From contig DAOUQC010000037.1 of NCBI GenBank assembly GCA_030625775.1, positions 1-43,389 of the forward strand: a stretch of DNA of 43,389 nucleotides, given 5' to 3'. The position numbers were made by a program, and so were the translations under genes. Shown piece by piece: positions 1 through 43,389 of this stretch (its first letter is position 1; every line of letters begins with the position of its first letter). Below the pieces are notes generated by a model. That model ran no database searches and was not told the origin of the DNA. It saw only the letters and a list, made by a program, of their open reading frames with translations. The DNA comes from Verrucomicrobiota bacterium. Lineage in GTDB: Bacteria; Verrucomicrobiota; Verrucomicrobiia; Verrucomicrobiales; DEV007.

Positions 1-2352
1 CGTTCAGCGGCCGGTTTTGGAATTCGACTCGATGCAGGTGCCGGGGATGCGGGAGCGGTCATCACTCCCTATTATGACTCCATGCTGGTGAAACTGACGG
101 CTTTCGGGCCGCGTTTTGAAATTGCCTTGCAGCGGATGGATCGTGCATTGCGGGAGTTCCGGATTCGCGGAGTAAAAACCAATATTCCTTTTCTCGAGAA
201 TGTTATTCTTGATCCGGTATTTCGTTCCGGGCAGGCGAATACCCGCCTGATTGACTCCAATAGAGAACTGTTTGAGTTCAAACCTCGCAAAGACAGGGCG
301 ACCAAGATCCTTTCTTATCTCAGTGAGATCACGGTCAATGGGAATGACATTGCGAAGGGTTATCGTTTACCCAAGGCCTTGCCTGCCGCACGATTGCCGG
401 AATTCGATATTCGGGCGGATATTCCCCAAGGTTCCCGCGACCGTTTGCTGGAACTCGGGCCGGAAAAATTTGCCCAATGGGTGCGTGAAGAAAAAACGCT
501 GCTGGTTACGGATACCACAATGCGTGACGCACATCAGTCCTTGTTTGCGACACGCATGCGTTCAGTCGATATGCTGAACATTGCATCGGTTGTGGCTCAG
601 CGGACTCCAGAGCTGTTCAGTCTGGAAATGTGGGGCGGTGCGACTTTTGATTCGGCGATGCGTTTTTTAAAAGAATGCCCATGGGAACGCTTGCGTGAGT
701 TGCGGGAAAAAATCCCCAACATTTGTTTTCAGATGTTGTTTAGAGGTTCCAATGCGGTGGGTTATTCCAATTATCCGGACAATGTCGTGGCTGGCTTTGT
801 GAAACATGCCGCTGATTCAGGCATGGATATTTTCCGTATATTCGACTCTCTTAATTACTTGCCCAATATGAAAGTGGCAATGGAGGCCGTTCGTGATCAT
901 GGTGAAACAGTCTGTGAAGCGGCGATCTGTTACACCGGAGACATCACCGACCCCAAACGGGATAAGTACTCGTTGAAATATTACGTTGCGAAAGCAAAAG
1001 AACTTGAGAAAATGGGTGCGCATATGTTGTGCATCAAAGACATGGCAGGCCTGTGTCGACCTTTTGCTGTTCGCAAACTGGTGAGCGCATTGCGTGAGGA
1101 AATTGGAATCCCAATTCATTTCCACACGCATGACAGCTCTGGCATCAATGCATCATCGGTTCTTAACGCCAGTGAGGCTGGCGTGGATATTGTCGATCTG
1201 GCCCTGGCTTCAATGTCGGGATCAACCAGTCAGCCCAATCTGAATTCTGTGGTGGCTGCGCTTTCAGGGCAGGAACGTGATACGGGATTGAACCTCAATG
1301 CGCTGAACGAGCTTTCCGATTACTGGGAGCAGGTGCAGGAGTTTTACACGCCATTTAATACCAGTCCGCGGGCGGGAACGGCAGAGGTTTACGAGCATGA
1401 AATGCCAGGTGGCCAGTTCACCAACCTGAAGGAGCAGGCCAACGCCATGGGCCTGGGGCATCGTTGGTCAGAAATTTCCCGAACATATGCTGAGGTGAAT
1501 CAGCTTTTCGGTGACATCATCAAGGTGACGCCCAGTTCCAAAGTGGTTGGAGACATGGCAATGTTTTTGATTACCCGGGGGATCACTCCGGAAGAGGTTC
1601 TCAGCCTCGAACCTGGTTCAGTGGATTTTCCGGAGTCGGTGATCGACATGCTGTGGGGTGGTTTGGGGCAGCCTGACGGAGGATGGCCAAAAGAAATACA
1701 GAAAATTATTCTCGGCGACAGGAAGCCAACCAATAAACGTCCCGGGGAATTAGCAGAACCGGTTGACCTTGAAGCGTCGTTGGAAAAACTTAGTATAAAA
1801 CTCGGACGATCTGCTACTCAGGATGATTTGTACAGTCACTTAATGTATCCTAATGTGTTCGCTGATTTTTACGAATTCTTGATTAGATATGACCGTGTCT
1901 CTGGAATTCCCACTACCGCGTTCTTTTATGGGCTTAGTGTAGGTGAGGAAATTTCTGTGGAAATTGACCCCGGCAAAATTTTATTCATAAAACTTATTGG
2001 GCAGAGTGAGGCCGACAGTGAGGGGCGGGTGAATGTGTTTTATGAACTCAACGGAATGCCTCGCGAATCACAGGTGGTGGATTTGTCCAGTGTGCCCAAG
2101 GATTTGGCAACCCGCCCTAAGGGGGATCCTAAAGACCCTCTTCAAATAGTTGCGCCGATACCTGGGATGGTGACCGAAGTCCATGTGAAATTGGGGAGCA
2201 AGGTCGAAGAAGGGGAGCCCGTATTTGCCATTGAAGCGATGAAAATGTTGACCACCATTTCTGCGGGACAATCAGGTGTCGTAGCCGAAATTCTTGCGGA
2301 GGAAGGGTGCACGGTGAGAGCAAGTGATCTACTGGCTCGCATAGAAGTGTGA
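1..2352 (+). CDS. pyc: Pyruvate carboxylase, C-terminal part (5' end outside window)
   Basis: ATP- and biotin-dependent carboxylation of pyruvate to oxaloacetate, an anaplerotic cytoplasmic enzyme. The frame is open from base 1, so the gene begins upstream; 783 residues are visible. The first residues (FGIRLDAGAGDAGAVITPYY, then DSMLVK) are the end of the biotin carboxylase domain. The carboxyltransferase domain follows from about residue 165, with the metal-site stretch DTTMRDAHQS, the FQMLFRGSNAVGY segment, the carboxylated lysine in LCIKDMAGL (about 346) and the metal histidines of HFHTHD (about 373). The biotin carrier domain is at the C-terminus, with the biotinylated lysine in EAMKM (about 747). 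The domain order BC-CT-BCCP distinguishes it from two-subunit acetyl- or propionyl-CoA carboxylases. Only the truncation by the window edge is abnormal. High certainty. Confidence 0.96.
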   Translation, partial: RSAAGFGIRLDAGAGDAGAVITPYYDSMLVKLTAFGPRFEIALQRMDRALREFRIRGVKTNIPFLENVILDPVFRSGQANTRLIDSNRELFEFKPRKDRATKILSYLSEITVNGNDIAKGYRLPKALPAARLPEFDIRADIPQGSRDRLLELGPEKFAQWVREEKTLLVTDTTMRDAHQSLFATRMRSVDMLNIASVVAQRTPELFSLEMWGGATFDSAMRFLKECPWERLRELREKIPNICFQMLFRGSNAVGYSNYPDNVVAGFVKHAADSGMDIFRIFDSLNYLPNMKVAMEAVRDHGETVCEAAICYTGDITDPKRDKYSLKYYVAKAKELEKMGAHMLCIKDMAGLCRPFAVRKLVSALREEIGIPIHFHTHDSSGINASSVLNASEAGVDIVDLALASMSGSTSQPNLNSVVAALSGQERDTGLNLNALNELSDYWEQVQEFYTPFNTSPRAGTAEVYEHEMPGGQFTNLKEQANAMGLGHRWSEISRTYAEVNQLFGDIIKVTPSSKVVGDMAMFLITRGITPEEVLSLEPGSVDFPESVIDMLWGGLGQPDGGWPKEIQKIILGDRKPTNKRPGELAEPVDLEASLEKLSIKLGRSATQDDLYSHLMYPNVFADFYEFLIRYDRVSGIPTTAFFYGLSVGEEISVEIDPGKILFIKLIGQSEADSEGRVNVFYELNGMPRESQVVDLSSVPKDLATRPKGDPKDPLQIVAPIPGMVTEVHVKLGSKVEEGEPVFAIEAMKMLTTISAGQSGVVAEILAEEGCTVRASDLLARIEV

Positions 2353-2384
2353 ATTAACGTTTTTTCAGAACTTTGTAGAACTCT

Positions 2385-2406
2385 TTTGTGACTCAAATGT
2401 CACAAA
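2385..2406. promoter_or_regulatory. Perfect 8-bp inverted repeat, possible operator
   Basis: TTTGTGAC, six bases, then its exact reverse complement GTCACAAA. It lies 33 bases after the pyc stop and about 80 bases before the porin start, so it fits an operator for the downstream gene. The spacing between the TGTGA and TCACA cores is eight rather than the six of a CRP site, so it is not a canonical CRP box. No T-run follows, so a terminator is unlikely. Confidence 0.4.
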
Positions 2407-2487
2407 TATGAATTGGTCAATTGGAGGAATTCATCTTAAAGCTTGTCACGAACAAGGGAAGCCGCCTAGCGGTTGAAAACAACTAAG

Positions 2488-3675
2488 ATGAAAGAAACAA
2501 AAATCAACAGGTTCGGATGGATTGTAGCAGCATGTGGGATGCTGGTTTTATTTGCCGGTGACACGCTGCTTGCAGGTGACAAATCAAGTAAAGCTGCGAT
2601 TGAGGAAACGACGGTTTCTGATGAATCCTGGTCATTTGCGAATTTGTGGGATCACACTATTTTTTATGACAATGAAGAAAATTCTTTTATTCAGAAAGTA
2701 ACTTTCATTGGCCGTTTTCACGGTCAATATCATTACGTTGATTCCGATCGTGGACATGATGATGATTGGGAGGAGCGTCGAATTCGTCCAGGATTTAAAT
2801 TTAACTTCCTTAATGACTTTATGTTTGCAATGGAGGCGAATATCAGAGGTGTAGATGATATTCATGGAGAATATTTAAAGGGGTGGGATAATTTTTATCT
2901 TGATTGGAAGCCTAGCAAGGATCTGAAATTCAGAGTAGGTAGGCAGAAGTCCAACACATCCAGGGAGCGGTTCACTTCATCCAGGTTTGTTATACCTTTT
3001 AATCGTTCGCGTTTGGTTCTCCAATCGACAGTGGACAAAATTATGGGAGCTTCTGTATTTTACAATATCAATGATAAAGTCACAGTCCAAACGGGAATTT
3101 TTTCAGACTTGCTTGATGGTAAATTCCAAGATTTCGAGGGCAGCGGGAGTGCCAACGCACTGCTGAAATTGGGTTATAGGATGAATGATAACACTCAGTT
3201 CTATCTTGATTATTGGTGGGCTGACCCAAAAGCAGATCGCGGACCAGAGACCCGTCCTTATGCGCATGTGGTGTCGTTGAATTCGCTAAACGAATGGGAG
3301 GGTTACGGTTTGCAAACGGATTTGCTTTATACTAGCGGAGCCGCTGAAAGAGACGGGCAAAACACGTGGGGACTTGTGTTCATGCCCTGGTATAATATTA
3401 CCCCAAAATTAAGAGGAGTATTCCGCTACCAGTTGGCTTCATCGAATTCGGACACTGGAGTATCTCTTCAGAAACGTTATGAATCTCGGGCAGTGACTGA
3501 CGGTGGTGGCAAGCAGGGACGTATTTATAACGCGTTTTATGCAGGTTTGGATTACCAGTTTCTTAATAAAGATAGACTGAAGCTGATGATTGGGTCTGAA
3601 TATTCCAATATGAGCGGAGGTAAAGACGACTTTTCCGGCTGGACTCATTTCGCCGGAGTGAGGACCTGGTGGTAG
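2488..3675 (+). CDS. Porin-like outer-membrane beta-barrel protein
   Basis: A 395-residue exported protein. A basic N-terminus is followed by a hydrophobic signal segment (WIVAACGMLVLFAGDTLLAG). The rest alternates short amphipathic strands rich in aromatics, such as FHGQYHYVDSD, FYLDWKPSKDLKFRVGRQKS and FYLDYWWADPKAD, and ends in a barrel-like C-terminus (WTHFAGVRTWW) with a terminal aromatic. The layout (a strand with EERRIRPGFKFNF, then an 'RVGRQK' strand) resembles the phosphate-selective porin O/P and alginate-export barrel families, but the substrate cannot be read. The chosen ATG is preceded by an in-frame TTG at 2473 that has a GGGAAG motif about ten bases upstream; both starts leave the signal peptide intact. 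It is followed by a DUF2490 protein and a periplasmic carbonic anhydrase. Confidence 0.7.
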   Translation: MKETKINRFGWIVAACGMLVLFAGDTLLAGDKSSKAAIEETTVSDESWSFANLWDHTIFYDNEENSFIQKVTFIGRFHGQYHYVDSDRGHDDDWEERRIRPGFKFNFLNDFMFAMEANIRGVDDIHGEYLKGWDNFYLDWKPSKDLKFRVGRQKSNTSRERFTSSRFVIPFNRSRLVLQSTVDKIMGASVFYNINDKVTVQTGIFSDLLDGKFQDFEGSGSANALLKLGYRMNDNTQFYLDYWWADPKADRGPETRPYAHVVSLNSLNEWEGYGLQTDLLYTSGAAERDGQNTWGLVFMPWYNITPKLRGVFRYQLASSNSDTGVSLQKRYESRAVTDGGGKQGRIYNAFYAGLDYQFLNKDRLKLMIGSEYSNMSGGKDDFSGWTHFAGVRTWW

Positions 3676-3705
3676 ACTTCTGAATTTGTTGGTATAGAAA
3701 TATAC

Positions 3706-4407
3706 ATGGTAAAAAATCATTTAGCTGTTCTCGTAGTTTCAATAGTTTTCCTGCTTTCACAAAAGGCGAGCGGTCAGGTTGATGGAGGGCAGCTAGGTTC
3801 ATGGTATATGTATTTTTGGGATGTGGAAATCAAGGATACGCAATGGGGCTTCCAAGGTGATTTCCAACACCGGAGCTGGGACGTTCCGGATGATCTTGAG
3901 CAGCGGTTGCTGCGTGGGGGGATTACCTATAAATTGCCCGATACCGGACTGAAATTCACCTCGGGCTATGCGCACATTTTATCCGGTGAATTTGGCTCAA
4001 GTGATGATGCCAGTGATGAAAACAGGATTTACCAGGAGTTGCTTTTTCCACATAAAATAGGCAGTCGATTTCACTTCACTCATCGCTTGCGGTATGAACA
4101 ACGTTTTGTCGAAAATCAGGATTTTCGAACCCGCTACCGATATAATCTGTTTTTAAATATTCCCTTGAACATGACGGAAATTGACGAGGGAGCTGTTTAT
4201 CTGGCTTTTTATAACGAGTTGTTCATCAATGGACAAAAGAATATCGGCAATGGTGATTCTGTGGATCTTTTCGATAGGAACAGGATATATGGAGGTCTTG
4301 GCTACGCATTCAAAAAGCAGTTCAAGGTGCAGTTGGCGTATATGCATCAAATCACCGAGTCTTGGGACAAGGGGCAATTACAGTTTAGTATCCACCATAA
4401 ATTCTAA
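3706..4407 (+). CDS. DUF2490 family outer-membrane protein
   Basis: A 233-residue protein with an N-terminal signal peptide (HLAVLVVSIVFLLSQKASG) and a body typical of DUF2490: a WGFQGDFQHRSWD segment near residue 45, RRLRYEQRF-like strand (RLRYEQRFVENQDFRTRYRY, about 127-146), NELFING, a DRNRIYGGLGY strand and a C-terminal QLQFSIHHKF strand with a terminal phenylalanine. DUF2490 members are predicted small outer-membrane barrels of unknown function. The gene starts 30 bases after the preceding porin-like gene, on the same strand, which suggests cotranscription. No substrate or partner can be read from the sequence. The family assignment is from motif memory and is fairly firm. Confidence 0.75.
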   Translation: MVKNHLAVLVVSIVFLLSQKASGQVDGGQLGSWYMYFWDVEIKDTQWGFQGDFQHRSWDVPDDLEQRLLRGGITYKLPDTGLKFTSGYAHILSGEFGSSDDASDENRIYQELLFPHKIGSRFHFTHRLRYEQRFVENQDFRTRYRYNLFLNIPLNMTEIDEGAVYLAFYNELFINGQKNIGNGDSVDLFDRNRIYGGLGYAFKKQFKVQLAYMHQITESWDKGQLQFSIHHKF

Positions 4408-4483
4408 ATGGTTTCACCTTTTGGCTAATTAATGAATGCTTTCCATTGAGGTGTATAATTTACCACTCTAACATCTATCCCCA

Positions 4484-5272
4484 ATGCGCTACCTGATTCT
4501 ATTTGTTCTTTTCGTTTCATCCTGCGACCCCGGCTCGAAGGATGGAGTTGAGCATTATTATTTAAAGAAGACCGAGCACAGGCCTGATAGCCATTGGAGT
4601 TATGAGGGAGCTACGGGGCCTGAGCATTGGGGAGCGCTGAGCCCTGGCTATTCATTGGCGGCAAATGGTAAGAGGCAGTCTCCGATCAACATTGATACGA
4701 GTTTGGTCGTGGAGGAGGCGCAACCGGAACTCATATTCCGTTATCGTGCGAAAAAAAAACCGGATTTCATTAACAATGGTCATTCTGTTCAGCATGAGCA
4801 GGAGAACGATGGTAGTGAAATCGAAGTCGGGGGCAAGCACTATCGTCTGGAGCAGTTCCATATACATACGCCGAGTGAACATACTATCGACGGGCAACAT
4901 TTCCCCCTTGAATTACATATGGTTCATAAAGCTGCTGATGGAGAAATCGCCGTTCTGGCAATTTTTTACAAAGAGGGGAATTCTTCGCAGGCACTTAAGT
5001 ATATTGCGGACGTACAGGTGCCAAGTGAGAAAGGCGAGGAGGCTGTCATGCATCAGTCTATTAGATTGAACGAACTGATACCTGATAAGCCCCACTATTA
5101 CAGCTATTCAGGATCCTTCACTACCCCACCTTGTACCGAGGGTGTGCGATGGTTCATTCTCAAGCAAGCGCTTGAGGCCGACGGGATGATACTTAGCAAG
5201 ATGGCGGATATGCTCAAGGGTAATAATAGACCTGTTCAGGATCTGAATGGTCGGACTGTGTACAGGGAATAA
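4484..5272 (+). CDS. Alpha-class carbonic anhydrase, lipoprotein
   Basis: Reversible hydration of CO2 to bicarbonate in the cell envelope. The N-terminus (MRYLILFVLFVSSC) is a lipoprotein signal with cysteine at residue 14, so the enzyme should be lipid-anchored outside the cytoplasm. Alpha-CA signatures follow in order: HWGALSP, GKRQSPINIDT (about 63-73), the zinc histidines of QFHIH (about 126 and 128) and ELHMVH (about 145), and YYSYSGSFTTPPCTEGVRWF (about 205-224). All three zinc ligands and the SEHT element that corresponds to the SEH/Thr proton relay are present, so activity is expected. The length is normal for the family. The gene follows the porin and DUF2490 genes after 76 bases and lies near pyruvate carboxylase, a bicarbonate consumer. 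A functional link is inference only. Confidence 0.93.
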   Translation: MRYLILFVLFVSSCDPGSKDGVEHYYLKKTEHRPDSHWSYEGATGPEHWGALSPGYSLAANGKRQSPINIDTSLVVEEAQPELIFRYRAKKKPDFINNGHSVQHEQENDGSEIEVGGKHYRLEQFHIHTPSEHTIDGQHFPLELHMVHKAADGEIAVLAIFYKEGNSSQALKYIADVQVPSEKGEEAVMHQSIRLNELIPDKPHYYSYSGSFTTPPCTEGVRWFILKQALEADGMILSKMADMLKGNNRPVQDLNGRTVYRE

Positions 5273-5343
5273 GCGCTATTACTTGGGGGGACTCAACATT
5301 CTAGCGCAGGCGGTAGTCGCACAGAGAAGATGCTAAATTAAGG

Positions 5344-6039
5344 ATGATCATCAATCACAAGTATAAATTCATCTTCATTAAGACGCGAAAGACGGCCAGT
5401 ACCAGCATGGAGATTGCTTTGTCCCAACTCTGCGATGCGGATGATGTGATTACGCCGATCGTCAACGAAGACGAGGCAATTCGGCGGGAATTTGGATTCA
5501 GGGGGCCACAAAACTACCATTTGCCGTTACGCTCCAATCAATCGGGTGATCCAAATCGAAGGGAAAATGGGCAGTTTTTTAATCATGCGAGCGCTGCGTT
5601 TATTCGCGAGCATGTAGGGAAAGAGGTTTGGCGTAAATATTTCAAATTTTGTTTTGAGCGAGATCCTTTTGATAAAGCGATTAGTCGATATTACTGGAGT
5701 GCACCGGAGCCTCGTCCTGAGATCAGCACCTATCTGGATTCAGCCCCTAGCGAACTTTTATCAAATTGGGATTTGTACACAATTGATGACCAGGTTGCGG
5801 TTGATTTTATAGGGAGGTATGAAAATCTGGATGAAGATTTAAAGAGAATAGCTGGCAAACTTGGATTCTCCAAAGAGCTTAAGTTGCCCAGAGCGAAGGG
5901 GGGGTATCGCAAGAATCGAGAGCATTACAGTGTAATTCTGAATGCTCAGGCACGTGCGCGAATCGAATCAGTTTGCGCAAAAGAGATTAAGGCATTTTTA
6001 ACACACTGGAGAGAAGCTGATAAAACACCAAATCCATAA
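5344..6039 (+). CDS. Sulfotransferase family protein
   Basis: A 231-residue protein of the membrane-type/Sulfotransfer_2-like group, which transfers sulfate from PAPS to carbohydrate or other hydroxyl groups. The N-terminal strand-loop FIFIKTRKTASTSMEIAL (about residues 9-26) matches the 5'-phosphosulfate binding loop. The second PAPS-binding element is plausibly the KYFKFCFERDPFDKAISRYY segment (about 99-118), matching the 'FxxVRdPyeRxxSxY' pattern. An AAGG motif precedes the ATG. There is no signal peptide. The last 45 codons and about 80 bases downstream are duplicated at 8893-9112, where only a broken copy remains. The real acceptor is unknown. Confidence 0.8.
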   Translation: MIINHKYKFIFIKTRKTASTSMEIALSQLCDADDVITPIVNEDEAIRREFGFRGPQNYHLPLRSNQSGDPNRRENGQFFNHASAAFIREHVGKEVWRKYFKFCFERDPFDKAISRYYWSAPEPRPEISTYLDSAPSELLSNWDLYTIDDQVAVDFIGRYENLDEDLKRIAGKLGFSKELKLPRAKGGYRKNREHYSVILNAQARARIESVCAKEIKAFLTHWREADKTPNP

Positions 6040-6122
6040 GAGGGAGAATACAAGAATGTTGAAAAGCGTTCTTTGCCTCCCTTCAATCCCGATCCGGTAA
6101 CAAAAGGGCGGGGGAGGATGAA
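5905..6122 (+). repeat. Long direct repeat, copy A (sulfotransferase 3' end plus downstream flank)
   Basis: This stretch covers the last 44 codons and stop of the sulfotransferase gene and about 80 bases after it. It matches 8893-9109 at a constant offset of 2,988 bases with roughly 90% identity (hand count, about 22 differences in about 215 bases, one small indel near the end). Similarity stops shortly after 6122, at the run of A's. The pair flanks the haloperoxidase and outer-membrane protein genes. Confidence 0.9.
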
Positions 6123-6278
6123 AAACACATATGGAAACCAGTTTCAGACCGCTACTGGCAAGGCTTGAAAACGAGGTGCAAATTTAAACTGCATATCCAT
6201 ACAGGCTCTGCTAGAAATTGTGACAAGGAGAAAGCAGGATTGCAAAATTAGTTTTCTCTCGTAAATTATGCGCTTGTA

Positions 6279-7688
6279 ATGACTTCTGATAGACGGCTTT
6301 CTGAGAAGCGATCCAGGCGGTCCTTTTGCTCTGGCATTCTCGCCGTGGGTATGGGTGGGCTTGCCGGTTGTGCGGCGCCGCTGGGCACCAAGCGATCCTA
6401 TCTCAGTGGCACCGGAGAGAGTGTCCCAGAGCCAGATTTATTCTGGACTGACGTGATGTTTCAGGGCGTCCGTGACCAAAAGATCGGTTCACCGCTTGCC
6501 GCCCGGGTCTACGCTTTTGGTCATCTGGCGGGTTTTCTGGCGGTCAACGGCATCGAGGGAGGCTACGCCAATCCGTATCCGGAGATCGGGGTGGCACCTG
6601 CGGGGGCATCGCCGCGGGCGGCCTATGCGGCGGCGGCAGCCCTGGCAGCTTCGGAAGCATTGCAAACGCCTCTGGTGTTCGACCGAAGGCGTTACTTAAA
6701 AAAACTTTCCGAGACGGATGAAGCGATAGAAAAAGGCGTCCAATGGGGCGAGGCCGTGGGGCGTGTAGTCCAGCGGCAGAGAACAATCGACGGCGGACAG
6801 CCGGAAAAAGCCAACGTCTACCTGGATCCGAATTACACTCCGCGGCGTACCATCGACAGTTGGTCATTGACCGTCCCGCACTACCAGGCAGAAGTGGGGC
6901 CGCGCTTTCCCAGCTATGCACGCGGCCAGTTGCCTAACTTGGGTAATATGCGGCCTTTTTCCTTTGAATCCAAGAAACGCTTCCCGGTCCCACCGTTTCC
7001 CAACGTGAAATCACAGCACTTTGCGGACGAATTTGCCGAGGTTTTTTCTTTAGGTTCCTGGAACAGTCAAGACAGGACTGAGGACCAAACCCAGATCGCG
7101 ACTTTCTGGGAGGACGGCCCGCGGGGTGCGGGCGTGCCGGCACGCTGGCTGTTGCTTGGACTGGACCTTTTGCAACGGCGGGGTAATTATTCATTGTTGG
7201 AACGGTCCCAGCTACTCGCCCAGTTGAGTGTGGCCATGTGCGACGGGGGTATCTCAGCATGGCACTCCAAGTATGACATGGACATTCTCCGCCCTGAAAC
7301 GGCGATCCGCTATTCGGCGGCCGCTTTCGGCAACCCTGATTCGCAAGTCCGCGTTGATCCACGGTGGAAGAGCTTGGTTCCGACCCCATCATTCCCCTCC
7401 TACGTCTCGGGGCACTCTACTTTTGGGGGGGCTGGTACAGAAATGCTCAAACTGTGGTTCGGTACAGACCGGGCAAGTTACACTTTGAAACCCTTGGATC
7501 TGGCTAACTGGCCGGCACAACTCAAAGGAGTCAGCCGGAGTTTTACCAGCTTCACGCAGGCTGCCGAGGAAAATGGTATGAGTCGGATTTACGGGGGCGT
7601 GCACTGGCGCTCGGACCACACGGCAGGAGACGCCAAGGGACGGGCTATTGCACGCCACGTGTACCATAATTACCTAAACAAGGTCTGA
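6279..7688 (+). CDS. Vanadium-dependent haloperoxidase (PAP2 superfamily), Tat-exported lipoprotein
   Basis: Peroxide-dependent oxidation of halide, giving hypohalous-acid-type halogenation outside the cytoplasm. The N-terminus has a twin-arginine motif (KRSRRSFCSG, about 10-19) and a hydrophobic stretch ending in a lipobox (GGLAGC), so a folded, cofactor-loaded lipoprotein is expected. The three vanadate-site motifs of the PAP2/haloperoxidase superfamily are present: KYDMDILRP (K-x6-RP, about 331-339), SGHSTF (about 377-382) and SRIYGGVHWRSDH (SR-x5-H-x3-D, about 435-447), whose first histidine would ligate vanadate. The C-terminal placement of the motifs and the 469-residue length suit bacterial vanadium haloperoxidases rather than small PAP2 lipid phosphatases. 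By eye, base composition is more GC-rich than the flanking genes. The outer-membrane protein gene follows after four bases. Confidence 0.87.
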   Translation: MTSDRRLSEKRSRRSFCSGILAVGMGGLAGCAAPLGTKRSYLSGTGESVPEPDLFWTDVMFQGVRDQKIGSPLAARVYAFGHLAGFLAVNGIEGGYANPYPEIGVAPAGASPRAAYAAAAALAASEALQTPLVFDRRRYLKKLSETDEAIEKGVQWGEAVGRVVQRQRTIDGGQPEKANVYLDPNYTPRRTIDSWSLTVPHYQAEVGPRFPSYARGQLPNLGNMRPFSFESKKRFPVPPFPNVKSQHFADEFAEVFSLGSWNSQDRTEDQTQIATFWEDGPRGAGVPARWLLLGLDLLQRRGNYSLLERSQLLAQLSVAMCDGGISAWHSKYDMDILRPETAIRYSAAAFGNPDSQVRVDPRWKSLVPTPSFPSYVSGHSTFGGAGTEMLKLWFGTDRASYTLKPLDLANWPAQLKGVSRSFTSFTQAAEENGMSRIYGGVHWRSDHTAGDAKGRAIARHVYHNYLNKV

Positions 7689-7692
7689 ATCC

Positions 7693-8775
7693 ATGATGCG
7701 TTCTGTTTTCCTTAACCAATGGTTGTGCCTGGGAGCGGTTGGCTGGCTCGTTTGGGTACTGGCTAGTTCTGCCGGGGCGCAACAGATTCGACGTGTCTCA
7801 GACTTCGACCAACGGGTGGGGCCCAAATCTTTTCTCCAAAAATCGCTGGCCTTCGATGTTAACGACTACACCCTGGAATTCACCGGAATCACCGTTGCCG
7901 GCACACAGTATCTGTTCGAGTCGGAAGTCCCGGGGACGACAAGTGATGCGGCGGAATTCATCTATCTGGGAGTATACGACGTGACTCTGGCGCGCAAAAT
8001 GCCAAACACCCTGACCTACGGAATCAATGGGCGCTTTTTGACACGGGATTCTAAGGTCGGCGACCCTACCACGAAGCTGGATAAGCGGACGGAGGGACGT
8101 TTCGATGTATATTTGCGGGGTATCTGGGGCCAGTTGTCTTACGGGGATTTCACCGACCGGGACGTGCTGTTGATCTCTGGTCGCAACAGCTTGACAGGTG
8201 AGGCCAACCTGGTTTTCGATGGCTACCTCAACCCGTCACTGGAGAGGGCTTTTCGCTATCGTGCGCGCTATAGCAGTTGGTTGGTGGATCTGGCTTTGGA
8301 TGAAAACGCTAAGAAATGGGATGCCGCCCTTCAGTCTCGCACTAAGAAAGGTATTTTTGAGAAGGCATTTTCGCTGAACTACAGCGGTGGTGACCTGCTG
8401 GATCGTTATGACCGCAATGCCTGGAGTGTTGGGTATCAGCTGATTTACGGAAGCTGGGACATAAGTGCGGGCGCTACCTGGGAACACCTCGAACCACTGG
8501 GAGATTTCGGGGCTTTCGACCGAGTGGTGGCAAGCCTGGGAACCGGATGGAAACGGGAGCAATTCACTGTCGGAGCAGGTCTGCTTTTGGCTGAGGTTGA
8601 TAGTGGTGACGTGGGAGTGGTGGCCACAGCGGGCCTGCGCTACGACTTCTCGCGAGGTCTCAGTTTCAACGCCGGATATATCCACTCTGATACCGAGGGT
8701 GTCGGAACTGACGGTGTGCAGTTGGCGACAGCATATCTTTCAGGATTGCGTCTGTCGTTCGCCTATCGCTATTGA
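7693..8775 (+). CDS. Predicted outer-membrane beta-barrel protein, haloperoxidase partner
   Basis: A 360-residue protein with a signal peptide (LGAVGWLVWVLASSAGAQQ; cleavage probably after AGA) and repeated amphipathic strands: YTLEFTGITVAGTQYLFES, RFDVYLRGIWGQLSYGDF, AFRYRARYSSWLVDLAL, WSVGYQLIYGSWDISAG, FTVGAGLLLAEV and a final LSGLRLSFAYRY with C-terminal tyrosine. This is the strand pattern of general porins (Gram-negative porin/Porin_4-like), but I cannot name a family. It starts four bases after the haloperoxidase stop, so the two are almost certainly one transcriptional unit. Composition matches the haloperoxidase and differs from the flanking sulfotransferase. ATG codons at 7693 and 7696 are equally possible starts. 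Confidence 0.65.
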   Translation: MMRSVFLNQWLCLGAVGWLVWVLASSAGAQQIRRVSDFDQRVGPKSFLQKSLAFDVNDYTLEFTGITVAGTQYLFESEVPGTTSDAAEFIYLGVYDVTLARKMPNTLTYGINGRFLTRDSKVGDPTTKLDKRTEGRFDVYLRGIWGQLSYGDFTDRDVLLISGRNSLTGEANLVFDGYLNPSLERAFRYRARYSSWLVDLALDENAKKWDAALQSRTKKGIFEKAFSLNYSGGDLLDRYDRNAWSVGYQLIYGSWDISAGATWEHLEPLGDFGAFDRVVASLGTGWKREQFTVGAGLLLAEVDSGDVGVVATAGLRYDFSRGLSFNAGYIHSDTEGVGTDGVQLATAYLSGLRLSFAYRY

Positions 8776-8886
8776 GGCTTTCATCGATTTTGACTATCGA
8801 TTTCGGTCCTCTGGAGCTGTATTTCCATGGAAAGGATGGGAGTGGTCGGACATAGTGATGGGGCATATAGTCCAGACTGAAGTCAT

Positions 8887-9026
8887 AGAAAGTATCACAA
8901 AAATCAAGAGTGCTACAGTGTGATTCTGAATGCTCAGGCACGTGCGCAAATCGAATCAGTTTGTGCAAAAGAGATTAAGGCCTTTTCAATGCACTGGAGA
9001 GAAGCTGATAAAACATCGAATCCATA
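8887..9026 (+). pseudogene. Sulfotransferase C-terminal remnant
   Basis: Reading in frame from 8887 to the TAA at 9024-9026 gives a peptide nearly identical to the last 45 residues of the 5344-6039 sulfotransferase. Examples are SVILNAQARAQIESVCAKE against SVILNAQARARIESVCAKE, and HWREADKTSNP against HWREADKTPNP. An in-frame TGA at 8878-8880 blocks extension upstream, and the preceding bases are unrelated to the gene. The PAPS-binding N-terminus is absent, so this is a broken copy. Confidence 0.88.
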
Positions 9027-9112
9027 AGTGGGAGAATACAAGAATGTTGAAGAGCGTTATTTGCCCCCCTTCAATCCCGGTCTGGTAAGCAAAGGGCAGG
9101 GAGGGTGAAAAA
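8893..9112 (+). repeat. Long direct repeat, copy B; main content of the 8776-9217 gap
   Basis: Second copy of 5905-6122 in the same orientation. Similarity includes the non-coding flank after the stop codon, for example the shared GGGAGAATACAAGAATGTTG. The 442-base gene gap 8776-9217 consists of about 110 bases with no recognised feature, this repeat, and about 100 bases of leader for the efflux operon that contain a small hairpin (TGGCG, loop, CGCCA near 9126-9141). Confidence 0.9.
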
Positions 9113-9217
9113 AAATTCCTGGCAGTTGGCGCAAATCCGCCAAATTCGGCCTGAGTAAATGGGTTTACACGGGGGACACTTTCCCTTACAAATGGCGATC
9201 TGCTTCACCTTAGGACG

Positions 9218-10408
9218 ATGAAAACAAAAGGGCAATACAATCAATTTTCAGGCATTTGCTTGAGTTTTCTGTTGATGGGCGGCTTTGCTTCGATAAGCGC
9301 ACAGGAGACTGTTGCGGTAAAAGTCGTGAAGCCTGTCAAAGAGACGCTGACCTTATCCACTACCCAGCCGGCGACCCTGCATCCCTTTTATGAAGCCAAT
9401 CTCGCTTCGCGTGTCACCGGCTACGTGAAATCGGTTGAGGTCGATATCGGTGATGAGGTAAAAAAGGGCGACACTCTCGCGGTGGTAGATGCTCCGGAGA
9501 TGGTCAAGCAGTACGAACGTAAGCTGGCCGAAGTTGATTTTCTCAAGTTCAAACAAGAGCAGTTGAAGGCCGGAGTGGCCGTTGCTGTGGCTCAGGCAAA
9601 AGCTGATGAATTGGAATTCGTTCGTGTCAAAAAACTGGCAGAAAGCGGTGCGGTTACCCAGAAGGCCAAAGACGAATCCGGCCGACGGATGGAAAGTTCA
9701 AAAGCGGGTCTGGCTGTGGTCGAAGCCGAGGTAAAAAGTGCGGGTGCCTCCGTAGTCGTGGCACAGAAGGAAACCGAGGAGCTCAAGGCGATGATGGACT
9801 TTGCGACTTTGAAGGCACCGTTCGCGGGTGTGGTCACGATGCGTGCTGTTGATCCGGGTGACCTGGTCAAGGCGGCGGAGGCTTCCTCTTCCCGCAAGTC
9901 TCTTTTCCAGATTGCCAAGCTAGACCAGCTGCGGGTGCGGGTTGCGATTCCGGAACGCTCTGCGGTCTGGGTGGATCTGGGTGATGCTGCTGAGTTTTCC
10001 TGTCGGGCGGTGCAGGATGTGTTGAAGGGAAAAGTGGCACGCTTCTCGCGATCGATTGATCTTCAGACCGGTTCGATGAGAGTTGAAATCGATCTGGACA
10101 ATTCCAAAGGTAAGTTGCTGCCAGGAATGTTTGGCGAGGCGACGATTCATCTTGAGAAAATCGAGAATGCCCTTGTCCTGCCAGCCCAGTCGGTGCGCTT
10201 CGATGAAAGCGGAACGTCGGCTCACGTTTACGTGATCGCTGATGGAAAAGTCAAAGTGACAGCAGTAAAAACAGGTCTCGATGATGGTGTGCGTATTCAG
10301 ATCCTGGAAGGGCTGACTGGGAGCGAACAGGTTGCAGCCGGCCTGATTGGGCGGCTCTCCGATGGCACGGTGGTCAAAGTGATTACCACTGAGAGCGATG
10401 GCAAATAA
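9218..10408 (+). CDS. RND efflux system periplasmic adaptor subunit (membrane fusion protein)
   Basis: Periplasmic adaptor that links the inner-membrane pump to TolC. The signal peptide (ICLSFLLMGGFASISAQE) is followed by the first half of a lipoyl/barrel-sandwich domain (ASRVTGYVKSVEVDIGDEVKKGD, about 66-88). A long alpha-hairpin rich in Ala, Glu and Lys spans about 95-200, then the second lipoyl half (ATLKAPFAGVVTMRAVDPGDLV), a beta-barrel domain (LRVRVAIPERSAVWV) and a membrane-proximal domain (ENALVLPAQSVRF...VTAVKTGLDDGVRIQILEGL). The length of 396 is typical of AcrA/MexA-type adaptors. The permease gene starts 17 bases downstream, so the two form one operon. The substrate is unknown; no metal-binding motif characteristic of CusB was seen. 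Confidence 0.92.
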   Translation: MKTKGQYNQFSGICLSFLLMGGFASISAQETVAVKVVKPVKETLTLSTTQPATLHPFYEANLASRVTGYVKSVEVDIGDEVKKGDTLAVVDAPEMVKQYERKLAEVDFLKFKQEQLKAGVAVAVAQAKADELEFVRVKKLAESGAVTQKAKDESGRRMESSKAGLAVVEAEVKSAGASVVVAQKETEELKAMMDFATLKAPFAGVVTMRAVDPGDLVKAAEASSSRKSLFQIAKLDQLRVRVAIPERSAVWVDLGDAAEFSCRAVQDVLKGKVARFSRSIDLQTGSMRVEIDLDNSKGKLLPGMFGEATIHLEKIENALVLPAQSVRFDESGTSAHVYVIADGKVKVTAVKTGLDDGVRIQILEGLTGSEQVAAGLIGRLSDGTVVKVITTESDGK

Positions 10409-10425
10409 GTAAATTTAAATCTCTC

Positions 10426-13400
10426 ATGCCACTTGTTCGTTTCGCCATCCGTAATCCTTTTGCTGTCCTTGCCATGGTGCTGGGATTGTCATTCCTTGGC
10501 TTGGCGGTTTATCCGAAGATCTCGGCTGACATTCTACCTGACTTCAGGAAGCCGGTGATTGTGAGTTTCTTTTCCTATCCGGGTTTGCCGACGCTGGAGA
10601 TGGAAAAATCGGTGACTTCACGTGTTGAGCGGGCACTGACTTTGGCCAGTAATCGTGAGCGTATCGAATCACGCACCATGCCCGGTGCAGCGATGCTGAA
10701 AATCACTTTCGAAGCCGGCACTGATCCTTCGGCGGCGATGAATGATATTTTCAATTACGAGCTCAGCGACATGTTCCATCTGCCGCCGGGTATTGAGTTC
10801 CCTTTTACCCTGAGCAGCGAGCCTGCCAATATGCCGGTCATGCTCGGCGCAATTTCCGGCGAAGGGCTCAGCGAATCCCAGTTGTATACCATCGGGTATT
10901 ATGCGGTTCGAAATAAAATGGGGGGACTGCAAGGCGTGCAGATCCCGCATCCCTTTGGAGGTAAATTTCGCCAGGTCATGACTTATGTCGATCCCCTGAA
11001 GCTTGCGGCGTATAATTTGACCTTCACCGACGTGGTCGAAGCTTTGAAGCGTTCGAATATCGTTCTGGCCGGCGGCACGATGGAAATCGGCGACACCAAT
11101 TACCAGGTTCACCCGATCAATACACTCAAGGACGTTGAGGAAATCGATAATGTTGTGGTCACCGTCCGTGATGGTCAACCGGTTTTCATCAAGGACATCG
11201 GTTACACCAAGGACGATGCCGCCATCCAATACAACATCGTTCGCGTGAACGGCAAGCGTTCAGTTTACGTGCCGCTGCTTCGTGAGCCTGGAGAAAATAC
11301 CATTCAGGTGGTCGACCGAATCCGTAAGGGCATTGCCGAGGAAATTCCCAAAATGAAACAGCGCGGCGACATTCCGGAAGCCACCCAGGTGGATCTCGTC
11401 AGCGATCAGTCGACATACATTCGTCAAGCCATCGGCAATCTTCAAATGCAGGTTGGGCTTGGCGCACTGCTGGTTGTTGTTATTGTGATTTTGTTCCTGC
11501 GGCGCTTGCGTCCTGCTCTGGCTATTTTGTTGATGCTGCCGTTGGCATTGCTGACCGGTCTGTTGGGATTTTTCTTTACTGGGGAAACCATCAACGTCAT
11601 GACCCTTGGCGGGCTTGCGCTGGCGGTTGGAACGGTGGTTGATGCCGGGATTGTGGTGGTGGAAAATATTATTCGTCATCGAGCGATGGGTAAAGATGCC
11701 GTCACGGCCGCTGAAGAGGGGACCTCTGAGGTGGCCACTCCTGTGTTTGCCGGGACGATCACCACATTGGTGGTATTTATCCCGGTTATTTTTCTTAGTG
11801 GAATGGTTAAGTTTCTTTTCCTGCCGCTTGCGCTGGCTGCCTCCATTACCATTGCAGCTTCCTATTTCATCGCCATGACGGTCGGTCCGGCTTTCTGCGC
11901 GAGGTTTCTTGGCAAAGTTGAATCCGATCCAAAAAACACAGTTTCCGAAACAGAGGGCAACAAAAAAGCCAAGGGGGCTTACGAAAAGTTGTTGAGTGCT
12001 GCCATGCGCGGGGGAGTGGTCACCATTGCGGTTATTGCAGGCATCACCGCTGCCCTTTTCCTTCTTTTCCCTGCACTCGGCAGTGAGCTGTTTCCCGAAG
12101 TGGATGCCGGCACCTTTGAGGTTCGTATCAAGACTTTGCCGGGCACTCGGCTGGGGAAAACCGAGGAGTTGGTCGCTCGCCTCGAGAACTCGATCAATGA
12201 AACGATTGGCGAGGATAATGTTCAGTCAATCATTTCCAATATCGGTTTGCCGGTTGGTAAAGCGGCGGGTTTTTCTACCATCCTTAGTTCGAACTCAGGT
12301 ACAGACACTGCCTATGTTATTGTTAATCTCCACAGCAAAGGACGCAAGCGTACGACTGCATCTTATGTCAGTGAGCTGCGCGAAAAGTGGAAGACCCAAT
12401 TCGGTGATGAGAAATTTCTTTTTGTTACCGGTGGAATTATTAATGCGGCTCTTAATGAAGGCGCGCCTTCACCGATTGATGTTGAAATCAAAACAGGCAA
12501 GCTGTCAACGGGTCGTGAGGCGGCCGAAATCATCGAAGCTGCGATGCGCGATATCCCCGGCGCCGTCGATGTTCAGATCGCCCAGATGCTCGATTACCCA
12601 CAGCTTGATATCAAGGTCGATCGTACACGAGCTGCATTCTATGGTTTGTCGCAGGATGAAATCGCTAAGAATGTTCTAACTGCTTATGGCTCCAGCACCG
12701 GTTACACATCGATGATCTGGGTTGGGCCCGATGGTAAGGATTTTTTCATGGGGGTTCAACTCGGCGACAACCGCGCCGAATCGCTCGACGAGTTGCGCAA
12801 CTTGCCCCTGCGGGTTCAAACTGACGAGGGGCCGACGACTATCCCGCTGTCCAACGTTGCTGAAATCAGTCGGGTCAACATTCCGGGGGAAATTGCTCAC
12901 GCCGATATTTCACGGGTCAACAATGTCTACATCAACGTTGAAGGCCGCGACCTAGGTTCGGTGGTGGATGATGTTGAAGAACGACTCGCCGAGCTCGACT
13001 TGCCGAAAGGGGTCACCGTTTCGACGCAGGGTCCGGTCAAAACGATGCGTGAAGGGGCAGCTAATCTTGGTTTTGGCCTGGTCGTGGCCGTGGTTCTCGT
13101 TTTCCTGATTCTCATGGCCCAGTTCAAGTCCTTCGTCGATCCATTGATCATCATGCTTGCCGTGCCATTGGCGCTTGCAGGAGTCGTGTTGATCCTTTTC
13201 CTCACCGGAACGACATTGAACATCCAGTCGTTTATGGGCTCGCTATTGCTGATCGGTGTGGTGGTCAATAACAGCATTTTGCTGGTTGAATTTGCCAACG
13301 CCAAACTCCGTGCCGGGCAAACGCCGTTCGATGCCGCTTTTGCCGCCGCACGAATTCGCGTGCGTCCGATTCTCATGACCTCGGCCACCCTGATGGCTTC

Positions 13401-13563
13401 CATGGCACCCTTTGCCTTTGCTCTTTTGCCTGGTAACGAAGCGATGATCCCACTGGCGCGCGCCGTCATCGGTGGCATGTTGGTATCGACCATCCTGACC
13501 CTTTTCCTTGTGCCATGTGTATTCGCACTGATCAAACGTAAACCCGCGGAGGCGACAGCTTGA
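10426..13563 (+). CDS. RND efflux permease (AcrB/MdtB-like)
   Basis: Proton-driven inner-membrane exporter of 1,045 residues with the RND layout: TM1 near the N-terminus (NPFAVLAMVLGLSFLGLAVYP), a large periplasmic domain, a TM2-TM6 block (about 345-490), a second periplasmic domain and TM8-TM12 at the C-terminus. TM4 carries the proton-relay acidic residue in GTVVDAGIVVVENI. Drug exporters of the HAE1 type usually have two adjacent aspartates here, whereas this protein has one, as in many environmental RND pumps. The terminal TM11-12 segment (FMGSLLLIGVVVNNSILLVEF) is canonical. It sits between its adaptor and TolC genes. The exported compound cannot be deduced. Confidence 0.93.
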   Translation: MPLVRFAIRNPFAVLAMVLGLSFLGLAVYPKISADILPDFRKPVIVSFFSYPGLPTLEMEKSVTSRVERALTLASNRERIESRTMPGAAMLKITFEAGTDPSAAMNDIFNYELSDMFHLPPGIEFPFTLSSEPANMPVMLGAISGEGLSESQLYTIGYYAVRNKMGGLQGVQIPHPFGGKFRQVMTYVDPLKLAAYNLTFTDVVEALKRSNIVLAGGTMEIGDTNYQVHPINTLKDVEEIDNVVVTVRDGQPVFIKDIGYTKDDAAIQYNIVRVNGKRSVYVPLLREPGENTIQVVDRIRKGIAEEIPKMKQRGDIPEATQVDLVSDQSTYIRQAIGNLQMQVGLGALLVVVIVILFLRRLRPALAILLMLPLALLTGLLGFFFTGETINVMTLGGLALAVGTVVDAGIVVVENIIRHRAMGKDAVTAAEEGTSEVATPVFAGTITTLVVFIPVIFLSGMVKFLFLPLALAASITIAASYFIAMTVGPAFCARFLGKVESDPKNTVSETEGNKKAKGAYEKLLSAAMRGGVVTIAVIAGITAALFLLFPALGSELFPEVDAGTFEVRIKTLPGTRLGKTEELVARLENSINETIGEDNVQSIISNIGLPVGKAAGFSTILSSNSGTDTAYVIVNLHSKGRKRTTASYVSELREKWKTQFGDEKFLFVTGGIINAALNEGAPSPIDVEIKTGKLSTGREAAEIIEAAMRDIPGAVDVQIAQMLDYPQLDIKVDRTRAAFYGLSQDEIAKNVLTAYGSSTGYTSMIWVGPDGKDFFMGVQLGDNRAESLDELRNLPLRVQTDEGPTTIPLSNVAEISRVNIPGEIAHADISRVNNVYINVEGRDLGSVVDDVEERLAELDLPKGVTVSTQGPVKTMREGAANLGFGLVVAVVLVFLILMAQFKSFVDPLIIMLAVPLALAGVVLILFLTGTTLNIQSFMGSLLLIGVVVNNSILLVEFANAKLRAGQTPFDAAFAAARIRVRPILMTSATLMASMAPFAFALLPGNEAMIPLARAVIGGMLVSTILTLFLVPCVFALIKRKPAEATA

Positions 13564-13575
13564 TTGAGACTGATT

Positions 13576-13703
13576 TTTCACCATGAAGAGCATGAAGAAT
13601 AAAAAGGAAATAAGTTTTTCTTCTCTTCACCTTCATGTGTTGCCTCAAGTAGTCAAATTCGGCTGTCTCGGCTTCGCCTCGGCTCATTCTCTTCATGGTG
13701 AAA
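13576..13703. repeat. 128-bp element bounded by 15-bp perfect inverted repeats
   Basis: TTTCACCATGAAGAG (13576-13590) is exactly complemented by CTCTTCATGGTGAAA (13689-13703). Outside the arms GATT/AATC-type pairing continues with a short bulge. The interior holds further complementary GAAGAA and TTCTTC runs and a GGCTTCGCC hairpin. There is no open frame or transposase. It separates the permease and TolC genes and looks like a miniature or REP-type intergenic element, but could also be a long-range RNA stem. Confidence 0.65.
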
Positions 13704-13753
13704 TCTCTGTATTTGTTTCTCTATGATGTAAAATACTCAATCCGACCCTGACA

Positions 13754-15106
13754 ATGAAAACGTCCTTCCTTATTCTCCTGACTGCCGCGATTGGTCTTGG
13801 TTCTGCTTTTGCCGGCGGTGATGACCCCTATCGAATTGATCTCAGCACAGCCTTGCGCCTCGCCGATGCTGACAATACCCGGATCGCGCTGGCAAGAGAG
13901 CGAATCAAACAGGCCGAAGCCGAACTGACTTTGGCGAAGGTTTTGATTCTGCCGGATTTTTCTGCGGGTGCGAGTTACAACCATCACGACGGGCCCTTGC
14001 AGGAAACCAGTGGTAACATTCTCGATGTCAAACGCAGTGCAGGATACGCCGGCCTGGGTTCTGGAGCGGTAGGAGCCGGGGACGTTCAGGTTTCCGGTAT
14101 CGGGCTGAATGTGGATCTCGGTGAAGCTTTCTACGCACCGCTTGTCGCTCGTCAGAATTTGCTGGCAGTGACGGCTGAAAGTGAAACTGTCAAAAACCGG
14201 ATACTGCTCACGGTTGCCGGAGCCTATTTCGAATTGGTCAGGGCCCAGGGGAATCTGGAAATATCGATCGAGGCGCACAACAACGCCAGTGATCTTGCCA
14301 AGACCACCAAAAGTTTTGCGGATACCGGGCAGGGGTTGACTTCCGATAGTGAACGCACAAGTGTGGAAGCCCTCATCCGTCAGCAGGGGATCTCCGTCGC
14401 ACGTGAATTGCTGGCCGTTCGATCGGTCGAATTGGCTCGCCTGCTTCGCTTGAAAGCGGGCACCCGATTGAGAGCGACTTCGAGTCCGGAAGCACGTGTG
14501 CAATGGGTCGATGACTCGCGCGATGCTGATACTCTCATCGCAGAAGCTTTGAATCATCGCCCTGAAATGAGAGCGGGTGATGCTCAGCTCAAGGGTGCCG
14601 AGCAGAGTTTGAACCGGACCCAACTTGCTCCCTTGTTCCCCAAGATCAGTGTGGGAGCCAGCTACGGCGAATTTGCCGGCGGACGTGGCTCGACATTAAG
14701 TAGTGGAGCTGATCGGACAGATCTCAGCGTTGGGATTTACTGGACTCTGGATGGATTGGGTTTCGGGCAGCGTGCCCGGGTCAAAGGGAAAAAATCACTT
14801 CGTCAACAGGCGAAGCTGATGCGCCTGGATATGGAAGACGGGGTAGCTGCTGATGTTTCCATTGCACTCGCAGCGGTGCAAAACCGCAAGTCGCAGATTG
14901 CTATCGTTGCTGAAGCTGTTACCAAGGCCCGGCGTTCTTATGAGTTGAACCGGACACGGGTATTTGAGAATCAGGGTTTGCCGATCGAGACGCTTCAGGC
15001 AATCCAGTCGCTAGCTAAGGCGCGCAGTCTGCATCGCGACGCAGTGATCGATTATAACCTTGCGCAATTTCAGCTTTATACAGCGCTTGGTCAGCCGGGG
15101 GAGTAA
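13754..15106 (+). CDS. TolC family outer-membrane efflux protein
   Basis: Outer-membrane channel of the tripartite RND pump. The 450-residue protein has a signal peptide (FLILLTAAIGLGSAFAG) and two OEP repeats. The first starts with the typical ALRLADADNTRIALARERIKQ and AELTLAKVLILPDFSAGAS; the second has EALNHRPEMRAGDAQLKGAEQSLNRTQLAPLFPKISVGASYGEF. The long alpha-helical stretches around 145-215 and 360-430 are those of the periplasmic tunnel. The gene follows the permease on the same strand after 190 bases that hold the inverted-repeat element 13576-13703, so it may be cotranscribed or have its own promoter there. Confidence 0.9.
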   Translation: MKTSFLILLTAAIGLGSAFAGGDDPYRIDLSTALRLADADNTRIALARERIKQAEAELTLAKVLILPDFSAGASYNHHDGPLQETSGNILDVKRSAGYAGLGSGAVGAGDVQVSGIGLNVDLGEAFYAPLVARQNLLAVTAESETVKNRILLTVAGAYFELVRAQGNLEISIEAHNNASDLAKTTKSFADTGQGLTSDSERTSVEALIRQQGISVARELLAVRSVELARLLRLKAGTRLRATSSPEARVQWVDDSRDADTLIAEALNHRPEMRAGDAQLKGAEQSLNRTQLAPLFPKISVGASYGEFAGGRGSTLSSGADRTDLSVGIYWTLDGLGFGQRARVKGKKSLRQQAKLMRLDMEDGVAADVSIALAAVQNRKSQIAIVAEAVTKARRSYELNRTRVFENQGLPIETLQAIQSLAKARSLHRDAVIDYNLAQFQLYTALGQPGE

Positions 15107-15205
15107 GTCGTCAGCTTGTTTGCTGTGAATCTAGATGGATGCGATGAATATTCCTGTTGGAATAGGGTATCGTATAGAAGTTGGTAGATTTAAAAAAAGA
15201 ACAAA

Positions 15206-15667
15206 ATGAATGTAATAGCTCATACCAGTATATTCCTGCTTATTATATTCGCTACCTTTCCTGTTTGTGCAGAGGAGCCGGTTTCATCGCTTGAAAAGGA
15301 AATGTGGGATGAACTGTTTGATCCGCCTTTCAAAGAGCCGGCCGAAGTGAAAAAAGGAAATAAACTCAGAAAGTTACTGTTCGAAGAGCTGAGGCCCAGC
15401 ATATCCAAAGAAGCGAAAAAAATAGTCAAGTTCTCAGGCAATATCCGGGTTTATAAAAATTGGGCCTTCTTTGTTGGCGCCTCCTATGATGAAAAAGGAG
15501 AGCTTGTTATTTACCCTCCGATGGACAACAGCGATACCTGTGCCTTGTGGTTGCGAACCCGCCGTGGCTGGACGTTGGTTGACTACAGTGTTGGGCATAG
15601 CGATGTATTCTGGCAGGTATGGCACTACAAGTATGGTGCGCCTAATAAGGTATTGGGTTTTGAGTAG
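15206..15667 (+). CDS. Exported protein of unknown function
   Basis: A 153-residue protein not recognised as a known family. An N-terminal hydrophobic segment ending in an AxA-like site (IFLLIIFATFPVCAEE) suggests Sec export. The central part is charged (EKEMWDELFDPPFKEPAEVKKG) and the C-terminal half looks like a compact beta-rich domain: NIRVYKNWAFFVGASYDEKGEL, LWLRTRRGWTLVDYSVGHSDVFWQVW. The 'GWTLVDYSVGHSD' end resembles small secreted proteins in which a computed value is reported for a substrate-binding fold, but no function can be assigned. It follows tolC after about 100 bases and is convergent with the diacylglycerol kinase gene. Confidence 0.6.
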   Translation: MNVIAHTSIFLLIIFATFPVCAEEPVSSLEKEMWDELFDPPFKEPAEVKKGNKLRKLLFEELRPSISKEAKKIVKFSGNIRVYKNWAFFVGASYDEKGELVIYPPMDNSDTCALWLRTRRGWTLVDYSVGHSDVFWQVWHYKYGAPNKVLGFE

Positions 15668-15690
15668 AGCCTGGCTATTCAGGGGCAGGA

Positions 15691-16068
15691 TCACCTAAAC
15701 AAGGCCTGCGCATGCGGGGCGAAAATCAGGGTAGCGATCACGGCGGCCCCAAGGGCAGATATCAGCACACCTGCAGCAGCTACGTCTTTTGATTTTTTGA
15801 CCAGGGGATGAAATGCTGGATTGGTGACGTCGGCCAGAAATTCAAAAGCCGTGTTAAGCGCTTCAGTAGTCCACACAGCCATGATGGCCAGCACGATGAA
15901 GCTCCACTCAATGGGGGACAGAGAAAAATAAAAGCCTGCAACAAGAACCCCAAGGGTGGCGAGCAGATGAAGCCAGGCATTGTGTTGTGAAGACAGCATG
16001 GTCCAGATGCCAGTGAGTGCATATTTGAAACTACGGAGTCGGGCAGAGAGTTGGAAGGGCTTGTTCAT
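15691..16068 (-). CDS. dgkA: Diacylglycerol kinase family protein (prokaryotic DgkA type)
   Basis: Small integral membrane kinase that phosphorylates diacylglycerol or undecaprenol, recycling lipid intermediates of envelope synthesis. The 125-residue protein has three predicted membrane helices and the family signature EALNTAFEFLAD (about 70-81) with the conserved Glu and Asn. It is preceded by the amphipathic start RLRSFKYALTGI and followed by VKKSKDVAAAGVLISALGAAV with the conserved Lys-Asp-Ala-type element. The start at 16068 gives the normal family length; an in-frame ATG at 16257 would add 63 residues without family resemblance and is rejected. It is transcribed opposite to its neighbours, convergent with 15206-15667. 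Confidence 0.93.
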   Translation of the reverse strand: MNKPFQLSARLRSFKYALTGIWTMLSSQHNAWLHLLATLGVLVAGFYFSLSPIEWSFIVLAIMAVWTTEALNTAFEFLADVTNPAFHPLVKKSKDVAAAGVLISALGAAVIATLIFAPHAQALFR

Positions 16069-16310
16069 CTTGGTATGGTGGTAATGAGAGATAAGGTTGT
16101 AACAAGGGAGGGAACAGCAGATTGAGCAGTAACCGTATGGAGAATCAAGTGCGAAAAGGCCCGTTAGAAAGGCAAGGGTCGCAAGTCTCACCGGGGTCGG
16201 CCTTAGACTGTGGCTTGCCGCGGTGAGCTCATGCTGCCAATAATCTTTTGGATGCAAAATGATTGTCCGTTTGAAATAGTGGTGGGCCTTCGTAAGTTGA
16301 TGGTCTAGTT

Positions 16311-17234
16311 ATGACCCTCGAAGAAAAATTGCTGGAAATTTTGCGACGCAGCGCTTCCCCGGAAGCCATGGAGTGGCTTGTGAAGGAATGCGCGGCTCAA
16401 CGTGCGGACTTTGTGCAGCGTTCGTTTTATTATGCTTTTAGTGGAGTATCGCGTCGTTTTGATAAAAAAGGAGCTTTGCAGCTTCGCGATGGGGATGCAG
16501 ATGACCTGAGTGCTGAGGTTACAGGGTTCACGGTCGAGGCTTGGGACCAATTTCGATTGGGACGGGTGGTTTTATTGTTGGTGTTGGCAGAGCAGGATGA
16601 GGAAATTTTCATAGAGACGCTGGAGAAATTGCTGGGTACAGCCGATTTGCGTGAACAGGCGGCGATCTATTCGGCTTTGCCATTATTGCCACGCGGGGAA
16701 AAGCTGGTGGAGCTGGCTCAAGATGGCCTGCGCAGCAATATTGTCGATGTGTTTGATTCCGTTGCGCTGGGCAACGCTTTTCCAGCAGAGCATTTTTCAG
16801 ATGAGGCCTGGAATCAGATGGTGCTGAAAGCTTTGTTCATTAGCCGACCACTGTATAAAATCATAGGCATTGATGCGCGTGCGAATCTCAAGCTCGTTGA
16901 GTCGATGTCTGATCTTGCCCACGAGCGATGGGCGGCAGGGCGTTGGGTATCGCCCGAGTTGTGGCGTTCGTGTCAGAATTTCATTACAGATCAGATTGGA
17001 GAAGATTTACAGCGCCTGATAGATTCAGAACAGCCGGGCCAGCGGGAGGCGGTGGCGTTGTTGATAGCTGAAAACGAGCAGGAGGGTCGATTGGCGGGAT
17101 TGCAGGGGAAAGTTCCTGCTCTGATTGAAGAAGTGAAGGCGGGAAATTTGACCTGGGATCAGGTGGGCCGTGATTTTGGTAAAGATTGTTTTTCGGTATT
17201 TGACGACAAACAGAGTGACAAAAACAAAACATAA
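16311..17234 (+). CDS. eboA: EboA domain-containing protein
   Basis: A 307-residue, mostly alpha-helical protein. The segment with FYYAFSGVSRRFDKKGALQL, then the 'W..dqfRlgRvvLLLvLa' element (about 80-101), and the later LREQAAIYSALPLLPRGEKL and NIVDVFDSVALGNAFPAEHF stretches match my memory of EboA. EboA belongs to the ebo cluster, usually eboA-F, linked in published work to export of secondary metabolites such as the scytonemin precursor. EboA's biochemical role is unknown. No signal peptide is visible. The EboB-type TatD hydrolase follows after nine bases, which strongly supports the call. The other ebo genes are not in the window. Confidence 0.82.
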   Translation: MTLEEKLLEILRRSASPEAMEWLVKECAAQRADFVQRSFYYAFSGVSRRFDKKGALQLRDGDADDLSAEVTGFTVEAWDQFRLGRVVLLLVLAEQDEEIFIETLEKLLGTADLREQAAIYSALPLLPRGEKLVELAQDGLRSNIVDVFDSVALGNAFPAEHFSDEAWNQMVLKALFISRPLYKIIGIDARANLKLVESMSDLAHERWAAGRWVSPELWRSCQNFITDQIGEDLQRLIDSEQPGQREAVALLIAENEQEGRLAGLQGKVPALIEEVKAGNLTWDQVGRDFGKDCFSVFDDKQSDKNKT

Positions 17235-17243
17235 TTTTAAACG

Positions 17244-18152
17244 ATGAAATTTTTTGATTCACATGTGCATATGGTGTCGCGGACGACTGATGATTATCAG
17301 CGTATGGCAGCGGCGGGAACGGTGGCTTTGATCGAGCCCTCATTCTGGCAGGGGCAACCGAGGACAGAAGTGGGTTCGTTTAAGGATTATTTTAATACTT
17401 TGATTGGTTTTGAGCGTTTCCGTGCCAGCCAGTTCGGGATTAAACATTATTGTACCATTGGGCTGAACCCAAAGGAGGCGAACAATGAAAAGCTCGCCGA
17501 TGGGGTGATGGAATTGTTGCCGCTCTATATTTGCAAAGAAGGCGTGGTGGGGATTGGCGAAATCGGTTTTGATGACCAGACCAAATTGGAGGAAAAGTAT
17601 CTGCGCATCCAGGCACGGATGGCGGTGGAGGCGGATTTGCCGATTCAGATTCATACGCCGCACCGGGACAAGAAGGCGGGCACCAAAAGGACGATGGATG
17701 TGCTCGAGGACACGGGCTGCGATCCTGCCAGGGTGATCATCGATCATAACAATGAGGAGAGTGTGAAGGAGGTGCTCGACCGTGGTTACTGGGCGGCGTT
17801 TACGATTTATCCGCACACCAAACTTGGCAACGAACGGTTGGTGGAAATCCTGCGTGAGTATGGTGGTGAGCGTATCATCGTCGACAGTGCGGCGGATTGG
17901 GGGATCAGCGATGCTCTGGCGGTACCAAAAACAGCAGCGGTTTTGAAAGAGAACGGGACGACCATGGAGACCATCGAGAGGGTGACTTATGGGAATCCGC
18001 TGGAAGCATATGGTCAGAGTGGTCAGGTCAGTGAGAGCGACTGGGAAGATGCTGAGGGAGTGGATCCCTCGGCTCTGTTTGCGGGCAATACCCTGTTTCG
18101 TGGAGGCCAGGACGTGGAGGAAGCGATGGCACAGTATAAGGTGATCACTTGA
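17244..18152 (+). CDS. eboB: TatD-family metal-dependent hydrolase, EboB type
   Basis: A 302-residue amidohydrolase-fold protein with the full TatD ligand set: DSHVH at residues 5-9, the glutamate of GIGEIGFDD (about 108), IQIHTPHRD (His about 138), IIDHNNE (His about 167) and IVDSAADWG (Asp about 213). The opening VSRTTDDYQRMAAAGTVALI followed by EPSFWQGQPRT and the HYCTIGLNPKEANN segment are, in my recollection, characteristic of the ebo-cluster subgroup rather than of housekeeping TatD DNases. It lies nine bases after eboA and is certainly cotranscribed with it. The substrate is unknown. The eboC (UbiA-like), eboD (dehydroquinate-synthase-like), eboE and eboF genes do not follow; a hairpin repeat and a glycosidase gene do. 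Confidence 0.87.
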   Translation: MKFFDSHVHMVSRTTDDYQRMAAAGTVALIEPSFWQGQPRTEVGSFKDYFNTLIGFERFRASQFGIKHYCTIGLNPKEANNEKLADGVMELLPLYICKEGVVGIGEIGFDDQTKLEEKYLRIQARMAVEADLPIQIHTPHRDKKAGTKRTMDVLEDTGCDPARVIIDHNNEESVKEVLDRGYWAAFTIYPHTKLGNERLVEILREYGGERIIVDSAADWGISDALAVPKTAAVLKENGTTMETIERVTYGNPLEAYGQSGQVSESDWEDAEGVDPSALFAGNTLFRGGQDVEEAMAQYKVIT

Positions 18153-18174
18153 TATGGGATGTTACGTTTGGAAT

Positions 18175-18262
18175 TAGGGCCGCACCTTTGGTGCTTATGG
18201 TTTTGGAAATCAATTTCCCAGGGTAGGTCCCTGGGCTGACATAGAGGCGCCCCGTTGGGGTT
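18175..18262 (+). repeat. Three-hairpin intergenic repeat, copy 1
   Basis: Three successive stem-loops: GCACC-TTT-GGTGC (18182-18194), CCCAGGG-TAGGT-CCCTGGG (18217-18235) and CCCC-GTT-GGGG (18250-18260), the last two joined by CTGACATAGAGGCG. Copy 2 at 19050-19137 has the same order, spacing and linker. It lies just after eboB and could terminate or stabilise that transcript. Confidence 0.88.
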
Positions 18263-18284
18263 TAATGATGTGGAGAGTTAAGTA

Positions 18285-19043
18285 ATGAAAAATTTGTGTT
18301 TGGTTTTAGCAATCGTGTTTTTTTCGATTACCATTCGTGGAGAAGAAATCGAATTTCGGGGTGCAAGGTTCATCGTTTATCGGATTGATCCGGCAAAGCA
18401 AAAGCTGGAGTTGTTTTGGCGAAACAATAAGAGGGAGGCATACAATACCTTCGAGAATTTGGAGGCTGCGCTGAAAGTGCAAGGCAAACAACTGAAGTTT
18501 GCTATTAACGCAGGAATATATGCACCTGGTTTTTTGCCCGAGGGTTTGCATATTGAAAAGGGCAAAAAACTGAGGGCTTTAAACCTAAAAAATGCTCCTG
18601 GAAATTTTTTTTTAAAACCAAATGGAGTCTTTTTTATCAAGAAAGATGGAGCGGCGGGGGTTTTGGAAACAGTTCAGTTTAAAGCTTTAAAACAACGATT
18701 GCGATTGGCGGTACAGTCAGGGCCCTTGTTGCTCGATCACGGACGCATTCATCCCAAGTTCAATGAACCTTCCCCAAATTTGTTGCTTCGCAACGGCGTG
18801 GGGATTGATAGAGGGGGGCGTATTGTATTCGCTTGTTCGGATCGCAGTGAGCACGGCAAGATTGGTCGAATCAATCTTTATGGTTTTGCCATGCTGTTCA
18901 AAAAACTTGGCTGTGACAACGCTTTGTTTTTGGATGGTGATATTTCTGAAATATTCATTCGAGGAGAGACTGGTCCTCTGCAGCGGACTTCCGCATTTGC
19001 GGCTATGTTTGGGATCACGGAAGAGGTAGGGAAAAAACGATGA
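18285..19043 (+). CDS. Phosphodiester glycosidase family (NAGPA-like) exported protein
   Basis: A 252-residue protein with a signal peptide (NLCLVLAIVFFSITIRGEE). It then has the core of the phosphodiester glycosidase family (NAGPA, 'uncovering enzyme' fold): FAINAGIYAPGFLPEGLHIEKG (about 64-85), NFFLKPNGVFFI, LAVQSGPLLLDHGRIH (about 143-158), RNGVGIDRGGRIVFACSD and CDNALFLDGDISEIFIRG (about 213-230), which carries the conserved LDGG-like loop as LDGDIS. The family removes GlcNAc or related sugars from phosphodiesters; bacterial members act on exopolysaccharide or wall polymers. It has its own intergenic surroundings, with the same three-hairpin repeat on both sides, so it may have moved as a unit. 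Confidence 0.82.
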   Translation: MKNLCLVLAIVFFSITIRGEEIEFRGARFIVYRIDPAKQKLELFWRNNKREAYNTFENLEAALKVQGKQLKFAINAGIYAPGFLPEGLHIEKGKKLRALNLKNAPGNFFLKPNGVFFIKKDGAAGVLETVQFKALKQRLRLAVQSGPLLLDHGRIHPKFNEPSPNLLLRNGVGIDRGGRIVFACSDRSEHGKIGRINLYGFAMLFKKLGCDNALFLDGDISEIFIRGETGPLQRTSAFAAMFGITEEVGKKR

Positions 19044-19049
19044 ATTGTT

Positions 19050-19137
19050 AGGGCCGCACCTTTGGTGCTTTTTATATTTTGGTTGCAGACCCAGGGCGCT
19101 GCCTTGGGCTGACATAGAGGCACCCCGTTGGGGCTGT
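19050..19137 (+). repeat. Three-hairpin intergenic repeat, copy 2
   Basis: The same architecture as 18175-18262: GCACC-TTT-GGTGC (19056-19068), CCCAGGG-CGCTG-CCTTGGG with one G-T pair (19090-19108) and CCCC-GTT-GGGG (19123-19133). The arms and the AGGGCCGCACCTTTGGTGCT and GGGCTGACATAGAGGC blocks are conserved while the loops vary, as expected if the stems matter. It begins six bases after the glycosidase stop codon. Confidence 0.88.
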
Positions 19138-19231
19138 TGCAGAGGGCACAATGAGTTTTTGAAAATAATTTCTTTTTTCGTGTCCCTTGTGCTTTTTGTG
19201 GCTAGCTTTCCATCCTGAACATTTGCTGCTC

Positions 19232-19828
19232 ATGATTTATAATCTTTCCCTTATTGCTATTCTTACTTTTGTTCCATTGCTGCCGGATTCGGCTTGGGCT
19301 TTGGATTTCGAGTCGGATATCCAGCCGATCTTGAAAAAAAAATGTTTCAAGTGTCATTCCGGACCGAAGGCCAAAAAAGGTTTGCGATGGGATAAAAAAG
19401 AGGTGGTGGCCGAGTGGATCAAAGAGGGGACGGATTCGGTGATCGTTCCGGGCAGCCCGGTTAAGAGTCTGATGTTCATCAAGACCAGCCAGGGCAGGCA
19501 AAATCATCCGGATGGTATGCCACCGCTTCGGCGGGGGACGCCCTTATCTGAGGGGGAGCTGAAATTAGTGGCTAAGTGGATCACTGAAGGGGCGAAGGTG
19601 ACTTCGTCGGAAGAGGATGATAGCACTGTGAAGATGAAAAAAGAGGATGAAGTTAAGATTTATGACTGGACCAATCTGAGTGGCCAGACAATCAAGGCTG
19701 GTTTTGTACGTTTGGAGGACAAGTCGGTGGTATTGAGATTGGAGAGCGGCAAGGACACTACTTATCCGATGGGTAAGTTGTCGGTAGAGAGCCGGGAGTT
19801 GGCGAAGAAGCTGGCGGAGGGGAAGTGA
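19232..19828 (+). CDS. Planctomycete-type cytochrome c domain protein with SHD1-like C-terminus
   Basis: A 198-residue exported protein. After a signal peptide (LSLIAILTFVPLLPDSAWA) the PSCyt1 domain reads FESDIQPILKKKCFKCHSG, with a single haem motif CFKCH near residue 40, then PGSPVKSLMFIKTSQ, HPDGMPPL and LVAKWITEGA. These are the usual order of PSCyt1 including the methionine of 'MPP' that can ligate haem. After a charged linker, the C-terminal 55 residues (IYDWTNLSGQTIKAGFVRLE...YPMGKLS) match the SHD1-like 'W.d.sGr.i.A.fv' module common in planctomycete and verrucomicrobial proteins. Most family members are fused to long PSD1/PSCyt2 enzymes; this one is compact. The start at 19232 is the first ATG and gives a good signal peptide. 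Confidence 0.82.
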   Translation: MIYNLSLIAILTFVPLLPDSAWALDFESDIQPILKKKCFKCHSGPKAKKGLRWDKKEVVAEWIKEGTDSVIVPGSPVKSLMFIKTSQGRQNHPDGMPPLRRGTPLSEGELKLVAKWITEGAKVTSSEEDDSTVKMKKEDEVKIYDWTNLSGQTIKAGFVRLEDKSVVLRLESGKDTTYPMGKLSVESRELAKKLAEGK

Positions 19829-19921
19829 CCTTACTTTTTCCTGGCTTATAAATATTGAGCGGCATGGCCCTGCCAGCAGTCTACTTTCACTGACACAGTG
19901 AATTGAACGAAGGATTTAATT

Positions 19922-21439
19922 ATGAAGAAGGCGATATTTTTGGCAGCGATCTATTGTGGAATCAGCTCCATGGGCCAGGCTCTTGAAGCGGCTCCAGTGA
20001 AAGCGGGCTTCGCGGAAAGGGATATCACTCCGGCGATCGGAATGGAAAAACCGGGGGGATATGGCAAGTCTTACAACCGCTTCCTGCATGACCCTTGTAA
20101 GGTCCGTGCGGTGGTATTCGATGATGGAAAAAAACGTATCGCTCTGGTGGGGATCGACGCACTGGTGATTCGACGGGTGAATGTGGAGAATGTGCGCAAG
20201 AAGGTGAAGGAGATGTGCGGGATTGAACCCAGCTCGGTATTGATCGGGGCGTCGCATTCGCATTCATCGGGGCCAACAGGCATGATCCTGCCGGGTGAAT
20301 TTGATCAGGCAGATGCCTTTACCCAGGAGTTGGCTTATGTGAAGTCTTCAAACGCAGATGCGGGTTACCTGGAGGAGGTGGAGCGTAGGCTGGTGGATGT
20401 CATCGTCGCAGCAGATGGAAAAAAGACGGAAGTGGAAGTTGGCTTTGCCAGTGGTCACGAGCCGAATGTTTCTTTCAATCGCCGCTTCCGGATGAAAAAC
20501 GGGCAGACCCATACACACCCGCGTTATGGCAATCCCGATATGTTGGAACCGGCGGGCCCAATTGATCCTGAGGTGGGCGTGATCGGAGTGTGGGACAAAA
20601 AGAGTGGTGAGATTCTGGGGTGCGTAGTGAACTTTGCCTGTCACGCCACGACGAGTCCCGGTGGGATATCGGCGAACTACCCGTGGTATTTAGAGAAGGT
20701 GATCAAGGATGTGATGGGGGACAAAATAGTCACGGTATTTTTGAATGGAGCTTCGGGAGACATCACCCAGGTGGACAATCAGACGCCCTTTGTGATGAAG
20801 GCGGGTGAAGGTATGGCAAAAATCGTGGGAGGATCGGTAGCGGCCGAAACCTTGAAGCAATTATGGCGTATGCCGCGGGGGACCGAGATCACAGTGGATG
20901 CACAGCAGGAGGTGATGCGGATAGCCCGCCGTAAACCAAGCAAGGCTCACCTAGAGGCGGCGAATAAAAATGTGAAGGATCCGGAGTTTAAAAAGAAGGA
21001 TGCCTCTGCCTGGACTTTTGCCAAGGAAACGGTGTTGCTGGATGCATTGATCCAAAGTGAGCCTGTCCGGGATGTTGAGATTCATGCGGTGAAAGTGGGG
21101 CCTGCAGTTTTTGTTACGACACCGGCAGAGTATTTTACTCAGTTTGGTCTCGATCAGAAAAAAGCGATTAAGTTTCCCTATGTCTGGCCGGTGAGTCTGG
21201 CGAATGGCTGTGTGGGTTACGTGCCAACGGAGGAAGCTCTGGGACCGAAAGGCGGGGGCTATGAAACCCGGCTGACGAGCTACAGTAATTTGATTCCCAA
21301 GGCGGGCACGATGATGCGTGACAAGGGAATTGAGTTGGCTGGAAAGATGAAGGCTGATCCCGAACCGGAGGGAGAAAAACACCCACCGTTCAAAGGCACG
21401 GGTTGGAAGTATGGCAACGTGCCGCCAGAAGTGGACTAG
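19922..21439 (+). CDS. Neutral/alkaline ceramidase-like exported hydrolase
   Basis: A 505-residue protein with a signal peptide (AIFLAAIYCGISSMGQALEA) and the N-terminal domain of neutral ceramidases: VKAGFAERDITPAIGMEKPG (about 26-45), DPCKVRAVVFDDGKKRIALVGIDAL, SSVLIGASHSHSSGPTG (about 103-119, the zinc-site His-Ser-His region), CVVNFACHATT (metal histidine) and NGASGDITQVD (about 274-284). The family hydrolyses N-acyl sphingosine or other amides, but verrucomicrobial and planctomycete members are numerous and of unproven substrate. The C-terminal part (PYVWPVSLANGCVGYVPT, GGYETRLTSYSNL) is also typical. It follows the cytochrome-domain gene after 93 bases on the same strand. Confidence 0.88.
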   Translation: MKKAIFLAAIYCGISSMGQALEAAPVKAGFAERDITPAIGMEKPGGYGKSYNRFLHDPCKVRAVVFDDGKKRIALVGIDALVIRRVNVENVRKKVKEMCGIEPSSVLIGASHSHSSGPTGMILPGEFDQADAFTQELAYVKSSNADAGYLEEVERRLVDVIVAADGKKTEVEVGFASGHEPNVSFNRRFRMKNGQTHTHPRYGNPDMLEPAGPIDPEVGVIGVWDKKSGEILGCVVNFACHATTSPGGISANYPWYLEKVIKDVMGDKIVTVFLNGASGDITQVDNQTPFVMKAGEGMAKIVGGSVAAETLKQLWRMPRGTEITVDAQQEVMRIARRKPSKAHLEAANKNVKDPEFKKKDASAWTFAKETVLLDALIQSEPVRDVEIHAVKVGPAVFVTTPAEYFTQFGLDQKKAIKFPYVWPVSLANGCVGYVPTEEALGPKGGGYETRLTSYSNLIPKAGTMMRDKGIELAGKMKADPEPEGEKHPPFKGTGWKYGNVPPEVD

Positions 21440-21606
21440 GAATCAATTGAAAATTGATAATGGACAACGAAGAGGAGGATCTCGCAAAGAGCGCTCAGGC
21501 AGAGAACAGGAAATGCCAATTTAAAACTTCTTTCATGGATTGTATTCCTTTGCGATTCTTACTGGCTTGAGCGTAGCGGGCGAGAGTCTCTTTTTCTCCT
21601 GTTGTT

Positions 21607-22530
21607 CTAACCCGTTTCGGGTATGAAGGTGGGCATGACGACGCCGTTGATGGGTTGTTGCTCACCGAGCACCTGGGAAAAGTGGAGCTCGCAGTTTCTG
21701 GCACCGATGGAAAACATCGCATCGACCAGTTCCCGGTTGTCGGCAGGCACGAGGAACAGGGGGCTGCGACCTTTGTGTTGATTGAGTTCGTTGACAATGA
21801 GATTGCCGGCGACTTCGGCACTACGTGCGACACCCGGTCCGAGCATGTTGCTGGCAGGATGATTGACAGATACGAGGAAACCGTCAACCTGGCCGTCTTT
21901 GTCCTCACTGATGGAGACATGCCAGATGTCATCATCGTTTTCGATGAAATAGCAGTAGTCGCGTTCACGGGAGATTCTGCTGACCTCAAACTCAAGGGCT
22001 CCCATGGCGGAAATATCCTCCAGATCGGCATCGCGTACACGACTGAGATCAAATTTGGGGTTTTCAATTCCTGTTTTTGGAACCTCCAGCATCATGTCCT
22101 GGTAAATTGCTGTGGGAACAAAACCTTTGCGATTGTAAAGGGAATAGGAATCCAGGTTCAGTGCACTGGAGACCAGGCGCAGGGACATTTGGCGAGCTTT
22201 GGTGAAGTCGATGATTTCATTCAAGAGGGCGCTGGCCACACCGGCACCGAAAAAATTGGGGTGAACGTTCATGATGCCGAGAGATACATGCGTTTCACGT
22301 GGGTGGTAAAAACAGGAGCCCATGATCGCTCCGGTTTCATTGTGTTCGGCGATGAGGCAGCAGCCCGGATCGAGATCCTCGTAAACCTGGCAAAAAAGCA
22401 GACAGACTTGCGGCCCGCCGGAGAAGGCGGGATGCCCCTGTTTGGTTTCATACCAGTGATTGGTGGAGAGGTAGATCAGACTGGCTACTTCCGACCAATC
22501 CGATTTTTTCATGGGGCGTAGACTGAACAT
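21607..22530 (-). CDS. GNAT family N-acetyltransferase, probably two-domain
   Basis: A 307-residue cytoplasmic protein. The first half is a GNAT domain: FSLRPMKKSDWSEVASLIYL at the N-terminus, AIMGSCFYHPRETHVSLGIMNVHPNFFGAGVASALL (about 68-103, with the acetyl-CoA pyrophosphate loop written as PNFFGAGVA instead of the usual RGxGxG/A), then SYSLYNRKGFVP (about 128-139), the 'Y..GF' element. The second half (about 160-300, KFDLSRVRDADLEDISAMGALEFEVSRISRE... VSRERDY) looks like a degenerate second GNAT or acetyltransferase-18-like domain. The substrate is unknown. It is transcribed leftwards, downstream of the DUF2089 regulator gene after 84 bases, so the two may be one unit. Confidence 0.85.
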   Translation of the reverse strand: MFSLRPMKKSDWSEVASLIYLSTNHWYETKQGHPAFSGGPQVCLLFCQVYEDLDPGCCLIAEHNETGAIMGSCFYHPRETHVSLGIMNVHPNFFGAGVASALLNEIIDFTKARQMSLRLVSSALNLDSYSLYNRKGFVPTAIYQDMMLEVPKTGIENPKFDLSRVRDADLEDISAMGALEFEVSRISRERDYCYFIENDDDIWHVSISEDKDGQVDGFLVSVNHPASNMLGPGVARSAEVAGNLIVNELNQHKGRSPLFLVPADNRELVDAMFSIGARNCELHFSQVLGEQQPINGVVMPTFIPETG

Positions 22531-22614
22531 ATAAATAAGGGGGGAGGGGCTGAAGTGAGGGAGAATGCTTAATTTGTCCTAAAAGTAATCCCAGTCAATG
22601 TTGAGTGAGTGATG

Positions 22615-22962
22615 TCATTGGTTTTGGGAACTATGAGTTTGATTCAACTCGCATTGATGCGCTTCGATAAGCGCTTTAAAGATACTGGAGTCGATGATGC
22701 CCTCAGCGAGCAGGTAACGGACACTTCTTTCAAAAGGGCCGGCATCCCGGGCATTCAATTCGTCACCGATTTCAACTTTCTGGATCAGACGATCGAGACG
22801 CAGCCGGACGGTTGGATAGGACACTTCGTAGGCTTTGGCCAGATCCTTGAGTGAACCGGAAACGAGCAGAAAGCGCTTGAGAAAGGCGACATCCTCATCG
22901 TCAAGACGCTTGACCCAGAGGCGGTTTTCCTTGTCCTGCCTGTCTGTGCTACATGTTTCCAT
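22615..22962 (-). CDS. DUF2089 family protein, putative DNA-binding regulator
   Basis: A 115-residue protein. Its core KRLDDEDVAFLKRFLLVSGS then LKDLAKAYEVSYPTVRLRLD (about 18-57) is the DUF2089 helix-turn-helix pattern, with the recognition helix around VSYPTVRLRLDRLI. The rest is a short helical tail (FERSVRYLLAEGIIDSSIFKALIEAH). Members usually carry an N-terminal zinc ribbon, which this protein lacks. The gene is divergent from the zinc metallopeptidase, and an AT-rich region with a perfect 20-bp palindrome lies 18 bases upstream of its start, a natural candidate for autoregulation. The regulated genes are inferred only from position. Confidence 0.82.
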   Translation of the reverse strand: METCSTDRQDKENRLWVKRLDDEDVAFLKRFLLVSGSLKDLAKAYEVSYPTVRLRLDRLIQKVEIGDELNARDAGPFERSVRYLLAEGIIDSSIFKALIEAHQCELNQTHSSQNQ

Positions 22963-22979
22963 TTTTTAATTAATATTCA

Positions 22980-22999
22980 AATAATTTAATTAAATTATT
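22980..22999. promoter_or_regulatory. Perfect 20-bp palindrome, candidate operator
   Basis: AATAATTTAA followed by its exact reverse complement TTAAATTATT, centred between 22989 and 22990. It lies in an A+T-rich divergent promoter region (22963-23119) between the DUF2089 regulator and the metallopeptidase, 18 bases upstream of the regulator's ATG. AT-rich sequence makes chance palindromes more likely, so the operator call is moderate. Confidence 0.45.
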
Positions 23000-23119
23000 A
23001 ATAATATGCAAGTAGAACTAAATAATATTAATATAGTGATTATTTTCTACCAAGTGATAGCAGCTCAATATTTGAGGGAAAATACTTGTTTAGCTTTACC
23101 TCAACACTAAAATCCCAGG

Positions 23120-24031
23120 ATGGAATGGAAAGGCAGACGTCGCAGTTCAAATGTTGAAGACAGGAGGGGAGAGCGCGTTAGCGGTGGTTCAGGTCGATCT
23201 TCTGCAGCGGGGGGAATGTTGTTATCTCTGTTCTTTCGTAGCAGTGCAAAAACCAAGCTGTTTATCATTATTGGCGGCATTGTGGTGATGTTTGTTTTCG
23301 GGATTACCCCGATGTCGGTATTGAATTTTCTTGGGGGTGGAACAGGGGCGCCGACGGTCACTCGCGAGGCCTCTGCTCCCAATGATGAAATGGCGGCCTT
23401 TTTGGGAACGATCAAAGCAGACAATGAGGATGTGTGGGCACAGTTATTCCAGGGATATGGAAAAAAATACCGTCCGGCAAAGATGGTGATCTACTCGGAT
23501 AAAACGGTGATGCCGGGAGGATTGGCCGACGCGCGTATGGGGCCGTTTTATATGCCGGTTAATGAAACGGTTTACATCGATCCTCATTTTTTCCGGGAAA
23601 TGAGAGAGCGCTTTGGAGCTCCGGGTGATTTTGCCCAGGCTTATGTGATTGCCCATGAGATAGGTCATCATGTCCAGAACCTGCTGGGCTACACTGATAA
23701 GGTTCATGGTCAGCAAGGCAGGGTTTCAAAAAAGGAATACAATCGGCTCTCGGTGCGGCTGGAATTGCAGGCTGATTTTTTAGCTGGAGTGTTTGCTCAT
23801 CATGCCGACGAGCAGTTCAATTTTTTGGAACACGGGGACATTCAGGAAGCGATGAATTGTGCGCGTGCGATCGGGGATGACACTTTGCAGAAGGCATCCG
23901 GCGGAAGAGTGATGCCGGATTCGTTTACTCACGGAACCTCCGAACAGCGTTCAAAGTGGTTCATGAAGGGTTACCGCAGCGGGGATGTGCGGCAGGGGAA
24001 TACTTTTGAAATCCCCTATGGGCAGCTTTGA
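23120..24031 (+). CDS. Neutral zinc metallopeptidase (YpfJ family)
   Basis: A 303-residue membrane-anchored protein. A short arginine-rich N-terminus (MEWKGRRRSSNVEDRRG) matches the family start, followed by a membrane segment (TKLFIIIGGIVVMFVFGI, about 51-68). The periplasmic catalytic part includes YIDPHFFREMRERFGAPGDF, the gluzincin-type zinc motif HEIGHH (about 179-184) and LELQADFLAGVFAHH (about 214-228), whose glutamate is the likely third ligand. The C-terminal YRSGDVRQGNTF is also typical of YpfJ/KPN_02809-like proteins. The physiological substrate of the family is unknown. The gene is divergent from the DUF2089 regulator across an AT-rich region. Confidence 0.93.
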   Translation: MEWKGRRRSSNVEDRRGERVSGGSGRSSAAGGMLLSLFFRSSAKTKLFIIIGGIVVMFVFGITPMSVLNFLGGGTGAPTVTREASAPNDEMAAFLGTIKADNEDVWAQLFQGYGKKYRPAKMVIYSDKTVMPGGLADARMGPFYMPVNETVYIDPHFFREMRERFGAPGDFAQAYVIAHEIGHHVQNLLGYTDKVHGQQGRVSKKEYNRLSVRLELQADFLAGVFAHHADEQFNFLEHGDIQEAMNCARAIGDDTLQKASGGRVMPDSFTHGTSEQRSKWFMKGYRSGDVRQGNTFEIPYGQL

Positions 24032-24045
24032 ATTGGAATTTCATC

Positions 24046-24711
24046 TCATTTGGAAGCGGGCGGATTGGGTGCAGAGGCAGGCTCCTTGAGCAATTGGTGG
24101 ACTGCATCGATGATCAATTCCTCTGCATTGGGAAGCATTCCGCTGACGTAAAAACGTACCACTCCTTGTTTGTCCACGACTGCATAACGATCACTGTGAA
24201 TCAGGTCATTGCTGCCAAGGAGTTTTTCTTTTTGGGCTTCATCGGCAATCGGAAGAAGGAAATTATTTTTCACGATACGGGTCAATTTTTTATAATCACC
24301 GGTCAGGAAATGCCACTGATCAGAATCCCTGCCGTAGCGTTCGGCGTAGGTCTTTAAGCGTTCGGGGGTGTCTGTTTGCGGATCCACAGTGAAAGAAACC
24401 ATGATGAAATCATTTTCATCAGCCAACTTCCCCAGAACTCTTCGCAAGCGGTAGGTGAGATAGGAGCACTCGGTATTGCAGGAGGTGAATACAAAACTGG
24501 CCACCCAGACTTTGCCTTTCAGATCAGCGGTGGAAATTGTTTCATTTCGCTGATTAGTGAAGGTCATGGTTTCGATTTCCTTGTAGGAATCGATTTTGGC
24601 ATGAACTTCCTGTTTTTTGCATCCGGCTAAGGCCAGGCAAAGTATACTTGATAAAAGGATAAGCTTGGCAGATCTGAAGGAAAGGGCGTATCGGGTGGGA
24701 TTATTGTCCAT
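24046..24711 (-). CDS. SCO1/SenC family lipoprotein, CxxxC type
   Basis: Thioredoxin-fold copper chaperone family used in maturation of the CuA centre of cytochrome c oxidase. The start at 24711 gives MDNNPTRYALSFRSAKLILL and a lipobox (LALAGC), so a lipid-anchored periplasmic protein. The copper motif is FVFTSCNTEC (C-x3-C), followed by RRVLGKLADENDFIMVSFTVDPQTDTP and the distal histidine in DLIHSDRYAVVDKQG. All three copper ligands are therefore present. An upstream in-frame ATG at 24750 would overlap the divergent neighbour and spoil the signal peptide. The two SCO genes face apart with 27 bases between their start codons, so they share a very short divergent promoter. Confidence 0.92.
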   Translation of the reverse strand: MDNNPTRYALSFRSAKLILLSSILCLALAGCKKQEVHAKIDSYKEIETMTFTNQRNETISTADLKGKVWVASFVFTSCNTECSYLTYRLRRVLGKLADENDFIMVSFTVDPQTDTPERLKTYAERYGRDSDQWHFLTGDYKKLTRIVKNNFLLPIADEAQKEKLLGSNDLIHSDRYAVVDKQGVVRFYVSGMLPNAEELIIDAVHQLLKEPASAPNPPASK

Positions 24712-24738
24712 CAAATACTCAGATTTAAAATTATAGAA

Positions 24739-25650
24739 ATGAAATTTCATAGCTCATTTATAAGAGTATCGATCCTGGCTTCAGGCTTTGCTTTGTTATT
24801 ATCCTGCAATCAGGAAGACAAGTCGGGTGATGTGAAAGAAGTGCCATCGAGACTGTTCAAGGTTCATGGCATCGTCCAGGAAATCAAGCCCGGTGAAAAC
24901 ACTGTCGTTGTTGATCATGCTGAAATCCCTGATTATATGGGGGCGATGATTATGCCTTTCAAAGTCAAGGAGGCATTCGAGTTGATAGGGCTCGAAGCAG
25001 GGGATGAGATTCGTTTTGATTACAAAGTTCAGGAGCGGCAGAGCTGGATCGAAAATGTTGAAATTACGGGAAAAAAAGGTGAGGTGAAAATCCAGGGGAA
25101 AGGTGTAGAAGGTAAAGCTGCGGGGGGAGTGTTGCCGATCAATAGCCGGCTACCGGATTATCGTTTTATTGATGAAACGGGCACGCCTGTAAAGCTGTCC
25201 GATTATCGGGGAGGGCCACTTGCCTTGACCTTTGTATTCACTCGCTGCCCGGTACCGGAATATTGCCCGGCGATGATGCGCAATTTTTCCAAGGCTAGCA
25301 AATTATTGGAGAGTGCACAGGATGCTCCGGCTTCTTGGAATTTATTGACTATTTCTTTTGATGTGGACTTCGATACCCCGGAAATTATGAAGAATTGGGG
25401 TAAAATGTTTGGGTTCGAAGCGGGGCATTCGTGGCATCTGCTGTCTGCAAAAAAGCACAGTGATACGATTCAGAAAATCTCAGCCGACGTGGGGCTGAAG
25501 TTTGGTGAAAACAAGGGCTCCTACCAGCACAACCTTCGCACCGTTGTATTGGATTCCGAGGGGCGGATTCGCCATGTTTTTACTGATGAAAACTGGACGG
25601 TGGAAGGCCTGATAAAGGAGATGGGAAAAGCAGCATTGCCGCTGAAATGA
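24739..25650 (+). CDS. SCO family lipoprotein with N-terminal copper-binding (CusF-like) domain
   Basis: A 303-residue lipoprotein (lipobox FALLLSC). After it comes a CusF-type domain of about 80 residues, FKVHGIVQEIKPGENTVVVD... HAEIPDYMGAMIMPFKVK (about 35-75), with His, Met and Met residues positioned like the Cu(I) ligands of CusF. The C-terminal SCO domain begins at PDYRFIDETGTPVKLSDYRG. It has a C-x5-C pair (FTRCPVPEYC, about 170-176) instead of C-x3-C, then NLLTISFDVDFDTPEIMKNWG and the distal histidine in SYQHNLRTVVLDSEG. Two copper-handling modules in one chain suggest internal metal transfer. It is divergent from the other SCO gene. Confidence 0.9.
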   Translation: MKFHSSFIRVSILASGFALLLSCNQEDKSGDVKEVPSRLFKVHGIVQEIKPGENTVVVDHAEIPDYMGAMIMPFKVKEAFELIGLEAGDEIRFDYKVQERQSWIENVEITGKKGEVKIQGKGVEGKAAGGVLPINSRLPDYRFIDETGTPVKLSDYRGGPLALTFVFTRCPVPEYCPAMMRNFSKASKLLESAQDAPASWNLLTISFDVDFDTPEIMKNWGKMFGFEAGHSWHLLSAKKHSDTIQKISADVGLKFGENKGSYQHNLRTVVLDSEGRIRHVFTDENWTVEGLIKEMGKAALPLK

Positions 25651-25745
25651 GTTTCAGATCCGCTGCAAATATCTCTGGTTGAAACTGCCGGTCAGGTGAT
25701 CGTCTGCCCCGGAATTTTTTGTGCACAGGAAATTTTTCATATAAC

Positions 25746-26516
25746 TCAGTGCTTCCGGATCAGATTTGTCTGGGAAGCGTTTTCGGGGATCTTAATGGTG
25801 AAAAGGTCGGCAGGAAAACGGGGAGCTAAATTCCAGTTGGATACGAGGCTGGAAATTTTTGGAGAACCGTCGCGTGCTTTGATGGTAATCACCAGTTTGC
25901 GGGGCAGGCGGTCTTTTTGACCGATCCAGAGATCCCAGTTGAGGCTTTGTTGCACGGCGTTGAGGTGGTCGCAAGTCACACCTTCAATCGTTTCGGTTCC
26001 AGCGTGCCTTACTACGCCGCCTTCGCGTGTGAGGCTGCTGTAGGGGTTGCTGACAAGAATATCAGAAAGCGGAGGGCGCACTCCCCAATCCCCACTGACG
26101 CTGTCGATGACGCCATCGATCGTAGCAGGGGCCTCTTCGGAGGCGTATTCATTCCGCTTTTCGTTATAGGTGGTGACTTTATTGCCCTCATAAAGTAATT
26201 GGCGTGGTCCCTGGTTCGTAGCCATGGTGATTTTTATTTTATTGGGGCGGGAGATGGACATGTCCACTTGAGCAGACTCATTGATGCTGGTGCCAAGCAC
26301 CAGGGCGGCATCAATGGTGCGGGAAGTGTGGAAGCTGAACTGGCGGGCGGCGGCCAGTTTGTCAGACATAGCACGGAGAACTTCATGAGCCTGCGGATCA
26401 ATCGTCAATTTGTTTTGATCGAGGGTGCTGCAGCTGTTGCCCAGGAGGGCAAAACCTGTCAGCAGTAGAACGGAAAAACTTTGTGAAAACAGAAGTGTGA
26501 CTGAGTGGTTTTGCAT
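25746..26516 (-). CDS. DUF2092 domain lipoprotein
   Basis: A 256-residue lipoprotein (signal FSVLLLTGFALLGNSC). The mature part matches DUF2092: DPQAHEVLRAMSDKLAAARQFSFH (about 41-64), SISRPNKIKITM, GPRQLLYEGNKVTTYNEKRNEYAS (about 103-126), then EGVTCDHLNAVQQSLNWDLWIGQKDRLPRKLVITIK (about 180-215). This gives a LolA/LolB-like half-barrel fold with the 'DLWI...P.K..I' strand. Members are periplasmic or outer-membrane lipoproteins of unknown function, perhaps hydrophobic-ligand binders. It is convergent with the SCO gene on its left and divergent from the Kef-type antiporter. Confidence 0.82.
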   Translation of the reverse strand: MQNHSVTLLFSQSFSVLLLTGFALLGNSCSTLDQNKLTIDPQAHEVLRAMSDKLAAARQFSFHTSRTIDAALVLGTSINESAQVDMSISRPNKIKITMATNQGPRQLLYEGNKVTTYNEKRNEYASEEAPATIDGVIDSVSGDWGVRPPLSDILVSNPYSSLTREGGVVRHAGTETIEGVTCDHLNAVQQSLNWDLWIGQKDRLPRKLVITIKARDGSPKISSLVSNWNLAPRFPADLFTIKIPENASQTNLIRKH

Positions 26517-26686
26517 GGCTTGCGGGTTTGGTGAGTGAATTTAAAATACGAAAAAAGAGTAGGGGACTGAACGATGCCTGTCTATGATAAATAGATGCAT
26601 TTGGTAGTCAGAATTTAGAGTTGGCTCCCCTGCTTGCAGAAGGAGGGAGGGAGGCAGAGCCTGTTCGGCATTCAAGAAAAAATAAT

Positions 26687-28288
26687 ATGTGGGAAGTTCT
26701 GGAATTGAGTTCGGCGTGGATAGTACTCGCATTTTTTTGTGGGCTGATATCCCGCATGCTTGGTTTGCCGCCTTTGACAGGTTTTCTAATGGCTGGGTTT
26801 ATCCTGAATTTTGAAGGAATCCACGCCAGTCCTGTGATTGATCAGTTTGCCGAGCTTGGGGTCACACTTTTGCTTTTCACTCTTGGCTTGAAGTTGCGTC
26901 TCAAAGATTTGTCCAAGTCTTATGTATGGGGAAATACCCTTGTTCACATGGTGGTTGTCATTGGTGTAGTGGCTTCGTTTTTGATGCTTGCGGGTTTGTT
27001 AATTGAGGGTGATTTGATTTCACAAGAATGGCGAACCTGTCTGGTACTGGCCTTTGCTCTCAGCTTTTCAAGCACAGTGTTTGCGGTGAAAGTGTTTCAG
27101 GATCGATCGGAGACCGGCTCTCTGCACGGAAGGATGGCGATTGGGGTGTTGATCGTGCAGGACATTGTTGCGGTTGCTTTTATGACCTTCGTGGGGGCGG
27201 GTGCTCCTTCCTGGTGGGCTTTGTTATTGTTTTTACTGATTCCAGCACGTCACTTGCTGTACAAAGCATTGGATTGGGGCGGGCATGGCGAGTTGCTCAC
27301 CTTGTTTGGATTTGCGATGGCCTTTTTCGGGGCAGAGGTATTTGGCCTGGTTGGGATGAAGGGGGATTTCGGAGCCCTGTTGCTCGGGGTTTTGATGGGG
27401 AGGCACCCGAAGGCGTCGGAGTTGGCCAAAAGCTTGTTGCGCTTTAAGGACGTGATGCTGGTAGGCTTTTTTCTTCAAATCGGGATGATGGGTTTTCCTG
27501 ATTTCCACGGGCTGTTGATTGCTGTGGTAATCGCTCTGATTCTGGTGCCGCTGAAAACGGTTTTATTTTATCGTTTGTTCACATGGTCAAAACTACGCTC
27601 AACGACGGCTTATTACGCTTCGCTGTCACTGGCAAATTTCAGTGAATTCGGTCTGATCGTCGGCAGTGTTGCCGTCAGCGTGGGGTGGTTTGAACAGGAA
27701 TGGCTGGTAATTCTTGCCTTGGCTCTGGCTTTGTCATTTGTATTTTCTTCATGGGCGAATGCCAAGGCTTTGTTAGGGTTTGAGAGATTCGGAGAAAGGC
27801 TCAAGCGGTGGCAAACAAAAGAGCGCCTGCCTGGAGACGGGTTTTTAGATCCTGGGAACGCATATTTGGTGGTCATAGGGATGGGGCGGGTGGGAACGAG
27901 AACTTATGAAACGCTGAGTGAACGATATGGTAGGGAGGTGATTGCTGTGGATGCCGATCCGGATGTTGTAAGTGAGCATCGTGAGCAGGGGCAGAATGTG
28001 ATTAATGGAGATGCCACAGATCGTGATTTTTGGGAGAGGTTCCGCTTGAAGCAGATCAGAGCAGTGATGCTGACATTACCGAGAAAAGCTGAAAACCAGA
28101 ATGTGGCAAAACATCTTCGCCGCTGGGGGTTTAAAGGGATCATATCGGTGGCTGCCCGCTATGAGGGGCACGTCGCCGAACTTGAGAATTCAGGAGTGGA
28201 TTTTGCCTATAACTACTATGCTGATGCAGGTGAAGCCTTTGCGCTGGCGGTGTGTGGGAAATACTTCCCCGACAAGGAGAAAGAATAG
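26687..28288 (+). CDS. Kef-type cation/proton antiporter (CPA2) with TrkA-N domain
   Basis: Inner-membrane monovalent cation:proton antiporter of 533 residues. About 12 membrane helices (residues 1-375) carry the CPA2 signatures GLPPLTGFLMAGFILNF, ELGVTLLLFTLGLKLRLKDL, ALSFSSTVFAVKV, GVLIVQDIVAVAF (the QDI substrate-site motif) and GDFGALLLGVLMGRH. A cytoplasmic Rossmann TrkA-N domain follows: YLVVIGMGRVGTRTYETLSER then REVIAVDADPDVV and GDATDRDFW (about 408-470), which binds NAD(H) or adenine nucleotides to gate transport. It has no TrkA-C domain. The layout resembles KefB/YbaL. The start at 26687 begins directly before the first helix; an earlier in-frame start adds only low-complexity residues. 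Confidence 0.92.
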   Translation: MWEVLELSSAWIVLAFFCGLISRMLGLPPLTGFLMAGFILNFEGIHASPVIDQFAELGVTLLLFTLGLKLRLKDLSKSYVWGNTLVHMVVVIGVVASFLMLAGLLIEGDLISQEWRTCLVLAFALSFSSTVFAVKVFQDRSETGSLHGRMAIGVLIVQDIVAVAFMTFVGAGAPSWWALLLFLLIPARHLLYKALDWGGHGELLTLFGFAMAFFGAEVFGLVGMKGDFGALLLGVLMGRHPKASELAKSLLRFKDVMLVGFFLQIGMMGFPDFHGLLIAVVIALILVPLKTVLFYRLFTWSKLRSTTAYYASLSLANFSEFGLIVGSVAVSVGWFEQEWLVILALALALSFVFSSWANAKALLGFERFGERLKRWQTKERLPGDGFLDPGNAYLVVIGMGRVGTRTYETLSERYGREVIAVDADPDVVSEHREQGQNVINGDATDRDFWERFRLKQIRAVMLTLPRKAENQNVAKHLRRWGFKGIISVAARYEGHVAELENSGVDFAYNYYADAGEAFALAVCGKYFPDKEKE

Positions 28289-28330
28289 CTTGTGCTTGAA
28301 TTTTGGAGCAATCTCCTGCATTGATTGGGA

Positions 28331-28792
28331 ATGAGAGGGATTCGATTATTGATTGTTACTTTGGCTTTGACCTCCTGGTCGTGTGAAACGCTGAAGCAAA
28401 AAGATGCGGACACGGAGGATGTGAGACCGACAACACTCGCCGAAATTGATACCAGTGATCTGCCTGAAGAATATGTGCCCAATATTCGCCCGGTGGTGGT
28501 CTATTATGTTGATGATCTTTCGAATAGTCAGTTCACTTTTTCAGATGAAATAGGGGATTATGAAGTGATGTTGTTTCCAGATCATCATTTTAGCTTTTTG
28601 GCAACGGCAAAGGATAAGTCGAGAAAAAGCACTAAGGAGGGTTTGTGGAAATGGCACAGGATTACTCCCAACCAGGGTTTTTTGATGTTGGATAACAGGC
28701 GCTGGTTTTTGAATTTCATATCATTGAAAGAAGCTAAAGCGACCACCAAAGGTGACCAGCGCTCGTTCATGTTGAAGTTTTCCCATATGTGA
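28331..28792 (+). CDS. Small lipoprotein of unknown function
   Basis: A 153-residue protein, not recognised. MRGIRLLIVTLALTSWSC is a clear lipoprotein signal with cysteine at 18. An acidic linker (KQKDADTEDVRPTTLAEIDTSDLPEEYVP) leads to a small beta-rich domain: RPVVVYYVDDLSNSQFTFSDE, YEVMLFPDHHFSFLATAKDK, KEGLWKWHRITPNQGFLML, RWFLNFISLKEAKATTKGDQ. The 'F.D..F.f......G.W.w......L.L......w.l.F' arrangement is like small lipocalin or DUF-type barrels that describe exported solute-binding domains, but nothing firmer can be said. It starts 42 bases after the antiporter gene on the same strand and may be cotranscribed. Confidence 0.6.
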   Translation: MRGIRLLIVTLALTSWSCETLKQKDADTEDVRPTTLAEIDTSDLPEEYVPNIRPVVVYYVDDLSNSQFTFSDEIGDYEVMLFPDHHFSFLATAKDKSRKSTKEGLWKWHRITPNQGFLMLDNRRWFLNFISLKEAKATTKGDQRSFMLKFSHM

Positions 28793-28820
28793 CAGCTTTT
28801 CCGTATGACACAAAATTTTC

Positions 28821-28849
28821 TTGTGTGACGGTAAAAGTCGACTTAGTCT
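28821..28849 (+). promoter_or_regulatory. Candidate sigma-70 promoter of the riboswitch transcript
   Basis: TTGTGT (28821-28826) and TAGTCT (28844-28849) are 17 bases apart. This predicts transcription starting near 28856, exactly where the P1 stem of the downstream RNA begins. The boxes are weak matches, but the agreement with the RNA 5' end supports the call. An ACACAA/TTGTGT inverted repeat overlaps the -35 box. Confidence 0.4.
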
Positions 28850-28853
28850 TCGA

Positions 28854-29058
28854 GCAAGCATCAGGAGTGGTTTTACTTGAAAGAGTGGAATCCGGCAACC
28901 TGGCGATGGAGAAGCCAAGGTGCCTTGGGAGCAGCAATGTTCCCGATGTGCGAGTAGTCCGGTTCGGTTGAACGGGGCGATCTCGAACAGTAATTCTCCA
29001 GTGGAGCGAAAAGGAATTTTCGATGACCGCCGATCCTGATGAGGACGGCGGTTTTTTT
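28854..29058 (+). ncRNA. SAM-I/SAM-IV clan riboswitch with expression platform
   Basis: The conserved core elements of S-adenosylmethionine aptamers occur in order. A P1 strand GCATC (28858-28862) is followed by the AGGAG junction (compare AAGAG in SAM-I) and P2 (28869-28893, stem GG..ACTT-GAAA-GAGT..TCC). Then come GGCAACC (28894-28900), the P3 hairpin TGGC-loop-GCCA (28901-28917), GGTGCC (28919-28924), P4 GGGA...TCCC (28927-28944) and the returning P1 strand GATGT (28945-28949). P2 lacks the SAM-I kink-turn. The P3 loop holds GGAGAA (28908-28913), which exactly complements TTCTCC at 28994-28999. A P3-loop-to-3'-tail pseudoknot is the hallmark of SAM-IV and SAM-I/IV variants. A hairpin (28959-28976) and an intrinsic terminator complete the platform, so ligand binding would be read out by termination before 29127. 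Confidence 0.8.
29026..29058 (+). terminator. Strong intrinsic terminator of the riboswitch platform
   Basis: ACCGCC pairs with GGCGGT (29026-29031 with 29047-29052). The inner stem TCCT/AGGA closes a GATG loop, and a run of seven T's follows at once (29052-29058). It is 68 bases upstream of the next start codon, the position expected of an attenuator. Confidence 0.92.
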
Positions 29059-29126
29059 GTATTCTTTTTTCGGCTTCATGACAGGACTGGTGTGATTGGA
29101 AATAAGGACTGACCAAATCACATATC

Positions 29127-29408
29127 ATGACATACGAAGACATATTACAAGGATCAAGGGCAGAGACAGGGCCCTCGGGTGCCGATCAGGGGGCGACAAG
29201 TCTTGTCGACCGGAAAGACCGGCTCGCCGTGAGAGTGAATTTTACTAATCCAGATCATCATTTGTGGAATAACCGTGGAACCTGGTGGTGTCATTTCACC
29301 TTGCACAAGTCTGACTACACGGCTCATCGGGTGAGGGTGTCCCTCAAGACAAGGGATCAGGCGGAAGCCCGTATCCGTCGCGATGAAGTGCTGGCGGCAA
29401 TCGCATGA
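29127..29408 (+). CDS. Small conserved protein downstream of SAM riboswitch, Arm-domain-like
   Basis: A 93-residue protein. Residues 1-35 look disordered; the rest (HHLWNNRGTWWCHFTLHKSD, then RVRVSLKTRDQAEARIRRDE) resembles the N-terminal Arm DNA-binding domain of tyrosine integrases: a three-stranded sheet with 'G.Ww..f' and 'R...SLkT.d..eA...rd'. No catalytic integrase domain follows, so it is not a recombinase remnant of normal length. I recall short free-standing proteins of this form in Verrucomicrobia, of unknown function. No clear ribosome-binding site precedes the ATG. It is the only gene directly behind the SAM-type riboswitch and terminator, with no obvious link to methionine or methylation. 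Confidence 0.72.
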   Translation: MTYEDILQGSRAETGPSGADQGATSLVDRKDRLAVRVNFTNPDHHLWNNRGTWWCHFTLHKSDYTAHRVRVSLKTRDQAEARIRRDEVLAAIA

Positions 29409-29471
29409 CGATTGGGAGTGAGGCAGAGCAGCTTATACTGTTGAAATGGTATTAATCAATCCTTGAGACAG

Positions 29472-29648
29472 ATGGAGAGCGAATCATTATTAAAAAGCCG
29501 GCTGAGGGGAGGTCAACGACGTTTCCTGCTAAGAGGCCTTTCTCCGTTGCCGGAAAATTTTCAGCAATGGCCCCGGGCAATGAAACTGCGCTTTTTGCGG
29601 CAAAGGGCTGGTGGAAATTTGTCTTATCCGGTCAGATCAAGTGGGTGA
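29472..29648 (+). CDS. Doubtful short basic open frame
   Basis: A possible 58-residue product rich in Arg and Leu (KSRLRGGQRRFLLRGLSPLP), starting 63 bases after the preceding gene. Its last 25 bases overlap the 3' end of the oppositely oriented ppk2 gene. There is no good ribosome-binding site and no recognised domain. It might be a real small gene cotranscribed behind the riboswitch, or chance. Confidence 0.25.
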   Translation: MESESLLKSRLRGGQRRFLLRGLSPLPENFQQWPRAMKLRFLRQRAGGNLSYPVRSSG

Positions 29649-30697
29649 TTTTCCTTGTTGTACACAGATGAAGCATCACCGACGATCAAAGGGTCGGGTG
29701 TGCCCAGGAAGTCGGGGTTTTTATCCGGGTAGTCGAGGTTAAAGAGGAAGTGGCGCATGCATTCAATTCTTGCCCGTTTTTTGTCATCGGATTTGATCAC
29801 TGTCCAGGGGGCGTCGGCGGTATCGGTGTAGAAAAACATGGATTCTTTCGCACGAGTGTATTCATCCCATTTGTTCAAGGACTGCATATCAATCGGGCTC
29901 AGCTTCCATTGTTTCAGAGGGTCGGTTTTGCGTGCGTGAAAGCGTCTGAGCTGCTCGAGTCGGCTGACGGAAAACCAGTATTTGTTGAAAGTGATGCCCG
30001 CGTTGGTAATCATTCGTTCCAGCAGCGGGCATTGGCGGAGGAAATCTAAATATTCAACCGAGTTGCAGAAGCCCATGACTCGTTCGACGCCGGTTCGGTT
30101 GTACCAGGATCGATCAAAAAATACCATTTCACCATTGGTTGGCAGGTGCTGCACGTAACGTTGAAAATACCACTGGCCGCGTTCTCGATCACTGGGTTTT
30201 TCCAGTGCTACAACATGGGCGGTCCGGGGATTGAGGTGCTCCATGAAACGTTTGATCGCTCCCCCTTTGCCAGCTGCGTCGCGCCCTTCAAAAATGGTTG
30301 CGATTTTTTTCTCGGCATCGCTGACCCAGCGCTGAACCTTTAGTAACTCGGCCTGTAGATGCAGTTTTTGCTGTTCATATTCTTTGGAGCTGAGTTTTTT
30401 TTGATAGGGGTAAATTCCCTTTTCATAACTAACCTCTAAAGAAACTTCACTTGTCAGGCCTTTGGTGGTTCTTGTGGAATCAATCAGTTCCGACAGATCG
30501 GCAAATTCTGTTTCCAAAGCTTTTTCATTCTCGGCAGGATCTGAAAAACGGGCTTCATCATTACCCTTGGATTTTTTTAAATCGACATCAGGCATTTCCG
30601 CCGGGTTCAAGGTTTGGTCTTTTGGAGAAGCTGAAGGAGTTGCTGCCGAGGAAGTTGAGCGGGGCTGTTTGTTGCGTTTTTTTTTCGAGTGGCTCAT
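29624..30697 (-). CDS. ppk2: Polyphosphate kinase 2 family protein
   Basis: Transfers phosphate between polyphosphate and nucleoside di- or monophosphates. The PPK2 domain (about 95-357) contains the Walker A loop IFEGRDAAGKGGAIKRFMEH (about 153-172), then VALEKPSDRERGQWYFQRYVQHLP, the Walker B/lid segment EMVFFDRSWYNRTGVERVMGF (about 214-234) and WKLSPIDMQSLNKWDEYTRAKE. A single PPK2 domain of this kind is usual for class I enzymes, which favour ADP/GDP. The first 90 residues are a charged, low-complexity extension (MSHSKKKRNKQPRSTSSAAT...), longer than in most members. It lies 79 bases downstream of the ornithine-cyclodeaminase-like gene on the same strand. Confidence 0.93.
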   Translation of the reverse strand: MSHSKKKRNKQPRSTSSAATPSASPKDQTLNPAEMPDVDLKKSKGNDEARFSDPAENEKALETEFADLSELIDSTRTTKGLTSEVSLEVSYEKGIYPYQKKLSSKEYEQQKLHLQAELLKVQRWVSDAEKKIATIFEGRDAAGKGGAIKRFMEHLNPRTAHVVALEKPSDRERGQWYFQRYVQHLPTNGEMVFFDRSWYNRTGVERVMGFCNSVEYLDFLRQCPLLERMITNAGITFNKYWFSVSRLEQLRRFHARKTDPLKQWKLSPIDMQSLNKWDEYTRAKESMFFYTDTADAPWTVIKSDDKKRARIECMRHFLFNLDYPDKNPDFLGTPDPLIVGDASSVYNKENHPLDLTG

Positions 30698-30776
30698 AGT
30701 TGTGGTATATATTTACGTTTCCCACCACTCAAAGGAAACGGTAATCCCGTTAAGAATGCTTTTGGCGGGAAATAAT

Positions 30777-31862
30777 CTATAAACGAACCCAGTCTTTCAG
30801 TTGGGGATGTTCGAAAATCATGGTTTCCTGGATTGTGAGATCCATACCTGCATGGCTTTCCACCGCCCGCTGGAACATGGCATGGGCGATTCCTACATCG
30901 ACATAAGCCAATCCCACGGCATTAAAGTAGGTGCGTTCGTCATCTGATTCACGCCCGGGTTTTTCTCCAGTGACAAGATCAACGAGATTACCGTGAATGT
31001 CGTTATCGGTGAGTTCACCGTCTTTATACATGCGGGACAGGGTCTGGGTGCGGTGTTTGACCGTGTCCCAGTCATCACAGACGATTTTGTCGCATTGGGC
31101 AGCGACGGCATATTCGTCCTCCCAGCCACCGATATGGGAGTAAAAACATCCTTTTTTCATCCATTCAGCTTTGAGCAATGGGGCTTGGGCACTGGTGGCG
31201 GTGACGATGACATCAGCTCCATCAGTAGCTTTCTGGAGATCGGTGTTTGCAGCGACAAATTTCAGGTCAGGCAATACGAGTGACATTTCCTTGATGAATT
31301 GAGCTTCTTCCTCATTGGTTTTTGCTCCAATCCGGCATTCTTCCAGTGAAGGCAGGACGGTCTTCATTGCAATCAGATGCATTTTTGCCTGTTCACCGGC
31401 ACCAATGAAGCCGATTGATTTTGAATCGGGTCGCGCGAGGTGCTTGGCAGCGAGTGCTCCCATGGCTCCAACCCGGATATTGGAACAGAGCGTGCCTTCC
31501 ATGAAAGCAATGGGGAAACCACGTTCAATTTCTGAAAGGATGATGACGGCCGAAAGATTCTGCAGGCCATGCAACACGGGGTTTGGAGGGAAGACGGACA
31601 CCCATTTAACACCACAGATTTTTTCTTTGATGAAGGTGGCGGGCAGGCAATTGATTCGCTCTTGAGTATCCTCGTTGAAAATCTGGACAATTTTTTCAGG
31701 GAAGAGAATATCATCATTTTTGTAGGCAGCCAGAGAATTTTCAGCAGCCTTGATGGCCAGTTTCAAATCGAGGCAACCTGCCTGTAAAAGATCTTCCTGC
31801 GACAGGTAGCGGCAAGCGATGCGATGCGATGGAGGTGCCGGTTCGAGTGGGTTTGCATTCAT
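30777..31862 (-). CDS. Ornithine cyclodeaminase / mu-crystallin family protein
   Basis: A 361-residue NAD(P)-dependent Rossmann protein. The N-terminal substrate domain has YLSQEDLLQAGCLDLKLAIKAAENSLAAY and CGVKWVSVFPPNP (the lysine near 89 typical of the family) followed by LQNLSAVIILSEIERGFPIAFMEG. The dinucleotide site is SIGFIGAGEQAKMHLIAMKTVLPSLEECRI (about 152-181), then GADVIVTATSAQAPLL and YSHIGGWEDEYA. The family includes ornithine cyclodeaminase, ketimine reductases and alanine or arginine dehydrogenases, so the exact reaction is open. The start at 31862 precedes the family-like segment; an earlier in-frame ATG at 31922 adds 20 unrelated residues. A CACTG-TAG-CAGTG hairpin lies just upstream (31868-31880). 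Confidence 0.87.
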   Translation of the reverse strand: MNANPLEPAPPSHRIACRYLSQEDLLQAGCLDLKLAIKAAENSLAAYKNDDILFPEKIVQIFNEDTQERINCLPATFIKEKICGVKWVSVFPPNPVLHGLQNLSAVIILSEIERGFPIAFMEGTLCSNIRVGAMGALAAKHLARPDSKSIGFIGAGEQAKMHLIAMKTVLPSLEECRIGAKTNEEEAQFIKEMSLVLPDLKFVAANTDLQKATDGADVIVTATSAQAPLLKAEWMKKGCFYSHIGGWEDEYAVAAQCDKIVCDDWDTVKHRTQTLSRMYKDGELTDNDIHGNLVDLVTGEKPGRESDDERTYFNAVGLAYVDVGIAHAMFQRAVESHAGMDLTIQETMIFEHPQLKDWVRL

Positions 31863-32113
31863 GGAACCACTGTAGCAGTGATAGTAAATCTGGCTCCGTA
31901 GACATTGCGGGAGTCCACGCAAATATTGTGATACTTGAAGCTTTTGAGGGTGGGGGCAGCTGCGCTGGGGCAGGGGAGGAAAATAATGGGTAATGACAGT
32001 TTTTTGTTTTTATCAGATCATTCTTTTCTGAATTATCGTAATTTTGCCATAGAGTTGCTTAATGGTTTTTTTGGTGGGAGAGTGTGGCTTGATTTTTTTT
32101 TATTCACAACATT

Positions 32114-33136
32114 ATGGCTACTTGGCATTACGCAGATAAAAACAAACAACAACACCGTATTGAAGAAGCCGATTTAGAGGATGCGGTGAGGCAGGGGGCA
32201 ATCACTTCCCATACACCGATTTGGAAAGAGGGCATGGACGGATGGCAATTGGCGGGGGAGGTTAGGGGCGATTTATTTGAAAAAAATAAGGCAGCAGCGG
32301 CATCCGGACCTCCTCCTTTGTCGGAGATGGGTGGTGATGGCCAAATGAAATCACACGAGATCGATTACGAGATTTTCGGGGATGATATGCAGATTGTGGA
32401 AGTGGAATTGGATCCGGGTGAGACTGTAATCGCCGAGGCGGGGGCGATGAATTATCTCGAACAGGATATCGGCTTTGAAGCAAAAATGGGTGACGGCTCG
32501 CAACCGACCGAGGGAATCATGGGAGGATTGTTGGCGGTTGGCAAGCGGGTGCTGACCGGTGAGTCGATTTTTTTGACTCATTTCACCAATGAAGGGACGA
32601 GCGGAAAAAGCCGGGCAGCTTTTGGTGCCCCGTATCCAGGCAAGATCATAGTAATTGATCTGAGAGGAACGGGTGGCGAAATTACCTGTCAGAAAGATTC
32701 TTTTCTCTGCGCGGCGATGGGCACCCAGGTGTCAATCGCTTTCAATAAACGTCTGGGAAGTGGTTTTTTTGGTGGAGAAGGCTTCATACTTCAGCATTTA
32801 CGCGGGGATGGTAAGGCTTTTATTCACGCTGGAGGCACGGTGATAGAAAAGGAATTGAAAGGCGAGACCTTGCGAGTGGACACGGGTTGCCTGGTGGCTT
32901 TTTCACCCGGGATCAAATATGACATTCAACGTGCGGGTAGTATGAAATCGATGTTTTTCGGAGGGGAAGGGATGTTTCTAGCAACCCTGTCCGGCCATGG
33001 CAAAGTGTGGTTGCAGAGTCTGCCGTTTTCCCGCATGGCTGACCGCATTCTAGCCCATGCCCCTTCAGCTGGAGGTAAAGACAAGGGGGAAGGAAGTGTG
33101 CTCGGTGGGCTGGGACGGCTGCTGGACGGGAATTGA
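32114..33136 (+). CDS. GYF_2 - AIM24 (TIGR00266) fusion protein
   Basis: A 340-residue cytoplasmic protein of two parts. Residues 1-55 ([20 protein letters not shown]...[18 protein letters not shown]) are a GYF_2 domain, with the W-x-Y and 'T.iW..gM..W' pattern used for proline-rich peptide binding. After a short linker, residues 78-330 form the AIM24/TIGR00266 beta-barrel: [101 protein letters not shown] and [21 protein letters not shown]. The role of the family is unknown, though it is widespread. A GYF_2 domain is often tied to membrane or secretion partners in this phylum, which hints at protein-protein recruitment. Confidence 0.88.
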
Positions 33137-33162
33137 TTGGGCGGCCTAGGCAGGGGGCCGGC

Positions 33163-33444
33163 TCAGATACCCATGCGGCCAAGAATATTACCGATACGGG
33201 CAAGGGTTTCGGCAGCTTTGGGATGGGCAGCTTCGACTTCCTGAATGGCCGTCTGAAGCGATTCGAGAGGTCCCGGAGAGGCATCGATGGCTTTCCGGAC
33301 TTGCTCGGCGGCGGGATGTTGTTCGAGTTCTCCGGTTTCAGCCTCGAGCTCCCCGATCAGCTTGAGCAGGGTGTTTAGGTCGTCCTGCTCAAGGGAGTCG
33401 GTATTTTCGATTCGTTGTCGTAAACGGGTAAGAGTTTCTCGCAT
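33163..33444 (-). CDS. DUF4404 family protein
   Basis: A 93-residue, acidic, all-helical protein (RETLTRLRQRIENTDSLEQD then LNTLLKLIGELEAETGELEQ) ending in HPKAAETLARIGNILGRMGI. The terminal 'HP..a..l.ri...L..mGI' is the DUF4404 signature. The family is unknown in function and small. It is convergent with the GYF/AIM24 gene, with the stop codons 26 bases apart, and transcribed away from the universal stress protein gene. Confidence 0.82.
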   Translation of the reverse strand: MRETLTRLRQRIENTDSLEQDDLNTLLKLIGELEAETGELEQHPAAEQVRKAIDASPGPLESLQTAIQEVEAAHPKAAETLARIGNILGRMGI

Positions 33445-33526
33445 GGGGAAAAGATGGCATGGACACCGGGCTTTTTCAATCGGTCGATCATAGAAGCTGA
33501 AATTTTTCTGTGATCGGGAAGCTGAT

Positions 33527-33560
33527 TATGGCAGACTGCTTTGTATGGCAGACTGCTTTG
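33527..33560 (+). repeat. Perfect 17-bp tandem direct repeat
   Basis: TATGGCAGACTGCTTTG occurs twice without a spacer (33527-33543 and 33544-33560), 42 bases before the universal stress protein start. It may be an operator with two sites on one face, or a simple duplication. Confidence 0.85.
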
Positions 33561-33602
33561 AGTTCGAAAATATGACGGACGAGGGAAAACGAAAGAAAGC
33601 TT

Positions 33603-34046
33603 ATGAAAAATATTGCTGTTGGAATTGATTTTTCGGATTCAGCCGGGCCGGTGTTGGAACGGGCTGCGGACTTGGCGGCTGCCTTGCATGCTCATTTACA
33701 TTTGGTTCACATCTATGCGCCTGAACCGGATTTTGTGGGCTATGCGGAATATGCCTATCCCGGAGAGGACGAGCGTGAGGAAGAGTTGCGTGAGGAGAAA
33801 AATAAAATCAGGGAGTGGATAGATGCTTTGAAAAAAAGAGGCATCGATGCTTCGGGCTATATGAGGGAAGGTGATACGGTACACGGGTTGCTGGAATTCG
33901 CCGAGAAACGTGAAGCGAGCATGTTGGTGATTGGGACTCATGGCCGGGGTTTTGTGGAGCGCTTGTTGCTGGGAAGTGTGGCCGAGGGGATTATTCGTCA
34001 TGCGACTTTTCCTGTGGTGGTGGTGCCGAGTGGGAAGAAGGGCTGA
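33603..34046 (+). CDS. Universal stress protein (UspA family)
   Basis: A 147-residue single-domain UspA-fold protein. MKNIAVGIDFSDSAGPVLERAADLAAALHAHLHLVHIYAP is the canonical beta1-alpha1-beta2 with the nucleotide-contacting Asp at 9. The ATP-binding signature G-x2-G-x9-G-S/T appears as GTHGRGFVERLLLGSVAEGI (about 120-139), followed by the terminal FPVVVVPSG strand. All elements of the ATP-binding type are present. Such proteins support survival under stress, often through unknown partners. A 17-bp tandem repeat lies in its upstream region. The next gene starts 16 bases after it on the same strand. Confidence 0.93.
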   Translation: MKNIAVGIDFSDSAGPVLERAADLAAALHAHLHLVHIYAPEPDFVGYAEYAYPGEDEREEELREEKNKIREWIDALKKRGIDASGYMREGDTVHGLLEFAEKREASMLVIGTHGRGFVERLLLGSVAEGIIRHATFPVVVVPSGKKG

Positions 34047-34062
34047 GTAGTATTAACGGGAA

Positions 34063-35505
34063 ATGTCTGTGGAAGGGGTGAGATTGAAGCATGGCTTGAA
34101 GTGCCTGGTGATCGTTATGATCAGTACCGGGCAGGCTTTTTCACAGGCTAATGTTGAAATCAGGAAGCTCGGCAAGAATGAAAGTGTGAGTCGTTCGGGA
34201 CAGATTCTTGTGCGCTCTTCCGATGCCAGGGAGCGCGCGGTGATGGCCTCCTTTGCAGAAACGGTCAGTGTCGAGTTGGGGAAGGTACTGGGGGACGAAA
34301 AGGTATCCTGGGTCTATCCCATTGAAATCGAAACAAAAGGCAGTCTGAGCGATGCGGGAGTGAGTGGTCGAACACTGGTGACGCGGATTGACCTGATGGA
34401 AGGTGACAAGTTTGTATTACGTTTGTTTGTAAAACTGAGTGATGAGTTTTCGCGTCAGCGGTTCTCACGCGAAATTTTACGCTTGCTGCTCCTGGAGCGA
34501 ATGTTGCGCAATCAAAAGGAAACTGACCAACTGGCAGGCAAAAGGCTCGAGGTGCCCAATTGGATTTTGTCGGGAGTGGATGGGTTGATCGATTACCGTC
34601 GATTGGGGCGGCCGAGCGATCTTTATGCGAGCATTGTGCGTTCGAGGCAGTTGTTGTCTGTGAACGAGATGCTGAAGGGCAATCCCGAAAAACTCGATTC
34701 ATTATCGCGGGTCACTTACGAAGCTTCGGCGGCGGCCCTGTTGGGGGCTTTGTTTGATCAGCCGGGAGGTGCGAAGAGCTTCGGGGGTCTGCTTGCCAAA
34801 TTGATTCTTTTTGACGGGGATACGTACTTATTGCTGAAGGAGGAGTTTCCCGGTTTGAGAGGGGGGGAGCATTCGGTGGATAAGTGGTGGGCGCTTCAGG
34901 TGGCGTCGATGGGAGAGTTGCAAGCCATGGAGTACATGGGGGTAAAGGAGACCGAGGCGCGTTTGGATCAAGCATTGAAGGTGGACTTTTCGCTAAAAAA
35001 CCAGGCTGGAGAGGCAGCCGCAAAGAAGGGGGGGTTCTGGAAAAAGTTGGTTCCGTTTGGAAAGAAAAAACCCCAAGGGTTCAGTAGCGGGCGAATTCAT
35101 GATTTTGAGCAATTTTATAAACACAAAGATTACAAAAAGGTGCTCGAACAGAATCAGTTGAACTTACACGCATTGAAGTACCGCTGTTTTCCACTGTATG
35201 TACCGATCATTACAAATTATGAGCAGGCGGTGAAGCAATTGTTGAAAGGCAAACGCAAACATGTAGCCGGGGAGTTGTTGAAAATTGATATTGAGCGAGC
35301 AAGAATCGCTGAGTCTCTGCAGCGTATTGAGGACTATCTGAATTATTACGAAGCCACCCAGCTGACAGAGCCGGGGGCTGATTTCGAGAAATACCACCAG
35401 ACCAGAGAGCGGTTGCTGCGGGAAAAGCCACCTGCGAGACCAGATCGGATTTCCAAATATCTGGATGAAATGGAAAAAATCTACAGTGGGGGGGGAAGCC
35501 CGTGA
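34063..35505 (+). CDS. Exported protein with degenerate peptidase-MA-like (gluzincin) fold
   Basis: A 480-residue protein with a signal peptide (LKCLVIVMISTGQAFSQA). The middle section looks like a gluzincin of the peptidase-MA type: FSREILRLLLLERMLRNQKE (about 131-150) sits where the HExxH helix belongs, followed by the 'lP.Wi..G' element as VPNWILSGVDGLIDYRRLG (about 165-183), then TYEASAAALLGALFDQPGG and LFDGDTYLLLKEEFPGL. The zinc histidines are missing (EILRL instead of HExxH), so it is probably non-catalytic. The C-terminal 150 residues are charged and helical, ending LREKPPARPDRISKYLDEME. The stop overlaps the start of the 57-residue gene behind it, implying translational coupling. The assignment is inference. 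Confidence 0.6.
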   Translation: MSVEGVRLKHGLKCLVIVMISTGQAFSQANVEIRKLGKNESVSRSGQILVRSSDARERAVMASFAETVSVELGKVLGDEKVSWVYPIEIETKGSLSDAGVSGRTLVTRIDLMEGDKFVLRLFVKLSDEFSRQRFSREILRLLLLERMLRNQKETDQLAGKRLEVPNWILSGVDGLIDYRRLGRPSDLYASIVRSRQLLSVNEMLKGNPEKLDSLSRVTYEASAAALLGALFDQPGGAKSFGGLLAKLILFDGDTYLLLKEEFPGLRGGEHSVDKWWALQVASMGELQAMEYMGVKETEARLDQALKVDFSLKNQAGEAAAKKGGFWKKLVPFGKKKPQGFSSGRIHDFEQFYKHKDYKKVLEQNQLNLHALKYRCFPLYVPIITNYEQAVKQLLKGKRKHVAGELLKIDIERARIAESLQRIEDYLNYYEATQLTEPGADFEKYHQTRERLLREKPPARPDRISKYLDEMEKIYSGGGSP

Positions 35506-35675
35506 AAGGATTAACGATTCAGGAACGACGGGTTTTGATTATCATCCTACTCGCTTTGGTGATAGGTGCAGGGGTAAGGTATTGGCGTAGGCAGGGGGGA
35601 GGGGAGGAAATATCGAGCCGCAGCGAAGCAAGACAGCCGGAGATACTGTCCGTAGGCAATGCGAACAAGGAATGA
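35502..35675 (+). CDS. 57-residue single-pass membrane protein, GTGA overlap with previous gene
   Basis: Starts with GTG at 35502; its last two bases are the first two of the TGA of the preceding gene, so translation is coupled. The product opens MKGLTIQERRVLIIILLALV and continues IGAGVRYWRRQGGG: a short charged N-terminus, one hydrophobic helix (about 11-25) and a basic stop-transfer. This 'LT.qErRvL..ll....lGa.vr.wR' head is like the N-terminal anchor seen on small verrucomicrobial proteins, some of which continue into ComEA-type helix-hairpin-helix domains; here no such domain follows. The C-terminal codons lie in a repeat-like stretch. Confidence 0.62.
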   Translation: MKGLTIQERRVLIIILLALVIGAGVRYWRRQGGGEEISSRSEARQPEILSVGNANKE

Positions 35676-35706
35676 TGAGGGAAGAAGTGGGGAGGATGAG
35701 GGATTG

Positions 35707-35843
35707 AATATCGAATAAGGAGTCGGCACACGACCGAGACCGCCGGAGCTTACTGAACGCAGGCAACTTTGAATGAAGAAGTGGGAGGAAAAATTGTCAG
35801 GACTTTTCATTCTTTCATCATTCGCCCTTCCTTGTTCGATATT
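35707..35843. repeat. Intergenic inverted-repeat element
   Basis: AATATCGAATAAGG (35707-35720) is complemented with one mismatch by CCTTGTTCGATATT (35830-35843). A related GCGAACAAGGAATGATGA stretch covers the stop of the preceding small gene (35661-35678). It has no coding potential. The 241-base gap 35676-35916 consists mainly of this element and the leader of the SDR gene. Confidence 0.5.
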
Positions 35844-35916
35844 GGATATTCCCTAGATTCTGGTTGTCATCGGGTGAGGGATAGTGAAGCGTCTTTCTTT
35901 GATTACAGATTTAGCT

Positions 35917-36672
35917 ATGGAAAAACGTTTTGAAAATCAGGTCGCAATTGTGACAGGTGGTGCCGATGGGATTGGAAAATCAGTGGTGGAACGTCTGGCG
36001 AGAGAAGGCGCTCAGGTGACAATTTTCGACATGAACGAAAAATTGGGGGAAGAGGTGTGCGCGGAGTTTGGTGAGCAGGGGCTGACGGTGAGTATGCAGG
36101 TGGTCAATGTGGCTGATGAAGAGTCAGTGAGGTCAGGCATTGAAGCGGTGACCTCCGGTGGGGGGCGCTTGGATGTGATGGTGCATTGCGCGGGTGTGGT
36201 CGGGCCAACTTCGACCAAGATCGTGGATGTGGAAACCGAGGCTTTTGAGAAAGTGTGCGCGATCAATTTGACGGGATCTTTTTTGATCACCAAATACGCG
36301 ATCAAAGCGATGGAGCCGAGGGATTATGGACGGATTTTGTTGTTTGCATCGATTGCTGGTAAAGAGGGAAATGCAGGCATGATTGCCTACTCTGCGAGCA
36401 AAGCGGGAGTGATCGGTTTGACCAAAGCCGTCGGAAAAGATTATGCCGAGACAGGGATCACGGTGAATGCGATTGCCCCGGCTGTGATACGGACGCCAAT
36501 GGTGGATGGCATCGATCCAGAACAGGTGAAATACATGACAGATAAGATTCCGATGAAACGCTGCGGCACACTCGAGGAGGTGGCTGCGTTGACTTGTTGG
36601 ATTGTGTCGGAGGAAGCGGGCTTCAATACCGCCTTCACTTTCGATCTCACGGGCGGACGGGCAGTGTATTAG
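35917..36672 (+). CDS. SDR family oxidoreductase (classical type)
   Basis: A 251-residue NAD(P)-dependent dehydrogenase. The cofactor motif TGGADGIG (T-G-x3-G-x-G, about 13-20), an acidic residue at the end of beta2 (VTIFDMNEK, Asp about 38) favouring NAD(H), the motif after beta4 as HCAG instead of the usual NNAG (about 87-90), the catalytic Ser in LFASIAG, and YSASK (about 153-157) with the Tyr and Lys are all visible. The C-terminal INLTGSF...GITVNAIAPAVIRTPM segment is typical of FabG-like enzymes. The substrate is unknown. The start at 35917 begins at MEKRFENQVAIVTGG; an upstream GTG would add 11 residues. It opens the catabolic-looking run of genes to 41947. Confidence 0.92.
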   Translation: MEKRFENQVAIVTGGADGIGKSVVERLAREGAQVTIFDMNEKLGEEVCAEFGEQGLTVSMQVVNVADEESVRSGIEAVTSGGGRLDVMVHCAGVVGPTSTKIVDVETEAFEKVCAINLTGSFLITKYAIKAMEPRDYGRILLFASIAGKEGNAGMIAYSASKAGVIGLTKAVGKDYAETGITVNAIAPAVIRTPMVDGIDPEQVKYMTDKIPMKRCGTLEEVAALTCWIVSEEAGFNTAFTFDLTGGRAVY

Positions 36673-36745
36673 GGAAGGCTGTAGGGATTTAGGAAGAAAA
36701 GATCTGAAAATGCCAAATGATAAAGCTTAATTGTTAAATGTAATT

Positions 36746-37210
36746 ATGAGTGCTGAAGCAAAAATTGAAGAGTTGGGATTGGATCTGCCGCCTGCGCCGC
36801 CACTGGGCGGGGTGTACAAGCCGATGGTGATTGTGGGTAATATCGCTTATGTCTCAGGGCATGGACCGCTGTTGAATGACAAGTCTTACATCAAGGGCCG
36901 AGTGGGCGAGGATATGGATCTGGAAGCGGGTCAGCAAGCGGCGAGGCAGGTTGGACTGGCACTGCTTGCGACCATGAAAGCGCAGTTGGGCAGTCTGGAT
37001 CGGGTGAAACGCGTGGTCAAAACACTGGCGCTGGTGAATTCCACTAATGATTTCGATCAACAGCCTCAGGTGATCAATGGCTACAGTGATTTGATGGCTG
37101 AGGTTTTTGGTGATGCGGGCATAGGTGCACGCAGTGCGATGGCGGCGAATGTGTTGCCCGGTGGTATTCCCGTGGAGATCGAGGTGATCATCGAGATCGA
37201 GGAAGCGTAG
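36746..37210 (+). CDS. RidA family protein (YjgF/YER057c/UK114)
   Basis: A 154-residue enamine/imine deaminase-family protein that hydrolyses reactive 2-aminoacrylate and related intermediates released by PLP enzymes. The sequence KIEELGLDLPPAPPLGGVYKPMVIVGNIAYVSGHGPL is the N-terminal half. The active-site Arg lies in IGARSAMAANVLPGGIPVEIE (about 125-145), close to the family's 'R.av....LP.g..VEie'. The longer head ('LGL.LP..p.P.g.Y.P') points to the subgroup often annotated as RidA-like 1. It is next to a D-threonine-aldolase-type PLP enzyme, exactly the kind of enzyme that makes such intermediates. The start at 36746 is the first ATG in frame. Confidence 0.93.
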   Translation: MSAEAKIEELGLDLPPAPPLGGVYKPMVIVGNIAYVSGHGPLLNDKSYIKGRVGEDMDLEAGQQAARQVGLALLATMKAQLGSLDRVKRVVKTLALVNSTNDFDQQPQVINGYSDLMAEVFGDAGIGARSAMAANVLPGGIPVEIEVIIEIEEA

Positions 37211-37237
37211 AGCAAAACTTTATTTTGGATCAAAAAC

Positions 37238-38380
37238 ATGACTGACGACAATTGGTATGAGGTTGAAAACGTATCGGAGCTGGCGTCGCCGGCTCTGATG
37301 GTCTGGCCAGCCCGGGTTGAGAATAACATTCAGCACATGCTGGAGCTCGCGGATGGCAATGCGGACCGGTTGAGGCCGCATGTCAAAACTCATAAGATGG
37401 GTGAAGTGGTGAAGATGCAGGGCGCTGCGGGCATCACTAAATTCAAGTGCGCTACGATTGCGGAAGCAGAAATGACGGCTGAAGCCGGAGCGAAGGGGGT
37501 GTTGGTGGCGTATCAGCCGGTGGGCCCGAACGTTGAGCGCATGCTGGCTCTGGTGGATAAGTTTCCCGACACGGAATTTGCCGCGCTGGTGGATGACGAA
37601 GGGGTGTTGGGTAAAGTGTCAGAGTGTTTTTCTGCTGCGGGCAAGTCACTGAAGTTGTTTCTCGATGTGAATTGCGGAATGGATCGCACTGGTATCGTGA
37701 TGGGAGATGAAGCTGCGGCTTTGTGTCGAAAAATCGTCGATGCCGGAGGAACGAAATTTGGGGGATTGCATATTTACGACGGTCACATTCACGAAGTGGA
37801 TCCAGCTGAGAGAAAAGCACATTTTGAGAAGTCCTATGCACCCTTGGCAGCCTTTATCGAAAGCTTGCGTGCTGACGGAATCGAATTGCCGGTGATCGTT
37901 GCTGGTGGCTCGCCGACTTTTGCGATGCACGCAGGGGACGCAGAGCGAGTGACAGGAGTGCCCTGGGAATGCAGTCCGGGAACGACGGCATTCTGGGATG
38001 CGGGTTACGGCGCGAACTTTCCCGATTTGGGATTTAATGCGGCAGCAGTATTACTGATGCGGGTCATCAGCAAGCCGAACGCAGGTTTGCTCTGTCTTGA
38101 TTTGGGAAACAAAGCGGTGGCGCCGGAAAGACCGCTTGAGGGACGGGTGGAATTTTTCGGTCCGCTTGCTGACGCGGAACCGCTGGGTCAAAGCGAAGAG
38201 CACCTGGTGGTGAAAACCGACAAGGCAGACGATTTTTCAGTCGGTGATGTGGTTTACGGTTTGCCGGGACACATTTGTCCGACAACGGCTTTGCACATGG
38301 AAGTGATCGTGATACGCGAGGGCAAGGCAACGGGGGAACGCTGGAAAGTGAGAGCGCGTGATCGCCGCCTGACGATTTGA
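37238..38380 (+). CDS. D-threonine aldolase / D-serine dehydratase-like PLP enzyme
   Basis: A 380-residue fold-type III PLP enzyme of the DSD1/D-TA group. These cleave or dehydrate D-beta-hydroxy amino acids with PLP and a divalent metal. The internal-aldimine lysine is in RPHVKTHKM (about 50). KCATIAEAEMTAEAGAKGVLVAYQPVG then LFLDVNCGMDRTGI and GGLHIYDGHIH lie along the alpha/beta barrel. The C-terminal metal site is PGHICPTTALH (His about 345, Cys about 347), as in zinc-dependent D-serine dehydratase and D-threo-3-hydroxyaspartate dehydratase. It lies between RidA and a dipeptidase. The exact substrate cannot be told. Confidence 0.92.
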   Translation: MTDDNWYEVENVSELASPALMVWPARVENNIQHMLELADGNADRLRPHVKTHKMGEVVKMQGAAGITKFKCATIAEAEMTAEAGAKGVLVAYQPVGPNVERMLALVDKFPDTEFAALVDDEGVLGKVSECFSAAGKSLKLFLDVNCGMDRTGIVMGDEAAALCRKIVDAGGTKFGGLHIYDGHIHEVDPAERKAHFEKSYAPLAAFIESLRADGIELPVIVAGGSPTFAMHAGDAERVTGVPWECSPGTTAFWDAGYGANFPDLGFNAAAVLLMRVISKPNAGLLCLDLGNKAVAPERPLEGRVEFFGPLADAEPLGQSEEHLVVKTDKADDFSVGDVVYGLPGHICPTTALHMEVIVIREGKATGERWKVRARDRRLTI

Positions 38381-38589
38381 ATACCTGATGAGTGCAATTT
38401 CCGTGGCTCCGTCTTCGCCGAGGCTTCGGCACGACACGTTGCCACAGAGTAAGCGAGTTCATATTGCTATTCCGAAGGCAAGCTTGTATAGAATGATACC
38501 CCGTGGCTAGCCGCGGGGAGATCTCAATTGAACACTTGCCCAACAAAAGAAACGAACACTGTTTCTGATAGCTCATAACCCCTAAAAAA
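38381..38589. repeat. Intergenic block with hairpin-forming repeats
   Basis: Includes a hairpin in CCGAGGCTTCGG (about 38418-38429), within a TCTTCGCCGAGGCTTCGGCA stretch of a type I recall as a common bacterial intergenic repeat. A 20-bp near-palindrome, CCCCGTGGCTAGCCGCGGGG, spans 38499-38518 with one G-T/A-C position. No coding frame was seen, and no promoter could be named with confidence. Confidence 0.5.
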
Positions 38590-39654
38590 ATGATTTTTGA
38601 CGCTCACTTGGATTTGAGTCTGAATGCGATTGAATTTAATCGCGACCTGCGATCAAGCGTTGCGGAAATTCGCGCTGATGAAGAGGGGATGGAAGGAAAG
38701 GGTCGCGCTTGTAATACGGTGGCTTTCCCCGAAATGCGCAAAGCAGGAATGGGGATAGTAGTGGCGACGCAGATTGCCGGATGCATGAAACCGGGAGCGG
38801 TGGCGTCGGGATGGAATTCGCCGCAACAAGCATGGGGAGCGACTCAGGCACAACTTGCCTGGTATCGGGAAATGGAAGCGGTCGGCGAAATGAAAATGTT
38901 GCGTAACCTGTCGGACTTTGAAACGCAATTGGCTTTGTGGTCACAGGACGAGGTTCCTGTGGATGCGCCGATTGGTTACATCATGAGTTTGGAGGGAGCG
39001 GATTCGATCATCACTCCAAAGCATCTGGAGCGATCATGGGAGTCCGGATTGCGGGCGTTGGGGCCGGCGCATTACGGGGAAGGGCGTTACGCTTTTGGTC
39101 ACGATCGGACGGGCAAGTTGAAAGCGGGAGGCCGAGAATTGGTGGAGGAGATGGATCGCTTGGGGATGATTCTCGATACAACCCATTTGTGCGACGAGAC
39201 GTTTTGGGAATGTCTGGAAATTTTCAAGGGTCCGGTTTGGGCCAGTCACCAGAATTGCCGGGCGCTGGTGGATGATCCGCGCCAGTTTACTGACGAACAG
39301 ATTAAGGCCTTGATCGAGCGAGGTGGGGTGATTGGGGCGGTATATGATGCCTGGATGCTGTCGCCGGGTTGGATTCGTGGGGAAACGACTCCCGAGTCTT
39401 CCGGGGTGAAGATTGAAGCGGCAGTGAATCATATTGACCATATTTGCCAACTGGCAGGCAATGCCAATCACTGCGGAATCGGCTCGGATTTGGATGGCGG
39501 TTTCGGGAAAGAGCAGTGTCCGGTGGATCTGGATACGATTGCAGACTTGACGCGGATGGCGGATTTGTTGAAAGATCGCGGTTTCTCGGGAGAGGATGTA
39601 GATGGAGTGATGAGTGGTAATTTTGTGAAATTTGTAAAAGAGGCCTGGTCATGA
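38590..39654 (+). CDS. Membrane dipeptidase-like (M19 / renal dipeptidase) family hydrolase
   Basis: A 354-residue zinc metallopeptidase of the amidohydrolase fold that cleaves dipeptides, including those with a C-terminal D-residue. It opens with MIFDAHLDLSLN (metal H-x-D at 6-8). Then MSLEGADSII (Glu about 136, the bridging ligand) is followed by TTHLCDETFWECLEI, WASHQNCRALVDDPRQFTDEQ with the metal histidine (about 218), GGVIGAVY and HCGIGSDLDGGFG (about 297-309, catalytic Asp region), all as in M19. It has no signal peptide, so it is likely cytoplasmic. Its stop overlaps the next start in ATGA, so the small membrane protein and symporter behind it are translationally linked. Confidence 0.93.
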   Translation: MIFDAHLDLSLNAIEFNRDLRSSVAEIRADEEGMEGKGRACNTVAFPEMRKAGMGIVVATQIAGCMKPGAVASGWNSPQQAWGATQAQLAWYREMEAVGEMKMLRNLSDFETQLALWSQDEVPVDAPIGYIMSLEGADSIITPKHLERSWESGLRALGPAHYGEGRYAFGHDRTGKLKAGGRELVEEMDRLGMILDTTHLCDETFWECLEIFKGPVWASHQNCRALVDDPRQFTDEQIKALIERGGVIGAVYDAWMLSPGWIRGETTPESSGVKIEAAVNHIDHICQLAGNANHCGIGSDLDGGFGKEQCPVDLDTIADLTRMADLLKDRGFSGEDVDGVMSGNFVKFVKEAWS

Positions 39655-40040
39655 GTGAAGACTGGAGAGTGCCGGTTGAGGATGAGGATCCGTTGCTGCG
39701 TAGTGCGCGGCGTGAGCTGAAGGTGGCGGTGATGTTCTGGGTGGTGTTTGCAGCGTGGGCGCTTGGCCTTGGTAAACTGCTGGCCTATCAAAAGCCGCCT
39801 GAAGGCGAAATGATTGACATGATTATGGGTATGCCTTCGTGGGTTTTCTGGGTGGTGATGTTGCCGTGGTTTATGGCGACGGTGTTCACGCTCTGGTTTG
39901 CACTGCGTTTTATGAAGGATCATGATTTGCTGGGGGACAGTGGAATGAATGAGGATGGAACACCGATTGCCGAACAGGGTGTGAAGAAGAACGAAGTGGG
40001 GGAGATAGAGGGGAATGCAGGTGAAGGGAGGGAGGCATAG
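39651..40040 (+). CDS. DUF997/YhdT-like small membrane protein, symporter partner
   Basis: A 129-residue protein with two hydrophobic helices (VAVMFWVVFAAWALGLGKLL, about 25-44, and WVFWVVMLPWFMATVFTLWFAL, about 64-85) separated by a loop with 'MGMPSWVF'. A charged, disordered tail of about 45 residues follows. This topology, the DPLLRSARRELKVA head and the position immediately before a sodium:solute symporter fit the DUF997/YhdT family. YhdT is encoded next to the pantothenate symporter PanF. It starts in the ATGA overlap with the dipeptidase and ends two bases before the symporter ATG. The role is inferred from context. Confidence 0.65.
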   Translation: MSEDWRVPVEDEDPLLRSARRELKVAVMFWVVFAAWALGLGKLLAYQKPPEGEMIDMIMGMPSWVFWVVMLPWFMATVFTLWFALRFMKDHDLLGDSGMNEDGTPIAEQGVKKNEVGEIEGNAGEGREA

Positions 40041-40042
40041 AT

Positions 40043-41947
40043 ATGGAAGAGGCTTCCGGTGATTCTAGTATATTGTGGACCTTTGCAGCCTACATGGCGG
40101 CAGTGTTTTTTCTGGCTTGGCTCTCAGGACGTGGGGAGAAAAAAGAGGGTTTTGTGTCCGAATATTTTCTTGGCAGTCGGGGTTTCGGGGTATGGGCACT
40201 GGCTCTGACCTTTGCAGCGACGAGTGCTTCGGGTGGCAGCTTTATGGGCTTTCCCGCGCGGATTTATACCCATGGCTGGGTGGTGGGATTGTGGATTGCC
40301 GGTTACATGACTGTTCCTCTGGTGGCGATGGCTTTGATAGGTAAACGCCTGAACCAGGTCGCCCGACGGGCGAATGCTCTGACCGTGCCCGAAGTGATGC
40401 GAGAGAGATTCAATAACAAAGGTGTGGGCCTAGTAGGCACTCTGATCATCGTGATTTTCCTCTTTGCTTATCTGCTGGCGCAATTCAAGGCGGGTAGTTT
40501 GATCATGAGTACTCTGTTGAAGGATGTGCCGCTTTTCAAGGCATCGGTATCCTGGGCAGATGGAGCCTTTAGTGGGATACCGCTCTTGGGTCAGGCGGAT
40601 GCGGATTACGCTTTGTGCCTGCTGATCTTCGGCATTGCTGTGATTGCTTACGTGTCCTACGGCGGGTTCCGTGCGGTGGTGTGGACGGATGTGATGCAAG
40701 GCATCGTCATGGCTTTCGGGGTTTTGCTTTTACTGGGCTTGGCATTGTATCAAGTGGGAGGAATAAAAAAAGCGACCTTGGCATTGGCTGAAATGACGCC
40801 TCCGGAGCACTTGACCGCGGTCCTGGAATTGAAGGAAGAGGCTGCGGAGTCCGTTGAAATTAATAAGGGAACCTGGATCGAAACCAAATCGGCAGATGGT
40901 GAAAAAGGTATTTACCGGATGAAAACCCGGGGGGTGATCGAGCCTGGAAAGAGTGCCAGCAACGAGGTGGAAATGATCCGCATCACCACTCCGGCGGAGA
41001 TTGAAAAACTCAAGGGGCATTCGGTGTCAGAACTGGTGAGCGTTAAAGTCATCGAGACCACGCGCTATGCGAGTGGTGCCGGAGAGAAGGGCGTATATGT
41101 GAGAGCCCCGGGACCTGACTTGAAAGAAGCCGCGGGGTTTCTGGCGATTGGCATGGCTTTCTCTTTGTTCATTCTCTGGCCTTTCGGCGGGGTCGGTCAG
41201 CCGAGTAACCAGGTCAGGATGATGATTTTTGATCACACCCATGTCTTGCGTCGCGCGATGGTGTCGGTGGCGTTTTATTTTGGTTTTATCTATATTGCGC
41301 TGGTGCTGGTTTTTGTCTGCGCCCGGGTGTTGATGCCGGGAATGGAAATCGAACCCGATAGCGTGATGCCGGAGTTTTCAACTTTTACAACCGCGGTGGC
41401 CGGGGTGCCGTGGCTGGCTGGCCTGGTGGTGGCCGCCCCATTTGCAGCGGTGATGTCCAGTGTGGACAGTTTTCTGCTGGTGATTTCTTCGTCTCTGGTC
41501 AGGGATGTTTATCAGCGGAATATTAATCCGGATGCTTCTGATAAAACTTTGCAAAAAATGAGCTGGGGGGTGACGGGTGGTGTGGGCATTCTGGCCATTC
41601 TGGCGGCCTTGAATCCTCCGGAGTATTTGCAGGATTTGATTATTTCAGCGAGTGAGGGCCTGGCGTCGAGTTTCATGATGCCGATGATTCTGGCGCTCTA
41701 TTGGCAGCGGATGACGGGAGCAGGTGCAATCGCCGGGATGATTGGTGGTACAGGTATGCATTTGGTGCTGAATGTGATCGGCTATTTGGATACCGGTGGT
41801 TTCCATGCTTATGAGCCTCTGGGAGTGATGCCTCTGTTCTGGGATGTCATCGCGGCAACGATATTGACCGTCGGGGTGTCATTGATGAGCGCGCCACCGG
41901 AACGAGCACTGGTAGTGAAGTTTTTCGGCAAGCGCGGTGCAGAGTAA
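40043..41947 (+). CDS. Sodium:solute symporter family protein with large soluble insertion
   Basis: A 634-residue SSS-type secondary transporter. The family core is clear: YFLGSRGFGVWALALTFAATSASGGSFMGFPARIYTHGW (about 43-81), ANALTVPEVMRERF (about 110-123), AYVSYGGFRAVVWTDVMQGIVM (about 205-226, the 'GG..AVv.TD..Q' signature), GVGQPSNQVRMM, and APFAAVMSSVDSFLLVISSSLVRDVY (about 470-495). Between 'MTPPEHL' and 'GFLAIGMAFSLF' (about 250-360) there is a charged soluble stretch of roughly 100 residues that typical members lack (normal length about 480-550). Context with dipeptidase and amino-acid enzymes suggests peptides or amino acids as substrate; PanF-like pairing with DUF997 suggests pantothenate-type carboxylates as the alternative. 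Confidence 0.9.
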   Translation: MEEASGDSSILWTFAAYMAAVFFLAWLSGRGEKKEGFVSEYFLGSRGFGVWALALTFAATSASGGSFMGFPARIYTHGWVVGLWIAGYMTVPLVAMALIGKRLNQVARRANALTVPEVMRERFNNKGVGLVGTLIIVIFLFAYLLAQFKAGSLIMSTLLKDVPLFKASVSWADGAFSGIPLLGQADADYALCLLIFGIAVIAYVSYGGFRAVVWTDVMQGIVMAFGVLLLLGLALYQVGGIKKATLALAEMTPPEHLTAVLELKEEAAESVEINKGTWIETKSADGEKGIYRMKTRGVIEPGKSASNEVEMIRITTPAEIEKLKGHSVSELVSVKVIETTRYASGAGEKGVYVRAPGPDLKEAAGFLAIGMAFSLFILWPFGGVGQPSNQVRMMIFDHTHVLRRAMVSVAFYFGFIYIALVLVFVCARVLMPGMEIEPDSVMPEFSTFTTAVAGVPWLAGLVVAAPFAAVMSSVDSFLLVISSSLVRDVYQRNINPDASDKTLQKMSWGVTGGVGILAILAALNPPEYLQDLIISASEGLASSFMMPMILALYWQRMTGAGAIAGMIGGTGMHLVLNVIGYLDTGGFHAYEPLGVMPLFWDVIAATILTVGVSLMSAPPERALVVKFFGKRGAE

Positions 41948-42001
41948 AAATTTTAAATAGTGAATTGTTGGAAGGGGTGAAATTTCCCCTGACATATCTC
42001 A

Positions 42002-43389
42002 ATGACAAAACTGAAATTTTCGGACACACCAGCGAAATCTGAATACGATGCCGTGGTGGTGGGTTCGGGGCCGAATGGTCTTGCGGCTGCGATTGAACTG
42101 GCACGGCAGGATTGGAAGGTGTTGGTGGTGGAGGGGCAGGCGACGCCGGGAGGTGGCGCGCGATCTGATGAAGGAACGTTGCCGGGATTTGTCCACGATG
42201 TGTGTTCGGCGGTGCATCCCATGGGTGTCTGTTCGCCCTTCATGAAGTCACTGTCCTTGGAAAAATTTGGCCTGGAATGGAAACATCCTGAGTATCCTCT
42301 GGCGCACCCGCTCGATGATGGGCAGGCGGCAATCATGGAGCGATCAGTGAGCGCGACAGCCGAGCGACTTAGCGCGGCGGATGGCAGAGCCTACCGCCGA
42401 TTATATGAACCACTGGTGCGTGATGCGGAGGGATTGTTCGAGGATATGTTGGGGCCGATGTTGAGTTTGCCCAAACATCTTTTGGCGACGGTGCAGTTTG
42501 GGATGCGGGCTTTGCCGTCCTCCCTGAGTCTGGCTCGTGCCTGTTTCCAAAATGAACCCGCACGGGCAATGCTGGCAGGGCATGCGGCGCATTCGGTTTT
42601 GCCGCTGGATCGTTCTCCATCGGCGGCGGTGGGATTGATGTTGGCAGTGGCGGGTCATGCCGCAGGCTGGCCGGTGGCGAAGGGCGGCACGGGAAAAATA
42701 ACCGAGGCGATGGTGCGGTATTTGCAATCGATGGGTGGGGAAGTGGTGTGTGCTTGGAGAATCGAAACGATAGAGGAATTGCCCAGGGCACGGGCCTACT
42801 TTTTTGATATCGGTCCGGCGGATCTGGTGAAAATTGCAGGACAACATTTGCCGGAAGGGTATCGCAGAAAACTGAAATCTTATCGTTACGGACCCGGTGT
42901 ATTTAAAATCGACTATGCTTTGAGCGATGCGATTCCATGGCGAAATGAAGATTGTCGCAAAGCGGCGACGGTTCATGTGGGGGGCTGGATCGATGAAATC
43001 GTTGAATCGGAAAAAGCCTGTTGGCAGGACAGATATGCAGAAAAGCCTTTTGTGTTACTGGCACAGGCGAGCGTCTGCGATGATACACGGGCGCCAAAGG
43101 GGAAACATACGGGCTGGGCGTATTGTCATGTACCAAATGGTTCGGATGAGGACATGACCGAGGCGATTGAGAATCAGATCGAGCGTTTTGCTCCGGGCTT
43201 CAGGGACTGTGTGTTGCAGCGGCGGGTGATGTCTTGTGCAAAATACGAATCATACAATCCGAACCTGGTAGGTGGTGATGTGACAGGTGGGGTGAACGAC
43301 TGGGCACAACTCCTGTCGCGCCCGGCCTTGCGCTTGGATCCTTACACGACCCCGGCGAAGGATATATTTATCTGTTCGGCCTCAACGCC
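42002..43389 (+). CDS. FAD-dependent oxidoreductase, phytoene-desaturase-like (3' end outside window)
   Basis: The frame from the ATG at 42002 is open to the last base, so the gene continues to the right; 462 residues are visible. The N-terminus has the dinucleotide-binding motif YDAVVVGSGPNGLAAAIELA followed by VLVVEGQATPGGGARSDEGT (about 15-60; the GxGxxG and 'E......GG..R' elements of the phytoene desaturase/amine-oxidase superfamily). Later stretches (AKGGTGKITEAMVRYLQSMGGEVV, about 224-247) match the region where these enzymes bind FAD in 'GG...l..al......G'. The near-C-terminal NPNLVGGDVTGGVND then RPALRLDPYTTP matches the FAD-lid of NAD(P)/FAD-dependent oxidoreductases of this group. 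The substrate is unknown. It starts 54 bases after the symporter. Confidence 0.88.
   Translation, partial: MTKLKFSDTPAKSEYDAVVVGSGPNGLAAAIELARQDWKVLVVEGQATPGGGARSDEGTLPGFVHDVCSAVHPMGVCSPFMKSLSLEKFGLEWKHPEYPLAHPLDDGQAAIMERSVSATAERLSAADGRAYRRLYEPLVRDAEGLFEDMLGPMLSLPKHLLATVQFGMRALPSSLSLARACFQNEPARAMLAGHAAHSVLPLDRSPSAAVGLMLAVAGHAAGWPVAKGGTGKITEAMVRYLQSMGGEVVCAWRIETIEELPRARAYFFDIGPADLVKIAGQHLPEGYRRKLKSYRYGPGVFKIDYALSDAIPWRNEDCRKAATVHVGGWIDEIVESEKACWQDRYAEKPFVLLAQASVCDDTRAPKGKHTGWAYCHVPNGSDEDMTEAIENQIERFAPGFRDCVLQRRVMSCAKYESYNPNLVGGDVTGGVNDWAQLLSRPALRLDPYTTPAKDIFICSAST

Follow-up and report, generated by a model that had tools for sequence, protein, structure and literature searches.

This study focused on why an RNA resembling a SAM riboswitch should stand in front of a gene for a small protein, when the known targets of SAM riboswitches are mainly enzymes and transporters of methionine metabolism. 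The window, meaning the whole stretch of DNA analysed, comprised 43,389 nt of the forward strand of contig DAOUQC010000037.1 (assembly GCA_030625775.1) from a Verrucomicrobiota bacterium (DEV007), in which a leader of about 270 bases precedes a 93-residue ORF (29127-29408, plus strand). Comparison of sequences makes it likely that this leader belongs to the SAM-I/IV class and works as a SAM-responsive OFF switch, acting on a conserved small-protein gene by way of an anti-P1 platform.

Anatomy and class of the aptamer

The aptamer occupies positions 28854-29002 of the plus strand. The core elements listed by a sequence-only reading of this DNA were all where it had placed them: AGGAG, the P1 strands GCATC (28858-28862) and GATGT (28945-28949), GGCAACC (28894-28900) and GGTGCC (28919-28924) within P3 (28894-28924), and the P3 loop (L3) GGAGAA (28908-28913), the exact complement of TTCTCC in the 3' tail (28994-28999), with which it forms a pseudoknot. 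The remaining stems are P2 (28869-28893), a P4 hairpin (28927-28944), and P5 (28951-28985), which lies 3' of P1. Both the fold and the alignment gave P2 as a continuous hairpin with neither internal loop nor kink-turn, and a stretch slightly longer than the aptamer folded 4.2 standard deviations below its shuffles.

Covariance models gave a divided answer, with the window falling short of the Rfam cut-off and several of its relatives exceeding it. When the whole window was scanned at gathering thresholds, no Rfam family reached its cut-off. A permissive scan of 351 bases aligned RF01725 (SAM-I-IV) over its full model length to 28853-29001, with 39.9 bits (E 3.1e-5), 1.2 bits under the gathering cut-off of 41.1; the weaker overlapping matches belonged to the same clan. 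RF01725 matches were present in 13 of 57 related genomes, seven of them above the cut-off (best, 47.5 bits). The SAM-I model (RF00162) matched neither the window's own genome nor its 56 relatives, while the control genomes did match. A covariance model was also built from 37 aligned RNAs taken from in front of the small-protein gene, and scored the window, one of its training sequences, at 103.6 bits.

For the same alignment RNAalifold predicted 31 pairs, and in 20 of these both sides had changed at least once; P2 to P5 and the pseudoknot between L3 and the 3' tail all covaried. The pairing of the pseudoknot halves with their own partners was reached by none of 20,000 permutations with swapped partners, a count that is not an exact probability, and is weakened as a test, since the relatives are kin and not independent.

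SAM-I riboswitches carry a kink-turn in P2, and are without P5 and the 3'-tail pseudoknot. The RNA shares with them (RF00162) the ligand-binding core common to both, its P1 to P4 surrounding the conserved junction and P3 in the sequence and in the covarying alignment. With SAM-I/IV (RF01725, 4L81) it shares the order of P1 to P5, a P2 lacking an internal loop, the L3/3'-tail pseudoknot, and the junction and P3 core; it differs in the variable lengths of P4 and P5, which lower the Rfam score, in its small-protein target, and in its two downstream anti-P1 sites. The class was set out in a 2010 paper, which describes a P2 without internal loop or kink-turn (PMC2864571). The crystallised SAM-I/IV RNA 4L81 (sequence given in PMC5393176) showed when read by eye the same stem order as the window RNA, including P4, a hairpin that the sequence-only reading had passed over, so P4 appears to be normal architecture. 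The RF01725 match, the relatives above the cut-off, and the covariation of stems and pseudoknot together supported, at the level of sequence comparison, the earlier assignment to a SAM-I/IV-type riboswitch aptamer.

The RNA-gene pair and its surroundings

When run on 384 genomes of the class, the model built here detected the RNA in 88, with 105 matches listed. At 70 of these, a gene for the small protein lay downstream in the same orientation, no more than 202 bases away, and eight further pairs were found by reading the sequence; one match with the gene 656 bases away was excluded because another RNA stands between. The RNA thus directly precedes the small-protein gene in at least 78 of the 105 matches, some of the others being interrupted by contig ends, as happens at some loci in a collection where many genomes are metagenome bins. 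Protein relatives were present in 23 of 57 related genomes, including 12 of the 13 with an RF01725 match. A profile made from 15 relatives found 388 places in GTDB genomes and placed the protein in 147 of the 384 class genomes; among the matches listed (80 of 388), nearly all were from Verrucomicrobiota, including Akkermansia, Luteolibacter, Haloferula, and Rubritalea. The description of the protein as an orphan does not hold, as its pairing with the RNA is usual in the class and persists across families. One large family retains the gene without the RNA, which counts against the preferred explanation. A literature search of partial coverage returned no paper on the association, of which the additional files of PMC2864571 may hold an earlier mention.

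The 93-residue ORF is real: 15 columns were invariant among 38 diverse relatives, and the core NPxHHLWNNxGxWW..HxTxH..R.R.SL.T....AR.RRD, after which the family is called HHLWNN here, was strongly conserved. Its earlier description as Arm-domain-like was weakly supported. Of 38 members, 36 gave weak matches to Pfam DUF6538, the best at 2e-5, and two matched Arm-DNA-bind_3; NCBIfam has no family for the protein. The AlphaFold2 models, with mean pLDDT of 77 and 75, consisted of three strands plus a helix, but fold searches with the 93-residue model and a 74-residue relative gave no significant match, and 3ju0, the arm-type domain from the HAI7 integrase (Z 4.3, 2.4 Å, 51 residues), was tied in Z with unrelated folds. 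The predicted order of three strands then a helix, and the weak profile matches, are shared with the Arm-type DNA-binding domain of tyrosine integrases, from which the HHLWNN protein differs in being free-standing and without a catalytic domain; its model weakly resembles such a domain standing alone. The only matches in a profile search of solved structures, to designed beta-propellers and WD-40-type chains over about 27 residues, were judged to be chance. A phage or plasmid origin was rejected, as neither collection gave a match and only two loci were found among 2.9 million viral contigs.

The gene is followed at 29472-29648 (plus strand) by another tiny ORF, which bears the motif LPENFQQWPRAM; such an ORF lies downstream of the gene in most relatives of the same family, and of 63 RNA-bearing loci, 32 had its motif, [LIV]PxNFxxWPxxM.

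Upstream of the aptamer is a promoter-associated element (28804-28823, plus strand) consisting of TATGACA (28804-28810), nine bases, and CTTG (28820-28823). Of 92 leaders, 77 contain TATGACA, nearly always 48-50 or 58-60 bases upstream of the aptamer, two distances that differ by about one helical turn; it is perhaps an activator site. It is absent before the metH copies of the RNA described below (L222-L224). At HHLWNN genes without the RNA it was present in six of 64, against 2.4 expected, with no clear tie. An operator of a wide regulon was rejected, as the CTTG-spaced form is confined to this locus and other matches lie in open frames. At four Akkermansia-type loci (L098, at about 2830-2920; L109, L112, and L142) the HHLWNN gene follows rpmB, and a long hairpin leader stands behind a conserved TTTTGAACG. 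Rfam gave no match in the Akkermansia-type leaders sampled, which are possibly another kind of structured leader.

The same RNA also stands before other genes. In one family (genomes G060, G075, and G105) it precedes metH, in some cases separated from it by a single small ORF, an identification of metH confirmed by Pfam for L222, and a profile search of the class genomes found no HHLWNN gene in any of the three. In another family, copies precede a gene for a ThiS-family sulfur carrier, and further copies precede a MoxR-type ATPase or uncharacterised genes. The MoxR-type AAA ATPase is directly behind the RNA in L247, and behind the HHLWNN gene in L246. Locus L244 carries a pair of SAM-I/IV-type RNAs in the same orientation (394-527 and 971-1107), one preceding the HHLWNN gene and the other an uncharacterised 86-residue ORF. 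Methionine genes are also neighbours of the protein gene: in about 13 loci among relatives of the window, a divergent metH lies upstream of the riboswitch, and an enzyme of the Cys/Met-metabolism PLP type is upstream of the gene in 22 Akkermansiaceae-type loci where the gene has no RNA, with one example of each confirmed. Inspection by eye of same-family relatives showed an AT-rich, palindrome-like sequence of the type ATATCAACATATC..GATATNTTGATAT before metH (L255, L256, L263, L264, L269, and L270), at which another regulator of the methionine cycle, such as SahR, perhaps binds.

The expression platform and its alternatives

The new part of the finding is the putative anti-P1 expression platform. 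The P1 5' strand and the start of J1/2 read GCATCAGGA (28858-28866), within which CATCAGGA (28859-28866, plus strand) is the exact 8-base complement of TCCTGATG (29034-29041), a match that by itself, as the window's single one of 8 bp, had a p of 0.04. The complement forms part of the inner stem and loop of an intrinsic terminator, a bulged hairpin with a T run (29026-29058), which a generic terminator scan missed but the fold revealed; this terminator ends 68 bases before the ATG at 29127, exactly where a strong terminator had been proposed. A second site, CTGGTGT (29087-29093), can form 7 bp with the P1 5' strand, two of them G-U, and overlaps the 5' arm of a start-codon hairpin (29091-29099/29113-29122) that ends four bases before the ATG. 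This inverted repeat is palindromic, and conserved among the leaders compared.

The complementarity of the P1 5' strand to its leader, as computed here, is conserved and covaries. Among 85 leaders with the gene, whose start codons were chosen by rule, 82 had at least one anti-P1 stretch of 6 bp or more, and 35 combined a terminator site with a later anti-P1 site. The best Watson-Crick run had a median of 8, against 5.0 in dinucleotide shuffles, and the strand scored 8.25 against its leader, compared with 5.8 against upstream and 5.7 against coding DNA of its own locus. With each distinct P1 strand used once, the native pairing was matched by 15 of 20,000 swapped permutations, again among kin. 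Compensated changes were seen in L164 (CATTACGA with TCGTAATG), L146 (GCATTCCGA with TCGGGATGC), and L170 (CGCATCACGA with TCGTGATGCG). The P1 3' strand was discarded as the switching strand, its complementarity being at background (5.70 against 8.28 for the 5' strand).

A palindromic, conserved repeat before the ATG and a weakly Arm-like product would also suit a different arrangement, in which the aptamer is SAM-I/IV and the terminator its only platform, while the CCTGATG stretches and the inverted repeat are protein-binding sites, either a DNA operator or an RNA hairpin, for example for autoregulation by the small protein. This reading is rather improbable, however, as the stretches track the changes of the P1 strand in L164 and L146, and the metH copies of the RNA carry the same anti-P1 platform although the search found no HHLWNN gene in their genomes.

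How an anti-P1 platform might operate was explored with minimum-energy folds of growing transcripts, a model in which pseudoknot, ligand, and kinetics play no part. With the transcript ending at 29041-29049, the antiterminator pairing was the best fold, ahead of P1 by 4 to 10 kcal/mol. The terminator won when it was complete at 29052, P1 plus terminator being 2.9 kcal/mol better than the antiterminator. The second anti-P1 pairing belonged to the best fold from 29093 to 29122, and at 29130 it differed by no more than 0.1 kcal/mol from the combination of P1 and the start-codon hairpin. In the proposed mechanism, P1 would be weak without SAM, and 28859-28866 would pair with TCCTGATG in the nascent terminator, delaying termination; later, the P1 5' strand would pair with CTGGTGT before the gene and leave the start codon open. 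With SAM, P1 and the pseudoknot of L3 with the 3' tail would close, and the freed downstream strands would form the terminator and the start-codon hairpin, turning the gene off. By stabilising P1, SAM would therefore favour both OFF hairpins, and its absence both ON pairings. The riboswitch probably shuts off the small protein by two such linked RNA traps.

That the ligand is SAM, how far and in which direction expression responds, and in what order the RNA folds are what we infer from these comparisons. Given the unusual target gene, the aptamer might have drifted to another ligand on a SAM-I/IV scaffold, such as SAH or a SAM-related compound. This is quite unlikely, since 4L81 has, by eye, the same AGGA or ACGA junction, the same GGCAACC/GGTGCC, and the same U-A and A-U pairs in P1; SAM is further supported as the ligand because other copies of the RNA precede metH or the ThiS-family gene. 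The sequence-only reading had offered two outcomes, of which a new member of the SAM regulon was supported. The other, a terminated leader RNA acting in trans with the small ORF incidental, is very improbable: beyond the defined short RNA that a strong terminator would yield, nothing favoured it, the conserved complementarity is inside the leader itself, the gene stays beside the RNA across families, and 43 of 85 leaders had no terminator by a strict T-run criterion that misses interrupted T runs, 40 of these having an anti-P1 site before the start codon.

Precedents and significance

The preferred reading, an OFF switch with an anti-P1 platform, has a precedent. In the TPP riboswitch of Escherichia coli thiC, the aptamer's 5' portion pairs with a distant downstream stretch close to the start codon, in an anti-P1 stem that excludes P1 and the sequestering stem, and both transcription and translation are controlled (PMC5234074). 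At the sequence level the window RNA likewise has a P1 5' strand complementary to downstream sites, in a pairing that would exclude P1 and free the start region. The two differ in aptamer, and while thiC uses Rho-dependent termination, the window RNA would use an intrinsic terminator with a second anti-P1 copy. A review defines P1-regulated riboswitches by the P1 3' strand (PMC11477058); because the thiC stem already provides a precedent for use of the 5' strand, the platform is not a new kind.

Among the leaders of this class, nature provides a series of platforms (double, terminator-type, and start-codon-type), seemingly driven by the same P1 5' strand, which is useful for the study of how riboswitch platforms evolve. 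Many of these SAM-I/IV-type RNAs are concealed by the Rfam cut-off. The main SAM-I/IV target in a whole bacterial class is an unnamed small protein, and the riboswitch ties its family to methionine metabolism, giving a first functional handle. From the weak fold evidence and the gene neighbours, the most likely guess is that the protein is a small regulator that binds nucleic acid and acts in the SAM/methionine network. More tentatively, and with the balance of probability against it, the HHLWNN protein may be a class-wide, DNA- or RNA-binding regulator whose amount is set by the SAM riboswitch, so that the SAM level is relayed to methionine genes such as metH, which in most of these genomes would be genes without a riboswitch of their own.
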